Source: an uncultured Spirochaetaceae bacterium (GTDB lineage: Bacteria > Spirochaetota > Spirochaetia > Sphaerochaetales > Sphaerochaetaceae). From it: a stretch of DNA of 64,000 nt. Numbering within the stretch: position 1 is the first letter of the stretch; each line of letters starts with the position of its first letter. The DNA lies in the NCBI GenBank assembly GCA_944390015.1, contig CALXOL010000001.1, positions 1 to 64,000 of the forward strand, given 5' to 3'. The notes beneath the pieces were generated by a model that did no database searches, was not told where the DNA came from, and worked only from the letters and a program-made list of their open reading frames with translations. Of this stretch, positions 1-64,000 are shown piece by piece. The translations under genes and the position numbers were made by a program.

Positions 1-1136
1 ACACCTGTATCAGCATTTACATAGTTAGCTCCGTTCCAAGATGCTCCTGGTGAATACTTTGCGAATGCCTTCATGATGTCTGCTCTGTTGAGAAGCTCGC
101 TCTCTCCGCGGATAACGTTGATAGCGTGCTGTCCAAGTCCTGCAGATACTGTATAGCCATAGCTGTAAGCCCATGTTCCGAATCTTCCAGCACCACCGCG
201 CTCTACAACTGTATCCTCAACTCTCTTAAGAATTGCTGGGAAGTCACCTGCTACGTCAGCAAGATCGATTCCAAGAGCTCCAGGATAACCCATGAGAGGA
301 GAAGGAAGGTCAGCTTCGATGAAGTAACCTGCTCCGAGGTTGATCAGCTGGCGAAGGAGAGGCTCTGTATGAGCATCGTTCGTACAGAAGAATGCTGTAT
401 TTGGACCATACTGCTCAATCCATGCTGGTGCCTGCTCGAGAATGTACTGCTGAGCACCTGCGATACCTACGTCACTTGTTGGGTCTGGAGCGGAAACAGA
501 TACGAATGTCATTCCGAGCTCTTCACATGTTCTCTGCATGATAGCGAGACGGCGGCTCATAGTCTCCATTGAGAGGTGGCGTGGGAATGAAATGTGAACG
601 AATGTGTCACATCCAAGCTCATGTGCTGTGTTGATGATGAGGTAACCACGGGAAACGAAGTCATTGTTACTTACAAGATCAGCAGCAGATGCGATAACAG
701 CTGGATCCTCATGTGCCTCACCTGCGAGACAGATGATGTCAGGTCTTGCTTCCTTGATTCTTCTGAAAGCCTCTGTTGTTCCAGGAACAGCCTGGTTAAC
801 GATAACAGCCTTCATGAGAGGATCATCTGCAAGTCCTGCGATAACGCTGATTGTTGTCTCCTGCTCTTCCATGAAGTTGTCAGGATATGTTAAGTGCTGG
901 ATCATACCACCGTCAGAAACTGAACCATACTCTGCAATAAGAGCTTCAGCACCGCGGAGGTCGTCTTCACTCTGGCTTACAGTTCCAGTTACGATTCCGA
1001 TATGGAATTCCTCAGGAACGGCAGCAGCCTGAGTCTCTGTAGTAGCAGTTGTTGTTGCTGTACTCTCGGAAGCACCACCTGCGAATACAAATGAAGCTGT
1101 GAGGAGTACTAAGAGCAATGCTAATGCTTTTTTCAT
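1..1136 (-). CDS. DUF3798 periplasmic substrate-binding-like protein (3' end cut by window)
   Basis: The reading frame starts with ATG at 1136, preceded by a strong AGGAGG ribosome site, and stays open to the window edge, so the C-terminus is missing. The first ~20 residues form a signal peptide ending FVFAGG, followed by a Ser/Thr-rich linker. The body resembles DUF3798, a family with a periplasmic-binding-protein fold; recognisable stretches are GIVTGTVSQSEDD, VNQAVPGTTEAFRRI, CLAGEAHEDP and FISF/FPRHLS-type blocks. There is no lipobox cysteine, which is common in spirochaete binding proteins. Codon use is strongly biased, suggesting high expression. The ligand is unknown; a role in solute capture is inferred from fold only. 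Confidence 0.85.
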   Translation of the reverse strand, partial: MKKALALLLVLLTASFVFAGGASESTATTTATTETQAAAVPEEFHIGIVTGTVSQSEDDLRGAEALIAEYGSVSDGGMIQHLTYPDNFMEEQETTISVIAGLADDPLMKAVIVNQAVPGTTEAFRRIKEARPDIICLAGEAHEDPAVIASAADLVSNNDFVSRGYLIINTAHELGCDTFVHISFPRHLSMETMSRRLAIMQRTCEELGMTFVSVSAPDPTSDVGIAGAQQYILEQAPAWIEQYGPNTAFFCTNDAHTEPLLRQLINLGAGYFIEADLPSPLMGYPGALGIDLADVAGDFPAILKRVEDTVVERGGAGRFGTWAYSYGYTVSAGLGQHAINVIRGESELLNRADIMKAFAKYSPGASWNGANYVNADTG

Positions 1137-1169
1137 TTAATTCCTCCTAAATTAAATCAGATATCCTAT

Positions 1170-1188
1170 CTTAACTGTATTGGTTAAG
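1170..1188. promoter_or_regulatory. Small inverted repeat in the leader of the DUF3798 gene
   Basis: CTTAAC (1170-1175) and GTTAAG (1183-1188) are perfect 6-bp arms around a 7-nt centre, about 35-50 nt upstream of the start codon on the minus strand. It could be an operator or a leader hairpin; nothing identifies a regulator. Confidence 0.3.
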
Positions 1189-1369
1189 AGGGTCTACTGC
1201 ATAATAATACAGAATTTATAAAAAATTATAAATATTTTCTGATTATTTATTTCATCTCAGATTCATCAAAAAGCAGACAAACCCAAATAACTATTTTTAA
1301 TATAGAAACTTATAAATATTATTGCAGATGAAGAGCCATGCAAGAACAGGCTCTCCAACTGCTCAAACA

Positions 1370-2680
1370 TTACTTGTAAAGCTCTTTAATTATCTTCTGA
1401 TAGAAGAGAATACCCTTCTCCAGACATGAAATTGATATGTTTTCATCAAGGCCGTGAATACTCTGATACTGCTGCTCATCTATCTCAAGTGGAGCAAAAC
1501 GTATAACATTCTCACAGATTCTCGAATAATTGCGGCCATCCGTTCCTCCCGTCATGGCATAGGGGCAGGTAATAACATCGGGGAACACCTCATGAACCGC
1601 CTCTTCGACGAATTTAAAGGCATACCCGTTATGGTCAACGACAGGACAGGCGTAATGTTTCATTATGACCTCGACATCGATATCATATTTATTAGCTATT
1701 TCACGCAGCTTATTCTCAGTGTAATCAGCATCCTCATGATGGATTACACGGCTGTTTCCCGTTACATAAGCACGCTCAGGAAGAACATTCAGCCCGTTTG
1801 AACCACCTGCAGTCGTAAAGGCAAGAGTGGTTTTTATCATGGCCGTAGCAAGTAAATTGATTTTTGGCAGCACCTTGTTGAGAACAGGTGAGAGCACTTT
1901 CGCATGGCGTAGTGCAAAGCCCATGGCACCGGGTGTATGCCGGCCAAGGCGACGGAACATCTCAATAGTAGTTGAATTCATCCTCGCCTTAAACGGATCA
2001 TGCTTCTCCACATCAGCCATGAAAGCTCCGAGTCTTACAAGTGGAGTATTCTTTCCCGGGGCGGATGCGTGTCCTCCTTTTCCTCTTGCTACAAAACGGA
2101 AATTGCATGTTCCCTTCTCAAGCGTCCCCATCATTGCGAATCTACCTTTTGCACCCTTGAGAGGCTCAGCCTTGATCATACCGCCCTCATCGAGAACCAA
2201 TAAAGGCTTTATGCCCTGCTTATCAAGATAATCCACCGCCATCTCGGCCCCTGGCCCTGAAGTCTCCTCATTATTCGATGATGAGATGTAGACATCCATA
2301 TCAGGAACATAGCCCGACTGGATAAGGCGTTCGCAAGATTCGAAAATCGCACAAAGGGATCCTTTCGTGTCTACAGTTCCCCTGCCCCACACTCGGCCAT
2401 CTGCGATATCCCCTGAGAACGGCGCATGCTTCCACTCTCCGGTTGCTTCTACGACATCCTGATGGCTCATAAGCACCAGAGGGCGCTTTGAGCTGTCCAT
2501 ACCCTTCCATCTTAAAAGAAGAGCTCCGTCAAACGAATTGAATTCAACAGTATTGAACACGGAGGGGAAAAGTTCCTTTAGCTTTGCCTGGAAGCGTTCA
2601 AACTTCTCCAAATTGAGCTTTCCTATCTCACTTACAGTCTCAACCTGTATCATCTGAGAAAGTTTTTCTTCTATATTCAC
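1370..2680 (-). CDS. M20-family metallopeptidase (dipeptidase/carboxypeptidase type)
   Basis: 436 residues. The M20 metal and catalytic signature is present: H73 and D75 in SHQDVV, bridging D104 in GRGTVDTKG, and the E138-E139 pair in SSNNEETSG. M20 enzymes are di-zinc amidohydrolases that release amino acids from dipeptides or N-acyl/aminoacyl conjugates. The best start is GTG at 2680 with a GGGGG-type ribosome site about 8 nt upstream. It lies 14 nt after a membrane-protein gene and, with 2695-3372 and 3382-4107, forms one transcription unit. This suggests hydrolysis of a compound handled by those two membrane proteins. The substrate cannot be read from sequence. Confidence 0.88.
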   Translation of the reverse strand: MNIEEKLSQMIQVETVSEIGKLNLEKFERFQAKLKELFPSVFNTVEFNSFDGALLLRWKGMDSSKRPLVLMSHQDVVEATGEWKHAPFSGDIADGRVWGRGTVDTKGSLCAIFESCERLIQSGYVPDMDVYISSSNNEETSGPGAEMAVDYLDKQGIKPLLVLDEGGMIKAEPLKGAKGRFAMMGTLEKGTCNFRFVARGKGGHASAPGKNTPLVRLGAFMADVEKHDPFKARMNSTTIEMFRRLGRHTPGAMGFALRHAKVLSPVLNKVLPKINLLATAMIKTTLAFTTAGGSNGLNVLPERAYVTGNSRVIHHEDADYTENKLREIANKYDIDVEVIMKHYACPVVDHNGYAFKFVEEAVHEVFPDVITCPYAMTGGTDGRNYSRICENVIRFAPLEIDEQQYQSIHGLDENISISCLEKGILFYQKIIKELYK

Positions 2681-2694
2681 ACCAATACCCCCTA

Positions 2695-3372
2695 TTACTT
2701 AAGTATATGTTTCTTCCAGAAAATCCAAGAAAGTCCGATGCTTATTGCACCGCAGGCGATAATCATGATGCTTGTCTGCCCCATCAAGGATGGAACGATT
2801 ATACAAATCAGCGTCATGAACGAAAGCGGCAGAACGGTAAGACGAAGACTCTTTCTGAAATACTGGTAGCCAAGAGCGCCGAAAAGAGCGGGAAGAACAT
2901 TGTCGAACGCAGGACGAAGCACGGGATTCTCTAAAACAGGCGTGAGCGGAATAAGGAGCAGTACGCCTATGAAAATAACAACCATGGTAACAAGAGATGA
3001 TGTTGCGACCGACAGCGTGGATATGATCTCATTCTCCTTGCTTCCAACTTCCGCCTCGGCAATCTCCCTTGCATTTGCCGCACATGGGAGTTTTAAATTG
3101 GTAATGTTTCCCGTTATGAACGATAGATAGCTTGCCCCCGGACCAAGCAGGGGAACATATATCAGATATTCAACGATGCATGATGGAACATAGACAATCA
3201 GAACAGACCAGATTGCCGATAAAAATCCGTTCCAATCAATCTCGGCATCAAGAAAATAAGCAAAAAGAAATGGAGCTGAAAGCAACATCAAGGCACCGAT
3301 TGAGAGACCGATACGTCCCATGCGATGTACGGAGTCCGTGTATTTTGAATAATCAAAAACTTCTTTTTCCAT
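2695..3372 (-). CDS. Polytopic membrane protein of the M20/DUF5058 operon
   Basis: 225 residues with about six hydrophobic segments, no signal peptide and no recognised catalytic motif. ATG at 3372 is preferred over GTG at 3375 because AGGAGG then lies at a normal distance. It is 9 nt from the upstream DUF5058-like gene and 14 nt from the downstream peptidase, so the three are probably co-transcribed. Two different small membrane proteins plus a cytosolic hydrolase suggests a two-subunit transporter that feeds the peptidase. That is inference from context only. Confidence 0.7.
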   Translation of the reverse strand: MEKEVFDYSKYTDSVHRMGRIGLSIGALMLLSAPFLFAYFLDAEIDWNGFLSAIWSVLIVYVPSCIVEYLIYVPLLGPGASYLSFITGNITNLKLPCAANAREIAEAEVGSKENEIISTLSVATSSLVTMVVIFIGVLLLIPLTPVLENPVLRPAFDNVLPALFGALGYQYFRKSLRLTVLPLSFMTLICIIVPSLMGQTSIMIIACGAISIGLSWIFWKKHILK

Positions 3373-3381
3373 CACATCCTC

Positions 3382-4107
3382 CTAAATAAACATCGAGACG
3401 ATGACGGCTCCAATCATCGCAAGGAGCATCGAAAGCGCAAGAGAGAAGTTCTCAAACACCTTGTATTTCTTACTCAACATCTCAAAAAGAGCCATGAAAA
3501 GAGATGCGATGACGACAGTTACGACAGGGACAAGATTTACATTTACGAAAGCCTCTGCTATGTATGAGCCGACAAAAGTCGAACAGAGCCCTATCATCAT
3601 GGCGACCATGGCCCATGATGCATATCCTCCACCGCTTGAATTACTCTTCTTACCTATGGCAAGCTTCGATGAATACTTCTTCATCGTAAAGATCGAGAGC
3701 AGACACCCCCATATTATACCAACGGTCATAACGAGAAGTATCGTTGAAAGCGCAGATACATTTAGAGATGAGGAGTTGAGGCTGAGCCCCATGCTGTTTG
3801 CGGCGATTTCCGCGACCGTTGCCTCATACTGGAGATTCCCGATAACCGAGAGTCTGAGCCAGGACGCAGGAATTCCAAGAGAGCCCGAAAGAGCAATAAC
3901 CCCTAAGAGTATGGAAACGGAGGGAAGGACAGTGAATGTGGCGGAACTCGTTATGGCACGCCTGAGAACCTTCTTATCCATTCCTATCCTGATTCCTGCT
4001 CTATAGCTTTTCACAATAAAGAGCACGCATAGTAATGCGATAAAAAGGAGTATCGCACCCACTATGAGATAAAGTGACAGTGAATTTGCCGCTTCAATAT
4101 ATGACAT
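3382..4107 (-). CDS. DUF5058-like integral membrane protein
   Basis: 241 residues with about six membrane segments. The start (MSYIEAANSLSLYL) and the following positively charged segment (KSYRAGIRIGMDKKVLRRAI) match my recollection of DUF5058 proteins from Firmicutes, where a similar membrane partner and an amidohydrolase are often neighbours. ATG at 4107 follows a GGAGG site. It is first of three tightly spaced genes. A transport role is inferred, not shown. Confidence 0.65.
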   Translation of the reverse strand: MSYIEAANSLSLYLIVGAILLFIALLCVLFIVKSYRAGIRIGMDKKVLRRAITSSATFTVLPSVSILLGVIALSGSLGIPASWLRLSVIGNLQYEATVAEIAANSMGLSLNSSSLNVSALSTILLVMTVGIIWGCLLSIFTMKKYSSKLAIGKKSNSSGGGYASWAMVAMMIGLCSTFVGSYIAEAFVNVNLVPVVTVVIASLFMALFEMLSKKYKVFENFSLALSMLLAMIGAVIVSMFI

Positions 4108-4136
4108 AATAGTCCTCCATAAATGATGAGATTATA

Positions 4137-5180
4137 TTAATCATTCGGATGAACGACAACCTTTATGGAATCAGGGGACATCTGCATCCTTATCGCATCC
4201 TCAAGTCTTTCTTTCGAATAGACATGTGTAATCAAAGGCATAAGCTTGATTTTTCCACTGTTTATGAGGTTGACCGACCTCTGATAAGTATCAGGATTAA
4301 TCATAGATCCTATTATCTTTAGTTCTTTCTTATATACATCAAACAAAGGAAGCTCCAATTTCGCATCAACCTTTGGAACGCTGAAGAAAAGAACAGTGCC
4401 CCCAAGATCCGCAGATGATATGGCATCCAGGGCTGCGCTTTTATTACCGACACACTCAATGACCTTATCGACACCATCACGGCCTGTTATCTTCCTTATC
4501 TCCTCTGAAAGATTTGAATTCACAGGATCGATCACATAATCGACACCTAGCGAAAGTGCAATCTCTCTTCTCATCTTCACAGGCTCTGAGACTATTACAT
4601 TTGCCGCCCCTGAGAGCCTCATCACCTGAGCCATCATAAGTCCGATCGTCCCTCCTCCTATCACGAGGACGGACTCGCCGCTCTTAACATCCGCTAAATC
4701 CGCTCCATGAAGGACACAGGAAAGAGGCTCCGTCATAGCCCCGATATCGAAAGGAACGCAATCATTTAGCTTGAAACACTGGGTATCTGGGCAGACTGAG
4801 TATTCTGCGAACCCACCGTTTACGTTCACCCCCAGAGCGAAAAGGTTCTCACAGTTCTGCTTACGCCCCATTCTGCAAGGCCTGCACTTTCCACAGTACA
4901 TGTTAGGATCCACAGTCACATGGTCTCCAACCTTCACAGCTCTGACTGCAGGGCCAACCTTCTCAACAATTCCCGAATATTCATGACCAAGAACAACAGG
5001 GGGAGTCACATCTGCCGATCCCTTCTCGCCTAAATAGATATGAACATCCGTACCGCATATTCCAGCTGCCATGTTTTTCACCAGGACATCATGATCCCCA
5101 AGAAAAAGACCGAGGTCTCCCATCTCCCTTACTTCAAACTTCTTATCCTTATCTGCACCTAAAAAGAATGACCCTTTCAT
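4137..5180 (-). CDS. Zinc-dependent medium-chain alcohol/polyol dehydrogenase
   Basis: 347 residues from ATG 5180, chosen because GGAGG lies 6 nt upstream; a longer frame to 5201 lacks such a site. Visible features are the catalytic zinc ligands (GICGTD, GHE), the four-cysteine structural zinc lobe (DPNMYCGKCRPCRMGRKQNC), and a Rossmann NAD(P) loop (VLVIGGGTIGLMMAQ). These enzymes oxidise secondary alcohols of polyols or L-threonine. The sorbitol/threonine-dehydrogenase branch fits best; the exact substrate is uncertain. It is 29 nt upstream of the DUF5058 operon and may be co-transcribed with it. Confidence 0.85.
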   Translation of the reverse strand: MKGSFFLGADKDKKFEVREMGDLGLFLGDHDVLVKNMAAGICGTDVHIYLGEKGSADVTPPVVLGHEYSGIVEKVGPAVRAVKVGDHVTVDPNMYCGKCRPCRMGRKQNCENLFALGVNVNGGFAEYSVCPDTQCFKLNDCVPFDIGAMTEPLSCVLHGADLADVKSGESVLVIGGGTIGLMMAQVMRLSGAANVIVSEPVKMRREIALSLGVDYVIDPVNSNLSEEIRKITGRDGVDKVIECVGNKSAALDAISSADLGGTVLFFSVPKVDAKLELPLFDVYKKELKIIGSMINPDTYQRSVNLINSGKIKLMPLITHVYSKERLEDAIRMQMSPDSIKVVVHPND

Positions 5181-5602
5181 AGTACTCCTCCAAATTTTCA
5201 TTCAAAAGTTTCAACCCTAATAATCCTATCGTTCCATAGTTCTTCAAGAAACGTTTCAAACGGGTGAAGTTTTTCATTAATTATTTCCTATACAAAGAAT
5301 ATAGTACTTTACTATTGCGAAAAACCAATCAAAATCTGAAGTACTACTGCGAAAAATCAATCAAAATTAGAAGTATATTGCTGCAAAACCATAAATAATC
5401 TGCCGCATAAGACCCTCACCCCCCTATCAATCATTTGCATGTAATATCAGAGAGATTATAGGAAAAGTTGTAGCAGAAACTGAAAAGACAGACTGCTTTT
5501 TTCTTTCTTTTTCATACCCACAACTGTAAAATTATACTATCTGCCGTTTTTACTCTGGAAATTCCAAGAAGAGCTGATATAGTTAAGATAGGAGGTTTGG
5601 GT
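5181..5602. other. 422-bp divergent intergenic region between the dehydrogenase and glgA
   Basis: AT-rich and non-coding on both strands. It holds the imperfect 32-bp tandem repeat at 5304-5395, a possible -10 (TATACT, 5533-5538) for glgA, and a weak hairpin plus T-run (AGCAG 5472-5476 / CTGCT 5493-5497). No tRNA or conserved RNA was recognised. Confidence 0.6.
5304..5395. repeat. Imperfect 32-bp tandem repeat, about 2.5 copies
   Basis: Repeat cores GAAAAACCAATCAAAAT (from 5319) and GAAAAATCAATCAAAAT (from 5351) are followed by a degenerate GCAAAACC (from 5383), exactly 32 bp apart. Each is preceded by an AGTAC/AGTAT motif. On the minus strand the core reads TGGTTTTTCGC, resembling the 23-bp repeats upstream of the DUF4143 ATPase at 37987-38046. 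It may be an operator array or the leftover control region of a lost gene. Confidence 0.6.
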
Positions 5603-7060
5603 ATGAAGAAGATTCTTTTCGTTGCCAGTGAATGCGTACCATTTGTAAAGACAGGGGGACTTGCGGATGTCTGCGGAAGCCTGCCAAAGGCTTTCGATAA
5701 GAAAGAATATGATATAAGGGTCATAATCCCCAACTATCATGCAATAAAAGAAGAATACAGAAACCAGATGGAAACCGTCTATTATTTCCAGATGGACAAC
5801 AGGATCTACGTAGGAATCAAGACTCTTACGCTCGATGGCATACAGTATTATTTCGTAGACAATGAGATGTATTTCGGAGGTCTTGTACCCTACTACGACA
5901 TGTTCCAGGATCTCGAAAGATTCGCATACTTCTCAAAAGCGGTGCTATCAGCCCTACCTCTTATCGGATTCAGGCCCGACATCATTCACTGCCATGACTG
6001 GCAGAGTGCACTTGTCCCCGTATATCTGAACACCGTATTCCAAGGAGATCCGTTCTTCAGAGGAATAAGAACAGTATTCACGATACACAACATCCGATTC
6101 CAAGGCACATGGGATGTGGGACACATACAGTGGGTATCTGGACTGCCATGGGAATGCTTCGAGCCGGGAAGACTCGTATCCCCTTATCAGGACACATCAA
6201 TTCCAAAGAACAGCTGGAACTGCTCGATGATGAGAGGAGGCCTTGTATACTCCGATTACATAACAACAGTATCTAACTCATATGCGGAGGAGATAAAGAC
6301 TCCAAACTTCTCAGACGGCCTTGATGATATCCTCAAATGGAGATCAGAGAGGCTCTGGGGAATCATCAATGGCATAGATTACGAAGAGTGGAATCCTGCA
6401 AAGGATAAGAAGATCTACAAGAACTACACCATAAGAACTGAAAAGAACGGTAAGAAAGCGAATAAGGTAAATCTCCAAAAAGAGCTCAATCTTCCTGAAA
6501 ATCCAGATGTCCTTACTCTCGGAATCATCTCACGGCTGACTGACCAGAAAGGACTGGATCTTGTAAACATCATCATGGATGAGCTCTGTTCAAGGGAGAT
6601 AAACCTCATAGTACTCGGAACAGGAAGTGAGAATTACGAAAACATGTTCCGCTACTATCAGAGCAAGTATCCAAACAAGGTTGCCGCCAGGATAATGTAC
6701 TCGGATGATCTTGCGCACAAGATTTATGCCGGAGTAGATGCTCTTCTGGTTCCTTCAGCGTTCGAGCCATGCGGACTCACTCAGCTCATATCACTGCGCT
6801 ATGGAACAGTACCTATCGTTCATGCTGTCGGAGGATTAAGAGATACAGTCGAACCATATAACGAATATGAAGAGACGGGAACAGGCTTCTCATTCAACGA
6901 ATACACGGCATGGGGATTGATGGACAGAATCAACCATGCATCCTGGCTCTACTATGACAGACCGGAAAGCTGGCAAAAACTTGTAAAGCGCGGCATGGAG
7001 AAAGATTGGTCCTGGGCAAACAGCTCAAAGATCTATGAAGATCTCTACAGCAGGATGTAA
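5603..7060 (+). CDS. glgA: Glycogen synthase (ADP-glucose type)
   Basis: 485 residues. ATG 5603 is chosen because AGGAGG sits 7 nt upstream; the in-frame TTG at 5597 overlaps that site. The N-terminal Rossmann domain carries the ADP-glucose loop KTGGLADV (K16-V23), and the C-terminal GT-B domain has FEPCGLTQLISLRYG, the acidic/retaining-GT5 signature. GlgA adds glucose from ADP-glucose to the non-reducing end of alpha-1,4-glucan in the cytoplasm. It stands alone, followed by its own terminator. The pullulanase at 59.0 kb could debranch the same polymer. Confidence 0.96.
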   Translation: MKKILFVASECVPFVKTGGLADVCGSLPKAFDKKEYDIRVIIPNYHAIKEEYRNQMETVYYFQMDNRIYVGIKTLTLDGIQYYFVDNEMYFGGLVPYYDMFQDLERFAYFSKAVLSALPLIGFRPDIIHCHDWQSALVPVYLNTVFQGDPFFRGIRTVFTIHNIRFQGTWDVGHIQWVSGLPWECFEPGRLVSPYQDTSIPKNSWNCSMMRGGLVYSDYITTVSNSYAEEIKTPNFSDGLDDILKWRSERLWGIINGIDYEEWNPAKDKKIYKNYTIRTEKNGKKANKVNLQKELNLPENPDVLTLGIISRLTDQKGLDLVNIIMDELCSREINLIVLGTGSENYENMFRYYQSKYPNKVAARIMYSDDLAHKIYAGVDALLVPSAFEPCGLTQLISLRYGTVPIVHAVGGLRDTVEPYNEYEETGTGFSFNEYTAWGLMDRINHASWLYYDRPESWQKLVKRGMEKDWSWANSSKIYEDLYSRM

Positions 7061-7069
7061 GACAAATCG

Positions 7070-7100
7070 AAGGCTACTTTAAACGGTAGCCTTTATAATT
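7070..7100 (+). terminator. Intrinsic terminator of glgA
   Basis: AAGGCTAC (7070-7077) pairs perfectly with GTAGCCTT (7086-7093) around an 8-nt loop, followed by a U-rich tail. Confidence 0.8.
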
Positions 7101-7115
7101 TAACTTTTGATTTAA

Positions 7116-7131
7116 TACTCCTAAAGGAGTA
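7116..7131 (+). promoter_or_regulatory. Palindrome containing the ribosome site of the DUF3990 gene
   Basis: TACTCCT (7116-7122) and AGGAGTA (7125-7131) form a perfect 7-bp inverted repeat with a 2-nt centre. The right arm holds the AAGGAG ribosome site of the ORF at 7142. It may be a protein-binding operator; a 2-nt loop is too tight for a stable RNA hairpin unless the inner pairs open. Confidence 0.45.
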
Positions 7132-7141
7132 CTACTGATAT

Positions 7142-7504
7142 ATGATCAAACAATTGTTTCATGGATCAACAGAAATAATAACTTCACCTCAGTACGGAAA
7201 AGGAAAACCATACAATGACTATGGCTTAAGATTTTATCGCACAGAAAACTCAGAAATGGCTAAAGAATGGGCAGTTCAGAAAGATAGAGAAGGATTTTCA
7301 AATCACTACCAACTTGACTACACAAATCTAGCAATTCTTGATCTAAACACTCCTGAATATACTATTTTACATTGGCTGACAATACTCCTAGAAAATAGAA
7401 TATTCGAAATCAATTCTCCTTTACAGAAAAGATTACTTAAGTCCCTTCTCCATCCTATTAAGCTCTCCGAATACGATGTGCCTCATAGTAAGATATGCTG
7501 CTAG
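7142..7504 (+). pseudogene. DUF3990-like gene, 3'-truncated against a MATE gene
   Basis: The first ~95 residues (LFHGSTEIITSP, YGKGKPYNDYGLRFYRT, EMAKEWAVQ) resemble DUF3990, which I recall as part of the ADP-ribosyltransferase-like clan and often paired with small DUF3791 proteins in toxin-antitoxin-like loci. Family members are usually about 150 residues. Here the frame runs 72 nt into the 3' end of the convergent MATE gene, so the last ~24 residues are antisense MATE sequence. The native C-terminus is therefore probably lost. Base composition is more AT-rich than the flanks, consistent with transfer. No DUF3791 partner is present. Confidence 0.6.
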
Positions 7505-8800
7505 TCCTCCTACGACATTGCTTATCGGCTCTGCGATAAGAACGCCGTTAATACCAAAGAGATAAGGCAGGAATATAGTGAGAGGAACGACGATTATGAC
7601 TTTCCTGAATAGAGAGAAGAATATCGCAGGCTTAGCCTTGCCAAGAGCAACGAACGTCTGCTGTCCCGCAGTCTGGAATGACATGAATATAAAACCGAAG
7701 AAATAGATCCTCAAAGCAGGTTCCGCCGCATCAAGAAGGGTTGGCTCCGTAGTAAAAAGAACTGACAGCTGACGGGGGAACAAGACGACTATAAGCCATA
7801 CGAGAGAAGAGAAGACAAGGGTGGAAATAAGTGCGAAGTTACTCGCCTTCTTAACCCTTACAGGGTCTTTTGCCCCATAATTGAAGCTCATGACAGGACT
7901 AGCTCCGCTTGTTATACCGTTTATAGGAGTAGAGAAGATCTCCCTAACCGAGTTAAGGATGGTCATTACTCCTACATAGAGGTCTCCTCCCCAGAGTAAA
8001 GCACATTTATTACATACAATCTGAACGACCGAGTTCGTTGCCCCCATAACGAATCCACTGGTACCAAGAGCTATGATTTTTAAGCATCTTCTGGCCTCCA
8101 GCCTCATACCGCAAAATGTGATTCTCAGCACTGCATTTCTACTTCTGAGGAAAGAGAATGCGAAAAAAGCAGAACAAGTCTGAGAAAATACTGTGGCAAT
8201 TGCCGCACCGCGAACTCCCATATTGAACATGAAAATAAGAATCGGATCGAGAATAATATTGATTACAGCGCCCACAAGCACCGTAATCATACCGATTGTT
8301 GCAAAGCCTTGGCTGTTTATAAATGCATTGAGGGTAAGAGTAACGAGGACAGGGACAGAACCAAGTGAATAGATTACAAGATAATCCCTGGAATACTGAT
8401 ACGTCTGGTCGCTTGCTCCAAATGCATATAGAAGCGGGCGTATGAATATTATTACTATGAACGTAAGAATGAGTCCTGTTATCACAGAGAGCATGAAAGA
8501 AGAGAAGAGAACACTCCCAGCTTCATCTTCCCTCTTCTCTCCAAGGGCCATAGATGCAAGAGGCGCACCGCCATTAAAGCCATAAAGACGGGCAAAAGCA
8601 CTGATGAGGGAAATGATTGGAAAACAGATTCCAAGACCGGTCAGAGCAATGCTGCCCTCCCCTGGGATATGTCCAATGTAGATTCTGTCCACCATGTTAT
8701 AAAGAAGGTTCACAAGCTCTGCGATAATCATCGGAACTGCGACCTTCATTACCGCACCAGATACACTTCCTTTTGAAAAATCCGTATGATTGATTCTCAT
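7433..8800 (-). CDS. MATE-family multidrug/metabolite efflux transporter (1 of 3)
   Basis: 455 residues from ATG 8800, preceded by a GAGGAAG site; a longer TTG-initiated frame to 8812 overlaps that site. It has the usual twelve membrane segments and MATE hallmarks near the N-terminus (MKVAVPMIIAELVNLLYNMVD, G-x-L-F-like GLGICFP) and mid-protein (NIILDPILIFMFNMGVRGAAIAT). MATE proteins export cationic drugs or metabolites by Na+ or H+ antiport. Its last 72 nt overlap the convergent DUF3990 remnant. Substrate unknown. Confidence 0.9.
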   Translation of the reverse strand: MRINHTDFSKGSVSGAVMKVAVPMIIAELVNLLYNMVDRIYIGHIPGEGSIALTGLGICFPIISLISAFARLYGFNGGAPLASMALGEKREDEAGSVLFSSFMLSVITGLILTFIVIIFIRPLLYAFGASDQTYQYSRDYLVIYSLGSVPVLVTLTLNAFINSQGFATIGMITVLVGAVINIILDPILIFMFNMGVRGAAIATVFSQTCSAFFAFSFLRSRNAVLRITFCGMRLEARRCLKIIALGTSGFVMGATNSVVQIVCNKCALLWGGDLYVGVMTILNSVREIFSTPINGITSGASPVMSFNYGAKDPVRVKKASNFALISTLVFSSLVWLIVVLFPRQLSVLFTTEPTLLDAAEPALRIYFFGFIFMSFQTAGQQTFVALGKAKPAIFFSLFRKVIIVVPLTIFLPYLFGINGVLIAEPISNVVGGLAAYLTMRHIVFGELNRMEKGLK

Positions 8801-8877
8801 CTGCTTCCTCAAAAAATTAACATACCTCTATTGCACATCTCTTTCAAGAGAACATTTTTAGTACTAAAATCCAAAGC

Positions 8878-8991
8878 ATGGAAGAAAAAGAAAACATAAA
8901 AGAAAGTGCAAGCTCAGCATATGATCCTGATGATGAGATCACATTCGAATGGGCTGGAAGAGCTGAAGGCATGTGCTTTGATGAAGACTAG
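8878..8991 (+). CDS. Small ORF, 37 residues, unknown
   Basis: ATG 8878 to TAG 8991 encodes an acidic peptide (MEEKENIKESASSAYDPDDE…), with codons like the surrounding genes. There is no Shine-Dalgarno, but a -10-like TAAAAT (8865-8870) lies 7 nt before the ATG, the leaderless arrangement seen elsewhere in this window. Its TAG shares the tetranucleotide CTAG with the stop of the convergent MgtC gene. No homolog recognised. It could be a genuine small protein or a C-terminal remnant. Confidence 0.35.
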   Translation: MEEKENIKESASSAYDPDDEITFEWAGRAEGMCFDED

Positions 8992-9671
8992 ACCATGTTT
9001 ATGTCTATGCTCTTGAACGTTCCCACCTTCTCTATTATCTCAATGCTCTCTTTAAGCGTCATGTGCTTCGGGAATATCAAGAGGCAGGAGAAAATCAAAT
9101 CACCGACTGCATCCCTCTTAATCGAAGCACCACGCAGGATAAAATCTTTTGAAATGAAATAAGAGCGTATCTCTGCTGTCTCCATATCACTTTTGTCAAG
9201 ATTTATCACAACCTGTGCAGAGACCATCATGATGCTCTTAACCTTCATATGATGGAGAATAAGCTGGATTAAAAGAATCAGCACCGTTGCCGCAATTCCC
9301 AGGAAATACATACCAGCCCCAAGTGCGATTCCTATTCCTACAGTCGCCCAAAGACCGGCTGCCGTAGTAAGACCGACCGTATTCTCTTTTCGTACATATA
9401 TTACTCCGGCTCCGAGGAAACCGATTGCCGTTACAACTCCAGCTGCGATTCTCGATGCATCGACAGAGATACTGCTATGCCCGATGACATCATAAAAGCC
9501 ATATTTGCTCACAATCATCATCAAACATGATGATACTGCGACAATTATGTGCGTTCTTATTCCAGCGTTCTTAAGCCGCCTTTCCCTTTCAAGACCGATG
9601 AAGAAAGCACAAATGGCGCTTAGAACAAGTCTTATCATGTAGTCAAAATTCGTGTAAATGACTTCTTCCAT
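8988..9671 (-). CDS. MgtC/SapB-family inner-membrane protein
   Basis: 227 residues from ATG 9671, which has AAGGA upstream; a longer frame to 9704 has no better site. The N-terminal half has four to five hydrophobic segments with the MgtC landmarks GLERERRLKNAGIRTH and GFLGAGVI; the C-terminal ~80 residues look like a soluble ACT-like domain. MgtC proteins modulate the F1Fo ATPase and Mg2+ homeostasis in pathogens; the role here is inferred. It lies 57 nt downstream of a MATE gene on the same strand, so they may be co-expressed. Confidence 0.88.
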   Translation of the reverse strand: MEEVIYTNFDYMIRLVLSAICAFFIGLERERRLKNAGIRTHIIVAVSSCLMMIVSKYGFYDVIGHSSISVDASRIAAGVVTAIGFLGAGVIYVRKENTVGLTTAAGLWATVGIGIALGAGMYFLGIAATVLILLIQLILHHMKVKSIMMVSAQVVINLDKSDMETAEIRSYFISKDFILRGASIKRDAVGDLIFSCLLIFPKHMTLKESIEIIEKVGTFKSIDINMV

Positions 9672-9727
9672 AGCTTTTCCTTTTGAGAAATTATAATAGG
9701 ACAACTTTCAATTTTAGAAAAGAGAAA

Positions 9728-11071
9728 TCATTTCATGCTTCTGATGACGCCTATTGTCATAGGAATACTGAGCGCTATCGTCACTAAATCTGCGATAGGC
9801 TGTGCAAGCTGTATGCCCAAGAGCCCAATAAGCGGAGTTAGAATAACGACAGAAGGGATGAGGATTATTCCCTGCCTGGCAAAGCCGAGAATCGAGGCCC
9901 TGACCACCTTCCCCGTAGTCTGAAGAAGCATATTGCTTATTACTATCCAGGAAGAGAACCAAAGGGTAAAGCACCTGAGCCTAAGAGCCAGAGAACCGAT
10001 TTCAGTTACGGCAGGATCTCCTCTTCTGAAAAACTCTATGATCTGAGGGGCGAAGATATATTCCAATACAGCGAGGAATATAAGGAACAAGACCATGCTT
10101 CTTACACAGAAGTAGAAGCCTTCCTTAACCCTTGAATATAGCCTTGCTCCATAGTTATAGCCGCAGACAGGCTGGAAGCCCTGCCCGACTCCAAGAAGGA
10201 TTGAGTTGGTGAAATTGCCTACCTTATTAACAATCGCCATCGCCGCAATTGCAGCATCCCCGAAAGGTTTTGAAGCAGTATTCAGGACTATCATGGCAAC
10301 TGACATCACACTCTGCCTACAAAGGGATGGAAGACCTCCAACCGTTATCTCTTTAAGAATCTTCAACGACGGCCTGAAAAGGCTTATCCTCAATCTCACA
10401 TTACCCATCCTGATTGCATAGAAAAGCAAGATGAAGAAGCTAACGGCCTGACTGAGTGCTGTTGCCAGTGCAGCCCCAGCAATCCCCATGTCAAATACAA
10501 ATATGAAAAGAGGATCGAGGAATATGTTCAGCACCCCTCCAACAGTAAGACCTATCATACTATAGAACGAATACCCCTGAAACCTTAATTGATTATTCAG
10601 CACAAGGGAAGAACACATGAAGGGAGAGCCAAGGAGGATATAGAACATGTAATCATTTGCATATGGCAAAATCGTTTCAGTGGAACCTAGGAATATGGCT
10701 AATGGCTCAAGGAATATAAGTCCTGGAATCATTATGAAAAAGCTTAAGAAAAAAGATGAGAAGAAGCCAGTGGATGCTATTATCTCCGCATCCTTAATAT
10801 CGTGTTTTCCAAGATCTTTGGAGACCGTGGTACCACTTCCCTGTCCGAAGAAGAATCCTATTGCCTGTATTATTGCCTGAAGGGAGAAAGCGACACCTAC
10901 AGCCGCAGATGCACTTGTACTTATGAGTCCAATGAAAAACGTATCCGCTGCATTATAGATGGTACTAATCAGGTTACTTATTACGGTTGGAACGGCAAGA
11001 CGGATTATCAAGGGTCTGATAGGAGTCTCCGTCATCTGCTTAAATTTCTCATCGGTACTCAGCTTTCTCAT
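9728..11071 (-). CDS. MATE-family efflux transporter (2 of 3)
   Basis: 447 residues if started at ATG 11071 (MRKLSTDEKF). The start is uncertain because no clear ribosome site precedes it; TTG at 11107 and ATG 12 codons inside (MTETPIRPLIIRLAVPT) are alternatives. Twelve predicted membrane segments and MATE motifs (NAADTFFIG, NIFLDPLFIFVFDMGIAGAALAT, CGYNYGA) are visible. It is only distantly similar to the copies at 7433 and 39342, so these are not a recent tandem duplication. Substrate unknown. Confidence 0.88.
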   Translation of the reverse strand: MRKLSTDEKFKQMTETPIRPLIIRLAVPTVISNLISTIYNAADTFFIGLISTSASAAVGVAFSLQAIIQAIGFFFGQGSGTTVSKDLGKHDIKDAEIIASTGFFSSFFLSFFIMIPGLIFLEPLAIFLGSTETILPYANDYMFYILLGSPFMCSSLVLNNQLRFQGYSFYSMIGLTVGGVLNIFLDPLFIFVFDMGIAGAALATALSQAVSFFILLFYAIRMGNVRLRISLFRPSLKILKEITVGGLPSLCRQSVMSVAMIVLNTASKPFGDAAIAAMAIVNKVGNFTNSILLGVGQGFQPVCGYNYGARLYSRVKEGFYFCVRSMVLFLIFLAVLEYIFAPQIIEFFRRGDPAVTEIGSLALRLRCFTLWFSSWIVISNMLLQTTGKVVRASILGFARQGIILIPSVVILTPLIGLLGIQLAQPIADLVTIALSIPMTIGVIRSMK

Positions 11072-11228
11072 GAATACTGGTTTACCCCGATTGAGAAGAA
11101 ATTGCAAATGAAAAGAGACCGAAGGATAAATCTCCTCCGGCCCCTAGGGATAACATAGGCAATTATGTATGCGTCACTATATGATTTATCTTATAGCACT
11201 ACTTTATTTTTGAAACACTAAAGTAATG

Positions 11229-13130
11229 TTAAGAAATTGTTTTTTCATCCTTATTAAGGATATTCATGAATTCTTCTCCTGTTATCGTCTCCTTCTCAAG
11301 TAGGTATGAGGCAAGCTCATGAAGTTTTCCCTCATTCTCACTTATAATCTGATAAGCCTTCTTATGAGCTGCCTTAACAAGAGCAAACACCTTATCATCT
11401 ATTTTAGCCGCCGTCTCTGCAGAGCAGGCAAGACTCGTATCACCTCCGAGATACTGATTAGATACCGTCTCCAATGCGACCATGTCGAAGTCCTCACTCA
11501 TGCCGTAGCGAGTAATAAGGGCACGTGCGAGCTTTGTCGCCTGCTCGATATCATTGCTTGCCCCAGTTGTGATGTTCTCTTTCCCAAGAATGAACTCCTC
11601 TGCAGCTCGCCCTCCAGTGAGCGTCGCTATCTTATTAAGGATTTCCGCTTTACTCATCAAAAGTTTCTCGCCCTCATCAACCTGCATCGTATAGCCGAGA
11701 GCTCCACTGGTTCTTGGCACGATCGTAATCTTTGTCACAGGTGCGCTGTTACTCTGTTTTGCAGCAACAAGAGCATGCCCTATCTCATGGTATGACACGA
11801 TTCTCTTATCACTCTCGCTTACAACGGCACTCTTCCTCTCTGCCCCTGCTATAACGGTCTCGACACTGTCTTCGAGATCTTTCTGCTTAACGGCATTACG
11901 ACCTCTTCTCACGGCAGTAAGGGCCGCCTCATTTATAATGTTTGCAAGCTCTGCTCCGCTTGCTCCCGCTGTTGCCCGTGCGATTATATCCCAGTCTATG
12001 TTCCCTTCAAGTTTGACATCTTTGGCATGCACCAGGAGAATTGCCTTTCTTCCCTGAAGATCCGGAAGTTCAACGGGAACACGACGGTCAAATCTTCCCG
12101 GACGTAGAAGTGCAGGATCCAGAGATTCCGGGCGGTTCGTAGCGGCAAGGAGAACAACTCCTTTCCTTCCATCAAAACCATCCATCTCAGCAAGAAGCTG
12201 ATTTAAAGTCTGCTCCCTCTCATCATTGGAGGAAAAACCTGATGTGTCTCTTTTCTTGCCGATTGCATCAATCTCATCTATAAATACGATGCAAGGGGCT
12301 TTCTCATTTGCCTGTTTGAAAAGGTCTCTAACCTTCGCAGCCCCCATACCGACGAACATTTCAACGAATTCACTTCCACTTATGGAGAAGAACGGCACAC
12401 CCGCCTCTCCCGCAACCGCTTTCGCAAGCAGTGTCTTTCCTGTTCCCGGAGGCCCGACTAAAAGAACTCCTTTTGGTAGCTTTGCTCCGATTTGAGCATA
12501 TTTCTCCGGCTCATGCAGGAAATGAACGACTTCTTTAAGGGATTCCTTCGCCTCTTCCTGTCCTGCCACATCAGAAAAACGAACTCCTGTCTGAGCATCT
12601 TCAACGTAGACCTTTGCTCCGGATTTTCCGAACTGCATGGCATTGCCAAGTCCTCCCATACCTGAGGCACCCATCCTCTTCATCATATATCTTGAGAGCA
12701 GATTTCCTATGATTACGAAAAAGATTATCGGGAGAACCCAGTTTGTAAGGAATTCCATGATTGGATTCGCCTGGGTGGGAATTGAGGCACTGAATGTGAT
12801 ATCAGGATTACTCCTGAGCTGTTCCAATAGACGCTCACCGTCATTTGGCCATACCCCGGTAACAAATACTCCAGGTCTTCCGTCAATCTCTGCTATGAAA
12901 GCATACTGGCTGTTTATTTCATCGTAAGCAACCTGCTTCACAGCTCCAGAGTCTATCATATCGAGAAACTGGTTATAGCCGACCTCTGTAACGCCACCCC
13001 TGTTCAAGGTAGGAAAGAGAACGGCATTTAAAACCAGAAGAATCAGCATTGCTATCACATAATAGTAAATCAAGGGTTTCTTTGGTCTATTGCTATTATT
13101 CCCATTGTTGGGTTCTTTTACTTCCTGCAT
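11229..13130 (-). CDS. ftsH: ATP-dependent zinc metalloprotease FtsH
   Basis: 633 residues. Order: first membrane segment (~18-40), periplasmic domain, second membrane segment (~127-148), AAA+ module with Walker A GPPGTGKT (226-233), Walker B FIDEIDAI (283-290) and second-region-of-homology arginines (~RPGRFDRR), then the protease with HEIGH zinc site (448-452). FtsH extracts and degrades membrane proteins and short-lived regulators. It has a normal ribosome site (AGGAG) and stands alone. The C-terminus is short and lacks the long acidic tail of some homologs. Confidence 0.97.
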
Positions 13131-13216
13131 TCCTAATGCTCCTTATAACTTAGAAATGTAAGAAGAAAAAAAGAAGGTGGCAAGAAAAAACGATGTAATT
13201 CAGATGAAGAGAAATG

Positions 13217-13245
13217 AAATGCCCGGCTCTCACCGGGCAAGGAAA
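13217..13245 (-). terminator. Intrinsic terminator of the P-type ATPase gene
   Basis: TGCCCGG (13220-13226) pairs with CCGGGCA (13233-13239). Read on the minus strand, the hairpin is followed by a T-rich tail (ATTTCATTTCT) just past the ATPase stop. Confidence 0.75.
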
Positions 13246-13251
13246 ATCAAA

Positions 13252-15903
13252 TCAAGCATTCTTCTTTCTCTCTCCAGCACGTTTGAAAACCTTCTGGATT
13301 TCAACGATAGGAATAATCATGAATGCAAGGATAAGAGCGACTGCGAACTCAAATATTGAGATATGCTGGAAACTAAATGCGTTCCTCAGGAACGGAACAT
13401 AAAGCACCAGAACCGTAGCTATGAAGCTTCCTATAAGAGACCAGTAAAGATACTTGTTATGTCCCTTAAGTGAGAAGAGGCTCTTATCAAGACTTCTCAT
13501 ATTAAAAGAATGGAATATCTCGATCATTGAGAGCGTAAGGAACGCCATGGTCATACCATCCTCTGAGTTAACAATATGGAAAGCTCCATTCTCAATATAC
13601 TCACCAATGAAATAGGAAAGAAGCGTAAGAGCTGCCGTGACAACGCCTTGGAAGACACAGTCAAATCCCATGCCACCGGCAAAGACACCTTCGCTCTTCT
13701 TTCTTGGAGGACGTTGCATTATATCCTCCTCTCCCCTTTCCATTCCAAGAGCAATCGCAGGGAAGCAGTCGGTTATGAGGTTAATCCAGAGAAGATGGGC
13801 AGGACGAAGAATCGTAAAGCCCATGAGGGAAGAGAAGAATATTGAAAGGACTTCCGCAAAGTTGGATGCAAGAAGGAACTGAATCGCCTTTCGGATATTG
13901 TCATAAATCCTTCTTCCCTCCGCCACAGCCTCAACAATAGTTGCAAAGTTATCATCAGCAAGAACCATGTCCGCAACATTCTTCGTAACATCGGTTCCCG
14001 TAATTCCCATTCCAACTCCGATATCGGCATTCTTGATTGAAGGTGCATCATTTACACCATCACCCGTCATCGCAACTACCTTTCCCTGTTTCTTCCAAGC
14101 CTGTACGATTCTTACCTTATGCTCAGGCTGAACACGTGCATATACGCCGTAATTGACTATGAGCTTATCGAGTTCATCATCCGTATACTTATCGAGCTCG
14201 CTACCTGTTATAGCCTCAGATGCGTCACTGATGATACCAAGCTCCTTTGCAATTGCGATGGCAGTGTCCTTATGATCTCCCGTAATCATTACAGGACGTA
14301 TTCCCGCTGATCTACACTCCTCTATGGCGGCCTTTACCTCGGGACGTACAGGATCAATCATTCCTGAAAGTCCTATGAATGTCAGATCATGCTCCAGATC
14401 CTCAGCCTTACAGCTGGAAGGCATCACATCATAATCAACATATGCGGCAGCAAGAACACGAAGAGCCTTGTCTGCAAAAGCTTTGTTGGCTGCAAGGATT
14501 TCAGCCCTATCAGAATCCGTCAAATCCCTGACAGAACCGTCCTTTAAAATCTTTGTACATTTCTTTAAAAGCTCATCTGGAGCACCTTTTGTAAACTGAA
14601 TAAACTTCTCTTTATTCACATGGACGGTACTCATAAGCTTTCTTGAGGAGTCAAAAGGAGCCTCTCCGACCCTTCTATCTTCCCCCTCTTCCGCACTGTT
14701 CTTATTAAAACCAAGCTTATACGCCCAGTTAACCAAGGCACACTCCGTAGGCTCTCCTACAGCATTGAAATTCTCATCAAGCTTGGCATCAGAGCATAGA
14801 GCCATTGCCTTTGCAAGTAATGCGGTATCATCGGAATAACTGTCAACGACCGTCATCTTATTCTGTGTAAGCGTTCCTGTCTTATCAGAGCAGATGACCT
14901 CCGTACAGCCGAGCGTCTCTACTGCAGTCAGTTTACGTATGATTGCCTTGTTCTTGCTCATCTTCGTAACGCCGATTGAAAGAACAATCGTAACAACTGC
15001 GGCAAGCCCTTCAGGGATTGCGGCTACAGCCAAGCTGATTGCGATCATGAACGTATCGAGAATGCTGTCGAGTGTCACGACATCCGTAACAGCTTCCCTA
15101 ATCAGATCGATTGCAAATATTACGGCACAGATTCCAAGTACGAGATACGTAAGAATCTTAGACAGCTGATTAAGCTTTATCTGAAGCGGAGTCTCCTCCT
15201 TCTCTGCAGTCTCAAGCGCAGTAGCAATCTTTCCCATCTCAGTGCCCATCGCAGTCTCACATACGCAGACGGTAGCTCTTCCATATACGACAGTTGAGCC
15301 CATGTATACCATGTTCTTCCTGTCTCCAAGAGGTACTTCCTCCACGCCTGAAAGCTCTGCTGACTGTTTCTCAGACGGAACTGATTCTCCTGTAAGAGCC
15401 GCCTCTTCCACTTTAAGAGAGGCCTCTTCTATGATACGGGCATCTGCAGGAACACTATCTCCGGCTTCAAGAAGAACTATATCTCCCTTTACAATCTCCT
15501 CAGAAGGAATTGTATGCTGAAAGCCATCCCTCATTACTTTTGACTGCGCTGCGGCAATCTCTTGAAGAGCTGCTATTGCGGCTTCTGCCTTAGCCTCCTG
15601 AACGACACCAAGAACGGCATTGATAAGAACTACAACCAGAATGATTACGGCATCCGTCCATTCAGGCTCTCCCGAGAGATATGAAGTTCCAACCGAAAGA
15701 ACGGCTGCGACCATGAGGATAATAAGCATCGGTTCGCTAAGCTGTTCTAAAAACTTCTTGATTAAAGACTCTTTTTTTCCTTCTGCAAGCTTATTGGGCC
15801 CATCGGCTTCAAGTCTTTTCTTCGCCTCTTCCTGGCTAAGACCTTTTACAGATGTTCCAAATTCACTTAACACACTGGAAACTTTCTCCAGATACGGTTT
15901 CAA
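13252..15903 (-). CDS. Calcium-type cation-translocating P-type ATPase
   Basis: 883 residues. The start is TTG at 15903, supported by GGGAGGG 6 nt upstream; no in-frame ATG is better placed. Visible: N-terminal cation-ATPase domain, actuator TGES (171-174), ion-binding PEGL (297-300), phosphorylation site DKTGT (D340), KGAPD nucleotide-binding loop, TGDGVNDAP hinge, and a C-terminal domain of about four membrane segments. This is the type II (SERCA/PMCA-like) pattern, exporting Ca2+ using ATP. Ion specificity is inferred from family. Monocistronic, with its own terminator. Confidence 0.93.
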   Translation of the reverse strand: MKPYLEKVSSVLSEFGTSVKGLSQEEAKKRLEADGPNKLAEGKKESLIKKFLEQLSEPMLIILMVAAVLSVGTSYLSGEPEWTDAVIILVVVLINAVLGVVQEAKAEAAIAALQEIAAAQSKVMRDGFQHTIPSEEIVKGDIVLLEAGDSVPADARIIEEASLKVEEAALTGESVPSEKQSAELSGVEEVPLGDRKNMVYMGSTVVYGRATVCVCETAMGTEMGKIATALETAEKEETPLQIKLNQLSKILTYLVLGICAVIFAIDLIREAVTDVVTLDSILDTFMIAISLAVAAIPEGLAAVVTIVLSIGVTKMSKNKAIIRKLTAVETLGCTEVICSDKTGTLTQNKMTVVDSYSDDTALLAKAMALCSDAKLDENFNAVGEPTECALVNWAYKLGFNKNSAEEGEDRRVGEAPFDSSRKLMSTVHVNKEKFIQFTKGAPDELLKKCTKILKDGSVRDLTDSDRAEILAANKAFADKALRVLAAAYVDYDVMPSSCKAEDLEHDLTFIGLSGMIDPVRPEVKAAIEECRSAGIRPVMITGDHKDTAIAIAKELGIISDASEAITGSELDKYTDDELDKLIVNYGVYARVQPEHKVRIVQAWKKQGKVVAMTGDGVNDAPSIKNADIGVGMGITGTDVTKNVADMVLADDNFATIVEAVAEGRRIYDNIRKAIQFLLASNFAEVLSIFFSSLMGFTILRPAHLLWINLITDCFPAIALGMERGEEDIMQRPPRKKSEGVFAGGMGFDCVFQGVVTAALTLLSYFIGEYIENGAFHIVNSEDGMTMAFLTLSMIEIFHSFNMRSLDKSLFSLKGHNKYLYWSLIGSFIATVLVLYVPFLRNAFSFQHISIFEFAVALILAFMIIPIVEIQKVFKRAGERKKNA

Positions 15904-16060
15904 GGTAATCCCTCCCTATTTAGTTTCTTAGAACAATATACAACATTACATCACCATATATGAATAGCAGAACAGACAAGTTACATTAATTTGTATGAAA
16001 AGAAAAAAAGAGCCAATGCAAAACCACATGAGCTCAGCAAAGGATTTACGCAAATGCAAG

Positions 16061-16777
16061 CTAGAGTAAGCTCTGTACCTTATCCGGGGCATTGGTTATT
16101 ATTCCATCTACCTTGCATGAGAGCATCGAAAGGATGTCCGACTCGTTATCAACAGTCCAGGCGTTGACACCTACCCCGTTTGAATGCATGTCTTTAACCA
16201 TATTTTCGTCAACCGTAAGATAATACGGATGGAAGTAGCTGATACCACTCTTGGAAAAAAGAGGACCCATCTTGAACAGCCTCTGTTCTATCAGTAGTGC
16301 AGATGGAATCTCGGGTGCGATCTCTCTTGCCCTTACTATGCTCAGCCAGTTGAAAGAAGAGAATATTATGTTTTTCTCAACTCCTGCCTTATAAATCATG
16401 TCGATGGCTTTCTCCTCGATGCCATCATAGTAAACAGGAGCGGTCTTAAGCTCGACATTCGTTACGATTTTCTTATCCTTGATAAAATCAAGATACTCTT
16501 CAAAAGAAGGAACTGGGGTAAAACCAAACTCGTTATTCTTAATAAGCCCCGCATTTATTTTCTCAAGCTCTGCTCTCGTATAATCAAATATGAACCCGTC
16601 CAGCCCTGTACAGCGTTTCATCGCCTCATCATGCTGGATCATGACATGTCCATCTTTAGACAAATGTATATCAAGCTCTATTCCATTTACCTTTGCGTCC
16701 ACTGCCTTCTGGAATGCAAGCATGGTATTCTCTGGATATACAGAAGAAAATCCCCTATGAGCATAAATCTTTACCAT
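16061..16777 (-). CDS. ugpQ: Glycerophosphodiester phosphodiesterase
   Basis: 238 residues. GDPD signature residues are visible: H7-R8 in YAHRGF, E34 and D36 in GIELDIHLSKDG, and H49 in IQHDE. It is a soluble TIM-barrel enzyme that splits glycerophosphodiesters into glycerol-3-phosphate and an alcohol, recycling phospholipid headgroups. No signal peptide, so cytoplasmic. The start at ATG 16777 has an AGAGGT site, and a TATTAT -10-like box lies further upstream. Monocistronic. Confidence 0.9.
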   Translation of the reverse strand: MVKIYAHRGFSSVYPENTMLAFQKAVDAKVNGIELDIHLSKDGHVMIQHDEAMKRCTGLDGFIFDYTRAELEKINAGLIKNNEFGFTPVPSFEEYLDFIKDKKIVTNVELKTAPVYYDGIEEKAIDMIYKAGVEKNIIFSSFNWLSIVRAREIAPEIPSALLIEQRLFKMGPLFSKSGISYFHPYYLTVDENMVKDMHSNGVGVNAWTVDNESDILSMLSCKVDGIITNAPDKVQSLL

Positions 16778-16926
16778 CTTCTACCTCTTTCACTTCAAAT
16801 ATAATAGCACTCCTATGCTAAAAGCGGCAAACGAATCAGGACTAAATTACAGTAACTTCTGTTCTCTTAGCTCTTAAAGCATGAAATATATTTGACTTAT
16901 TCCCGATTTCTTTGGATATTTTAAGT

Positions 16927-17265
16927 ATGCTTAATGGAAGAACAGGTTTTGATGCACTCTCTTTTACAACACTTGTACTGGCAATAGTCTTTGCCGTCTT
17001 GGCAAGTGTGATGGAAAGTTATTACGCACTTATTCCAGCCCTAGCCTCTGTTGCTCTCGCCTCATACACTCTTTTCAGAGTGCTAAGTACGAACGTAGGG
17101 AAAAGAAGATATGAGGCAGATAAATTCACTTCCCTATTTAAAAGAGATCCATATAAGAGATTCAAATGCCCTAAATGCAAGACACTGTGCAGAGTCCCGA
17201 AGAATAAAGGCAAGATAAAAATCCACTGCCCCTCATGCGGACATGAATTCATAAAAAGGGCTTGA
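16927..17265 (+). CDS. Small membrane protein with C-terminal zinc ribbon
   Basis: 112 residues from ATG 16927; an in-frame TTG at 16912 is a less likely start. Two hydrophobic segments (about residues 10-50) precede a four-cysteine ribbon, FKCPKCKTLCRVPKNKGKIK followed by HCPSCGHEF. No good ribosome site is seen. A TTGACT (16892) and TATTTT (16917) pair would place transcription near the ATG, suggesting a leaderless message, though the spacing is long (19). It lies 1 nt before a DUF5685 gene and heads that operon. Function unknown. Confidence 0.7.
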   Translation: MLNGRTGFDALSFTTLVLAIVFAVLASVMESYYALIPALASVALASYTLFRVLSTNVGKRRYEADKFTSLFKRDPYKRFKCPKCKTLCRVPKNKGKIKIHCPSCGHEFIKRA

Positions 17266-17266
17266 T

Positions 17267-18076
17267 ATGTTCGGCTCCATAACACCAACCAAAAGTAATC
17301 TTTCAAAGACTGAGATAGAGAGGTATAAGGCCTATTACTGCGGGCTATGCCATGAACTGAAAAGAAAATACGGCAAGACCGGGATGTCCGCTTTGAGTTA
17401 TGACATGGTGTTTCTCGCAATGTTGCTTACCGATCTCTATAACGTCAACCTGGCAGAAGGGTTCGAGCGGTGTGCTGCAAAACCAATAAAGGAGCATAAA
17501 TACCTGGTAAGTCAGTACACCGAATATGCAGCGGATATGCAGATGCTTCTAAGCTACTATTCAGAGCTGGATAAAGTAAATGATAGGGATGATGAGAAAG
17601 AGGAGAAGAAACTCAAAGCATATGCCTCATATCTGAAAGAAATCGAGACTCAATATCCACGACAGTCAAAGATGCTTAAAGATGGGCTGAGACAGCTATC
17701 AGATGCGGAAGCGGAGGGCGAAAAGGATGCGGTCAAGATGTCTTACATCTTCGCCTCTTCGATAAGTGCCATCTTCAATCCGATAGAAAACGACTTCTTC
17801 TCCCCTTCCCTTTTATCCTTGGGAGCTGCACTTGGTCGCTTTATTTATCTCATGGATGCATTCCTGGACAGAAAGAAAGATGAGAAGAAAGGAGCATATA
17901 ATCCTTTACTCTCCTTAGATAATGAAATCATAGAGAGTCTTCTGATGAATGCGGCGACAGATGCAAGTTCGGCATTTGAGTCCCTTGCTCTTGATGATAA
18001 TCTTGCCATTCTCCGTAACATCATCTATTCTGGCATCTGGAAGAATTACGATAAGGAAAAGAATAATGACAGATGA
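17267..18076 (+). CDS. DUF5685 family protein
   Basis: 269 residues. The N-terminus has the family's YKAYYCGLCHELKRKYG motif, with conserved cysteines, followed by all-helical sequence (GALGRFIYLMDAFLDRKKDEKKGAYNPLL). I recall such proteins being encoded next to a small J-domain protein in Firmicutes, as here. Function unknown; a metal-binding, helical, possibly prenyl-synthase-like fold is only a guess. It starts 1 nt after the zinc-ribbon gene and overlaps the J-protein start by 11 nt, so the three are a tight operon. Confidence 0.75.
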   Translation: MFGSITPTKSNLSKTEIERYKAYYCGLCHELKRKYGKTGMSALSYDMVFLAMLLTDLYNVNLAEGFERCAAKPIKEHKYLVSQYTEYAADMQMLLSYYSELDKVNDRDDEKEEKKLKAYASYLKEIETQYPRQSKMLKDGLRQLSDAEAEGEKDAVKMSYIFASSISAIFNPIENDFFSPSLLSLGAALGRFIYLMDAFLDRKKDEKKGAYNPLLSLDNEIIESLLMNAATDASSAFESLALDDNLAILRNIIYSGIWKNYDKEKNNDR

Positions 18077-18740
18077 TCCATATAAGATCCTGGGTCTAAA
18101 GCCTGGGGCAACGGACGATGAGATAAAGAAAGCATATAAGGAGATGGCGAAAAAATACCATCCTGATCTTAACGGCAACAGTGCAGAGGCCGCTGAGATG
18201 ATGAAGAAGGTTAATGAAGCCTATGACATCCTCATAAACCACAAGAATACCTATTCATCGTCTTCTTCTTACTCCTCATCATCTTCCTCCTATCAAAACG
18301 GGTATTCACAGAGAGGTCCGTTTGAATGGTACACGGGATACGGTACGGGATTTAACTTCGGTTTTGACGAGAATGATTTTGCACGCCGCTACGGAATGGG
18401 GCCTTCAATCACGAGGGCAAGGGCGCTGTATAACATGAGGGAATTCGGAAGATGCCTGCAAGAGCTCGGAAGGATTCCCAGCGAAGGGAGAAATGCGGAG
18501 TGGTATTTCATATCGGCCTTGGCAAAGAGGAGCACAGGAAACAATGCCGCTGCAAGGGAGGATATGAACCGGGCATGCCAGATGGATCCGGGTAACAGCG
18601 AATACAGACGATACCGGGATTATTTCAATAACATAAACGAGCAGTACCAGAGCCAGAGAAGTTTCTATGGCCCCACATCCAGTTTCGTTGAATGCTGTCT
18701 TTCCCTACTCTTCTTCAGATTCTGTTGCTGTATAATCTAG
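18066..18740 (+). CDS. J-domain (DnaJ-like) co-chaperone with Cys-rich hydrophobic tail
   Basis: 224 residues from ATG 18066, inside the end of the DUF5685 gene; the longer frame upstream is only its shadow. The J domain occupies residues 4-65 with HPD at 32-34. A Ser-rich linker, a G/Y/F region, a TPR-like helical stretch (~120-195) and a C-terminal CLSLLFFRFCCCII tail follow. J domains stimulate Hsp70 ATPase; the Cys-rich tail suggests membrane attachment or lipid/metal modification. The stop TAG shares CTAG with the convergent TetR gene. Confidence 0.85.
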   Translation: MTDDPYKILGLKPGATDDEIKKAYKEMAKKYHPDLNGNSAEAAEMMKKVNEAYDILINHKNTYSSSSSYSSSSSSYQNGYSQRGPFEWYTGYGTGFNFGFDENDFARRYGMGPSITRARALYNMREFGRCLQELGRIPSEGRNAEWYFISALAKRSTGNNAAAREDMNRACQMDPGNSEYRRYRDYFNNINEQYQSQRSFYGPTSSFVECCLSLLFFRFCCCII

Positions 18741-19351
18741 CTCATCAGAACCTTTAAAAAGCCAAGAGCTCCATCTGAACTTAAGGAGACCACCTTTGCG
18801 CAGAAAGAGGGAACTTCATCGAGGCGCAATGGGATTTTCTCCAGAACGGCATCATAATACACATCGAAAACTCCGCTTACCCAGAAATCAACCAATGCTA
18901 TGAACTCTCTTCTTGCCGTCTTATCATCAAGATTATCTATCAAATCGCTTGAAAGGAAATAATTGATTATCCTCTTCTTGTTTTCAGACAGATACTCATG
19001 AACCCCAGCTACTTTAAAAAGCATACGGTAATATGCGATATCCGAAAGAAGGAATTCAGACACCTGGTTGAAAATCGGAATCGGATTAATCATGACATCA
19101 TAAGGCGTGTATTTATTCAACAATGTCGTAAGCTCTGAGAACATATCCTCCTGGATTTTAAGAAGGACATCATGAGGATTTTTAAAATGCGCATAGAATG
19201 TTCCCCTGTTTATATCGGCCTTCCTTACGATATCTGAAACAGAGATGCTGTCAAAGCTCTTCTCCTGCATAAGCTCCAAAAGAGCCCTTTTAATAAGTGA
19301 CTTGCTTCTTAATGAGCTTCTGTATTCAACCTTTTTCTTTCCCTCTTCCAT
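18737..19351 (-). CDS. TetR/AcrR-family transcriptional regulator
   Basis: 204 residues from ATG 19351, preceded by GGAGG; a longer frame to 19384 begins inside the upstream HAD gene without a site. The N-terminal helix-turn-helix is clear (SISVSDIVRKADINRGTFYA), followed by a helical ligand-binding domain. Because it overlaps the 3' end of the HAD gene by 26 nt, it is translated from the ilvA-HAD transcript. Its target is unknown; autoregulation of this operon is possible. Confidence 0.88.
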   Translation of the reverse strand: MEEGKKKVEYRSSLRSKSLIKRALLELMQEKSFDSISVSDIVRKADINRGTFYAHFKNPHDVLLKIQEDMFSELTTLLNKYTPYDVMINPIPIFNQVSEFLLSDIAYYRMLFKVAGVHEYLSENKKRIINYFLSSDLIDNLDDKTARREFIALVDFWVSGVFDVYYDAVLEKIPLRLDEVPSFCAKVVSLSSDGALGFLKVLMS

Positions 19352-20162
19352 CGAAGCCTCCACTGAGAGCATAGAATATTGCATTCTTTATTCCATCATC
19401 CTCGATGTCCGTACTGACATAATCAGCTACGGCAATCAGGTCATCACTAGAATTGCCCATGGCAATACCTATACCTGCATATTCTACCATCTCAATGTCA
19501 TTTGAGCCATCTCCAACTGCAACAGAATCCTTCCTGTCCGCACCAAAATATGAAAGAACCTTCTCAATTCCCGTGGCTTTGCTTATTCCACTTAATACAA
19601 TCTCCGCCATAAGATTCGTAGGAAGGCCTACCGTATTATTCACAACGGTGAATGCTGGATCAATCTCAGCTCGCACTCTCTCAACACCATAGCCGGACTC
19701 ATCTGAGAGGAAGAGAACTTTTTTCACATCCTCATCTTCCGGTATGCTGTCTGAGATTACGAGACCATTGAGCTCTACAAGCCTACCTATGTATTTCAAT
19801 AACAGGCTCTTGAACATCTTTTCCGCTTCAGCACTCATATAAGTCGCCCTATCGGTCTGAGTAAGCACGTAAAGGCCATGACTCTGAAGATAGGCAAAGA
19901 GCTTATCGAAAAGAGGCCGTTCTATATGTGCGCTATATATCCTCTTACCATCAATTTCTATTGTAGCCCCGGCAGAACAGATATAACCATCGAACTCGAG
20001 ATTCTCAAATTTTGGAAGCTCTGCCAGGCTCCTTCCAGAGGCTATGAAGCATTTAGAACCCAACGCCTCCGCGGCTTTAATGGAATACACGGCACTCTCC
20101 GGTATGCTCTTGCCGAAAGGAAGGAGCGTACCATCCACATCGAAAAAGAAGTACTTAGACAC
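19326..20162 (-). CDS. HAD-superfamily Cof-type sugar-phosphate phosphatase
   Basis: 278 residues. Motif I FFDVDGTLL is at the N-terminus and motif IV VGDGSNDIEMVEYAGIGIAMGN near the C-terminus, with a large type IIB cap between, as in Cof/YidA phosphatases. These hydrolyse sugar phosphates or nucleotide cofactors; substrate not predictable. The start is GTG at 20162, which shares its first G with the ilvA stop (TAGTG), a classic translational coupling. Confidence 0.9.
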   Translation of the reverse strand: MSKYFFFDVDGTLLPFGKSIPESAVYSIKAAEALGSKCFIASGRSLAELPKFENLEFDGYICSAGATIEIDGKRIYSAHIERPLFDKLFAYLQSHGLYVLTQTDRATYMSAEAEKMFKSLLLKYIGRLVELNGLVISDSIPEDEDVKKVLFLSDESGYGVERVRAEIDPAFTVVNNTVGLPTNLMAEIVLSGISKATGIEKVLSYFGADRKDSVAVGDGSNDIEMVEYAGIGIAMGNSSDDLIAVADYVSTDIEDDGIKNAIFYALSGGFDGRGKEKG

Positions 20163-21367
20163 TATGACAGCTCCGCTATGATATCATATCCTGCTTTCTT
20201 GACGGCGTCCTTGATCTCCATCACATGCTTATGATCCCTTGTTTCAATCGTAAGACGAAGCGTACAAGAGTTGAGATCCGTTCCGCTTCCCGCCTTCTCA
20301 TGGAACACGCCGACAACATTCGCACCATGACGTGCAACAATAGAGGAGATCTCAGCAAGTTGCCCGGGTTTATCCTGAAGTGCGATAGTGAAATCCGCAT
20401 ACCTTCCCTCTCTTAAAAGCGCCCTGTTTATAACGCGGGAGAGTATGGTTACATCTATGTTTCCACCGGAGACAAGACAAACCGTCTTCTTCCCTTTGAT
20501 ATCCACCTTATCAAACATCGCAGCGGCAACAGCGACAGCACCAGCCCCCTCTGCTACAAGCTTCTGCTTCTCCATGAGATCGAGAATGGCACATGCGACC
20601 TCGTCATCGGTAACAGTCACGACCTTGTCCACAAACTTCTCTACATATTTATATGTAAGTTCACCTGGACATTTAACCGCGATACCGTCTGAGACCGTAG
20701 AAACGCTTGGAAGTGCCTCAATCTTATGATGTTCCAAGGAGTTCAGCATGCTTGGAGCCCCAGCTGCCTGTACCCCGTAAACCTTTATCTCAGGGCGGAG
20801 CATCTTGAGCACATATGCGACTCCTGAGATAAGACCACCGCCCCCGATAGGAACGATTACGACATCCACATCAGGAAGCTGGTCAAGAATCTCAAGTCCG
20901 AGTGTTCCCTGTCCTGCGATAACATCCTCATCGTCGAACGGATGTATCATGGTCTTTCCCGTCTCAGCACAAATCTGATGAGCCCTTTCGTACGCATCAT
21001 CATATACGCCTTTAACAAGTTCAACGGTAGCTCCAAGACTTCTAGTAGCCTCAACTTTGGAAATTGGAGCGCCCTCTGGGATACATATGATAGCCTCAAT
21101 CCCCTGACGGGAGGCAGCCAAAGCCACACCCTGCGCATGATTGCCGGCACTGCATGCGACAACGCCTTTCTTCTTCTGCTCATCGGTAAGCCTACTCATC
21201 TTGTAATAAGCACCACGGAGCTTGAATGAACCCGTAACCTGTAGGTTTTCGGTCTTTAAATAAACCTCGCTATCAGGGAACATCTTAGGGGCCCTGATTA
21301 AATCGGTACAACGCGCCACCTGTTTTAGGGTGAACGCCGCTTGATAAACGGTATCTAATGTAAGCAT
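20162..21367 (-). CDS. ilvA: Threonine ammonia-lyase (threonine dehydratase) with ACT-like domain
   Basis: 401 residues. The PLP-binding lysine lies in VTGSFKLRGAYYKM, the phosphate-binding glycine loop is VIVPIGGGGLISG, and residues ~325-401 form a single ACT-like domain (ADFTIALQDKPGQLAEISSIV). It deaminates threonine to 2-oxobutanoate for isoleucine synthesis or catabolism. The length matches the single-ACT form, between short TdcB and two-ACT biosynthetic IlvA. ATG 21367 lacks a ribosome site but lies 6 nt after a promoter -10, so the mRNA is probably leaderless. First gene of ilvA-HAD-TetR. Confidence 0.92.
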   Translation of the reverse strand: MLTLDTVYQAAFTLKQVARCTDLIRAPKMFPDSEVYLKTENLQVTGSFKLRGAYYKMSRLTDEQKKKGVVACSAGNHAQGVALAASRQGIEAIICIPEGAPISKVEATRSLGATVELVKGVYDDAYERAHQICAETGKTMIHPFDDEDVIAGQGTLGLEILDQLPDVDVVIVPIGGGGLISGVAYVLKMLRPEIKVYGVQAAGAPSMLNSLEHHKIEALPSVSTVSDGIAVKCPGELTYKYVEKFVDKVVTVTDDEVACAILDLMEKQKLVAEGAGAVAVAAAMFDKVDIKGKKTVCLVSGGNIDVTILSRVINRALLREGRYADFTIALQDKPGQLAEISSIVARHGANVVGVFHEKAGSGTDLNSCTLRLTIETRDHKHVMEIKDAVKKAGYDIIAELS

Positions 21368-21373
21368 GGAAAA

Positions 21374-21402
21374 ATAATACTCGCATGGGATAATATAATC
21401 AA
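21374..21402 (-). promoter_or_regulatory. Promoter of ilvA giving a leaderless message
   Basis: Minus-strand -35 TTGATT (21402-21397), 17-bp spacer, -10 TATTAT (21379-21374), then 6 nt to the ATG at 21367. Transcription would start at or within a base or two of the start codon. Confidence 0.7.
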
Positions 21403-21461
21403 TCGAAGAGAAAAACCTTTTTTAGCTGTATCATAGTTTTGACCTATTTCCCAATTTTGGT

Positions 21462-21490
21462 TTGCAATTTATCTTACAATACTGTATAAG
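21462..21490 (+). promoter_or_regulatory. Promoter of metK
   Basis: -35 TTGCAA (21462-21467), 17-bp spacer, -10 TATAAG (21485-21490). The leader to ATG 21556 would be about 60 nt with a small AGCTG/CAGCT hairpin (21511-21528). It does not look like a known SAM riboswitch. Confidence 0.6.
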
Positions 21491-21555
21491 AGTATGCGAG
21501 AAAAAGCATTAGCTGAAAGTAGACAGCTGATTTCATTATGGAAAGGAACAAAATT

Positions 21556-22704
21556 ATGAAGAAATTATTTACATCTGAATCGGTTACAAAGGGGCATCCC
21601 GATAAAGTTTGCGATCAGATTGCAGATGCGATTCTTGATGCACTGTTAGAGCAGGATTCACTTTCCCGTGTCGCATGTGAAGTCATCGCAGAGCCCGGCA
21701 GGGTTCACATAATGGGAGAAATCACAAGTAAGGCATCGGTAGATTATAAGGAAATCGCAAGGAAGGTAATCAGAAGTATCGGATATACGGATGAAGAGTT
21801 GGGATTTACAGATAAGTGTGAAATCACGGAATCAATCCATAAGCAGAGCCCTGATATCTCAATGGGCGTAGACTCATCTTTCGATGATAAGGACTCAAGC
21901 GGAGCTGGGGACCAGGGCATAATGTTCGGTTATGCGGTTGATGAGACAGAGGAGGAGATGCCTCTTGCCCTTACGCTTGCCAGAAACCTTACAGACCTTT
22001 TGACGGAGAAAAGAGAGAAAGGAGAACTGTCTTATCTAAGGCCGGACGGAAAGAGCCAGGTGACTGTTGAATATGAGATGGGAAAAATAAAGAGAATTGA
22101 AGCCGTAGTCGTATCTGCTCAACATGATGAGAAGGTATCACTTGAAACACTCAGAAAAGACATTATGGAGAAAGTCATACTTGCTGGATTACCTGAGAGT
22201 CTCATAGATGACCAGACCAAGTTCTTCATAAATCCTACTGGAAGATTCGTCTTAGGAGGCCCAGCTGCCGATACAGGTCTTACAGGAAGAAAACTGATTG
22301 TCGATACTTATGGAAGTAAGGCACACCACGGAGGTGGTGCATTCTCGGGAAAAGACCCATCTAAAGTTGATAGAAGTGCGGCATATGCATTGAGAAATAT
22401 CGCAAAATCAATCGTTAAAAGCGGTATAGCCAAGGAAGCCGAGCTGCAGATTGCATATGCAATCGGAGTTGCAAAGCCGGTTTCTCTGGAGCTGAATACA
22501 TTCGGCACTTCAAAAAAGAGTGAAGAAGAGATCCTTAAAGTCGTTGAAAAGCATTATGACCTCAGGCCTGATGCGATTATAAAAAGGTTTGACTTGAGAA
22601 AGCCTAAGTACCTTAAGACCGCAGAACACGGGCATTTTGGGAGATCCGATTACTCCTGGGAAAAAGTGGACGATGCATTCATCTCTGATTTGAAAGCACT
22701 CTGA
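21556..22704 (+). CDS. metK: S-adenosylmethionine synthetase
   Basis: 382 residues from ATG 21556, which has GAAAGGA 8 nt upstream; ATG 21538 overlaps that site. Signatures: TSESVTKGHPDKVCDQIADA at the N-terminus, GAGDQGIMFGYA, and the P-loop-like GGGAFSGKDPSKVDRS. It makes SAM from methionine and ATP. Slightly insertion-containing around residues 150-165 (EKREKGELSYLRPDGKSQ), within family range. Monocistronic with a shared bidirectional terminator. Confidence 0.97.
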   Translation: MKKLFTSESVTKGHPDKVCDQIADAILDALLEQDSLSRVACEVIAEPGRVHIMGEITSKASVDYKEIARKVIRSIGYTDEELGFTDKCEITESIHKQSPDISMGVDSSFDDKDSSGAGDQGIMFGYAVDETEEEMPLALTLARNLTDLLTEKREKGELSYLRPDGKSQVTVEYEMGKIKRIEAVVVSAQHDEKVSLETLRKDIMEKVILAGLPESLIDDQTKFFINPTGRFVLGGPAADTGLTGRKLIVDTYGSKAHHGGGAFSGKDPSKVDRSAAYALRNIAKSIVKSGIAKEAELQIAYAIGVAKPVSLELNTFGTSKKSEEEILKVVEKHYDLRPDAIIKRFDLRKPKYLKTAEHGHFGRSDYSWEKVDDAFISDLKAL

Positions 22705-22714
22705 TTGTTACGTT

Positions 22715-22742
22715 TTAAGGCCTCAGTTCGAGGCCTTTTCTC
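22715..22742. terminator. Bidirectional terminator between metK and the alpha-galactosidase
   Basis: AAGGCCTC (22717-22724) pairs with GAGGCCTT (22730-22737) around a 5-nt loop; T-rich on the plus side (TTTTCTC) and T/A-rich on the other. The stop codon of the alpha-galactosidase lies inside the stem. Confidence 0.8.
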
Positions 22743-25005
22743 TTATCTCTTCTATCACGTACATCCTACTTCCATTATCACCGATTACTCTCATGAGGGG
22801 TGAAACACCATTACCCATGAACTGAGGGGGCAAGGCAATTCCTGATGAAATCAGAATATCCCCGGAAACTAGAATGGAATACTCCTCACTCTCCTGCCTT
22901 CCATAGCCAGGATAAAGAGAGCCGAAAAACTCCTTAGGAATCCTCATCTTTCTTGAAGAGACCCTGTAGCGTCTATCTTTCTTTAAATACGGGATGATAA
23001 GCCTGTCACACCTACCGGTATTCGGCATGTTCCTATAGACGAATTCAAGCACGATAGTAACATCATCAAGAGAGATCGACCACCAATGGGAATAGGGATT
23101 AGTACTCTTAAGCGGCCTGAATTCACCGAACTGAAAAATCCTCCTATAACGCTTATAGAAACTGATTTGCCCTCTTACAGCCTCCAGCTCTAGTGCGCCC
23201 AGGCTTTTCAAATCCAATTCATATCCAAGCACTCCGAAACAAGCTACGTCAAAGCGGCTTTCGATAAGACTTTGCCTGAGGCTCTGGTGAGCAGGGCTTG
23301 CAGAGACATGGCAAGCCATCGTGGACGGAGGAAATCCTCTTAGCGTCCCTTGCTGAATGGATATCCTATGATAAAGGTCGGTATTATCGCTCGTCCAGGT
23401 CTGGGGCATGAAAGTAAGCATACCGAGGTCATACCTGTTTCCTCCAGATGCGCAGGACTCGAAAAGCACATTCTCAAAACGGGTCGTAATACGCCCAAGA
23501 AGCTCATACAGCCCAAGAATATACCTATGCATGAACTCCCCCATACAATTCATCTCGGGATTTAAAGAGTAATAATCCGTGATGGTGCGATTAAAATCCC
23601 ATTTGACGTAATCAACATCCGCCTGGGTAAAAACTTCTGATAAGACATCAAAGAGGTAAGCTCTGACATCTGGATGCGATAAGTCGAGAAGGTACTGATG
23701 CCTCGTGACACACGCTGTTCGCCCAGGAATCGATACCACCCACTCAGGATGCCTCCTATAGAGATCTGAATCCTGGTTAACCATCTCAGGCTCAACCCAG
23801 AGTCCGAACATCAGCCCTTTTGATTTTATCTTACGGGAAAAAGAGTCCAGTCCATGAGGAAATACTTCTTTTGATACATACCAGTCCCCAAGACCTCTTT
23901 TATCATCACGCCTAGAGCTGAACCATCCGTCATCGAGGACAAAAAGCTCAAAGCCTAAGCTGGATGCCTGATCTGCCAAAGCAAGAAGTTTTTCCTCAGA
24001 GAGATCAAAATACGAGGTCTCCCAGCTATTAATCAGGATAGGACGCTCCCTATCTTTCCACACTCCTCTTATGATATATCTATTGACGAACGCATGGAAA
24101 TTCAAGGCAGCCTCATCCTCTCCCTCACTGGAATACGTCATTATCGCCTCCGGGGTTACGAAATCCTCCCCATCATTTAAAATCCACTCAAATGCATATG
24201 GGTTTATTCCCGTGATGATACGTGTTTTCCCAAAAGGAGAGACTTCTACGAGTTCCCTATGATTGCCGGAGTATATGAGATTAAATCCATAGATCTCACC
24301 ACTGCTCCTTTTGAGAAAGACCAAGGGGCTATGTTCATTTGAACTTGTTCCCGTCTTACTGTCTATTATGGTAATACCATTGCCTAGCTTTTTCTCACTC
24401 TCTTTTCTTTCCCTTCCCCATGCTCCATCAAATGAAATCAGGGAAAAATCATCAAATGGGAAATCAAGGGAAAGAGAAGATACGCTCTTGAGCTTAATCG
24501 GAAGCCCTGTCTCGTTTCTTACCTTTGCCGACCTCAGTATGACATCCTCATCTTCATATACCGTATAATATAGGAATACTCTGATTGGCAGAGCAGCATC
24601 TGAGAGTTCAATCTCAAGCGTCTCTGTACCCTCACCAGAGAGGGCATGAGATGGAAAAGATGAATCCTTACCGCAGAAAATTCGATAGGAGCGATAAAGT
24701 AGGGTTAGTGTCTCCATACCATTTCCATAGTCAATGATAAGTGCACTCTCCCTGCTATCGCCTGCTCCTGGAGTCGAATATTCATAAAGGAAACGGACTG
24801 GAATATGGCTCGGATGCTCCTCGTCCAGATATGGCACTGCCGTAAGAGCAAGGCTGAAAGGCTCTGAGACATGCTCGATGCCTAAAAAGTCATCAATTCT
24901 TCTTCCATAATGCACATGATCAGGATGCCCGGTATCAAGAATCCGGAAAATATAAGAACTGCTTTTCGTAGCAAGAAGAAAATAATCTCCCTCTTTTTTT
25001 ATCAT
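22723..25005 (-). CDS. GH36 alpha-galactosidase
   Basis: 760 residues. Catalytic TIM barrel motifs: FVLDDGWF, FGLWVEPEMV, DVDYVKWDFNR with nucleophile D470, and the SCASGG/WTSDNTD region carrying the acid/base aspartate. An N-terminal beta-sandwich (~1-330) and small C-terminal beta domain flank it. It removes terminal alpha-galactose from raffinose-type sugars or galactomannan. No signal peptide, so substrate would be imported first. ATG 25005 follows AAGGAGA. No transporter genes are adjacent. Confidence 0.94.
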   Translation of the reverse strand: MIKKEGDYFLLATKSSSYIFRILDTGHPDHVHYGRRIDDFLGIEHVSEPFSLALTAVPYLDEEHPSHIPVRFLYEYSTPGAGDSRESALIIDYGNGMETLTLLYRSYRIFCGKDSSFPSHALSGEGTETLEIELSDAALPIRVFLYYTVYEDEDVILRSAKVRNETGLPIKLKSVSSLSLDFPFDDFSLISFDGAWGRERKESEKKLGNGITIIDSKTGTSSNEHSPLVFLKRSSGEIYGFNLIYSGNHRELVEVSPFGKTRIITGINPYAFEWILNDGEDFVTPEAIMTYSSEGEDEAALNFHAFVNRYIIRGVWKDRERPILINSWETSYFDLSEEKLLALADQASSLGFELFVLDDGWFSSRRDDKRGLGDWYVSKEVFPHGLDSFSRKIKSKGLMFGLWVEPEMVNQDSDLYRRHPEWVVSIPGRTACVTRHQYLLDLSHPDVRAYLFDVLSEVFTQADVDYVKWDFNRTITDYYSLNPEMNCMGEFMHRYILGLYELLGRITTRFENVLFESCASGGNRYDLGMLTFMPQTWTSDNTDLYHRISIQQGTLRGFPPSTMACHVSASPAHQSLRQSLIESRFDVACFGVLGYELDLKSLGALELEAVRGQISFYKRYRRIFQFGEFRPLKSTNPYSHWWSISLDDVTIVLEFVYRNMPNTGRCDRLIIPYLKKDRRYRVSSRKMRIPKEFFGSLYPGYGRQESEEYSILVSGDILISSGIALPPQFMGNGVSPLMRVIGDNGSRMYVIEEIREKASN

Positions 25006-25087
25006 AACCTTTCTCCTTTAAAAAAAATAAAGGTGGGATAAGAAGAACACCCACCTCAATTGTAGCATGTAGAATAATAATTGAGCC

Positions 25088-25945
25088 TTAGAAAGTAAGC
25101 CCCAGATGGAATCCTAAGCTATGAAGATTCAAACCGGCAGCACCATCAGCGAAGAAATGTTTGAAATAATAGGAGATTCCTAAGTGGAACATCTGCCCAA
25201 AATACCTGTCAAGCGTCGCTCCAGCTACGGCATAAGCTCCTGCCTCATAGTCCCCGATGGTAAACAATGATGGGAACGTGCTGCTTAAGAGAGAGAGCCC
25301 CCCTCCAAGGCTAACTGTCAGATCCACAGAATCGACCAGGATGAAGCTGAGGGCTAAGGACGCATCAAGGTAAGCACTCTTATCAAGATCTGCGAAACCA
25401 TTGCCGTCAACAAATACCGTTATGATATTCTTTCCACCTATAGGGGCAAAGGAAAGACCGCTTTTCACTCTGAGCCCAAGGCCAAACCAGTATGTAGGGG
25501 AGTATATGTTTTTGAAATCCAGGACAGCACCAACATACGGAACCACGTTCAGGCTCTGGGAGTAGAACATGTCGGCTCCGAAATCAAAATCGAAAGCGAA
25601 CTCGAAATTCCTGTTCATTCTCACATCATCGGCACTGACGATGCTTATGCCCTTCTCCTCTATCTTCTCTTCTTCTTTAGGAAGATAAGTGGCTATCCCT
25701 GAAGGGCTCCAATTTACCCCGTCAAGTGACAGCTGCACATAAAGTGTAGTATCTTCAGGTACACTATCCAGTGTAAGGGTCGTCACAGACGGTGATACAT
25801 AAGTCCAGTTATCACCATCATCACCATCAAACTGATACCTGAAACCATATGTATTCTTATATGGACTGGACCATGTCCACGTCGTTGTACAGAAAATAGA
25901 AAAGCTACAAAGCAAAACTATGAGAAAAACCAGAATCCTCTTCAT
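25088..25945 (-). CDS. Secreted protein with C-terminal outer-membrane-barrel-like strands
   Basis: 285 residues. Signal peptide residues 1-19 (MKRILVFLIVLLCSFSIFC), then an Ig-like/beta segment (~20-90), a short charged linker (PKEEEKIEEKG) and ~170 residues of alternating amphipathic strands ending in phenylalanine (HLGLTF). The terminal aromatic is typical of barrel proteins inserted by BamA. ATG 25945 follows GGAGG. Cys19 could be a lipobox, but the preceding residues (FSIFC) are a loose match. Function unknown; not clearly in an operon. Confidence 0.65.
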   Translation of the reverse strand: MKRILVFLIVLLCSFSIFCTTTWTWSSPYKNTYGFRYQFDGDDGDNWTYVSPSVTTLTLDSVPEDTTLYVQLSLDGVNWSPSGIATYLPKEEEKIEEKGISIVSADDVRMNRNFEFAFDFDFGADMFYSQSLNVVPYVGAVLDFKNIYSPTYWFGLGLRVKSGLSFAPIGGKNIITVFVDGNGFADLDKSAYLDASLALSFILVDSVDLTVSLGGGLSLLSSTFPSLFTIGDYEAGAYAVAGATLDRYFGQMFHLGISYYFKHFFADGAAGLNLHSLGFHLGLTF

Positions 25946-26113
25946 CTTTCCTCCAATAATGGAAATTACAGCATTGTTTTTCCCACTCTATCTCATATTG
26001 GGACATCAGCCAAGACTTTTCTTGCACTTTCAGAAAATCAGACGGATAGCATAAGCAACCTTCTACCAAGCAGTCAGGAAATGCAATATAATCATCCTGA
26101 TAAGGAGATTAAC

Positions 26114-27424
26114 ATGTCAGCGACGGTAACAAACTATATAAAATTCATATCAGAGAACAAAACAGAAAGGGAATGCGTTAAAAGCGCTGTCAAGCTTGCA
26201 AAGAACGCAGGCTTCAGGAACATTGAAGCACTGGATACCCTCTCCGCAGGGGATAAGGTATACATCAACATGTATGGCAAATCGATAGCACTATTTGAAA
26301 TCGGAACTTCTCTGATAGAGGAAGGAATGAACATCCTTTGTGCTCATATCGATTCCCCACGTCTGGATCTGAAAATGAAACCACTTTACGAGAAAAACGG
26401 CATTGTATACTTCAACACGCACTATTATGGTGGAATAAAGAAATACCAGTGGGTTACGATGCCTCTCGCCATACACGGCGTTGTAGCACTGAAAAACGGG
26501 GACATCATAGAAATCAACATGGGAGAAGAAGAGGATGATTACACGTTCGCCATCTCAGACATCCTTCCTCACATCGCACAGGAGCAGATGAAAAAAACGG
26601 CCAGCGAATTCATCCCCGGAGAGAATCTCGACCTGGTTATCGCACTCAACAGAGAAGAGAAGAAAGACGAGGGAAAGAAAGCCGTACTCGACATCCTGAA
26701 AGAAAGATATGCAATTGACGAGGAGGATTTCCTCTCAGCAGAACTCGAAGTCGTTCCTGCAGGAAGAGCAAAGTTCCTTGGCTTGAGAAAAGACATGGTA
26801 ATCGGATACGGACAGGATGACAGGGTATGCGCATATACAAGTCTTGAGGCGGCATTGGAGCATGAGAGAGCAAAGAGAACCTGCTGCTGTCTTCTAGTCG
26901 ATAAGGAGGAAATAGGATCCGTAGGGGCTACAGGCATGGACAGCCTGCTACTTGAAAATGCACTATCCGAAGTTTTATCCCGCTTAGGTGGTTATGATGC
27001 CATAAAAGCACGAAGGGCCCTGAGAAACTCCTATATGCTCTCAAGTGATGTAAACAGCGCACTCGATCCCTTAAACATGGATCTATATGACGAAGAGAAC
27101 TCCTCCAAGCTCGGCGGAGGCGTTGTATTCAATAAATATACCGGTTCCAGGGGAAAAGGCGGAGCAAGTGATGCGAATGCCGAATACATTGCAAAGCTCA
27201 GGAAGGTAATGGATGAGAATAACGTAACATTCCAGATGGCGGATATGGCAAAAGTAGATGTCGGAGGTGGTGGAACCATTGCAAAATACGCAGCATGGTA
27301 CGGCATGAGCGTAATAGACACGGGAGTTGCAGTACTGAGCATGCATGCACCGTTTGAAATAACATCCACATTCGACATAGAAACAGCAAAAAAATGCTAT
27401 TCTGCATTCCTCGATATGGAGTAA
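26114..27424 (+). CDS. M18-family aminopeptidase
   Basis: 436 residues from ATG 26114, preceded by AAGGAG; a longer in-frame extension has no site. M18 signature CAHIDSPRLDLK (H78, D80 as zinc ligand and its partner), GYGQDDRVCAY, DKEEIGSVGATGMDS with the catalytic/bridging glutamates, and the terminal SMHAPFE zinc histidine are visible. This dizinc cytosolic exopeptidase trims N-terminal, often acidic, residues. Monocistronic. Confidence 0.92.
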   Translation: MSATVTNYIKFISENKTERECVKSAVKLAKNAGFRNIEALDTLSAGDKVYINMYGKSIALFEIGTSLIEEGMNILCAHIDSPRLDLKMKPLYEKNGIVYFNTHYYGGIKKYQWVTMPLAIHGVVALKNGDIIEINMGEEEDDYTFAISDILPHIAQEQMKKTASEFIPGENLDLVIALNREEKKDEGKKAVLDILKERYAIDEEDFLSAELEVVPAGRAKFLGLRKDMVIGYGQDDRVCAYTSLEAALEHERAKRTCCCLLVDKEEIGSVGATGMDSLLLENALSEVLSRLGGYDAIKARRALRNSYMLSSDVNSALDPLNMDLYDEENSSKLGGGVVFNKYTGSRGKGGASDANAEYIAKLRKVMDENNVTFQMADMAKVDVGGGGTIAKYAAWYGMSVIDTGVAVLSMHAPFEITSTFDIETAKKCYSAFLDME

Positions 27425-27431
27425 GAAAAAC

Positions 27432-27467
27432 AGGGCAGATCTTTCATGCATACATCAGGTCTGCCCT
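27432..27467. terminator. Hairpin between convergent M18 and GH43-like genes
   Basis: AGGGCAGATC (27432-27441) pairs with GGTCTGCCCT (27458-27467), 10 bp with one G-U. No long T-run follows, so it may act as a weak or Rho-assisted terminator or a 3' stabiliser. Confidence 0.5.
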
Positions 27468-27494
27468 ATGATCTAAATCATGGAAATAAGTAAC

Positions 27495-28475
27495 TCACTC
27501 GGTCTCTAAAATACCACTTCGTCCTAGAAGAAGGCCCAAAGATTCACGCACAAACGGATAGTATTTCTCTTTATTGTTAGCACTATAATAGCAATACCAG
27601 GTATTCTCGCTCTCCATGTATTTTAAATCAGAACCTGTTATCGCACGACTTGCAAAACCTTCATCACTCTGGGTATGCATTACCCTGACAGGATTGAAAA
27701 CAATAGCGTCCGTGCTTTTTAAAAGGAGCATTACGCATCTTGAACGCTCCTTTTTCTTATCATAGAAACAGGCACACTCAACAGCGCAGATTGCATCAGA
27801 ACAGGGATAGATCCGCACAGCACCAACAGCAAGATTCCGATACTCTCCATCCGGCTCCACCTCAAGCACGGGTTTATTCCGGATTCTATACGTACCATCG
27901 ATGAAATCAGACTCGGAATACATGAACCTTACCGCTGTCTTCTGCCCGCTATCAAACATCCTGCACTCCCCTGCCCCAAAATAGAGGATGTACCTCCCCT
28001 GCCAGAGCACAAGCTGCGGACGCGATAGCCTGCAAGGCCCCATCCTGTAGGATGATAGAGATATCCTGCTTGAGTCCAGAATAATCTTCTCTTCCGTCCA
28101 CTTTTTTAAATCTTCTGATGAAGAGAGGAAAATCGAGCTGGTGTTCTTTGTCACGTCCTTATCATTGGACTTGAAGTCATGACGCTCAAAGACCATGTAA
28201 TATGTCTTTCCTTCCCTGTAGATGAATGGAGAATGTCCTCTGAAAAAAACAAGAGCATCCTCCTTCTTCCATTTCAATCCGCTATCTGAGACGAGATGAT
28301 GAATTCCAAGCCAAGTATGGCAGAAAAGATGCCATCTCCCATCAGGGCTCTCTGAAGGCAGGAGTATGCTAGGATCACTTTGCCTGGGAAGAAACCATTT
28401 GCTTCTTCCTATATAGGAATCATTAAAAGAGTACCAGGAGGCACTCTCAAGAAGAGAGGATGGATAATACCTCAT
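27495..28475 (-). CDS. Five-bladed beta-propeller glycosidase-like protein (GH43/GH130-like)
   Basis: 326 residues of repeated beta-blade sequence with blocks such as SDPSILLPSESPDGRWHLFCHT, GHSPFIYREGKTYYMVFERHD and SRPQLVLWQGRYILYFGAGE. The acidic residues at the start of blades fit the GH43/62/117/130 propeller clan. No signal peptide. Which family and which sugar are unclear. Its ATG shares an A with the stop of the upstream small membrane protein (TAATG), so it is coupled to the nif3-lspA operon, an unusual place for a glycosidase. Confidence 0.6.
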   Translation of the reverse strand: MRYYPSSLLESASWYSFNDSYIGRSKWFLPRQSDPSILLPSESPDGRWHLFCHTWLGIHHLVSDSGLKWKKEDALVFFRGHSPFIYREGKTYYMVFERHDFKSNDKDVTKNTSSIFLSSSEDLKKWTEEKIILDSSRISLSSYRMGPCRLSRPQLVLWQGRYILYFGAGECRMFDSGQKTAVRFMYSESDFIDGTYRIRNKPVLEVEPDGEYRNLAVGAVRIYPCSDAICAVECACFYDKKKERSRCVMLLLKSTDAIVFNPVRVMHTQSDEGFASRAITGSDLKYMESENTWYCYYSANNKEKYYPFVRESLGLLLGRSGILETE

Positions 28476-28765
28476 TAATCCCTCTTATCCCTCCTGTTAC
28501 GTTTTGGAGTGAAAAGCGGATCAAGCCTCTGCTCAAGTGAAAACTTCTCCGTTGCCCACTCAACAAGCTTTGAATATATTTTAAAAGCCAGGAAGATGGC
28601 ACCGAAGAAAACAACGAAAATACACACTGAATAGAGTGATGTGTTATCCCCGAATGGAATAAGGGAGACAAGAACTATACCAAGTACGATCAGGACAAAC
28701 ATCAAAACGAGATTTACAAGAGTCGCAACTGCCATGAAAATAATCGAATTAGCCTTTTTGTTCAT
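28475..28765 (-). CDS. Small two-helix membrane protein downstream of lspA
   Basis: 96 residues with two hydrophobic segments (~8-36 and ~45-62) and a basic C-terminus (FTPKRNRRDKRD). It overlaps lspA by 17 nt and is coupled to the following glycosidase-like gene. Unrecognised family; the position suggests a role in envelope biology. Confidence 0.75.
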   Translation of the reverse strand: MNKKANSIIFMAVATLVNLVLMFVLIVLGIVLVSLIPFGDNTSLYSVCIFVVFFGAIFLAFKIYSKLVEWATEKFSLEQRLDPLFTPKRNRRDKRD

Positions 28766-29267
28766 ATTTGTTTCCTTTTTTAAAGAATAGCATGGATATC
28801 AGGAGCAATATCATGCAAATGACAACCGATGCATCCGCTATATTATATGTTGGGAATCTCTCCATCCCAAAGAGCCCATAATTATTCGTACTGATGAAAT
28901 CAACAACACTCATGGATCTGAATATCCTGTCTATGAGATTTCCGATTCCACCACCGACAAAGCCTGCGAGCATATATTTATCAAAGGGAGAGAACTCCTT
29001 CTCATCTTTGACGATATAATACGATATTACCGCTATCAGGAGAACAGGAACGGCTATGAAAAGCAGTATCTTTAACGGCATTGCGAAGCTCTCTCCCAAA
29101 GAGAATGCGACCGCTGTATTCCTGACATGCACAATCCAGAGAAAATCATTAAAAAAGGAATACTTAACCGTATTTTCCGGTATGTATGCGACCACAAGAG
29201 CTTTAGATACCTGATCTGCCAATATGATTAAAAGAGAGAAGATGAACGGCTTAAACTTCTTCATCAT
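28749..29267 (-). CDS. lspA: Lipoprotein signal peptidase (signal peptidase II)
   Basis: 172 residues with four membrane segments. Catalytic aspartates are D123 in VVDFIS and D145 in YNIADASVV; GNLIDRIFRS and VRNTAVAFSLG are the other conserved boxes. It cleaves the signal peptide of diacylglyceryl-prolipoproteins. The start overlaps the nif3-like stop by 4 nt (ATGA). The PEGA lipoprotein relic at 34.4 kb carries the kind of lipobox it would recognise. Confidence 0.94.
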   Translation of the reverse strand: MMKKFKPFIFSLLIILADQVSKALVVAYIPENTVKYSFFNDFLWIVHVRNTAVAFSLGESFAMPLKILLFIAVPVLLIAVISYYIVKDEKEFSPFDKYMLAGFVGGGIGNLIDRIFRSMSVVDFISTNNYGLFGMERFPTYNIADASVVICMILLLISMLFFKKGNKYEQKG

Positions 29268-30019
29268 AGCGCAGTCTCTGCATCGATGAAGAACGACTCA
29301 AGGCCAAGCTCCTTCTCCGTGTATCTCATCATCGCCTTTACTCCGAAAACCTCGCTTCTGTAATGACCGCCTGCAATCATGTTCATATTACTTTCCTTGA
29401 CTAGATGGAAATCGGAGTGCTCCACCTCTCCAGTAATAAAACAGTCCAGATCCTCTTGAATCGCATCCCTTACATCGCCAGATGCTCCTCCGCTTATGAT
29501 TCCCACAGTCTCCACCATATCCTTACCGAAACATATGGTTCTCAGCCCATACTCATAATCGAAGCCAAGGATTCTGGAAATCTCGGCAACGGTCATAGGG
29601 AAAGGGAGCTTTCCTTTGAATCCCACATACTTACCCTTGAATGTCCCAAAAGGATCGTAACTTGTCATGCCAAGACGAAGTGCCATCTGTGCATTGTTCC
29701 CATAAAGAGGATGGGCATCAAGGGGAATATGACATGCAAAGAGCCCCATATCGTTATCAAGTGCTTTTTTCACCCTATGGTAGTGCATACCACTTATGGC
29801 AATAGGAGATCCCCAGAAAAGGCCATGATGGACAAACAGAAGATCTGCACCCTCATCAGCTGCAACTGTAATGGAATCCATAGAGGCATCCACGGCAAAA
29901 GCAACCTTCTTAACCTCCTTATTGCTCATGGAGATCTGAAGCCCGTTTAGGGAGATATCATCAAAAGCTGAGATATCAAGAATATCGTAATAATGTTTTA
30001 CTAACTCGTCTCTTGTCAT
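29264..30019 (-). CDS. Nif3-like dinuclear-metal hexameric protein
   Basis: 251 residues from ATG 30019. Metal-binding features: LLFVHHGLFWG, the CHIPLDAHPLYGNN block, GGASGDVRDA and ITGEVEHSDFH. These NIF3/YbgI proteins form toroidal hexamers with two metals; some act as GTP cyclohydrolase-like or nucleotide phosphohydrolases, but the role is unsettled. There is no ribosome site; a perfect TATAAT ends 8 nt before the ATG, so the message is probably leaderless. First gene of the lspA operon. Confidence 0.9.
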   Translation of the reverse strand: MTRDELVKHYYDILDISAFDDISLNGLQISMSNKEVKKVAFAVDASMDSITVAADEGADLLFVHHGLFWGSPIAISGMHYHRVKKALDNDMGLFACHIPLDAHPLYGNNAQMALRLGMTSYDPFGTFKGKYVGFKGKLPFPMTVAEISRILGFDYEYGLRTICFGKDMVETVGIISGGASGDVRDAIQEDLDCFITGEVEHSDFHLVKESNMNMIAGGHYRSEVFGVKAMMRYTEKELGLESFFIDAETAL

Positions 30020-30027
30020 GTCATGCA

Positions 30028-30067
30028 ATTATATAGCGTTGACAGATAATATTCCACATCTTACATT
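30028..30067. promoter_or_regulatory. Compact divergent promoters for nif3 and the Lon-like gene
   Basis: Minus strand: TATAAT at 30033-30028, 8 nt before ATG 30019. Plus strand: TTGACA (30039-30044), 17-bp spacer, TACATT (30062-30067), 7 nt before ATG 30075. Only 55 bp separate the two start codons, so both messages would be nearly leaderless and the promoters may compete. Confidence 0.65.
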
Positions 30068-30074
30068 ATCTCAT

Positions 30075-31964
30075 ATGGTAAAAGAGATAACTAAAGAGGA
30101 TCTTCAGCTTGAATATGGAGATCTCGACTATAAGAGCATAGAAGGCCCGGATGAGATTGTCGGACAGGAAAGAGCATTGGAGGCCCTACGTCTTGGCTTC
30201 ATGATAGATCGTCCGGGGTATAACATATACGTCTCAGGTGATGAGGCGACAGCGAGAATGAGTGCAGTCAGGAGAGAGGTCGGTAAAATAGAGGAAGACA
30301 CGTCCAATCTCTTTGATGTCGCATATGCCTTTAACGCAAAGAATCCCAAAAGTCCGCTTTGCCTTATTTTTCCGATGGGACAAGCAGAGGAATTTCAGAG
30401 GAGTTTAACTCTGTTAGGTGAAGGAAAAAAGACAAAAGAAGAGCTTAAAAAAGACTTTCCATACAATAAAATCGCTCATTTCCTCGACAACCTACCATCA
30501 AAAGAAGAGAAAAAGAGCTCATATGAGTTGAATATAGTACTTAATAGAAAGGCTGCCAGAAGAAGACCTCTGGTAATCGAAACCCACCCTTCCCACGATG
30601 CTCTCTTCGGTTTTGCCGAAAAAGACACAAAGGAAGCACACCTTGCATACAATGCGGGAAGCTATCAGATGGCATCAGGAGGATTTCTCGTCCTCAGCGC
30701 AGAGGAGGTTCTTGCGGAAAAAGGTCTCTGGACTACGCTTAAACGCTATATAAACATGAGTGAGGAGGCAATGACCTCATCTGCCGTTCAAGGTGAGCTT
30801 ATCGGATCCATACGACCGTATCCGATAGCAAAAAGAACAAAGGTAATCCTCATTGGAAGCGATGATACGTATGACATGCTTGCCGAAAAGGATGAACAGT
30901 TCCTGCGTCTTTTCAAAATCTGCCCGGAATTCGATTATCAGATGGAGCGGAACGAGAAGAACATAAGGGGAACTGTCGCTTATCTGAAAAGAAATGGAAA
31001 GGATCTTCTACCTCTTGCGAATTCAGCTTACCAGGAGATACTCAGATATTCATCATGGTACAGTGAGAACAGGAACATGCTGACTACCCAGCTATCCATA
31101 CTGGGAGATCTGGAGAAGGAAGCAGATATAGCTGCAAGACTTAAGAATAAGAACGAGATTGATGGAGAAGCAGTAAAAGAAGCTATTGAAAAAAGAGGGG
31201 AACTCTCTTCTCTGACTGAGGACAGGATCAACAGGGAGATAAAAGATGGGGAGATCCTTATAAGCCTTGAAGGCATGCTTGTCGGAACCCTTAACGGACT
31301 TGCAGTAATAGACAGGGGACTCGCTTCTTTTGGAACCCCTACCGTTATAAGCGCAACCGCTGCTCCTGGAAACGAGGGAATAATAAACATTGAACATGAA
31401 GCAGGCCTATCTGGTGGAATTCATGATAAAGGCCTTTTAATACTCGAAGGATATCTCAGGCATCGATATGCCCGTTCTTTCCCTTTAAGCCTTTATGCAG
31501 GAATATGTTTTGAACAGAGCTACGGCGAAGTCGATGGGGATTCTGCAAGTTCTGCAGAGTTATTCGCATTGCTCTCAGCAATAGGAGAAATTCCGCTCAG
31601 GCAGGATATCGCAGTAACAGGTTCTGTAAACCAAATGGGCAAATTGCAACCTGTAGGTGCGATAAACGAGAAAATAGAGGGATTTTATAACGCATGTAAG
31701 ACATCAGGACTCACAGGAGAGCAAGGAGTTATAATCCCCATGCAGAACATCCAGAGCCTTATTCTTCCATATGAGATTGAGCAGAAGATTGCAGAGGGCA
31801 TGTTCCACATCTATGCGATCTCATCGATAGATGAAGGGATGGAGCTCCTATCGGAGAGAAAAGCAGGAGAGCGCGGAGCAAAAGGTCTTTTCCCCATTGG
31901 TACGATTAACAGGGCAATAGAGGACGGACTTAAACGCCTTTACGCATCTTCGCAGAAGAATTAG
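30075..31964 (+). CDS. Lon-like (S16) protease with atypical ATPase domain, YcbZ/LonB-like
   Basis: 629 residues from ATG 30075. The C-terminal S16 domain has the Ser-Lys dyad S490 (GEVDGDSASS) and K533 (GAINEKIEGF), 43 residues apart as in Lon. The N-terminal region aligns with the YcbZ-type AAA module, but the P-loop position reads VSGDEATARMSA and lacks the GK[ST] element. ATP use may be weak or absent. The last 35 nt overlap the convergent trmH gene. It is likely leaderless from the promoter just upstream. Confidence 0.85.
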   Translation: MVKEITKEDLQLEYGDLDYKSIEGPDEIVGQERALEALRLGFMIDRPGYNIYVSGDEATARMSAVRREVGKIEEDTSNLFDVAYAFNAKNPKSPLCLIFPMGQAEEFQRSLTLLGEGKKTKEELKKDFPYNKIAHFLDNLPSKEEKKSSYELNIVLNRKAARRRPLVIETHPSHDALFGFAEKDTKEAHLAYNAGSYQMASGGFLVLSAEEVLAEKGLWTTLKRYINMSEEAMTSSAVQGELIGSIRPYPIAKRTKVILIGSDDTYDMLAEKDEQFLRLFKICPEFDYQMERNEKNIRGTVAYLKRNGKDLLPLANSAYQEILRYSSWYSENRNMLTTQLSILGDLEKEADIAARLKNKNEIDGEAVKEAIEKRGELSSLTEDRINREIKDGEILISLEGMLVGTLNGLAVIDRGLASFGTPTVISATAAPGNEGIINIEHEAGLSGGIHDKGLLILEGYLRHRYARSFPLSLYAGICFEQSYGEVDGDSASSAELFALLSAIGEIPLRQDIAVTGSVNQMGKLQPVGAINEKIEGFYNACKTSGLTGEQGVIIPMQNIQSLILPYEIEQKIAEGMFHIYAISSIDEGMELLSERKAGERGAKGLFPIGTINRAIEDGLKRLYASSQKN

Positions 31965-32679
31965 CCCATGCTGAGAGCATTATCGCGGCTGCGGATGAGA
32001 CGTTTATACTCCCCTTAGCACCGTACTGTCTTATGGATACACGTCCAAGACTATCATCTGCGATCTTAAGAGCGCCCGGACTGATTCCAGACTCCTCATT
32101 GCCTATTATGCAGATGCCCTTCTCTGGAAAGATAAACTCAGAGATGTCTTTACCGCCGACCTCGAGCGCAAAAACAGGACATTCAAGGTCCATCTCCTCC
32201 AGATCCTTAAAACTATAATCTATGGCATCAACACACCCCTTGCTGCTTTTAAGAGATCGAGGATGCCGGGGATCTGCGGAGCCGGGGCGAAGAAAGATTT
32301 GCTCAACTCCAAAAGCTTCGGAGGAACGGAAGATGGATCCGACATTGAAAGGGCTTCTCAGACAATCAAGATAGAGCATGTGTGGAAACACTGTCCTCTT
32401 TGAAAAATCTATATTGCCATGCTCATCTACAAAATCCCAGTCGGCAGGACTCTCTCCAAGCACATTGAGAGTAAGGTAGTATATGTCATCATATCTTCCC
32501 CTAGCGTAGAAGTATTCAGCCTTTTCTTTCTCTTCATCGGATAACAAAGTAAGAAGATGAGAGAAAATAGCATCCCTCTCCGTGCTATCCTCACCTCTTG
32601 AGAGAAGATGAAAGACCTCTCCGCATTTTCTCAGTTGAACACGTTCTTTCAGACTTTTAATCTTCTTCAGCCTTATCAT
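31930..32679 (-). CDS. SpoU/TrmH-family RNA 2'-O-methyltransferase
   Basis: 249 residues from ATG 32679 (alternatives GTG 32685). SPOUT trefoil-knot motifs: RSPFNVGSIFRSSEAFG, IGNEESGIS and SINVSSAAAIML. It methylates a ribose in tRNA or rRNA; target not predictable. The start lies inside the end of rsmI (23-nt overlap), giving a two-gene RNA-methylation operon. The 3' end overlaps the convergent Lon-like gene by 35 nt. Confidence 0.88.
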   Translation of the reverse strand: MIRLKKIKSLKERVQLRKCGEVFHLLSRGEDSTERDAIFSHLLTLLSDEEKEKAEYFYARGRYDDIYYLTLNVLGESPADWDFVDEHGNIDFSKRTVFPHMLYLDCLRSPFNVGSIFRSSEAFGVEQIFLRPGSADPRHPRSLKSSKGCVDAIDYSFKDLEEMDLECPVFALEVGGKDISEFIFPEKGICIIGNEESGISPGALKIADDSLGRVSIRQYGAKGSINVSSAAAIMLSAWANSSAKMRKGV

Positions 32680-33358
32680 CAACACCTGCCTTATACATCA
32701 GGATTGCAAACTCCCCTTTTATCGTACTCTTAGCCTCAAGATATGAAATAAGGGAAGCGATATCCATCTTTTTAATCTCCTCGAACTGCTTAGTCATCTC
32801 ACGCCCCATGACGCATATAAGGCCAGGCTCTATCTCCTTTGCCTCCTTGAGGGTTTTCACCACGCGGAAAGGAGATTCATATATTATGAATGCCTCATTA
32901 CGAGAAATCAGCTCTGAAAGCCTTTTTTTCCGTCTGCCGCTTTTAGGGGATAGGAACCCTTCGAATGTAAAAGCCTTGCTGACACGCCCTGAAGCGCTTA
33001 CCAGAGTAGTAAAGGCAGATGCTCCTGGAACAGGGACTATTTCATGCTCAGAATTCTCCCTTACGTAATCCACAAGAAGCTCTCCTGGATCGCTCACCCC
33101 GGGCGTGCCCGCATCGGAGCAGTATGCGATATCGTTCCCCTCATCCAGGAGGGAAAGAATCCCCTTGCTGCTCTCCTTCTCATTATATGAATGCGTCGCT
33201 ATGAGTCTTTTCTTGATATCATAGTGGCTCAAAAGCATGTTCGTATGGCGTGTATCCTCACATGCAATCACATCAACTTCCCTGAGCACCCTGAGTGCCC
33301 TGAGTGTAATATCCTCAAGATTGCCGATAGGTGTGGCAACAATATAAAGCTTGCTCAT
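32657..33358 (-). CDS. rsmI: 16S rRNA (cytidine1402-2'-O)-methyltransferase RsmI
   Basis: 233 residues. Tetrapyrrole-methylase fold with N-terminal LYIVATPIGNLEDITLRALRVL, CEDTRHT and YCSDAGTPGVSDPGELLV, all diagnostic for RsmI. It modifies the ribose of C1402 in the 16S decoding centre. No ribosome site; TAGAAT (33370-33365) lies 6 nt before ATG 33358, again the leaderless layout. Confidence 0.95.
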   Translation of the reverse strand: MSKLYIVATPIGNLEDITLRALRVLREVDVIACEDTRHTNMLLSHYDIKKRLIATHSYNEKESSKGILSLLDEGNDIAYCSDAGTPGVSDPGELLVDYVRENSEHEIVPVPGASAFTTLVSASGRVSKAFTFEGFLSPKSGRRKKRLSELISRNEAFIIYESPFRVVKTLKEAKEIEPGLICVMGREMTKQFEEIKKMDIASLISYLEAKSTIKGEFAILMYKAGVDDKAEED

Positions 33359-33382
33359 ATCAACATTCTACAGGTAAATCAA

Positions 33383-33399
33383 GGTGGATGAAAGACCAC
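33383..33399. promoter_or_regulatory. Candidate activator site (UAS) for the pspA1 sigma-54 promoter
   Basis: GGTG-N10-CAC (33383-33399), beginning 92 bp before the GG of the sigma-54 promoter. A matching GGTG-N10-CAC lies at nearly the same distance (93 bp) upstream of the pspA2 promoter, suggesting a PspF site. Confidence 0.5.
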
Positions 33400-33472
33400 A
33401 TGAATGGCGAAAAATACCAGAGTCAGAGAATAAAAATAGCAAAATCAACCACAATCGCAATGAAAACAACGA

Positions 33473-33490
33473 TTGGCATGCCTTTTGCAT
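33473..33490 (+). promoter_or_regulatory. Sigma-54 promoter of pspA1
   Basis: TTGGCATGCCTTTTGCAT: -24 GG at 33475-33476 and -12 GC at 33487-33488, exactly 10 bp between them. It differs by one base from the sigma-54 promoter of small RNA 2 at 61809 over this stretch. Transcription would begin near 33500. Confidence 0.82.
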
Positions 33491-33530
33491 TATATAGTGT
33501 GGACCACAAAATAATCTAAGGAGAAAAAGA

Positions 33531-34202
33531 ATGAACGTATTAAAAAGAATTTCAGACATAGTTTCATCAAATATCAACTCAGCACTCGATAAGATGGAAA
33601 ATCCAGAGAAGATGATTGATCTCTCGATAAGAGAGCTTGAAGATGCTCTTTTAAGGATGAGAACGGATTTAAGGGAAAAGAGCTCCCAGTCAAGAGAGAA
33701 CGATTCTCTTATAAATGAATTGAAGGATACAATTGAAAGGTGGCGTAAAAGAGCGGAACTTGCGGCAGCAAAAGATGAAGATGATATGGCAAGAGAAGCC
33801 CTCTTAGAAAAGAGAAAAATAGAGGAGAAATTAAAAACAGCTGAAGAGAATAGGAGGATTTTAGAAAACCTTATCGAAGTAACAAAAGAAAACCTTGCAG
33901 ATGCGGAGGAAAAGCTTAAGGAGATGAAAGAGAGCGCATCAGTCCTAAAAGCACGTGCAAGACTAGCAAAAGACAGGATGGAAGTGAGCAAAGCCGCAAA
34001 CAAAAACAGCAATGCCGATTACCTCAGAAGGCTCGAAGAGATGAGGATGAAAATAGAGAAATGGGAAAGCCTTGCAGACATCATGCAAAATGACATCAAG
34101 AGCGAGGGGAAAAAAACATTTGAAGAACTTGAGAGGGAAAATGAAATAGAAAAGGAGCTTGAAGAACTTAAAAGAGGGATAAAGAAAAATGAGAAGAAGT
34201 AA
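33531..34202 (+). CDS. pspA: PspA/IM30-family phage shock protein (copy 1)
   Basis: 223 residues, almost entirely charged helix predicted as coiled coil, starting with the amphipathic helix FKRISDIVSS-like MNVLKRISDIVSSNINSALD and the PEKMIDLSIRELEDAL motif typical of PspA/Vipp1. PspA coats stressed inner membrane and, in enterobacteria, inhibits PspF. ATG 33531 has AAGGAG upstream. It overlaps a small PspC-domain gene by 14 nt and is under a sigma-54 promoter. Confidence 0.92.
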   Translation: MNVLKRISDIVSSNINSALDKMENPEKMIDLSIRELEDALLRMRTDLREKSSQSRENDSLINELKDTIERWRKRAELAAAKDEDDMAREALLEKRKIEEKLKTAEENRRILENLIEVTKENLADAEEKLKEMKESASVLKARARLAKDRMEVSKAANKNSNADYLRRLEEMRMKIEKWESLADIMQNDIKSEGKKTFEELERENEIEKELEELKRGIKKNEKK

Positions 34203-34350
34203 CGGGATAATCCTCGGAGTATGCTACTCCATATCAGAAAAATTTGACATTCCTGTTACACTACTGAGAACTTTTGCAGTAATAGCATTTCTTGCAACAG
34301 GTTTCTTTCCCGTTGTTGTGATATATTTACTTCTATCGTTTATATTCTGA
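34189..34350 (+). CDS. pspC: Minimal PspC-domain membrane protein (53 residues)
   Basis: ATG 34189 to TGA 34350. The 53-residue product (MRRSNGIILGVCYSISEKFD…) has the PspC pattern: basic N-terminus, GIILGVCYSISEKF, TLLRTFAVIAF and a hydrophobic end. The longer PspC at 37050 shows the same layout (GVVAGFAEW, TRLIVLLIIL). The start overlaps the pspA1 stop by 14 nt, and a strong terminator follows. Small size makes it easy to miss. In enterobacteria PspC helps sense envelope stress and relieve PspF inhibition. Confidence 0.8.
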   Translation: MRRSNGIILGVCYSISEKFDIPVTLLRTFAVIAFLATGFFPVVVIYLLLSFIF

Positions 34351-34353
34351 TAT

Positions 34354-34388
34354 AAATCTTCTCCTTTAAATTAGGAGAAGATTTTCTA
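34354..34388 (+). terminator. Intrinsic terminator of the pspA1-pspC1 operon
   Basis: AAATCTTCTCCT (34354-34365) pairs perfectly over 12 bp with AGGAGAAGATTT (34373-34384) around a 7-nt loop, followed by TTCT. Confidence 0.88.
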
Positions 34389-34408
34389 ATGAATAAAATT
34401 TCAATTTA

Positions 34409-34779
34409 TTACTCGCTTATAGGAGTAAGTACCAGATGAACGGTATCGGGAGAAAGCCCACCCCAAGCACCTGTGACGGCATCAACAACTATGGGAACAA
34501 GACCGGAAAGGATATCGAGTATCACCCAGCCGGCACCACCCTATTTGTTAAAGTCGCATATCCCGCTTCATACCCGTCTTTGGAAACAGACACGGAATAA
34601 GAATTACCTTTTTCCAAATCCACGGTCAATGGTGTTCTCCCTCTCGGGACGCCATCTATTGCAACTAAAGCACCTGCGGGATCAGAAGTAATAGTAACAT
34701 CATCAGAATTGCCAGAGAAGACAGTCGCACAAGATGTAAGCAATACAACACAGAACACAAAACAAATAACAAATTTCAT
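34409..34779 (-). pseudogene. PEGA-domain lipoprotein gene broken by a single-base frameshift
   Basis: ATG 34779 (GAGG upstream) opens a lipoprotein with signal peptide and lipobox LLTSC, then a PEGA domain (SDPAGALVAIDGVPRGRTPLTVDLEKG). That frame stops at 34522. The family's usual C-terminus, GAGWVILDILSGLVPIVVDA and …LSPDTVHLVLTPISE, continues in another frame to TAA at 34409-34411. Restoring one G in the GGG near 34540 would rejoin them. This is either a real mutation, an expression-switching homopolymer or an assembly error. Intact homologs are small outer-envelope lipoproteins of unknown role. Confidence 0.75.
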
Positions 34780-34856
34780 ATGCACCTCTTTCCAGTAACA
34801 GGCATAGAATATAGTATTTTTTTTTACTGTAAATATTTAAATGCTTATATCGCCGT

Positions 34857-35864
34857 TTATTTTAACCTATCTTTATACTTTCTATATAGTCCTCTGAACT
34901 GGTCGTATGTCAGATTCATACTCATTGCAGCTATTCGCTGATTTCCTCCTGAGAGATCCAACGCTCTAGATATATAAGAGATATCCAGATCCTCATGGGC
35001 TTTCTCATAATCTTTCAAATCGTATTCAAATTCTCTGCGCCCAGTGTTCTCAACAGAAGATAAAGCATCTACATCTTTATCCTCATACGGATTTTTAAAT
35101 GGATTGAAATTTATTTCACTTATTACATTAGAATCTGATTGGTAAACTGCTCTCTCCACGACGTTCTTCAATTCCCTGACATTTCCAGGCCATGAATAGC
35201 TTTCAAGCTTTACGATTACCTCATCAGAGAACACAGGTTTCTCATCCCTTCCACATTCAAATGCCATTTTCGATGCGTAGAAATCTGCAAGCAGCATAAT
35301 ATCACCTTTCCTCTTTCTAAGGGGAGGAAGGAACAGGACCTCAAAGGAGAGTCTGTCAAGCAGGTCTTCCTTAAAAAGCCCCTTTCTGCAAAGCTCAGGA
35401 AGATCTGCATTCGTAGCACCTACGATTCTTACGTCAACTTCATGTGTGATAGAAGAACCGACACGCTCAAACGTTCCGTACTCGACAACCCTCAGGATCT
35501 TCTCCTGTACTTCAAGAGGAATGAGCCCAATTTCATCGAGAAAAAGCGTCCCACCTTCGGCTTCCTCAAAGCGTCCTTTCCTTGTCTGGGCCGCACCTGT
35601 GAACGCACCTTTCTCATAACCGAACAGCTCTGATTCAATCAGGGAAGATGGAAGGGAGGCACAATTCACGGTCACAAGAGGACCTTTCCATCTGTCAGAC
35701 AGATAGTGTATTCTCCTGGCACTAATTTCCTTACCAGTACCTCTTTCCCCTACTATGATTACAGGACGCTCAATCTTTGCGACACGACTAAGCTTGCTTT
35801 GGAAATCGAGATATTCTTCGGATTCCCCTATTCCTATGTTTCCATGCTCTGTAAAACTATTCAC
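34857..35864 (-). CDS. pspF: PspF-like sigma-54-dependent activator
   Basis: 335 residues with no N-terminal receiver or GAF domain: the AAA+ module starts at once. Walker A GERGTGKE (39-46), sigma-54 contact loop GAFTGA (86-91), Walker B GGTLFLDEI (104-112), and a C-terminal Fis-type helix-turn-helix (~300-330). This is the PspF layout, in which PspA itself is the inhibitor. It is divergent from pspA2, as in enterobacteria. The start is GTG 35864 without a ribosome site; TAATAT lies 7 nt upstream, suggesting a leaderless message. Confidence 0.88.
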   Translation of the reverse strand: MNSFTEHGNIGIGESEEYLDFQSKLSRVAKIERPVIIVGERGTGKEISARRIHYLSDRWKGPLVTVNCASLPSSLIESELFGYEKGAFTGAAQTRKGRFEEAEGGTLFLDEIGLIPLEVQEKILRVVEYGTFERVGSSITHEVDVRIVGATNADLPELCRKGLFKEDLLDRLSFEVLFLPPLRKRKGDIMLLADFYASKMAFECGRDEKPVFSDEVIVKLESYSWPGNVRELKNVVERAVYQSDSNVISEINFNPFKNPYEDKDVDALSSVENTGRREFEYDLKDYEKAHEDLDISYISRALDLSGGNQRIAAMSMNLTYDQFRGLYRKYKDRLK

Positions 35865-35926
35865 ATCTGAAATATTAATTCATCAGAACAATTAAAACCA
35901 GTTAAATTATGGTAAATTAAACCAAC

Positions 35927-35948
35927 TTGGTGTATATTACCACACCAA
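35927..35948. promoter_or_regulatory. Palindromic activator site (UAS) between pspF and pspA2
   Basis: TTGGTGT (35927-35933) and ACACCAA (35942-35948) are perfect 7-bp arms with an 8-bp centre. The core GGTG-N10-CACC begins 93 bp before the GG of the pspA2 sigma-54 promoter. Additional ACCA/TGGT half-sites lie just upstream (35897-35930). Probably the PspF binding site, possibly also autoregulating pspF. Confidence 0.65.
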
Positions 35949-36019
35949 AGAGGAAATATGAAAATATAAAAAGAGCAATATCTTTTTCCATGGAAAAGAA
36001 ATAGAAACCATGCTATGTG

Positions 36020-36037
36020 TTGGCACAGGATTTGCTT
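36020..36037 (+). promoter_or_regulatory. Sigma-54 promoter of the pspA2 operon
   Basis: TTGGCACAGGATTTGCTT: -24 GG at 36022-36023 and -12 GC at 36034-36035, 10 bp apart; matches the consensus TGGCAC-N5-TTGCW exactly. Transcription would start near 36047, right at the GAGG ribosome site, so the leader is very short. Confidence 0.9.
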
Positions 36038-36057
36038 CTGATAATCGAGGTATAATA

Positions 36058-36699
36058 ATGGGTATATTTTCTAGATTCAAAGACATCGTAAACTCAAATA
36101 TAAACTCGCTCTTAGACAAAGCAGAAGATCCCGAGAAGATGCTTCGCCTGATGATTCAGGAGATGGAAGACACCCTTATAGAGCTTAAGAGCAACTGCGC
36201 AGCCCTTATGGCCGACGGAATAAGAAAGGAAAGAAAGCTGGATGAGCAGAAAAAGACGCTTTCAAGATGGGAGAACCGGGCTCTTCTGGCACTTGAGAAA
36301 GGCAGGGAGGATTTAGCAAGGGAAGCTTTGCAGGAAAAAAGAAACGTGCAGAACGAACTGGACAGCATGATATCCCAGATCAAGGAGAACTTATCATCTG
36401 TCGATGAGGCGAAAAAGGAAATCGAAACCCTTGAGACAAAGCTCAAAGAAGCAAAAAACAAACTCTCAATCCTTAAAGAAAAAAAAGAGAGGGCAGAGAT
36501 GGAGAGGAAGGCAAATGATGCAGCAAGAAAAGACATGAACGCCCACTTCGATGCGATGGAAGAGAAGATAGACAGGATGACGAGCTGGAACAATCTAAGC
36601 AAGGGCGAGAAAACCGCAGAAGAGAAATTCCAGGATTTCGAGAAGGATGACGAGATTGAAAAAGAGCTTGAAGAGCTGAAAAAGAGGATAGAAAAATAA
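36058..36699 (+). CDS. pspA: PspA/IM30-family phage shock protein (copy 2)
   Basis: 213 residues. N-terminal helix MGIFSRFKDIVNSNINSLLD and PEKMLRLMIQEMEDTLIEL, then long coiled coil (EAKKEIETLETKLKEAKNKL). Paralogous to the gene at 33531, including the acidic tail (EIEKELEELKKRIEK). ATG 36058 has GAGG 7 nt upstream. It is first of an operon with two membrane proteins, directly next to pspF, so this is the canonical copy; copy 1 is probably a duplicated, co-regulated unit. Confidence 0.93.
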   Translation: MGIFSRFKDIVNSNINSLLDKAEDPEKMLRLMIQEMEDTLIELKSNCAALMADGIRKERKLDEQKKTLSRWENRALLALEKGREDLAREALQEKRNVQNELDSMISQIKENLSSVDEAKKEIETLETKLKEAKNKLSILKEKKERAEMERKANDAARKDMNAHFDAMEEKIDRMTSWNNLSKGEKTAEEKFQDFEKDDEIEKELEELKKRIEK

Positions 36700-37053
36700 A
36701 TGGAGATAATAGCAATAGTATTTTCATTCATCGTCGCCATCGTCATTATCGACAACATCTTCGATGAGAGAAAAAAGAAAATGAAGATAGAAGCTGCCCT
36801 AAGAGAGGCGGAGATGGAAAGAGGGTATGCTCCAGGAACCTATTCCCGTTCTTTCTCTTCAAGAAAAGCATACAAGGAATTTACAAAAGAGATGAAAAAA
36901 CGTAAGAAAAATGGGGAGCCTGATTTTCCTTTAAAAAACGACAGGGAAGAAAGAGCTGCCCTTGAAAAAGGAATCAGGGACCTGGAAAAAAGAATAGAGA
37001 ACATCGATTTGATAATGAAAGAGAAAAGTAAGAAGACGGAGGGGGGAAAATGA
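36700..37053 (+). CDS. PspB-like small membrane protein with charged tail
   Basis: 117 residues: one membrane segment (~3-20, IIAIVFSFIVAIVIIDNIF) followed by a highly charged, partly coiled-coil cytoplasmic tail. Position and topology match PspB, but it is longer than the ~75-residue enterobacterial form and sequence similarity is not obvious. The ATG immediately follows the pspA2 stop, and its own stop overlaps the pspC start by 4 nt (ATGA). Confidence 0.7.
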   Translation: MEIIAIVFSFIVAIVIIDNIFDERKKKMKIEAALREAEMERGYAPGTYSRSFSSRKAYKEFTKEMKKRKKNGEPDFPLKNDREERAALEKGIRDLEKRIENIDLIMKEKSKKTEGGK

Positions 37054-37457
37054 CTAGAAGATGGACACGTTCTCCGAACAGGGAAGTATTCGGAGTAGTA
37101 GCTGGATTCGCAGAATGGAAGGATCTGCCAATAAAGGAAACAAGGCTCATAGTATTGCTCATCATCCTCTTTACTTCGGTATTTCCAGGACTTGTAATCT
37201 ATCTGCTACTCGCAATCTATCTTCCAATGCAAACAGAAGAGGATATCATATCCCCATACGCCTCCAAATCTTTTTCTGAAAGAAGGGCGAAATACAGGAA
37301 AGAACATTTCAAAGATGCTGAATGGAGTGAGAAAAGTACAGAGGATCTAAAAAAGGAGTACGAAGAACTCAAGCGGAAAGTCGAAGATATGGAAAGTGAG
37401 ATGTTCGATAAGGAAAAAGACTGGGATGAGAGATTCAGAAAAGAAGAAGAAAAATAA
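37050..37457 (+). CDS. pspC: PspC-domain membrane protein
   Basis: 135 residues. The PspC domain occupies ~1-62 (SPNREVFGVVAGFAEWKDLP, TRLIVLLIIL, PGLVIYLLLAIYLPM), followed by an acidic coiled-coil tail (KSTEDLKKEYEELKRKVEDM). Such N-terminal PspC modules sense membrane stress and bind PspA. Last gene of the pspA2 operon. The tail distinguishes it from the minimal copy at 34189. Confidence 0.85.
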   Translation: MTRRWTRSPNREVFGVVAGFAEWKDLPIKETRLIVLLIILFTSVFPGLVIYLLLAIYLPMQTEEDIISPYASKSFSERRAKYRKEHFKDAEWSEKSTEDLKKEYEELKRKVEDMESEMFDKEKDWDERFRKEEEK

Positions 37458-37505
37458 AGCGCCTTCATCTCTTCTCTGATACAATAGTGAAAAAGGAGTA
37501 AAGAA

Positions 37506-37979
37506 ATGCTTGAAGTTGGAACAATTGCACCAGAATTCACCCTCCCCGACCAAGATGGAGTTGAGAGAAAGCTATCGGATTACAAGGGCAAATGGGTAGT
37601 TCTATATTTTTACCCAAAGGATAACACACCCGGTTGTACAAAAGAGGCGTGCTCTCTTAGAGACGAGAAGGCGGTTTTTGACAGCCTTGATGCCGTCATA
37701 ATCGGGATCAGCAAGGATAGTACGGCATCACACAAGAAGTTCATAACAAATCAGAATCTTAATTTCACCCTCCTCTCTGACCCTGAGCATAAGGTGATAG
37801 AAAGCTACCAGGCATGGGGAGAGAAGACATTCTGCGGAAAGAAATCAATGGGAATAATGAGATGCACGTATATCATCGATCCCGAAGGTAGAATCAATAA
37901 GACCTATGCGAAAGTAAATACGGCAACACACGGAAGTGATGTAAAAACATACCTTGAAAGTCTGAAAGAATGGCAGTAA
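37506..37979 (+). CDS. bcp: Thioredoxin-dependent peroxiredoxin, BCP/PrxQ type
   Basis: 157 residues. Peroxidatic C44 in TPGCTKEAC with resolving C49 five residues on, the atypical two-cysteine PrxQ pattern. LYFYPKDNTPGCT and WGEKTFCGKKSMGI are family landmarks. It reduces organic and hydrogen peroxides using thioredoxin. AAGGAG precedes ATG 37506, and a TACAAT -10-like box lies upstream, so it may be transcribed apart from the psp operon. Confidence 0.95.
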   Translation: MLEVGTIAPEFTLPDQDGVERKLSDYKGKWVVLYFYPKDNTPGCTKEACSLRDEKAVFDSLDAVIIGISKDSTASHKKFITNQNLNFTLLSDPEHKVIESYQAWGEKTFCGKKSMGIMRCTYIIDPEGRINKTYAKVNTATHGSDVKTYLESLKEWQ

Positions 37980-37986
37980 AAATGCC

Positions 37987-38046
37987 GAAAATCCGGTACT
38001 AAAGTCACTGAAAATCAAGTATTTAAAACGCAGAAAAACCAGTATT
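37987..38046. repeat. Three 14-bp direct repeats at 23-bp intervals upstream of the DUF4143 ATPase
   Basis: GAAAATCCGGTACT (37987-38000), GAAAATCAAGTATT (38010-38023) and GAAAAACCAGTATT (38033-38046) start exactly 23 bp apart. A related TACCAGTATG overlaps the start codon at 38085. The array ends just before the -35 box, so it is well placed to bind a repressor, perhaps the ATPase itself. Confidence 0.75.
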
Positions 38047-38049
38047 CAT

Positions 38050-38078
38050 TTGATTTTTCTCTTATAAATTATTAAAAT
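38050..38078 (+). promoter_or_regulatory. Promoter of the DUF4143 ATPase giving a leaderless message
   Basis: -35 TTGATT (38050-38055), 17-bp spacer, -10 TAAAAT (38073-38078), then 6 nt to ATG 38085. No ribosome site is present. Confidence 0.72.
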
Positions 38079-38084
38079 ACCAGT

Positions 38085-39362
38085 ATGAAGAAATATTATC
38101 CGCGAATAGCAGATACGATACTAGAAAAAAAACTTCGTTCGAAGGGTGCCGTACTCGTAGAAGGTCCCAAATGGTGCGGGAAATCAACAACATGTGAGCA
38201 ACAAGCCAAAAGTGCCGTCTACATGCAAGACACGGAAACAAGAGAACAGAACATCGCACTCGCATATACATCTCCTCGAACTTTTCTTAATCAAGAGCCG
38301 CCTTTCTTAATCGACGAATGGCAGGAAGCCCCCATCTTATGGGATGCGATTAGATATGAAATTGATAAGAGGGACGAATTCGGGCAGTTTATACTGACAG
38401 GTTCTGTAACTCCTCTGACAGAACAGGCAAAAAAAGAAATAAAGCATACGGGCATAGGCAGAATAACCAGAATGAAAATGAATACCATGTCATTATCTGA
38501 ATCAAATGACTCAAATGGCACCGTTTCACTTTCAGAACTTTTCAAAGGAATGCCTATTGCTGCAACATGCGGAAATACATTACAGGATTATGCTTTTATT
38601 CTTTGCAGGGGAGGTTGGCCCAAGGCAATCGGTCTTGAAGAAGATATAGCACTGGAACAGGCGAAAGATTATTATGAACAGCTGATTAATGTTGATTTCT
38701 CAAAAGCTGTAAATGGTGACTATAGCAAAATCAAACTTGAAAGACTGCTCAAATCATATGCAAGAAATCTCAGCACACCAGCATCAAAAGCATTACTGTT
38801 AAGAGACATAAAAACAGGCAATGATGATTCATTCAATGAGAAAACTTTGGATAAATACTTAAATGCATTAAACGATCTTTTTGTAATAAAAGATATTGAA
38901 GCATGGAATCCTAATATACGCTCAAAAGCAAAAATACAGAACTCTCCAATAAGACATTTCTGCGACCCTTCAATTGCAACCGCATCTCTAAGAATAGGTC
39001 CGAAAGATTTGATAAATGATCTAAAAACATTCGGACTGTTTTTTGAATCAATGTGCGTACGTGACTTAAGTGTTTACTCTGAAAGACTCGATGGGGATGT
39101 CTTTCATTACAGAGACAGTAATGGACTTGAAGCAGATGCCGTGATTCATTTGAAAGATGGTCGATACGGGCTTATAGAAATAAAATTAGGCAGATCTGAC
39201 GATATCGAGGAAGCTGCGAAACACTTAAAAAAACTGGCCGGTCTAATAGACACACAATACATGAATCCGCCATCATTCCTTTTAGTGATAACAGCAAAAA
39301 ACACTGCCTATAAAAGAGCCGATGGTGTGTATGTCGTTCCTTTAGGATGCCTCACCTTTTAA
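38085..39362 (+). CDS. AAA-family ATPase with C-terminal DUF4143
   Basis: 425 residues. Walker A EGPKWCGKST near residues 26-35, a Walker-B-like FLIDEWQEAP, an ILTGS sensor, and a C-terminal DUF4143 domain ending in a nuclease-like segment (GLEADAVIHLKDGRYGLIEIKLGRSDDIEEA), in which D, E and K (IEIK) recall the PD-(D/E)XK fold. These proteins are widespread, often mobile, and of unknown function. Base composition is AT-rich relative to neighbours. The 3' end overlaps the convergent MATE gene by 21 nt. The repeat array upstream suggests tight control. Confidence 0.88.
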   Translation: MKKYYPRIADTILEKKLRSKGAVLVEGPKWCGKSTTCEQQAKSAVYMQDTETREQNIALAYTSPRTFLNQEPPFLIDEWQEAPILWDAIRYEIDKRDEFGQFILTGSVTPLTEQAKKEIKHTGIGRITRMKMNTMSLSESNDSNGTVSLSELFKGMPIAATCGNTLQDYAFILCRGGWPKAIGLEEDIALEQAKDYYEQLINVDFSKAVNGDYSKIKLERLLKSYARNLSTPASKALLLRDIKTGNDDSFNEKTLDKYLNALNDLFVIKDIEAWNPNIRSKAKIQNSPIRHFCDPSIATASLRIGPKDLINDLKTFGLFFESMCVRDLSVYSERLDGDVFHYRDSNGLEADAVIHLKDGRYGLIEIKLGRSDDIEEAAKHLKKLAGLIDTQYMNPPSFLLVITAKNTAYKRADGVYVVPLGCLTF

Positions 39363-40703
39363 AAACTCCTTACGATACCTAAGTGATCCAAGAGTGATAA
39401 CCATAAAGCAGATTATCCAAGTGGAAGGCTCGCATATACATACTGCAGCATACCCATATAAAGGCACGATGAAGAGAGCGAAAACGGCTTTTCCCGAGAG
39501 TTCCAGTGCACTGCAAGTCAGAGGAAGGATGGGATGAGTCATACCCTGCAGGGCATTTCTGAGTATTACAAGCACAGACATCGGAGGGATAAGAGGAACA
39601 CTTATCCTTAAATAACGAGCCGCCCAGCCTATCACATCAGGATTATCACTACCTGTGATGACTGCTAAAACATCCTCTACAGCGGTGAATGTGATGATCA
39701 TGGCGAAAATCCACCAGATGAAGTAGATGAGGATTGCAGATCCTATCCCGGCTTTTATCCTTTCATTCTTATGAGCACCATAGTTCTGACTTGTGAATGT
39801 TGCTACTGCGGAGCCAATGGCAACACCCGGGGTGAAGAAGAATTCTGCGATCCTCCTTGAGCCCACATGTGCGGCAATGTATACCTGTCCCAAAGCGTTT
39901 ATGCTTCCCTGAAGGATCACACTTCCAAGATTATAGATCGCACTCATCAGCGCCATGCTGAAGCCTTGCGCCAGCATTCTCCTGACAAAAGCGAAACCTG
40001 CCCTGAATTCATTCTTTCCAAATGAGAGCCAAGCGTAATGCCTGACAAGATAGAACAGCCCTATAATTACCGCAACAGCTTGGGAGAAGACTGTCGCAAT
40101 CGCAGCCCCTCGCACTCCCATATCCAGCTGTCCCATGAAAAAGATATCGAGAAATATGTTCAGTACCGTGCTGAAAGAGAGAAGGAGAAGTGGGGTCACA
40201 CTGTTTCCTACAGACTGCATCAGGCTCGACTCATAATTGTAGATCATTGTGAAGGGAATGCCAGCCAAGATTATCGTAAGGTACTCAAGAGCCCCAGGAA
40301 TGATATCAGAGGGAACCTGAAGAGCCCTGAGCAGATGATGACGGAAAAGAAGGAAAAAGGCACTCAGGGCAAAAGCAAGAGCGAAAGAAAGAAGGCTCAT
40401 CCAGCATACAGCTTTCTTGAGTTCCTCCCTGTTTCCGGCCCCGAAGTTTCTGCTTACAGAGAGAGCAAACCCATTATTAAGTCCGAATGCGAAGTTGATT
40501 ATAAGACCATATAGAGCACTTGTTGCCCCGATTTCCGAGATGGCGACATCTCCGAGGATATGCCCTGCAATCGCAGTATCTGCAAGATTGTAGAACTGCT
40601 GAAGAAGATTGCCAAGAAAGAGAGGGATGCCAAAAGTAAGGAGCAACCTTAAAGGATTACCCTCGGTCATGTTCAGCACATTTCTCTTTTCCTCACTTTT
40701 CAT
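39342..40703 (-). CDS. MATE-family efflux transporter (3 of 3)
   Basis: 453 residues from ATG 40703; a longer frame to 40799 would overlap the upstream BrnQ gene and lacks a site. Twelve membrane segments, MTEGNPLRLLLTFGIPLFLGNLL start, NLADTAIAGHILG and NIFLDIFFMGQLDMGVRGAAIAT motifs. A TATAAT (40731-40726) and a GGTGG site give it a normal short leader. Distinct from the copies at 7433 and 9728. Confidence 0.9.
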   Translation of the reverse strand: MKSEEKRNVLNMTEGNPLRLLLTFGIPLFLGNLLQQFYNLADTAIAGHILGDVAISEIGATSALYGLIINFAFGLNNGFALSVSRNFGAGNREELKKAVCWMSLLSFALAFALSAFFLLFRHHLLRALQVPSDIIPGALEYLTIILAGIPFTMIYNYESSLMQSVGNSVTPLLLLSFSTVLNIFLDIFFMGQLDMGVRGAAIATVFSQAVAVIIGLFYLVRHYAWLSFGKNEFRAGFAFVRRMLAQGFSMALMSAIYNLGSVILQGSINALGQVYIAAHVGSRRIAEFFFTPGVAIGSAVATFTSQNYGAHKNERIKAGIGSAILIYFIWWIFAMIITFTAVEDVLAVITGSDNPDVIGWAARYLRISVPLIPPMSVLVILRNALQGMTHPILPLTCSALELSGKAVFALFIVPLYGYAAVCICEPSTWIICFMVITLGSLRYRKEFLKGEAS

Positions 40704-40761
40704 ATCAGAATCCACCAGAGAAAGTATTATAGCTATACTTATGATTTTTTCCAGATAAGAG

Positions 40762-41991
40762 CTATTTTGATTTTCTTCTCTCGAAGAGGAAAGAGACAAT
40801 AGCTGCTATGGCTGTTGGAATGAGCCACAGGAAAGAGAGGGATGTGAATATACCTATCAGGGAAAAGATGAAAGACACGAGAATCGATATCTTATAAGTG
40901 AGATGGATCTTATTGCCATCTTTAATAAAAGCAAGAAGCATCAAGGTAATGGCCACCGGGTAGATTACCTCCAATATCGGAGATGAGATGCTTATTATCA
41001 TATCTAGTCCAACATTCGCAATGAGCCCTGAAATTAAAGCAAATAGGAAAATCCATCTGCCTCGGGAAAGAGAGGGACAGATGGTTGAGAAATACTCCCC
41101 GCATGATGAGAGAAGGCCTACGGATGTATTAAAGCATGCCAGGATGAAGATCGCCGCAATAAGAATTCTTCCATATGATGGCAATAAGAAAGAAGCAGCT
41201 CCAGAGAGGATATCCGCACCGGTGTTAGGATTTTCCACAATGGAGAAAGCCCTATAGCCGATGATAGACAGGAGCGAATAAATTATAAGCAGAAGAATAC
41301 CACCCCCTATTGATGATATTACCCCCTCTCTCCTGATTTCATTCTCATCTTCGATTCCCATCTTCCTGATATTTATAGCAAGTATCGTCCCGAATACTAA
41401 ACCAGCTATCGCATCCATTGTCTGATAGCCGTCAAGGATTCCAGAAAGGAGAGGCTTATCATCATAAGGAGGGACAGTAACGTGAGAAGATGATGGCATA
41501 AAGAAGACACTTATGAAGAGAAATATTATTAAACCTATCAAAATAGGAGATAATACCTTTCCAAGCCTTTTAGACAATTTCTCTGGGTGAAGAGCAATTA
41601 AGCCTGCAAGCAAAAAGAAGATGAAAGAATATGCCCATGATAGCGCATCTCTCTCCAATGAGAATGCTATCCTGACCATCTCATAGCTGGTGCTCGCAGT
41701 TCTTGGAATGGCGAGCATCGGCCCTATGGCAAGATAGATGACAATAGTAAATACCTTGGAAAACAAGGGGTTCACTCTCGATGAAAGGCTATCAAGGGAG
41801 CCTGTTCTTCCGATAGCAATCAAGGAAAGAACGGGAAGCGTTATCGCACTTAAAATGAAACCAAGAAATGCAAATACTGAGTTTTCCCCAGCCTGGTAGG
41901 AAAGGAAAACCGGGAAAATGAGATTTCCAGCCCCAAAGAACATGGCAAAGCAGGTAAAACTCATTACAACACGCTCTGTTACCTTACGCAT
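40762..41991 (-). CDS. brnQ: Branched-chain amino acid carrier, BrnQ (LIVCS family)
   Basis: 409 residues from ATG 41991. About twelve membrane segments, with the family's FAMFFGAGNLIFPVFL near the N-terminus. It imports Leu, Ile and Val with Na+ or H+. No ribosome site; TATTAT (42003-41998) lies 6 nt before ATG, fitting a leaderless message. It is upstream of the MATE gene on the same strand, with a 58-nt gap. Confidence 0.92.
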   Translation of the reverse strand: MRKVTERVVMSFTCFAMFFGAGNLIFPVFLSYQAGENSVFAFLGFILSAITLPVLSLIAIGRTGSLDSLSSRVNPLFSKVFTIVIYLAIGPMLAIPRTASTSYEMVRIAFSLERDALSWAYSFIFFLLAGLIALHPEKLSKRLGKVLSPILIGLIIFLFISVFFMPSSSHVTVPPYDDKPLLSGILDGYQTMDAIAGLVFGTILAINIRKMGIEDENEIRREGVISSIGGGILLLIIYSLLSIIGYRAFSIVENPNTGADILSGAASFLLPSYGRILIAAIFILACFNTSVGLLSSCGEYFSTICPSLSRGRWIFLFALISGLIANVGLDMIISISSPILEVIYPVAITLMLLAFIKDGNKIHLTYKISILVSFIFSLIGIFTSLSFLWLIPTAIAAIVSFLFERRKSK

Positions 41992-42096
41992 ACAGTAATA
42001 ATACAACAGAAACAGAAGAAAAGGAGAAAAAGAAAAACTTTCAGGGATTCAGCAACAACGACTATATAATAGTTTACTAAAGTTCGCTGTAAAAAA

Positions 42097-42144
42097 ATGT
42101 AATTAGATACATTTTAAAGGCGTAAAATTGCAATGTGATACATT
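42097..42144. promoter_or_regulatory. Two ATGT…ACAT dyads in the BrnQ/small-protein intergenic region
   Basis: ATGTAATTAGATACAT (42097-42112) and AATGTGATACATT (42132-42144) are related short palindromes 35 bp apart, upstream of the gene at 42204. Possibly a pair of operator sites; regulator unknown. Confidence 0.4.
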
Positions 42145-42203
42145 TTTTCATTGAAAAAAGTGTTTTACGATATATGATAAATCTGGATTGACGAGGTAAC
42201 ACT

Positions 42204-42395
42204 ATGGATGGTGATATTATCATTTTCTTTTTTATCGGGATAGCAATAACAGTAGGTCTTTTCTTTCTATTCAGGTTCATCACATGCTGGTATTTCAAGA
42301 TCAACAGAAGAATAGCTCTTTTAGAACAGCAGAACAGCCTGCTTTCTGAAATAACATACAAATTAGAGAAACTTGGCAAAAAGGAAGAACTTTAA
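42204..42395 (+). CDS. Small membrane protein with coiled-coil tail
   Basis: 63 residues: one membrane segment (~5-27) then a helix (NRRIALLEQQNSLLSEITYKLEKLGKK). GAGG lies 7 nt before ATG 42204. Unrecognised. Resembles single-pass proteins of the LapA/FtsB size class, but no specific assignment is justified. Confidence 0.6.
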   Translation: MDGDIIIFFFIGIAITVGLFFLFRFITCWYFKINRRIALLEQQNSLLSEITYKLEKLGKKEEL

Positions 42396-42437
42396 AAAGA
42401 TGGCAGGAAAAAATAGATTTCCAATCCTGCCGTCTTG
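42396..42437 (-). terminator. Terminator of the flavodoxin-type reductase gene
   Basis: AAGATGGCAGGA (42398-42409) pairs with TCCTGCCGTCTT (42426-42437), 12 bp with one G-U. Read on the minus strand it is followed by TTTTTAAAG. It may also stop transcription from 42204. Confidence 0.75.
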
Positions 42438-42440
42438 CTC

Positions 42441-43058
42441 TCATCTTATGAAATTCATTGCCCTTTTCTTGTTCTCAGGAGCATCTATACCAAGTTTCTT
42501 TCCAGCATCAATGCACTTTAAGAGCCAAGCCATGTTTAGTGCAAGATTTTTCATCGTATCGTGTCCTTCCGTATCCTGCATGCTCTCAGCTTTGTTGTTA
42601 CCATAACCCTGATTCCAATATGTAGCGGTCACTATAGGCATCGATGTGATTCCAAAATACTTGTTTATCACATCATAGGATGCAACCGTACCTGCACGAC
42701 GTGCAGAGAGTACTGCGGCCGCAGGCTTATGGAAGAATGCAGAAGAGCCCGAATAGAATGCCCTGTCGAGGAAAGAAAGAAGCCTTCCAGACGGATGTGC
42801 GTAATATACAGGGGATGCGAAGATAAAACCATCCGCACTCCTTGCCTTTTCAACGAACTCGTTCACCTTATCATCAAAAACACATTTTCCAAGCGACGCG
42901 CATTTTCTACATCCAACGCAATCCCTGATAGCATCATTCCCGATAAAGAAGACTTCTGTCTCTATATCCTCACCTTTTAAGGTATCTTCAATCTCTTTTA
43001 AAAGGCTTGCTGTCGCACCATCATTATGGCTACTGCCATTTAACAAAATTACTTTCAT
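42441..43058 (-). CDS. Flavodoxin-fold NAD(P)H-dependent reductase / iron-sulfur flavoprotein-like
   Basis: 205 residues from ATG 43058, preceded by GGAGGG; a longer frame to 43094 is unsupported. FMN-binding loop LNGSSHNDGATASLLKEI at the N-terminus, ASPVYYAHPSGRLLSFLDRA, and a compact cysteine cluster DCVGCRKCASLGKC (C-x2-C-x2-C-x5-C), as in iron-sulfur flavoproteins. A redox role with FMN is well supported; whether a 4Fe-4S cluster is bound is inference. Palindromes upstream suggest specific regulation. Confidence 0.85.
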   Translation of the reverse strand: MKVILLNGSSHNDGATASLLKEIEDTLKGEDIETEVFFIGNDAIRDCVGCRKCASLGKCVFDDKVNEFVEKARSADGFIFASPVYYAHPSGRLLSFLDRAFYSGSSAFFHKPAAAVLSARRAGTVASYDVINKYFGITSMPIVTATYWNQGYGNNKAESMQDTEGHDTMKNLALNMAWLLKCIDAGKKLGIDAPENKKRAMNFIR

Positions 43059-43113
43059 ATTTTTCCCTCCAATAGAAAAATATTCCTTACACATGAATTA
43101 GTCCAGAAATATT

Positions 43114-43165
43114 GATGCAACATTTTGTTGCATCTTGGTGTATTTTTTCTAACTATGTTGCAACA
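43114..43165. promoter_or_regulatory. TGCAACA palindromes between the flavoprotein gene and carA
   Basis: GATGCAACATTTTGTTGCATC minus its centre: arms GATGCAACA (43114-43122) and TGTTGCATC (43126-43134) are perfect. A second site, TGTTGCAACA (43156-43165), is fully self-complementary. They share the TGCAACA half-site and look like a dimeric repressor's operators, more likely serving the flavoprotein gene than carA. Confidence 0.6.
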
Positions 43166-43203
43166 GTGCCTCTATTTTCTTACACTTCTAAAGGTTTAGC
43201 CCT

Positions 43204-44301
43204 ATGAAAAAAGCAATATTGAAACTTAAAGATGGAAAAGAATTCGAAGGTATCGCTTTCGGAGCCCCTATTTCCTTGGAATGCTCTGAAGTTGTTTTCA
43301 ATACCGGAACCCCAGGATATGAGGAAATCCTTACAGACCCTTCCTATAAAGGGCAGATAGTAGTTCTTACTTCTCCTATGATAGGAAACTACGGTATTAC
43401 AGTGAAAGACGGTGAGAGCAGTGGTGTTAAATCTACTGCTCTTATTATAAAAAAGCTCTATCGCGGCAAGGTAATGCCAGGACGACTCACACTCGATGAA
43501 TATTTGAAAAAAGAGAACATTCCCGCTCTTGAAGCTGTTGACACAAGAGCACTGACAATCCATTTAAGAGAGAATGGAAGCCAGAACGGAATACTTTTTT
43601 ATGAGCAGGACAGAGCGAAAGCTGAGGCAAAACTTAACAGCTACCCGGAAATTACGGAGCTTAATCTGATTGATCAGGTAACAGTAAAGGATAACGTCTA
43701 TAATCCGGAACTCGGAGAGGGTCGGACTCTTCCACCTAACGAGCCAGACAAGCACTTCGTATTAGTGGATTATGGCCTTAAGAAATCGATAATAGAGAAT
43801 TTCTATAAAAGAAACATCGCTGTAACGCTTATGAATGCAAAAGCTACGGCAGAAGAGGTTTTAAAGTTAAATCCAGACTGTCTCTTTCTCTCAAACGGGC
43901 CGGGAGATCCTGCTCTTCTTAAAGATGCCGTCTCTCTTGCGAGAGGCTGCATAGGCAAAATTCCGGTAGAAGGCATATGTCTTGGCCATCAGATCATCAC
44001 ACTCGCTCTTGGAGGAAGAACAGTGAAGATGAAATTCGGTCATCATGGCTCGAACCAGCCTGTTAAGGATATGGATACGAAAAAAACATTTGTTACCGCC
44101 CAGAACCATGGCTTCATGAGTGATGAGAAAAGCCTTCCGGAGGGGGTGAAGGTCTGGATGAGGAATGCAAACGATGGCACAGTAGAAGGTCTCTATGATG
44201 AGAAAAAGAGGGTCTACTCCGTGCAGTTCCACCCAGAGGCTGCTCCAGGGCCTGAAGACGCACTCTGGATTTTCGACTACTTCAAGGATAAGGCAAACTG
44301 A
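43204..44301 (+). CDS. carA: Carbamoyl-phosphate synthase small (glutaminase) subunit
   Basis: 365 residues. Class I amidotransferase triad C259 (EGICLGHQ), H343 and E345 (FHPEA); N-terminal CarA domain with TGTPGYEEILTDPSY. It supplies ammonia from glutamine to CarB for carbamoyl phosphate, used in pyrimidine and arginine synthesis. ATG 43204 has AAGG 9 nt upstream. Its TGA shares one A with carB (TGATG). Confidence 0.97.
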   Translation: MKKAILKLKDGKEFEGIAFGAPISLECSEVVFNTGTPGYEEILTDPSYKGQIVVLTSPMIGNYGITVKDGESSGVKSTALIIKKLYRGKVMPGRLTLDEYLKKENIPALEAVDTRALTIHLRENGSQNGILFYEQDRAKAEAKLNSYPEITELNLIDQVTVKDNVYNPELGEGRTLPPNEPDKHFVLVDYGLKKSIIENFYKRNIAVTLMNAKATAEEVLKLNPDCLFLSNGPGDPALLKDAVSLARGCIGKIPVEGICLGHQIITLALGGRTVKMKFGHHGSNQPVKDMDTKKTFVTAQNHGFMSDEKSLPEGVKVWMRNANDGTVEGLYDEKKRVYSVQFHPEAAPGPEDALWIFDYFKDKAN

Positions 44302-47300
44302 TGAGAAGAGATGATATAAAGCACATACTGGTAATCGGAAGCGGCCCGATAGTAATCGGACAGGCTTGTGAATTCGACTACTCCGGAGTACAGGCTGTAA
44401 GGGCTCTCAAAGAAGAGGGATACGAGGTCTCCCTCATAAACCCTAATCCTGCGACAGTAATGACAACACCAGGTCTTGCAGACCACATATTCATGGAGCC
44501 TCTTACTCCAGAATACATAGAAAAAATCTTTGAGCAGGCAGGACCGGATGCAATACTCTCAACAATGGGAGGACAGACTGCCCTCAACCTGACAATGGAA
44601 CTGCAGAAAAGAGGCATACTCGAGAAATACGGAGTCAAGGTAATAGGTGCGAGCGCAGAAGCCATTGAGAGAGCTGAAGACAGGGGCAAATTCAAAGAGA
44701 TTATGACATTCCTCGGTCTTGAGAGCGCAAAAAGCGGAATAGCCCATTCCATAGATGAGGCACTCAAAGTAAAGAAAGAGATAGGACTGCCCTTGATCAT
44801 CCGTCCATCCTTCACCTTAGGTGGGATGGGAGGTGCTATTGCGAAGAGTGAGGAGGAGTTCATCCCATTAGTTGAGAATGCCTTGGACATCAGTCCGGTA
44901 AGGGAGATTCTTCTTGAAGAATCACTGATTGGATGGAGAGAGTTCGAGATGGAGGTCATGAGGGATAGGGATGACAACGCCATAATCGTCTGCTCCATCG
45001 AAAATATCGATCCGATGGGAGTGCACACAGGAGACAGCATCACGGTAGCACCTATCCAGAGCCTCAGTGATGCCGAATATCAGAAGATGAGGACCGCTTC
45101 CATAGACATCCTTAGAGCGGTCGGAGTTGACTGTGGCGGATCCAACGTGCAATTTGCAATATCCCCAGACCATGAAAGAATGATCGTGATTGAAATGAAT
45201 CCGAGGGTATCACGCTCCTCTGCACTTGCATCAAAGGCCACTGGCTACCCTATTGCGCGAATAAGTGCAAAGCTTGCCGTAGGATACACTTTAAGCGAGA
45301 TCCTAAATGAAATCACAGGAGAGAGTGTAAGCTGCTTTGAGCCCGCACTGGACTACGTTGCAGTAAAAGTACCACGTTTCGAGCTTGAGAAGTTTCCTCT
45401 TCCCGCATCCGCACTTGGAACACAGATGAGAAGTGTCGGAGAAGCTTTAGCTCTCGGAAGAACGCTTAACGAGGCACTTAATAAAGCATTCCGCTCTTCA
45501 GAGCAGAAACTTGAAGGCATTGTTGAACTCGATAGAAACAAATACGATGTCCAGCTGCTTTCAAAGAGTGCACATCCAATGCGTTTTCTAGCCCTCTATA
45601 CGCTTATTAAGGAAGGGGAAAGAGACCTGGTTAAGCTGAGCGAAGAAACAGGTTATGATGTATATTTCCTTGAAGCGCTCAAAGAGCAGGCAGAGCTTGA
45701 TAGCGAGATTAAGGAAAACCTTGATGAAGAGACATACAGAAAAGCTAAGATGGCTGGAATGAGCGACAACAGGATTTCATCTCTTTCGGGGAGATCTCCT
45801 CTTTCATACCACATGGACGCTGTCTCGCATTATGTAGACACATGTGCTGGCGAGACCAAGGCGAAAACTCCATACTGCTATCTTACATATGGAGAAGAGG
45901 ATGAGGGTGAAGCACTTGGAGAGAAAGCTGTTATCATACTTGCATCAGGACCAAACAGAATCGGGCAAGGTCTTGAATTTGACACATGTTGTACCCTGTC
46001 CAGCCAAGCTTATAGACGTCTTGGAAGAAAGACCATAATGGTAAACAGCAACCCAGAGACGGTATCAACGGATTACAACACCTCAGACCGCCTTTATGTC
46101 GAACCGCTATGTCCCGAGTCCGTTCTCGAGATAATGAGAAAGGAAATGACCAAGGATGTGGTCGTACAGCTTGGTGGCCAGACTCCGCTGAATATGGCAC
46201 AGGCCCTTGAGAACGCCGGAGCACACATTGTTGGAACAAGCCTCGACTCAATAAATAGAACCGAGGACAGGGAGCTGTTTTCAAACCTTGTAAGAGAGCT
46301 CGGTCTCAGACAGCCGGAGAACAGGATGGGACATAGTAGAGAGGAAGTCTTTGAGAAGGCAAAAGAGATTGGATTCCCGGTTCTGCTGAGACCTTCCTTC
46401 GTACTCGGAGGAAGAAGTATGTTCATTGCATACGATGAAGAGAGCCTTGATGAATTCTTCACAAAGATGAACGTACAGGTCTCTAAGACACATCCAATCC
46501 TCGTAGACCAGTTCCTTGAGGATGCATTCGAGTATGATCTAGATGCGGTCTCTGATGGAGAGAGGATTTATATTGGTGGAATACTGCAACACATAGAGGC
46601 AGCCGGAATACATTCCGGAGACAGCGCAGCCGTTTTTCCTCCATACAAATCCAAGCCGGAAATCCTTGACCAGATGAGAAGATGGACACTCAAGCTTGCA
46701 AAAGAGCTTAAAGTAAAGGGGCTTATGAACATCCAGTTTGCAGAAAAGGATGGCAAGCTCTACATAATCGAAGTAAACCCGAGGGCAAGCAGAACAGTAC
46801 CTTTCATATCAAAGGCAAGTGGAGTGAACCTCATAGATGTAGCTGTAAGGGTTTTCGAGGGAGAAGACCTTGTAAAGCAGGGGCTTCTTGAAGAAGGTGA
46901 GGAGATTAGAGAAGGTCATTGCATAACCGGATGGGCCATAAAAGAGGCTGTATTCAGTTTCGACCGCTTTGCAAACGTAGACCCGGCTCTGGGGCCTGAG
47001 ATGAGGAGCACGGGAGAAGTAGTCGGTATGGGACGCACTTTCGGAGAGGCTTATGCCAAGAGTCAGGCGGGAGCAAATAACATACTGCCTTCGAAAGGAA
47101 GGGTTATCATAAGCGTCAATAACAAGGACAGGGTAACAATCGCACCTATTGCAAAAGCGCTGCAAGAGATGGGATTCGAAATCCTCTGTACAAAAGGAAC
47201 AGCTAGAGACCTCTTCAATCTCGGCATACTCACCGATGTTGTTCTAAAAGTCCATGAAGGGCATCCTAATATCGTGGACTACATTCGGGCAAAGAAAGTT

Positions 47301-47483
47301 GACCTTATCATCAACACGCCTATGGGTTTCCATGCAAGAAGGAGCGATGATGACATAAGGACAGAGACCATCAGAGCCCATATCCCCTACACTACAACGA
47401 CAAGCGCAGCAAATGCCGCCGTCGAGGCCATCAGATACATACAGATGGGGCGCTACACTGTAAGGGAGCTTCCAAAGAGATAA
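44301..47483 (+). CDS. carB: Carbamoyl-phosphate synthase large subunit
   Basis: 1060 residues, full length. Two tandem ATP-grasp halves: GSGPIVIGQACEFDYSG begins the first and SGPNRIGQGLEFD the second, each with its carbamate/bicarbonate kinase motifs (RPSFTLGGMGG and RPSFVLGGRSM). The C-terminal ~130 residues form the MGS-like allosteric domain (IAKALQEMGFEILCTKGTA). Coupled to carA. Confidence 0.98.
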   Translation: MRRDDIKHILVIGSGPIVIGQACEFDYSGVQAVRALKEEGYEVSLINPNPATVMTTPGLADHIFMEPLTPEYIEKIFEQAGPDAILSTMGGQTALNLTMELQKRGILEKYGVKVIGASAEAIERAEDRGKFKEIMTFLGLESAKSGIAHSIDEALKVKKEIGLPLIIRPSFTLGGMGGAIAKSEEEFIPLVENALDISPVREILLEESLIGWREFEMEVMRDRDDNAIIVCSIENIDPMGVHTGDSITVAPIQSLSDAEYQKMRTASIDILRAVGVDCGGSNVQFAISPDHERMIVIEMNPRVSRSSALASKATGYPIARISAKLAVGYTLSEILNEITGESVSCFEPALDYVAVKVPRFELEKFPLPASALGTQMRSVGEALALGRTLNEALNKAFRSSEQKLEGIVELDRNKYDVQLLSKSAHPMRFLALYTLIKEGERDLVKLSEETGYDVYFLEALKEQAELDSEIKENLDEETYRKAKMAGMSDNRISSLSGRSPLSYHMDAVSHYVDTCAGETKAKTPYCYLTYGEEDEGEALGEKAVIILASGPNRIGQGLEFDTCCTLSSQAYRRLGRKTIMVNSNPETVSTDYNTSDRLYVEPLCPESVLEIMRKEMTKDVVVQLGGQTPLNMAQALENAGAHIVGTSLDSINRTEDRELFSNLVRELGLRQPENRMGHSREEVFEKAKEIGFPVLLRPSFVLGGRSMFIAYDEESLDEFFTKMNVQVSKTHPILVDQFLEDAFEYDLDAVSDGERIYIGGILQHIEAAGIHSGDSAAVFPPYKSKPEILDQMRRWTLKLAKELKVKGLMNIQFAEKDGKLYIIEVNPRASRTVPFISKASGVNLIDVAVRVFEGEDLVKQGLLEEGEEIREGHCITGWAIKEAVFSFDRFANVDPALGPEMRSTGEVVGMGRTFGEAYAKSQAGANNILPSKGRVIISVNNKDRVTIAPIAKALQEMGFEILCTKGTARDLFNLGILTDVVLKVHEGHPNIVDYIRAKKVDLIINTPMGFHARRSDDDIRTETIRAHIPYTTTTSAANAAVEAIRYIQMGRYTVRELPKR

Positions 47484-47490
47484 TTCATGA

Positions 47491-47518
47491 ATCGGCCTCT
47501 TCGGAGGTCGATTTTTTA
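47491..47518 (+). terminator. Intrinsic terminator of carAB
   Basis: ATCGGCCTC (47491-47499) pairs with GAGGTCGAT (47504-47512), one G-U, around a TTCG tetraloop, followed by TTTTTT. Confidence 0.92.
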
Positions 47519-48006
47519 ATCAGAGCTTTTATCTGAGTTATTTTATAAACAAAAGTATTATCATGGTTATGATAATATCATATTATTCCTCTTATTATAA
47601 ATAAATACAGACTTTTCATATCAAAATAATTCATCAAAAAGACCAAATTGCAAACTAATATTTCTTTAGAAACATCTAATTTGTAAAGAAATAATTCTAA
47701 TAATATATAAATTTGTTATCCGAAGATTCTCTGACTATAAGCTCTGTATCTAGAAGAACAGACCTGTTTATTACCGCCCTTTCCCCTCGAGTCCGATTAT
47801 AAGATCTTAAGAGGTAAATCATCCATCATAAGGAACTTAAAACTTTTTTAAGTGTAGCATTTCCGCATTCGGGAATTCTTTTGCCACATTATCTCTTTAT
47901 TCCTAAAAAGGGAGGTGAAACGGAAGAAAATTCTATCTTGTAAAAGCAGTGATGAAACATTATCCTCTTTCTGATAGAATAATTCATACCATTAGGAGAA
48001 AAGTAA
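47519..48006. other. AT-rich region between carB and aspS holding a decayed gene
   Basis: About 490 bp with no intact gene. The first ~180 bp are very AT-rich and featureless. 47697-47870 holds remnants of a LacI-type regulator on the minus strand. The last ~60 bp carry the aspS promoter region, including TAGAAT near 47975 and an AGGAGA ribosome site. Confidence 0.6.
47697..47870 (-). pseudogene. LacI-family regulator relic (HTH and C-terminal fragments)
   Basis: Minus-strand 47822-47697 encodes LLRSYNRTRGERAVINRSVL then LDTELIVRESS and a short tail to a TAG. The …LxTELIVRESS ending is the near-invariant C-terminus of LacI/GalR regulators. Just upstream (47870-47832) the same frame reads ECGNATLKKVLSSL, resembling the recognition helix ECGVSxATVSKVLN. 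Stop codons interrupt, and about 270 codons between the two pieces are missing. A decayed gene with a large internal deletion is the best reading; the HTH piece is less certain than the C-terminal piece. Confidence 0.6.
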
Positions 48007-49794
48007 ATGGAAGAAGCATTCATGCAGAGAACCGTAACCTGTGGCGAACTCAGAGCAAAGGATGAAGGAAAGAGTGTCATCCTCAACGGATGGGTAGCAA
48101 GAAACAGGGACCATGGAGCGCTGCACTTTATCAATTTAAGAGACCGCTATGGAGTAACGCAGGTTGTTGTAGATGATGATGCCTCCGAGGAACTTGAAAA
48201 AACAGCAAGTTCTTTGAAGATGGAATACTGCATAGCAGTAAAGGGAATCGTCAGAAGACGTCCTGATGAAATGATCAATCCTGACATGGAAACAGGAGAG
48301 ATTGAAGTAAAAGCAGAGAAGATAGAAATCCTCTCAGAATGTGCGACCCTGCCATTCATGATAGAAGATGAGAACAGTGCGAGAGAGGACCTCAGACTCA
48401 AATACAGATTCCTTGACCTCAGGACAAACGGCATGCAGAAGAGAATCAAACTCCGCCATGAAGTAGTCAAGGCAATAAGGGAATTCTTCTACAAGACGGA
48501 TTTCTATGAGATCGAAACCCCCACTCTTGTAAAAAGCACTCCTGAGGGCGCAAGGGATTTCCTCGTACCATCAAGAATCTACCCCGGAAAGTTCTTTGCT
48601 CTTCCGCAATCCCCTCAGCTCTATAAACAGATTCTCATGGTCTCTGGATTCGATAAGTATTTCCAGATTGCCAGATGCTATCGTGATGAGGATCCACGCG
48701 GAGACAGGCAGCTTGAATTCACACAGCTCGATATCGAGATGAGTTTTGTAAAGCGTGATGACGTGCTTCTCTTAATGGAGAATCTCTTCAACTATGTGTT
48801 CAAGACGGTAATGAACATCGATCTGCCGGCACACTTTAGGAGAATAACCTATCAGGAAGCAATGGAGAAATACGGCTCGGATAAGCCAGATCTCAGATTC
48901 GGTCTTGAAATCGGAGATGCCTCATCATTCGCCTCCAAGAGCACATTCAATGCATTCACAGAGACACTCGCCGAAGGGGGAGTTGTCCGTTACATAGTCG
49001 CACCGAAGACAGAGGGACATGAGTACACAAGAAAATACCTTGCAGAACTTGAGAGTGCGGCCAAGATCTATGGAGCACATGGACTGGCATGGATGAAGGT
49101 GGAGAATGGAAAGCTCTCAGGTGGAGTATCTAAGTTCTTTGCATCAATGGAAGATGAGGTTCTCTCAGCTACTGGCGCAAAAGATGGAGATGTGATCCTC
49201 CTTGTAGCGCATAAGGATTTCAAGAAGTGTGCAAACAGCCTTGGAGCGGTGAGAAACAAGCTCGGTGCGGAACTTGGTCTTATAAAGCCGGGCTATGAAT
49301 TCTGCTGGATAATCGACTTCCCACTCTTCGAATACAACGAGGATGAAGGGCACTGGGAAGCCGCACACCACATGTTCAGCATGCCTCAGGCTGAATACAT
49401 TGACAGCTTGGAAGAGGATCCAGGAAGGGTCAAGGGAGATCTTTACGACCTCGTTCTCAACGGCTATGAGCTCGCATCAGGTTCTATAAGAATCCACGAC
49501 ATCGAGCTGCAGAAGAGGGTCTTCAGAATTTGCAACTTCCCAGACGATGTGGCTCAGGAGCGTTTTGGCTTCCTGCTTGACTGTTTCAAGTACGGGCCAC
49601 CACCACATGGAGGAATCGCACCTGGAATCGACAGGCTCTGCATGATTTTAGCAGGACAGAGTTCCATAAAGGAGGTCATCGCGTTCCCAAAGAATACCGC
49701 AGCCCTCTCACCAATGGACGACTGCCCATCATTTGTAGAGCAGAAACAGCTTGATGAACTTCATCTTGCAGTTGTTGAAAAAAAGAATGAATAA
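48007..49794 (+). CDS. aspS: Aspartyl-tRNA synthetase (bacterial GAD-domain form)
   Basis: 595 residues. N-terminal OB anticodon-binding domain (VILNGWVARNRDHGALHFINLRD), class II core with motif 2 RCYRDEDPRGDRQLEFTQLD, the bacterial GAD insertion (~280-420) and motif 3 GGIAPGIDRLCMIL. It charges tRNA-Asp; discrimination against tRNA-Asn is not visible. ATG 48007 has AGGAGA upstream. Followed with an 8-nt overlap by an FAD enzyme gene. Confidence 0.97.
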   Translation: MEEAFMQRTVTCGELRAKDEGKSVILNGWVARNRDHGALHFINLRDRYGVTQVVVDDDASEELEKTASSLKMEYCIAVKGIVRRRPDEMINPDMETGEIEVKAEKIEILSECATLPFMIEDENSAREDLRLKYRFLDLRTNGMQKRIKLRHEVVKAIREFFYKTDFYEIETPTLVKSTPEGARDFLVPSRIYPGKFFALPQSPQLYKQILMVSGFDKYFQIARCYRDEDPRGDRQLEFTQLDIEMSFVKRDDVLLLMENLFNYVFKTVMNIDLPAHFRRITYQEAMEKYGSDKPDLRFGLEIGDASSFASKSTFNAFTETLAEGGVVRYIVAPKTEGHEYTRKYLAELESAAKIYGAHGLAWMKVENGKLSGGVSKFFASMEDEVLSATGAKDGDVILLVAHKDFKKCANSLGAVRNKLGAELGLIKPGYEFCWIIDFPLFEYNEDEGHWEAAHHMFSMPQAEYIDSLEEDPGRVKGDLYDLVLNGYELASGSIRIHDIELQKRVFRICNFPDDVAQERFGFLLDCFKYGPPPHGGIAPGIDRLCMILAGQSSIKEVIAFPKNTAALSPMDDCPSFVEQKQLDELHLAVVEKKNE

Positions 49795-50938
49795 TTCCAC
49801 TCTGATAATAGGCGCAGGCGCATCGGGTCTCATGGCTTCTAGCATACTAGGTCATGAGGCCTTTGTTTTAGAGCATAAAAAAGAAAGCGGGAAGAAACTG
49901 CTTATAACGGGAGGTGGAAAGTGTAATTTCACTGCCGCAGAGCCCGTGGATTCAATTTGCTCACGCTTTTATGAAAAGAAAAATTTCGTATCCCCTGCCA
50001 TACACTCATTTCCTCCCGAGAGAATAAGAGATTACTTTAAGGAGCTTGGAGTCGAGTCTATTGTTGAAAATAACGGAAAAGTATTCCCGGCAAGCGGTAA
50101 GGCCGAGGATATAAGAAAAGCCCTTTTAAAAAGAAGCGGAGTTATTTTCTTTTCCGAGAATATCCTCTCAATCGAGAAAGAAGAAGGCCTTTTCCATATT
50201 AAAACAGACCAAAAGACTTACCATGCTAAATACATTATCGTAGCATCCGGTGGTATAACATTTCCAGATACAGGCAGTGATGGGTCATTAAACAAGATAA
50301 TAAGAGGCCTGGGACATACATTTGTTCCTCAACACGGAACACTTACTGAGATAATGACCCCTACTCTTCCATTATTCAAAGCAGAAGGTGTAAGCATACC
50401 TGTGACGCTAAGAAAAGGAAAGGTAAAGCTATCAGGGGATGCCGTGATTACGAAAAGAGGAATATCCGGACCCGTGGCAGAGAACTTCTCTCACTATCTT
50501 GAGCCAAATGATGAAATGACGATGGAATTCATACCTCTAAATAGGGATAGTTTCTCATCCCTTAGCAGTAAAACAATACTGAAAAACGCACTGCCACTAC
50601 CAGAGCGCCTGATCTTTACACTTGTCCCAGAGTTAAGCAGCAAACGTGTTCTGGATCTGTCAAACAAAGAGAAAGATGAGATTATAAAGGCATTAAGCGA
50701 TAATACCGTTGCCATCAAGCTTAACGAAAGGAGAGCGATGTGCACGAAAGGAGGTGTTAGTACCGATGAGATTAACCGAAAAACAATGGAGTCCAAACTA
50801 GTTGAAAACCTTTATTTCGCAGGGGAGGTCATCGATGTCGATGGGCAATGCGGCGGCTATAATCTGACTTGGGCTTTCTCTTCGGCATTTACAGCAGCCT
50901 CATCCATTCTCAGGAAAAAGAAACTTGTGCTATCATAA
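49787..50938 (+). CDS. HI0933/YhiN-family FAD-dependent oxidoreductase (BaiN-like)
   Basis: 383 residues from ATG 49787, 8 nt inside the aspS end. Dinucleotide-binding loop LIIGAGASGLMAS, family motif ESGKKLLITGGGKCNFT, ASGGITFPDTGSDG, and C-terminal FAD signature LYFAGEVIDVDGQCGGYNLTWAF. Flavoprotein family with unsettled function; some members reduce bile-acid or aminoacetone substrates. The downstream OsmC gene begins 4 nt later. Confidence 0.9.
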   Translation: MNNSTLIIGAGASGLMASSILGHEAFVLEHKKESGKKLLITGGGKCNFTAAEPVDSICSRFYEKKNFVSPAIHSFPPERIRDYFKELGVESIVENNGKVFPASGKAEDIRKALLKRSGVIFFSENILSIEKEEGLFHIKTDQKTYHAKYIIVASGGITFPDTGSDGSLNKIIRGLGHTFVPQHGTLTEIMTPTLPLFKAEGVSIPVTLRKGKVKLSGDAVITKRGISGPVAENFSHYLEPNDEMTMEFIPLNRDSFSSLSSKTILKNALPLPERLIFTLVPELSSKRVLDLSNKEKDEIIKALSDNTVAIKLNERRAMCTKGGVSTDEINRKTMESKLVENLYFAGEVIDVDGQCGGYNLTWAFSSAFTAASSILRKKKLVLS

Positions 50939-50942
50939 TCAC

Positions 50943-51323
50943 ATGGCAAAGAGAATCATAGATGCACATTTCACACCAAAACGCAGATACTTTGAGAACC
51001 AGATCGGCCGCGAATTCGATTTTTCTGCGGTCACAGGCCCCTATGAATACCTTCTTGGAGCTCTTTCAGGATGCTTTGTTTCGACAATTCTGGATTTCTG
51101 GGAGGATGAGGCTTATACTTCAATAGACGTACATGTTGAAGGTGAAAAAAGAGAAGAGACCCCATCGACACTAAAGCATACCCTGATATGCATCAATGCA
51201 AAAGGAATAAAAGAGAAGGAAAAGTTCAGAGAAGCAGTAACTAACGCAAGCCGGACTTGTTCTATCTATCAAACGATAGCTAAAGTCAGTGAGATGGAGA
51301 TTAGCCTCTCCTTTGAGGATTGA
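50943..51323 (+). CDS. OsmC/Ohr-family redox protein
   Basis: 126 residues from ATG 50943. The two OsmC cysteines are C44 in LLGALSGCFVSTI and C106 in ASRTCSIYQTIAKV, expected to form the peroxide-reducing centre. Closer to the YhfA branch than to Ohr. No ribosome site; TATCAT, inside the end of the preceding gene, lies 6 nt before ATG, so it might have its own leaderless message or be translated by coupling. Confidence 0.85.
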   Translation: MAKRIIDAHFTPKRRYFENQIGREFDFSAVTGPYEYLLGALSGCFVSTILDFWEDEAYTSIDVHVEGEKREETPSTLKHTLICINAKGIKEKEKFREAVTNASRTCSIYQTIAKVSEMEISLSFED

Positions 51324-51325
51324 AT

Positions 51326-51844
51326 ATGAGCAATGAAGATCTCAGAAGTGAAAATATTGATACTTTCTCGCTTTTTAAGAAAGCTCTTGAGGAGCTCGTA
51401 GAATCGGACAGCTTCCTCTTTGCAAGAAAAGCCAGAAGAGAGTCATTCTCATGTCGAATGGCACAGCATCTGAACAAATTTTTTGGATTCGGCTGGTACA
51501 TAGATGCCGCTATCGAAGGCTCAGACCTCCTTATCTGGGACAGACAAGGAAATATTCCACTTGCACTATTCATAGCGAAGGATTACATCTCTTCATCGCA
51601 GAAAGACAAAGCAAGGCTTTTCCATCTTACGATGAAGCCTGCCCTCACGCTTGCACTGAGCCTGCTCGAAGGGAAGGATTACATGCTCATATATCGTTTT
51701 GAGAAGGAATATATAGACTACATGCACATATATCCCGATCAGAATTATCAGGACACGGTTCTTAAACGCTGTCTCATAAATGACGATGACGATAAGGATC
51801 CGACACTCTTTAAAATCAAAAGAAAGAGAACTACTTCCTCCTGA
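51326..51844 (+). CDS. Hypothetical protein, possible restriction-nuclease-like fold
   Basis: 172 residues from ATG 51326 (GAGG upstream), 2 nt after the OsmC stop. The middle reads FGFGWYIDAAIEGSDLLIWD followed by NIPLALFIAKDY, a D…(x)K strand pair faintly like the PD-(D/E)XK core though the acidic residue before the lysine is replaced by Ala. The basic C-terminus ends KIKRKRTTSS. Not recognised. Last gene of the aspS cluster; its 3' end overlaps the convergent DUF6062 gene by 14 nt. Confidence 0.55.
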   Translation: MSNEDLRSENIDTFSLFKKALEELVESDSFLFARKARRESFSCRMAQHLNKFFGFGWYIDAAIEGSDLLIWDRQGNIPLALFIAKDYISSSQKDKARLFHLTMKPALTLALSLLEGKDYMLIYRFEKEYIDYMHIYPDQNYQDTVLKRCLINDDDDKDPTLFKIKRKRTTSS

Positions 51845-52568
51845 CAGGATCTATAACCTCGGCCTCTCCGATGAGCTTATATACGGCGCGCTTTGCCGCA
51901 TCCTCACATCCGTTCCAGGGTTTATCCTTATTCTCACTCTTATATTTCTGAGTAAGGTAGTAGTCATCTGCTTGAACCCTATCAAGATTCTTTCTCATAA
52001 GATCTGCCAGGGTCTTATAATACTCTAAAAGCACATCCCCTTTTATCGCATCGGAAGCTATCTCATAGAGAACCCTTGTATGGTGCATGCAGAACCCCTT
52101 ACTCCGCTTAAGCTCATCCTTAAACTCCGGATCCTCTTCAAACAGTGCGGCAACCGTATATGCATAACGGTAAAGCCGGTCATTCATCCTTGAGCAGATG
52201 AGACACCCGTCCATCCTCTCATCATAGGCCTTGTAAAGGGAGGAGAACGCCTTCTCAGCCTTTCTCACATTTGAAGATGATAAGATACTGTCTATGGCGG
52301 GATAGAAGCTCTTCTTATCCTCCTCATAATACGTATCCATTACAAGTCCAAGACTCTGAGCCTTATTGCCTTCCGCAAGAAGTGAAAAATGCTTTCTGCA
52401 GAAGCCATGGGTGTTTGTCTCTACCCTTACTTCGGGAGTCATTATGGCAGAAGAGAGATAGTATCTTACACTATCACTCTCCGCCTCTTTCATGAGGGAG
52501 CAAATAAAACATTCGCTCCCGCTTTTAAGCCCGTCCCAGACGGGAATAGTCTCAAGCTGTATCTTCAC
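51831..52568 (-). CDS. DUF6062 zinc-binding protein
   Basis: 245 residues. Two similar metal-site sets: C20-x2-C23 with C58-x2-H61 (SECFICSLMKEAE, GFCRKH), and DGCLICSRM with GFCMHH further on. This matches DUF6062 as I know it, from anaerobic Firmicutes and spirochaetes; function unknown. The start overlaps the transketolase stop by 4 nt (ATGA), so it is the last gene of the aldolase-transketolase operon. Confidence 0.75.
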   Translation of the reverse strand: MKIQLETIPVWDGLKSGSECFICSLMKEAESDSVRYYLSSAIMTPEVRVETNTHGFCRKHFSLLAEGNKAQSLGLVMDTYYEEDKKSFYPAIDSILSSSNVRKAEKAFSSLYKAYDERMDGCLICSRMNDRLYRYAYTVAALFEEDPEFKDELKRSKGFCMHHTRVLYEIASDAIKGDVLLEYYKTLADLMRKNLDRVQADDYYLTQKYKSENKDKPWNGCEDAAKRAVYKLIGEAEVIDPVRRK

Positions 52569-53509
52569 TTGATTAGTTCCTTACACATTGAAGCGAGGTG
52601 CTCTCCTGTAAAACCGAAGGCCTCTTTGAGATAGCTAAGGTTTCCAACCTCACCGAACCTCTCTCCGACACACATGAAGTCCATCTTTACCGGATAATTC
52701 CTGGCAAGGAATGCGGCGATGCCTTCTCCCACGCCTCCAGCATAACGCCCGTTCTCACAGACGATGACATGACCCGTCCTTTCTGCAACCTTAAGAATGA
52801 GATCCGTATCAAGAGGCTTTATTGTATGCAAATCGATTACGGTGGCATTTATACCATCCTTTTTAAGAATCTCATACGCCTCCATGGCGTTATCGACCAT
52901 CACAGCACCAGTTGCAATGATTGCCACATCCTGCCCGTCTTTTAATTCAATCCCCTTTCCGATTTCAAACTTCATCCCTTCATCATACCGGAACGCAACC
53001 CCTTTCCTAGGAGTTCTTATATAGGAGTTCTTTCTCTTTTCATAGACCTGTTTCGTAAGAGCATACAGGCTCTCACCGTCACTCGGTTCAAGGACGATGA
53101 AATCTGGAATCTGCCTAAAGAGAGCAATATCCTCAAACGGCATATGGGTTCCGCCATTGTACTGAGCGGTAATACCAGGATCGCTGCCTATGATATGTAC
53201 ACATCTTTTGGCATATCCAATTGAGAGGAATACCTGGTCATACATCCTGCGAGAAGCAAAACACCCGAAGCTGTGAATAAAAGGTGTAAGGCCAGTAGAT
53301 GACATACCCGCAGCTACGGCAGCCATATTAGCCTCCGCGATTCCACAGTTTATAAACCGAGAGGGAAACTCCTTCTCAAAGCTCGTGCTGGTGATACAGG
53401 AAGAAAGATCCGAATCGAGAAACACTACATCCTCGTGTTCCCGAGCCAGATCAGCAACAGCACCGACTACGACTTCCCTATAATTCTTAAACTCTCTTGC
53501 CTTGCTCAT
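52565..53509 (-). CDS. Transketolase, C-terminal subunit
   Basis: 314 residues covering the pyrimidine-binding and C-terminal domains: DLSSCITSTSFEKEFPSRFINCGIAEANMAAVAAGM and the TIKPLD / GRYAGGVGEGI region. Pairs with the N-terminal subunit encoded just upstream (4-nt overlap) to form a complete TPP enzyme moving two-carbon units between sugar phosphates. Confidence 0.92.
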   Translation of the reverse strand: MSKAREFKNYREVVVGAVADLAREHEDVVFLDSDLSSCITSTSFEKEFPSRFINCGIAEANMAAVAAGMSSTGLTPFIHSFGCFASRRMYDQVFLSIGYAKRCVHIIGSDPGITAQYNGGTHMPFEDIALFRQIPDFIVLEPSDGESLYALTKQVYEKRKNSYIRTPRKGVAFRYDEGMKFEIGKGIELKDGQDVAIIATGAVMVDNAMEAYEILKKDGINATVIDLHTIKPLDTDLILKVAERTGHVIVCENGRYAGGVGEGIAAFLARNYPVKMDFMCVGERFGEVGNLSYLKEAFGFTGEHLASMCKELIK

Positions 53510-54342
53510 ACTGATGCCTCCCTTTCCTTAAGAGCCTTGATGGCCTCTTCTGCCTGCTGCTCACTTACAGTCATGCTATGATTGGATTTAACACCCTCAC
53601 CTGGGATATACCCCTGGCTCTTATTGGTGTGCATGATAATCATGTGGGGCCTTCCTTTCACACTCTTGGCTTTCTTTACGGCATCATCAAGCTCCTCAAA
53701 TGAATGCCCGTTGACCTCGTAACTGTCCCAGCCAAAGGTCTCATAACGCTCTTTTAGATGGTGCATCGGGATTATATCCTCAGTATATCCATCGAGCTGC
53801 TGCCCATTAAGATCGGTAAAGGCAATGAGATTCTCCAGCTTCTGGGCCCCGGCAAGTTCAGCTGCCTCCCAGACCTCTCCTTCCTGGCTCTCTCCATCTC
53901 CGACAATCGCATAAACATATGCATCCTTATTCTGGACTCTGAGGCCGAGGGCGATACCGACAGCGGCGCTAATACCCTGTCCGAGGCTTCCTGCGGTAAA
54001 ATCAATACCAGGGGTTTTCGTCATATCGACATGGCTTGGAAGATTCGTTCCTCCCTTATTAAGCGTCTTAAGCCATTCAAGCGGGAAGAAGCCCTTCTTA
54101 GCGAGTGTAGCATAAAGTGATGGTCCGCTATGTCCTTTTGAAAGAACAAGGCGATCCCTATCATCCCATTTCGGATTTTTCGGGTCTATTCTCATCTGAT
54201 CATAATAAAGGTATGTGAGTACCTCTACTATCGACATCGCACCTCCGATGTGACCGGAGCCGAAAGACGAAATACATTCAATTGTCTTAATTCTTGCATC
54301 CAATGCCTCTTTTTTTAGCATTGAAAGTGTCTTCTGATCCAT
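53506..54342 (-). CDS. Transketolase, N-terminal (TPP-binding) subunit
   Basis: 278 residues. The thiamine-diphosphate motif runs IVGDGESQEGEVWEAAELAGAQKLENLIAF…N, and SFGSGHIGGAMSIVEVL plus LSKGHSGPSLYATLA are transketolase N-domain landmarks. AGGAGGAAA precedes ATG 54342. Split transketolases are common in anaerobes and archaea. The neighbouring class II aldolase suggests a dedicated sugar route rather than the general pentose pathway. Confidence 0.92.
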   Translation of the reverse strand: MDQKTLSMLKKEALDARIKTIECISSFGSGHIGGAMSIVEVLTYLYYDQMRIDPKNPKWDDRDRLVLSKGHSGPSLYATLAKKGFFPLEWLKTLNKGGTNLPSHVDMTKTPGIDFTAGSLGQGISAAVGIALGLRVQNKDAYVYAIVGDGESQEGEVWEAAELAGAQKLENLIAFTDLNGQQLDGYTEDIIPMHHLKERYETFGWDSYEVNGHSFEELDDAVKKAKSVKGRPHMIIMHTNKSQGYIPGEGVKSNHSMTVSEQQAEEAIKALKEREASV

Positions 54343-54350
54343 TTTTCCTC

Positions 54351-54986
54351 CTACTTAGTTCTAAACAGATCCAAATCGTATTTCTCATTTTCTGAAAGGC
54401 ATGTTAATTTCATATTCCTTGAGAAAAGGCTCATCATGGCGGAATTCTCAAGACATTCAAGACGCTCTAGCGCTTCTAAAAGGCTCTTATCGGAAAGAGT
54501 AAGAGCTCCATGACGCTCCAGCAATATGGCATTGAAGCATAGGGCATCATCACTTACTTTTTCTGCAAGTTCTCGGCTTCCCATTATAAAATAAGGTGTT
54601 TTCCTAACCTCTTTCAGCTGATAGTAGCTTTCAGCAATTATGTCGGTCTTTATTACATCTTCACAAGCTGAAAAGAGTGAGGAATAAACGGGATGAGCAT
54701 GGATTATAGCCTTACATGACGGCCTCTTTAGGTATATCAGACGGTGCATCTCACTCTCGATACTTAGTTTGAGCTCTGACGTAAGATTTTCACCACTCTC
54801 AACATCTACCTCTGCAATATCTTTATCAGAAAGTGATGCCTTATCAAGAGAGGAAGGAGTTATGAGCATTATGGGACCAATGCGCATGGAAATGTTGCCA
54901 CCTAAACTGGTAGTCAACCTCCTTTCGTAGACCCTTCTCATGATATATGCTATCTCTTTTTTCGCTCTTTCGCTCTCTTTAAACAT
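54351..54986 (-). CDS. Class II (fuculose-phosphate-type) aldolase/adducin-family protein
   Basis: 211 residues from ATG 54986. Zinc histidines H96 and H98 (AIIHAHPVYSS) and a third in LLERHGALTL; catalytic-type E77 with H81 (SIESEMHRL). It would cleave a sugar-1-phosphate, such as fuculose- or ribulose-type, to dihydroxyacetone phosphate and an aldehyde. TATACT (55000-54995) lies 8 nt before ATG and there is no ribosome site, so a leaderless start is likely. It heads aldolase-tktN-tktC-DUF6062. Confidence 0.85.
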   Translation of the reverse strand: MFKESERAKKEIAYIMRRVYERRLTTSLGGNISMRIGPIMLITPSSLDKASLSDKDIAEVDVESGENLTSELKLSIESEMHRLIYLKRPSCKAIIHAHPVYSSLFSACEDVIKTDIIAESYYQLKEVRKTPYFIMGSRELAEKVSDDALCFNAILLERHGALTLSDKSLLEALERLECLENSAMMSLFSRNMKLTCLSENEKYDLDLFRTK

Positions 54987-55049
54987 CAAAGATAAGTATA
55001 ACCTAACAACAAAGGAGAAGAAAAGCCATTTTCTTGAAACACAACCGTA

Positions 55050-55207
55050 ATGAAAAAAGGAAAGGACATAAAAGATGATGACTTAAGAATGCTTGCGGAC
55101 GAATTCGCCATTAAGGAAAGAAAGAGGGATGAAATAATAAGAGATACAAAGAATGCGGTAAAAAAGTAAAGGAAAAGGGCGTTGAAGATGATATGGGAAT
55201 AAGGTAG
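55050..55207 (+). pseudogene. Short frameshifted remnant before proS (HipA C-terminus-like?)
   Basis: ATG 55050 encodes a 39-residue helical peptide (LRMLADEFAIKERKRDEIIR) stopping at 55169. Adding one A to the A6 run near 55160 would extend it to a TAG at 55205-55207 with continued helical sequence (VKEKGVEDDMGIR). The pattern …EEF.I…RDEII….NAV resembles the end of HipA-like proteins, but I cannot confirm this. No ribosome site. Could be a gene relic or a chance ORF. Confidence 0.3.
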
Positions 55208-55276
55208 AATGCTATATGCCCTAACGGGCTTATTTTGATATCAGAAAGATTTAAACCATAACGGAGAAAAGACAAA

Positions 55277-57037
55277 ATGAGAATGTCTAACATGTTTTCC
55301 CGTACCCTGAGGGAAGCTCCAAGCGGAGCAGAAAGCAAGGGTTATGAATACCTGTTGAGAGCAGGATACATCCGCCAGCTCGGAGCTGGAATATTCTCTC
55401 TTCTTCCACTTGGATTCAAAAGCACGAAAAAGATTGAGAACATCGTCAGAGAGGAGATGAACAGAATCGGAGGACAGGAGATCCTGATGCCGGTTGTAAA
55501 CCCAGGAGACCTCTGGAAGGAAAGCGGAAGATATTACTCAATCGATAAAGAGCTCGCACGCTTTAAAGACAGGGTCGGAAGGGATATGGTGCTTGCCATG
55601 ACCCATGAAGAGGCTGTTACCGATATTGCAAGAGGGGAAATCGATTCCTATAAACGTCTTCCTCTTTTCGTATATCAAATCCAGACGAAATTCCGAGATG
55701 ATCCACGCCCAAGAGCGGGACTTATAAGGGTAAGAGAGTTCACGATGAAGGATGCATACTCATTCGATCGTGACCAGGAAGGCCTTGAGAAGATCTATGC
55801 TGATAACTATAGGGCATATTTCAGAATCTATGACCGTTGTGGACTTCCATCAATCGCAGTCTCCTCAGATACGGGTATGATGGGTGGAAAAGTAGCACAT
55901 GAATACATGTACCTTTCCCCTATCGGAGAAGATACGATAATCATCTGTGATGAGTGTGGATATACTGCAAACAGGCAGATTGCGGAAATCAAGAAAGAGT
56001 ATTTCAAAGAAGATGAGATGCCTATTGAAAAGGTTGCAACTCCTCATGCAAAGACAATCGAAGATCTTGCCACTTTGCTGAACATTCCTGCAAGAAAGAC
56101 ATGCAAGGCCGTATTCATGGTCGGATCATTTATTAACGATAAGACAGGAGAGGAAGAGGATAAGCTCATAGCCGCATTCATCCGTGGAGATATGGAGGTT
56201 GAAGAGGCTAAGCTTCAGCATGCGGCAAAGGCCAACAGCCTAAGACCGGCACGCGAGGAGGAGATCAGAGCATGTGGCATGGTTCCAGGCTTTGCATCTG
56301 CAATCGGTGCGCATGGAGACTTCATCACAATAGTAGATGACAGTGCTGCCTACTCCAACAATCTCGTAGCCGGTGCGAACGAAGAAGGCTTCCATTTCCT
56401 TAATACAAACTTCAAGAGGGATTATGACGGAATAGTTGCAGACATAGCATCGGCCCGTGAAGGTCATCTCTGTCCAAAATGCGGAAAACCTCTAAAGGCA
56501 TCCAAAGGTATTGAGATTGGAAACATCTTCCAGCTGGGGACAAAATACAGTGAAGCCATGAACTGTAACTTCCAGGACGAGAACGGTGTGCAAAAGCCGG
56601 TAATCATGGGGTGTTATGGAATCGGCATTGGACGACTTCTTGCCTGTCTTGCAGAGGAATATAACGATGAATCAGGGCTGAAGATGCCAATCACAGTTGC
56701 ACCATATGATGTGCACTTGGTATCTCTTGTAAAGGATACGGAGATAGCAGAGAGAATCTATCAGGAGCTTCTTGACGCAGGCATCGATGTTATTTATGAC
56801 GACAGGAAGGAATCTGCTGGTGTGAAGTTCGCAGATGCAGACCTTATCGGAGTTCCTATAAGGATCACGCTCGGCAACAGAAGCCTCAAGGAGAAGAAGG
56901 TTGAAGTCAAGCTGAGATCCACAGGAGAGACGACAAGCTATGATATCGAGAATCTTGCAGAGGAAATCAAGGAAGAGATAAGAAAGGAAAGAAGCAGGAT
57001 TGAAGATAACCTTGTCGATAAGAATCTCGTAAAGTAA
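55277..57037 (+). CDS. proS: Prolyl-tRNA synthetase (bacterial type with editing insertion)
   Basis: 586 residues. Class II core with KGYEYLLRAGYIRQLGAGIF and motif 2 KFRDDPRPRAGLIRVREFTMKDAYSFD; the INS/YbaK-like editing domain occupies ~225-390 (IPARKTCKAVFMVG); motif 3 is PVIMGCYGIGIGRLLACLAEE; the anticodon-binding domain follows. A CPKCGKP cysteine pair sits in the linker. It charges tRNA-Pro and clears mischarged alanine. ATG 55277 has GGAGA upstream. Own terminator. Confidence 0.97.
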   Translation: MRMSNMFSRTLREAPSGAESKGYEYLLRAGYIRQLGAGIFSLLPLGFKSTKKIENIVREEMNRIGGQEILMPVVNPGDLWKESGRYYSIDKELARFKDRVGRDMVLAMTHEEAVTDIARGEIDSYKRLPLFVYQIQTKFRDDPRPRAGLIRVREFTMKDAYSFDRDQEGLEKIYADNYRAYFRIYDRCGLPSIAVSSDTGMMGGKVAHEYMYLSPIGEDTIIICDECGYTANRQIAEIKKEYFKEDEMPIEKVATPHAKTIEDLATLLNIPARKTCKAVFMVGSFINDKTGEEEDKLIAAFIRGDMEVEEAKLQHAAKANSLRPAREEEIRACGMVPGFASAIGAHGDFITIVDDSAAYSNNLVAGANEEGFHFLNTNFKRDYDGIVADIASAREGHLCPKCGKPLKASKGIEIGNIFQLGTKYSEAMNCNFQDENGVQKPVIMGCYGIGIGRLLACLAEEYNDESGLKMPITVAPYDVHLVSLVKDTEIAERIYQELLDAGIDVIYDDRKESAGVKFADADLIGVPIRITLGNRSLKEKKVEVKLRSTGETTSYDIENLAEEIKEEIRKERSRIEDNLVDKNLVK

Positions 57038-57040
57038 TGA

Positions 57041-57071
57041 AATGCAGGTCTTAAAAGGGCCTGCATTTTTA
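57041..57071 (+). terminator. Intrinsic terminator of proS
   Basis: AATGCAGG (57041-57048) pairs with CCTGCATT (57060-57067), followed by TTTTA. Confidence 0.8.
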
Positions 57072-57106
57072 TAAAAATAGCCTGAAGCTCTGTGCCTCAG
57101 GCTATT
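57072..57106 (-). terminator. Intrinsic terminator of the ankyrin gene
   Basis: AATAGCCTGA (57076-57085) pairs perfectly over 10 bp with TCAGGCTATT (57097-57106); on the minus strand it is followed by TTTTATAAAAA. Confidence 0.85.
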
Positions 57107-57126
57107 CTTGTAAAGAAGTATCAAGC

Positions 57127-57639
57127 TTAGTTAGCTCCATGCTCCTTAAGAAGGTTGATGACATATGTCCTCTTTGCAGCTCTTGCATAATCAAGAACAC
57201 TGTGTCCCTGATAGTCGCATGCGTTAACATCTGCACCGCTCTTGATGAGCTGTGTGGTCATCTTTGTCTCACTGTTGCTGTTTACAGCCATGATGAGAGC
57301 TGTCTCTCCAAGGTAGTTCCTGGCATCAATGTTTGCACCAGCTGCAAGAAGAGCCTCGATGATCTTTGGGTTCTTGCTGCTGTTTGCTGCAAGATGAAGT
57401 GCGTTTGAACGATACTTAGGCTCAGCCTCGTGGATGTCCGCACCTGCTGCGATAAGAGCATTCAGTACTGCTGTTGAGTTGTTGTACTGAGCTGCAAGCA
57501 TTACAGGGGTAAGACCCCACTCGTTATGAGCGTTTACATCTGCACCTGCTGCGATAAGATCTTTAATATCTTTGGCTTTCGTTGAGCTGATAGCAGCAGC
57601 AAGAAGCTTTTTGTTCAGTGAATCTGTTGTTTTTGCCAT
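57127..57639 (-). CDS. Ankyrin-repeat protein
   Basis: 170 residues made of about five ankyrin repeats (DLIAAGADVNAHNEWGLTPV, ALIAAGADIHEAE, ALLAAGANIDARNYLGETAL, QLIKSGADVNACDYQGHSVL). No signal peptide or other domain, so a cytosolic protein-binding scaffold is likely. Codon choice is strongly biased, like the DUF3798 gene, suggesting high expression. TAGGAGA precedes ATG 57639; monocistronic. Confidence 0.93.
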   Translation of the reverse strand: MAKTTDSLNKKLLAAAISSTKAKDIKDLIAAGADVNAHNEWGLTPVMLAAQYNNSTAVLNALIAAGADIHEAEPKYRSNALHLAANSSKNPKIIEALLAAGANIDARNYLGETALIMAVNSNSETKMTTQLIKSGADVNACDYQGHSVLDYARAAKRTYVINLLKEHGAN

Positions 57640-57868
57640 AATAGAAATCTCCTATAGTCCAGATTATTATTCTTTCATTAATAATTGTAAATACTGTTTT
57701 AGCTTAAAATACTTAATTTTTCTAATATATAACTCTTTATTCTTTTAAAATTTATAAAGATGATGTTAAAGAAAATAGACTCAGATGCGCACTAATTTTA
57801 CAACAAGAAGGAAAAGTCGATGATTTTTCCATTAATACTTTTTGCCATACATACATTATAATTAGCTC

Positions 57869-58951
57869 ATGATTACATATGAAATGATAAGAAAATGTCC
57901 CAAGGTCGAGCTCCATGACCATCTTGATGGAGGGCTGAGGGTAAGCACGATTATAGAGCTTGCAAAAAAGGATGGTATAAAGCTTCCATCCTATGATGAA
58001 GAGGAACTTAGGGATTTTTTGGTAAAAGGCTGTCAGCAGAAATCATTGAAACTATATCTTGAAGCTTTCTCGGTAACCACTGCCGTCATGCAGAGCAGAG
58101 AAAATCTTGTCAGGGTTGCAAGAGAAGCTGTTCTGGATCTTGCAGCAGAGAATGTCGTATATGCGGAGATCAGATTCGCCCCAGCACTGCACACAGAAAA
58201 AGGTCTGAATCTTGAAGAGGTGGTAACTGCCGTTTTGAAAGGACTTGAAGAAGGAAAGAAGGAGAGCGGGACATACTGCACCCTGATTCTCTGCGCGATG
58301 AGGAATGAAGAACCTGCATCCACGCTGGAGATAGCAGAACTGGCTGTGGCTTTCAGAGAAAAGGGCGTTGTCGGTTTTGATATAGCGGGAGATGAGTATG
58401 GTCATCCACCTAAAAAACATATCGATGCATTCCGATATATTCGAAACAAGAATTTCAACATAACGATACACGCTGGAGAGGCGTTCGGTGTTGAATCCAT
58501 ATGGCAGGCGATACAGCTATGCGGCGCACATAGGATCGGCCATGGTGTTCGTCTTGTAGAGGACATGGTCATAGAGGGAGGAGCGATAAGGAAGATGGGA
58601 AGCCTCTCCCATTTCATTAATGATATGAGAATACCTCTTGAGATGTGCCTTACAAGTAATGTAGGCACCGGCGCCGTTGAGAACTACCAGGATCATCCGT
58701 TCCCTATATTCTTTAAAAGTGGCTTCCGTGTGTTTCTTTGTTCCGATAACAGGCTTATGAGCGATACGAACCTTACAAAGGAAATGAACATCGCAGTAAA
58801 GGAATATGGACTGAACATCAGGGATCTTGAGAAGATTACGATAAACGCCATGAAGAGTGCTTTCATCCATCACGATGAGAAAATAAAGATAATCTATGAT
58901 GTAATCAAAGCAGGATATAATAAATTACGGACCGAGTATGGCATCCAGTGA
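57869..58951 (+). CDS. add: Adenosine deaminase
   Basis: 360 residues. Zinc ligands H16 and H18 (KVELHDHLDGGLR), ITIHAGEAFG with catalytic Glu, GAHRIGHGVRL and the final CSDNRLMSDT block. SDNR rather than TDDP is seen in one branch of bacterial enzymes. It converts adenosine to inosine in purine salvage. No ribosome site; a perfect TATAAT (57857-57862) lies 6 nt before ATG, so a leaderless message is expected, although no good -35 is visible. Confidence 0.92.
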   Translation: MITYEMIRKCPKVELHDHLDGGLRVSTIIELAKKDGIKLPSYDEEELRDFLVKGCQQKSLKLYLEAFSVTTAVMQSRENLVRVAREAVLDLAAENVVYAEIRFAPALHTEKGLNLEEVVTAVLKGLEEGKKESGTYCTLILCAMRNEEPASTLEIAELAVAFREKGVVGFDIAGDEYGHPPKKHIDAFRYIRNKNFNITIHAGEAFGVESIWQAIQLCGAHRIGHGVRLVEDMVIEGGAIRKMGSLSHFINDMRIPLEMCLTSNVGTGAVENYQDHPFPIFFKSGFRVFLCSDNRLMSDTNLTKEMNIAVKEYGLNIRDLEKITINAMKSAFIHHDEKIKIIYDVIKAGYNKLRTEYGIQ

Positions 58952-59030
58952 AAATTTTCCTTGTTACGCTTTTAGAATGATTGTAAAATTGTTCTGTTGC
59001 AATCTGGAACAAAAAGGGGTGGTATCATAG

Positions 59031-60950
59031 ATGTCTCATATCGATTCTTACAAACTTGAAAAGCTCCCCTACTATGACGGTCCCCTTGGCTTTGAACTAA
59101 ATGAGAAAGAGACCATATTCAGACTATGGGCTCCGACTGCTGATGAAGTCATCCTGAATCTATATAATGATGGCCTCTTCGGTCCAAAGTTCAAAGAGAA
59201 GAATCTGATAAAACATCATGATGGGCATTGGGAAGTAAGCATACAGAAGAATCTAGAGGGAATCTATTACGACTATCTGATTAAAACGAATGACACCTCT
59301 TTCCAGACAATAGACCCATATGCCATCAGTGCTGGGGCAAACGGGAAAAGAGCAATGGTTCTTGACCTGGAAAAGACGAATCCCGAAGGCTGGAGTGAGG
59401 ATAAGGCCCCAGAGCGTAAAAATGACGACATAATATATGAGATACATGTGAAGGACTTTACCTATCAGAAGTTCTCAGGCATAAGCGATGAGGCAAGAGG
59501 AAAATTCCTCGGACTGGCTCAAAAGAATACGCACCTCACATTCGACAGCACCTTTCCTACGGGTCTTGAATATCTGAAATCCCTAGGAATAACGCATGTA
59601 CAGCTCATGCCGATTTATGATTTCGGATCGGTTGATGAAATGGGTGCGGATAACCAGTTCAACTGGGGCTATGATCCTGAGAACTACAATGTCCCTGAGG
59701 GCTCCTACTCCACTGACGCGGAACACGGAGAAGTGAGAGTAAGAGAACTCAAGCAGATGATAAAAGCCCTCCATGAGAGTGGACTGCGTGTCATAATGGA
59801 TGTCGTGTATAACCATACATACCGCCTAGATAGTCCTCTCTTCAGGATAGAGCCTTGGTATTTCTATAGAAGGAACAAGGATGGCAGCCCTTCAAACGGT
59901 TCGGGCTGTGGTAATGATATCGCATCCGAGCGTCCTATGGCGCATCGATACATCCTTGACTCTGTTCTCTATTGGGCGAGGGAGTATCATATCGACGGAT
60001 TCAGATTTGACCTGATGGGTCTTCTGGATACAAGGCTCATGAATGATATAAGAGAGAGCCTCGACAGGATATACGGAGAGGGTGAAAAGCTCCTTTATGG
60101 TGAGCCTTGGGCCGCAGGTGGAACTGCGGTGAAAGAAGGATTCCAGCTATCTGATAAGAACGCACTCACACTTTTAAATAACGGTATTGGAGCATTCTCC
60201 GATTCCACAAGGGATTTGATAAAAGGAAGTAATTTCGATTCAAAATCCGCAGGGTTCGTTAATGGCGGACAAATTGAGATGCATCTTCTGCGTCATGCCG
60301 TGGCAGGATGGATGAACGGAGACTGGCACTTCAGAACGCAGACTGCTAATCAGACGATACAATACGTATCAAGCCATGATGACTGGACACTCTGGGATAA
60401 GCTCAAATTCACATGTGACAGCAAGGAGGATTTTCTCCTTCTCGATGAGAAGACACTAAGGGCGAATAAAGCGGCAGCGGCAATGTACTTCACAATGCAG
60501 GGAAGAGCGTTCTTGCTCTCTGGAGAGGAAGCCGCAAGGACAAAAATCGGAGTGAAGAACTCTTACAACTCCCCTCTTTTCATAAACAGATTCGACTGGA
60601 CCAGAACAAGAGATGCCGCATCCCTCGTCTCGTATTATAAGGGACTGATTGAGTTAAGACAGGCTATGCCAGCATTTTATGATAAATCACCAGAAGCGAT
60701 AAAAAGAATAACGGGATTTGAGATCGTACTGAAAAAGACAGCTCTCATAAGCCTGGATAACTCTGGCTCAGACATCTATCAGAACCTTGTCCTTATATAT
60801 TCAAATGAAGATAAGGCAACGACTCTCCCACTATCCAGGGAGTATGATCTGATTCTCGATGCAGAATGCTCAAACCGCCTCTCAAAGCCAGAAAAAGTAA
60901 GCGGACTCCTCCCTTTAAACGGTCCGACTGTATATCTTCTGGGCTACTGA
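59031..60950 (+). CDS. pulA: Type I pullulanase (GH13 with CBM48)
   Basis: 639 residues. N-terminal CBM48-like module (LGFELNEKETIFRLWAPTAD), then a GH13 barrel: MDVVYNHTYR (region I), IDGFRFDLMG with nucleophile D327 (region II), LLYGEPWAAG (region III) and VSSHDDWTLWDK (region IV). YNWGYDPENYNVPEGSY-like sequence is diagnostic for type I pullulanase. No signal peptide, so it debranches internal alpha-1,6 links, for example in glycogen. GGGGTGG precedes ATG. Last 7 nt overlap the convergent rhomboid gene. Confidence 0.95.
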   Translation: MSHIDSYKLEKLPYYDGPLGFELNEKETIFRLWAPTADEVILNLYNDGLFGPKFKEKNLIKHHDGHWEVSIQKNLEGIYYDYLIKTNDTSFQTIDPYAISAGANGKRAMVLDLEKTNPEGWSEDKAPERKNDDIIYEIHVKDFTYQKFSGISDEARGKFLGLAQKNTHLTFDSTFPTGLEYLKSLGITHVQLMPIYDFGSVDEMGADNQFNWGYDPENYNVPEGSYSTDAEHGEVRVRELKQMIKALHESGLRVIMDVVYNHTYRLDSPLFRIEPWYFYRRNKDGSPSNGSGCGNDIASERPMAHRYILDSVLYWAREYHIDGFRFDLMGLLDTRLMNDIRESLDRIYGEGEKLLYGEPWAAGGTAVKEGFQLSDKNALTLLNNGIGAFSDSTRDLIKGSNFDSKSAGFVNGGQIEMHLLRHAVAGWMNGDWHFRTQTANQTIQYVSSHDDWTLWDKLKFTCDSKEDFLLLDEKTLRANKAAAAMYFTMQGRAFLLSGEEAARTKIGVKNSYNSPLFINRFDWTRTRDAASLVSYYKGLIELRQAMPAFYDKSPEAIKRITGFEIVLKKTALISLDNSGSDIYQNLVLIYSNEDKATTLPLSREYDLILDAECSNRLSKPEKVSGLLPLNGPTVYLLGY

Positions 60951-61567
60951 TTCCTCCTAAAAGGGTTAATACGCATCCTCACGATTATGTAAATCAGTCC
61001 GACCAGAAGCGCCGAAAGGTGTGTTATGTGGCTGATTCCGTCGTGTACGAAAGAGGATGCAAACTCAATGATAAAATAAAATGCCACCAGGGTAACCGCC
61101 CTCATCGGAACTATTCCAAAGACGAATACCACGGCATTGGGAAAGAATATGGCAAAAAGCAACATGACAGCATATAACGCACCACTTGCTCCGATTAATA
61201 AGATGAAATAAGAGCCACTCAGATAATAAAATAGAAACGAGAGCACGCCCGAAAGAGTCCCTGTGATGAAATAATAGAGCAGATACTCCTTACTTCCTAT
61301 CCTCCGCTCAAGAATCGTACCGAAAATCAAGAGTCCGAGCATGTTTGAGAAAAGATGATATATGCTTCCATGCACGAACATGTACGTAAAAAACGTATAA
61401 CAGCTTGAAGGCTGAAGAAGAATACGCAATGGAATCATTGCAAGCATGGATGAAAGATACGGATAAATATAGTTCGAGATAAAAAAGACTGCGACATTGA
61501 TGACGACAAGTATGACATTGACGTTCCAATAGGAATACTGAAATTTCCTGTTCAAGATATTAGGCAT
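60944..61567 (-). CDS. Rhomboid-family intramembrane serine protease
   Basis: 207 residues with about six membrane segments. Catalytic S128 in GASGALY and H183 in ITHLSALLVG; the HGSIYHLFSNM loop (66-76) is also conserved. It cleaves membrane-anchored substrates within the bilayer. No ribosome site; -35 TTGACC (61603-61598), 17-bp spacer, TTAATT (61580-61575), then 7 nt to ATG 61567, a leaderless layout. Confidence 0.9.
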   Translation of the reverse strand: MPNILNRKFQYSYWNVNVILVVINVAVFFISNYIYPYLSSMLAMIPLRILLQPSSCYTFFTYMFVHGSIYHLFSNMLGLLIFGTILERRIGSKEYLLYYFITGTLSGVLSFLFYYLSGSYFILLIGASGALYAVMLLFAIFFPNAVVFVFGIVPMRAVTLVAFYFIIEFASSFVHDGISHITHLSALLVGLIYIIVRMRINPFRRNQ

Positions 61568-61574
61568 AAAGAAA

Positions 61575-61603
61575 AATTAACTACTTTCCTTTCCAATGGT
61601 CAA
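61575..61603 (-). promoter_or_regulatory. Promoter of the rhomboid gene (leaderless type)
   Basis: TTGACC at 61603-61598 and TTAATT at 61580-61575 on the minus strand with a 17-bp spacer, ending 7 nt before the start codon. It sits back to back with the sigma-54 promoter at 61624. Confidence 0.6.
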
Positions 61604-61623
61604 GGTCATCACAAAACAATATC

Positions 61624-61641
61624 TTGGCACGGTAATTGCTA
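61624..61641 (+). promoter_or_regulatory. Sigma-54 promoter of small RNA 1
   Basis: TTGGCACGGTAATTGCTA: -24 GG at 61626-61627, -12 GC at 61638-61639, 10 bp between; consensus TGGCAC-N5-TTGCW matched exactly. Predicted start about 61651. Confidence 0.85.
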
Positions 61642-61650
61642 CAGAATAGG

Positions 61651-61726
61651 TAACAGAGCAAAACAGTTTTTTTCAACCTCCTTTTTTAGCATTTTCGGCA
61701 CCTTTTCTGATAAGGTGCCATTTTTA
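61651..61726 (+). ncRNA. Predicted sigma-54-dependent small RNA 1
   Basis: About 75 nt from the predicted start to the terminator GGCACCTT (61697-61704) / AAGGTGCC (61712-61719) plus TTTTT. No ORF. The 5' part ACAGAGCAAAACAGTTTTTT then TCAACCTCCTT is homologous to the start of the unit at 61836. The U-flanked CCUCC tract looks unpaired and could base-pair with Shine-Dalgarno sequences of mRNAs. Small-RNA identity is predicted from promoter, terminator and paralogy; expression is not shown. Confidence 0.7.
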
Positions 61727-61740
61727 TTACTATGTAAAAA

Positions 61741-61778
61741 TTTCTCACTGTGAAAAATTTTCTCACCATTTTTCTCAT
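61741..61778. repeat. TTTCTCAC repeats upstream of the small RNA 2 promoter
   Basis: TTTCTCAC at 61741 and 61759 and TTTCTCAT at 61771, with GTGAAAAA forming an inverted partner. A GTG-N11-CACC element (61750-61767), similar to the GGTG-N10-CAC sites before both pspA promoters, begins 61 bp before the promoter GG. Candidate activator-binding region. Confidence 0.4.
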
Positions 61779-61808
61779 TTAATGGTTGGAATTGCCGTTT
61801 TTTTCTAC

Positions 61809-61826
61809 TTGGCATGCATTTTGCAT
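61809..61826 (+). promoter_or_regulatory. Sigma-54 promoter of small RNA 2
   Basis: TTGGCATGCATTTTGCAT: GG at 61811-61812, GC at 61823-61824, 10 bp between. Nearly identical to the pspA1 promoter at 33473, differing at one base in 18. Predicted start about 61836. Confidence 0.85.
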
Positions 61827-61835
61827 TAGATTAAA

Positions 61836-61948
61836 TACAGAGCAACAGTTTTTTCACCTCCTTGTAATTTGTGTGAAAAACAAACAAGAATGGTAGCATC
61901 GTCGGCACTCTCTCCCATCCCATTTCGTCGGCGATGCTGTTTTTTTTC
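61836..61948 (+). ncRNA. Predicted sigma-54-dependent small RNA 2
   Basis: About 113 nt. It begins ATACAGAGCAACAGTTTTTT then CACCTCCTTG, paralogous to small RNA 1. A hairpin is formed by GTTTTTTCAC (about 61848-61857) and GTGAAAAAC (about 61873-61881) and would expose CUCCUU in its loop. UCACCUCCUU is identical to the 3' tail of bacterial 16S rRNA. The terminator AGCATCGTCGGC (61895-61906) / GTCGGCGATGCT (61927-61938) pairs 12 bp including two G-U and is followed by T9. No ORF. Confidence 0.72.
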
Positions 61949-61971
61949 TTCTTTTATTATATATTTATGCC

Positions 61972-62571
61972 ATGGCAAATTCACGAAGGGACAAAGCGGA
62001 TTCATATACACAGAGAGCTCATAAGGAGGGATACCCCGCCAGAAGCGTTTATAAGCTCGAGGAGATCAACGAGAAACATCAGCTCATAAAGCCAGGGGAT
62101 AGCGTGCTGGATGTCGGAGCGGCTCCGGGCTCATGGACGCTTTATACTCATAGGATGCTTTTAAAAGGAAAAGGAAGCATCGTATCATGCGACCTAAACC
62201 CTCTTTCCTTAGACCCTGTTCCGCCCACGGTTACTGAAATAACAGGAGATGCGTTCTCAAAAGAGATAAGGGCACGTCTTACCGCACTTGGCCCGTATGA
62301 TGCCATCATAAGCGACGCTGCCCCCATGACGACGGGGAACAAGACAGTAGACACATCCAGAAGCGAATATCTTGCTCAAGAGGTTGTACTCCTAGCAGAG
62401 GAACAGCTCAAAAAAGGCGGCAATCTCGTTATAAAAATCTTTCAGGGAGGCGGGGAGACGGAGATCCTTAAGCAGATGCGACTCCTGTTTGAAAAAGCAA
62501 AGGCCTTCAAACCGAAGGCCTCACGTGATGATAGTTTTGAAATCTTTTTAATCGGACTAAACAAGAAGTAA
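61972..62571 (+). CDS. rlmE: 23S rRNA (uridine2552-2'-O)-methyltransferase, RlmE/FtsJ
   Basis: 199 residues. N-terminal RRDKADSYTQRAHKEGYPAR, SAM loop VLDVGAAPGSWTLY, SDAAPMTTGNKTVD and KKGGNLVIKIFQGG; the catalytic K-D-K-E series is in place. It methylates U2552 of 23S rRNA in the ribosomal A-loop. No ribosome site; TATTAT/TATATT (61955-61965) ends 6 nt or so before ATG, suggesting a leaderless start just after the terminator of small RNA 2. Its stop directly abuts that of the MscS gene. Confidence 0.95.
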   Translation: MANSRRDKADSYTQRAHKEGYPARSVYKLEEINEKHQLIKPGDSVLDVGAAPGSWTLYTHRMLLKGKGSIVSCDLNPLSLDPVPPTVTEITGDAFSKEIRARLTALGPYDAIISDAAPMTTGNKTVDTSRSEYLAQEVVLLAEEQLKKGGNLVIKIFQGGGETEILKQMRLLFEKAKAFKPKASRDDSFEIFLIGLNKK

Positions 62572-63414
62572 TCAGTCTTTTATAAGATTAACATCAAGTT
62601 TATTGTATGGAATTTCAATTCCATTTGCCCTGAAGGCCTCAACAATCTCCTTCTGGAACCTCCAATAGACTGTCCAGTAATCAGCATTTGCAGTCCATGG
62701 GCGAACAATGAAATTAATGGAAGACTCGCCAAGAGTATGAACTTCGATTTTCGCCTCAGGATCCTTAAGAACCTCAGTATATGATGAGAGCAAGTCCGTA
62801 ATGACCTTCCTTGCCTTATCAAGATCGGTGTCATATGCTACAGAGACAACCATATCGATTCTTCTCTTATCGAGTGCGGATGAGTTTATTATCACACTAC
62901 CCCATACGTTCTTATTGCTCATTGTAATCAACTTGTTATCTGCGGTAGCGAGGGAAATACCCATGATATCCATGGTCTTAACCGTTCCCTCCGTTCCTCC
63001 GATTGACACGTAGTCTCCGATTTCAAACGGACGCTTTACCGCAATTATGAAGCCGGAGAAGAAGCTTGCAATGGTCTCCTGAAGAGCAAAGCCTAAGACG
63101 ACACCAGAAATTCCAAGACCTGCGATAACGGGGGTGAGATTCACTCCGAAATCCTGCAGTATGAATACGCCTGCGACAACCCATATGATGGCGTTAAGCA
63201 CCTTTCGCATCAGAGTTCCGAATATCGACGATATCTTGTGCATACTCTGAAGTTTCTTGAAAGACTTCCTCACCAATCTTGTAAGCACGATGGCAATGGC
63301 AAGTATGACAATAAAAGCAATGACACGGGGAATGAATCTCTCCGGATCGAAATAATTTGTAATATCGCTGACAAAATCGTCAGCTCCTATCTGTGTAAGT
63401 AAAGATTGTTCCAT
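62572..63414 (-). CDS. Small-conductance mechanosensitive channel (MscS family)
   Basis: 280 residues: three N-terminal membrane segments, then the TM3/pore region (GLGISGVVLGFALQETIASFFSGFIIAVKRPF) and a beta domain with GDYVSIGGTEGTVKTMDIMG. It opens under membrane tension to protect against osmotic downshock. No ribosome site; TATAAT (63427-63422) is 7 nt before ATG 63414, overlapping the htpG terminator region. Confidence 0.93.
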   Translation of the reverse strand: MEQSLLTQIGADDFVSDITNYFDPERFIPRVIAFIVILAIAIVLTRLVRKSFKKLQSMHKISSIFGTLMRKVLNAIIWVVAGVFILQDFGVNLTPVIAGLGISGVVLGFALQETIASFFSGFIIAVKRPFEIGDYVSIGGTEGTVKTMDIMGISLATADNKLITMSNKNVWGSVIINSSALDKRRIDMVVSVAYDTDLDKARKVITDLLSSYTEVLKDPEAKIEVHTLGESSINFIVRPWTANADYWTVYWRFQKEIVEAFRANGIEIPYNKLDVNLIKD

Positions 63415-63426
63415 GAGGGCTATTAT

Positions 63427-63447
63427 AAGGGAGGACGGGCCTCCCTT
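63427..63447 (-). terminator. Intrinsic terminator of htpG, abutting the MscS gene promoter
   Basis: AAGGGAGG (63427-63434) pairs perfectly with CCTCCCTT (63440-63447) around a 5-nt loop. On the minus strand the -10 of the MscS gene begins in the last base of the stem. Confidence 0.75.
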
Positions 63448-63467
63448 AAAATAGCTTTTAGCAAAAA

Positions 63468-64000
63468 TTATTTGGAAAGTAGTTCAGAAATCGCCTTTGT
63501 ATATGCAACAGGATCTGATGGCATGATACCTTCCTGCAGCATTGCAGAAGAAAGCACGATTGAAGAGAGAGTCTTCACGTACTCCTCATCACTGCTTTGC
63601 TCAATCTTCCTGATAAGAGGACTCGAGGCATTGACCTCTAAGATAGGCTTTACATCCCCCATCTCCGGGCCACCCATCTGCTTCATGATCCTCTGCATCT
63701 GTGCGCTTGGGTCATTATCATCATTAACTACAACGGCAGGAGTATCGACAAGACGACTTGAGATACGGACATCCTTGACTTTATCTGCCAAGGCTTTTTT
63801 AATCTTCTCTACAAGATCCTTCTTCTCCTCCTTCTCTTTCTCATCCCCTTCTTCCTTAAGGTCATCCATCGCTGCTGCTTTGTTAATAGCCTTTAGAGGA
63901 AGCTTCTCATATTCGTATACGCTGCTGATTACAATCTCATCGATATCATCATCCATGATGAGGACCTCATAACCTTTCTTCTTGTAAGCCTCAAGCAGAG
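63468..64000 (-). CDS. htpG: Chaperone protein HtpG (Hsp90), C-terminal part only
   Basis: The frame runs from the right window edge to a stop at 63468, about 177 residues. It starts within LLEAYKKKGYEVLIMDDDID, the middle-domain end of HtpG, and continues through the C-terminal dimerisation domain (VKDVRISSRLVDTPAVVV…PSAQMQRIMKQMG, NASSPLIRKIEQ). The N-terminal ATPase lies outside the window. Cytosolic ATP-dependent chaperone. A charged linker EEGDEKEKEEKK is visible. Confidence 0.93.
   Translation of the reverse strand, partial: LLEAYKKKGYEVLIMDDDIDEIVISSVYEYEKLPLKAINKAAAMDDLKEEGDEKEKEEKKDLVEKIKKALADKVKDVRISSRLVDTPAVVVNDDNDPSAQMQRIMKQMGGPEMGDVKPILEVNASSPLIRKIEQSSDEEYVKTLSSIVLSSAMLQEGIMPSDPVAYTKAISELLSK

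Follow-up and report, generated by a model that had tools for sequence, protein, structure and literature searches.

Between a rhomboid-family gene and rlmE in the window (the whole stretch of DNA analysed here, 64,000 nucleotides in length) lie two closely spaced sigma-54-type promoters with no gene for a protein behind either, and the question is what they transcribe and to what end. The divergent rhomboid-family gene (60944..61567, minus strand; PF01694) and rlmE, which encodes an FtsJ-like methyltransferase (61972..62571, plus strand; PF01728), are context and lie outside the system, and they bracket two short plus-strand RNA genes of approximately 80 nt (unit A) and 110 nt (unit B). A first-pass annotation had read these as tandem paralogous sigma-54 small RNAs, each carrying an anti-Shine-Dalgarno tract, and the promoters, common 5' end, terminators and relatives described below bear this out; as far as sequence can tell, the locus is a pair of putatively sigma-54-driven anti-Shine-Dalgarno RNAs that is conserved across one spirochaete family.

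Each unit is preceded by a GG-N10-GC element within a TGGCAC-N5-TTGCA context, and both rpoN and an enhancer-binding protein are encoded in the genome. The two promoters had been called perfect; both are present and are kept in relatives, with that of unit A (TGGCACGGTAATTGCT; 61625..61640, plus strand) matching TGGCACGNNNNTTGCW at every position and that of unit B (TGGCATGCATTTTGCA; 61810..61825, plus strand) carrying one mismatch. The genome was surveyed through searches plus a limited set of stretches, and across its 2.19 Mb the pattern TGGCAYN5TTGCW gave eight matches, including the unit A promoter, versus one for the reversed control pattern. Two of the eight fall inside coding regions, and the other six head two pspA operons, an rpoS/rpoD-like sigma gene, an hsp20 gene and units A and B. 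The units therefore account for two of approximately six plausible sigma-54 promoters, which would make them a main output of the sigma-54 regulon. Co-occurrence of rpoN with the units is uninformative because rpoN is nearly universal across the genomes. The two pspA-like genes (window 33474-34200 and 36021-36700), each behind a sigma-54 promoter, are separated by a divergent pspF-like activator gene (34857-35864, minus strand). The sigma-70-family (rpoS/rpoD-like) gene (L098:2060-2995, minus strand; sigma-54 promoter at G000:C12:50458) and the hsp20-like gene (L096; sigma-54 promoter at G000:C27:11646) have an upstream palindrome of the TGTGTCAAAATGACACA type in common, and these shared features suggest that sigma-54 acts above a sigma-70-type factor in a cascade resembling RpoN-RpoS of Borrelia.

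The predicted RNA of unit A spans 61652..61729 (plus strand; match to covariance model R2 at 61652-61726) and that of unit B 61836..61946 (plus strand; match to model R1, E 6e-9), the 5' ends being placed via promoter spacing. Both open with the same sequence, ACAGAGCAA(AA)CAGTTTTTT, spelled ACAGAGCAA(AA)CAG-T6/7-CA(A)CCTCCTT, which begins approximately 12-13 nt past the -12 GC of each promoter, where the first-pass annotation had expected it from the predicted start sites. In nearly all related loci GAGC lies 12-18 nt from the -12 GC, a spacing that suits transcription starting where the conserved sequence begins. Among relatives the 5' tract is fixed, with free variation in the bases that separate it from the promoter. 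Outside the units, TTTTCA(A)CCTCCT has two matches in the genome, both on the complement strand within coding sequence.

The anti-Shine-Dalgarno tract CCTCCTT (61677..61683 in unit A and 61857..61863 in unit B, plus strand) is near-invariant over 32 and 36 aligned sequences, respectively. In the unit A RNA it is predicted to be 92% unpaired (83% on family average), and in unit B 40% unpaired in the window versus a family average of 77%. As had been claimed, a terminator and no conserved open reading frame follow each promoter. The unit A hairpin (61697..61719, plus strand), recognised by its terminator score, is followed by ATTTTTATTA, and that of unit B (61895..61938, plus strand) has a 12-bp stem and a 20-nt loop and is followed by T8. 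The loop of unit B holds a second C-rich motif, CTCTCCCATCCCA (61910..61922, plus strand), which appears as CTCTCCCACCCCA in most relatives, contains the near-invariant CTCTCCCACCCC, and is 99% unpaired in the family; this motif, like the palindrome common to both units that is discussed below, was absent from the first-pass annotation. In the type A terminator stem all seven pairs show compensatory changes and 93% of cells pair (covariation score 0.65 versus 0.28 shuffled), and in the type B stem 82% of cells pair (0.59 versus 0.30 shuffled), with slid controls collapsing for both. The compensatory changes in the stems, taken with the fixed tracts, indicate that the hairpins are kept as RNA structures and that CCTCC and the unit B loop are kept as sequence. 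A 5' stem pairing GAGC with GUUU was also considered and was set aside, its columns being invariant and covariation support absent.

The first-pass annotation had staked its reading on promoter, tract and terminator being conserved together, and in related genomes they are. A search with rlmE yielded 80 related loci, in which sigma-54 promoters and CCTCC recur jointly upstream of rlmE; at least one complete unit is present in 55 of the 80 and two or more in 34, and copy number ranges from one to four. Two types can be distinguished, of which type A is usually upstream, measures approximately 75-80 nt and has a plain terminator loop, and type B measures approximately 90-115 nt and carries CTCTCCCACCCCA in its terminator loop, near-invariant over 36 sequences. 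A covariance search of the kind that had been proposed recovered type A (model R2) in 112 of 139 genomes of the order, representing 16 of 22 genera, and type B (model R1) in 32 of 393 genomes of the phylum, every one in the window's family, under strict filters that could lose weak homologues elsewhere. Carriers include Bullifex porci, Sphaerochaeta halotolerans and a Pleomorphochaeta (L034, L079 and L068, respectively). The draft genome CASFJV has two rlmE loci (L009, L017), both with units, whose rlmE proteins are 87% and 91% identical to that of the window; it is perhaps a mixed bin. The suggestion that the family was undescribed also held: the Rfam 15 covariance models gave no match at gathering score in the window or in six relatives, a permissive Rfam search gave best matches far under the cut-off, and a search of open-licence papers turned up none that deals with small RNAs in this spirochaete family.

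Our data suggests, with a probability of roughly 0.65 for the whole, that units A and B belong to a Sphaerochaetaceae family of small RNAs that act in trans; each would be transcribed by sigma-54 RNA polymerase from its own promoter. An enhancer-binding protein would bind the common TGTGAAAAATTTTC(A/T)CA palindrome and switch the units on, the best candidate being the response regulator of a histidine kinase/response-regulator pair whose genes lie downstream of one for a MacB-like permease (contig C22). The exposed pyrimidine tracts, CCUCCUU in both RNAs and CUCUCCCAUCCCA in the unit B terminator loop, would then base-pair with purine-rich Shine-Dalgarno sequences, preventing initiation on mRNAs with strong sites, so that the units probably lower translation of certain genes upon a stress signal. 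Blocking of this kind is supported by LhrC, which has the same layout and blocks a Shine-Dalgarno region (PMC4132741). The units make up an RNA system that is syntenic across the family, and sequence is enough to recognise its promoter, probable enhancer site and candidate activator.

The palindrome CACTGTGAAAAATTTTCTCAC (61746..61766, plus strand), which probably marks an activator site common to both units, is the sole exact match in the genome and has no other match at two or fewer mismatches. Palindromes of the form TGTGAAAAATTTTCACA recur near unit promoters in relatives, and 38 of 56 loci contain TGTG-N8..10-CACA, a count that falls to one for the reversed control and to 0.3 under shuffling; in the window the palindrome lies between the units, and in most relatives ahead of unit A. 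Three full-length sigma-54 activators were recognised in the genome, namely the window's PspF, an NtrC-type regulator with a kinase on contig C12 and one on C22; a further protein, encoded on contig C24 and 392 residues long, has the same ATPase domain. A histidine kinase precedes the C22 regulator, and in those of the closest relatives with enough sequence a MacB/FtsX-type permease precedes the kinase and C22-type regulator. On C22 itself (G000:C22; L099:13-4031) the genes for the MacB/FtsX permease, histidine kinase, NtrC-type regulator and a substrate-binding protein stand in a row that is largely conserved in the family, and no strict sigma-54 promoter was found beside this row.

The activator comparison covered the C22 protein, with orthologs called at a cut-off of E below 1e-130 that we set ourselves. 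Within the window's genus the C22 ortholog is missing from all five genomes that lack unit A and present in 41 of the 43 that carry the unit (p 1.2e-5), and across the whole order the association gives p = 4e-4, both p values treating as independent genomes that are not. There are 13 unit-positive genomes without the ortholog and 14 unit-negative genomes with it. On the grounds of co-loss and elimination, the C22 regulator is likely the activator of the units. The first-pass annotation had implied PspF instead, and the same RNAs could in principle answer to PspF or to the C12 regulator, which would place them in a membrane-damage (Psp) or an rpoS-like regulon. The presence of two sigma-54 pspA operons and pspF in the same window is in keeping with this, as is the small number of sigma-54 activators encoded, but the palindromes fall into three kinds: the pspA promoter at 36021 carries a different one (TTGGTGTATATTACCACACCAA) from the units, the rpoS-like and hsp20 promoters share the TGTGTCAAAATGACACA type, and the co-loss tracks the C22 protein. 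Control by PspF or the C12 regulator is consequently considered unlikely.

Activation through the C22-type regulator leaves the action of the RNAs to be considered, for which there are two candidate pairing tracts, CCUCCUU and CUCUCCCACCCC. Predicted pairing, scanned over 184 predicted starts from 224 kb (window included), is strongest at ribosome sites; a reversed-tract control pairs with these sites nearly as well, so the scan reveals no more than that Shine-Dalgarno sites suit any RNA with CCUCC, and the pairing gives no target specificity. The target prediction against ribosome sites that the first-pass annotation had called for therefore established no target. A glgA-like (glycogen synthase) gene in the window (5596-7060) has a ribosome site that pairs unusually well with unit A (AGGAGGTT), and glgA and a pspC-like gene rank among the good pairs, which the reversed-tract control nearly equals; neither is claimed as a target. 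A single target with a long complement was rejected, as the extended complement of the units' tract occurs at no start site in the genome search. The unit B loop has one perfect complement (C26:11238), which is not closely followed by the start codon of an obvious gene. On these data, pairing through a short seed with many possible mRNAs is favoured.

An alternative is that the RNAs mimic the 3' end of 16S rRNA, and act either by titrating a protein that binds this end or by a general reduction of Shine-Dalgarno-dependent initiation. Identity to the 16S tail had been claimed for a stretch that unit B alone carries exactly (CACCTCCTT); unit A reads CAACCTCCTT. The exact copy in unit B, the lack of an extended complement at start sites and the many starts with AAGGAGG (AAGGAGG-N3-10-ATG has 208 genome matches versus 65 in the control) are in favour of mimicry. 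Across relatives, though, CCTCC(TT) is the only fixed part of the 16S-tail-like stretch, with likeness beyond it not conserved, and the second conserved C-rich motif of unit B is not a 16S mimic. We take CCTCC to be the anti-Shine-Dalgarno core of the 16S tail in the source organism. Mimicry of the 16S end is accordingly rated as improbable, somewhat below control by PspF or C12, and we are equally doubtful of a genome-wide lowering of Shine-Dalgarno-dependent initiation by a sigma-54 circuit, in spirochaetes without recognisable Hfq, whose tandem RNAs would copy the ribosome's anti-Shine-Dalgarno sequence and favour mRNAs with weak or no sites under envelope or peptide stress.

That rlmE comes after the units in most genomes might suggest that they are leaders or attenuators of this gene. 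Displaced loci argue against leader function: in L126 a type B unit is followed by a convergent gene without rlmE, in L116 a transporter gene separates unit B from rlmE, and in L158 unit A has no rlmE in reach. Up to four units also occur in tandem, as in L121 (genome G387), where four type B units approximately 360 nt apart each have their own sigma-54 promoter and terminator. As a general explanation, an rlmE leader or attenuator is refuted by these displaced and tandem loci and is given very little credence. Least probable of all is that the units encode short peptides, for although an ATG is present in the window's unit B it is absent from most relatives, no open reading frame is conserved, and the units differ in length in ways that preserve no frame.

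As trans-acting RNAs, the units resemble parts of several known systems. LhrC is not known to be sigma-54-dependent. The LhrC1-5 RNAs of Listeria monocytogenes are multicopy, with CU-rich motifs in a single-stranded stretch and in the terminator loop, are under the two-component system LisRK, and have been shown to bind the lapB Shine-Dalgarno region without requiring Hfq (PMC4132741). The units likewise come in several copies with a CU-rich single-stranded tract and, as proposed here, two-component control; unit B has both the stretch and the terminator-loop motif and unit A the stretch only. LhrC differs in having three motifs of the UCCC type, and in sequence and phylum, and no homology was detected by an Rfam match at gathering score, in a collection that may or may not include an LhrC model. 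In the rhizobial NfeR1/alpha-r14 ('cuckoo') sRNAs an ultraconserved anti-Shine-Dalgarno motif is unpaired while the stems vary, and NfeR1, which is activated by LsrB and repressed by NtrC, has been shown to block ntrB translation initiation (PMC10746234). A conserved anti-Shine-Dalgarno motif with freely varying stem sequences is also seen in the units, which have one CCUCCUU in a single-stranded tract, whereas the alphaproteobacterial RNAs have CCUCCUCCC in three hairpin loops.

On the side of transcription, the closest parallels are the paralogous Qrr1-5 of Vibrio, each with a sigma-54 promoter activated by the NtrC-type LuxO, which need Hfq and act on the luxR 5' UTR through their own pairing sequence (PMC2680268). 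Promoters and copy number match those of the units, for which co-loss points to a probable NtrC-type activator, but Qrr RNAs differ in sequence (Rfam models match nothing in the units) and in requiring Hfq, which a PF17209 profile search of the genome did not find. The negative Hfq search also weighs against the trans-acting reading preferred here. CrcZ/CrcY of Azotobacter and Pseudomonas are RpoN-dependent, are activated by the two-component enhancer-binding protein CbrB, and sequester Hfq-Crc through A-rich motifs (PMC6292655). The units would share with them RpoN dependence and a two-component enhancer-binding activator, but CrcZ/CrcY are without an anti-Shine-Dalgarno tract. None of LhrC, NfeR1, Qrr and CrcZ/Y unites all the features of the units, in which the action of anti-Shine-Dalgarno RNAs could be tested where Hfq is not found.
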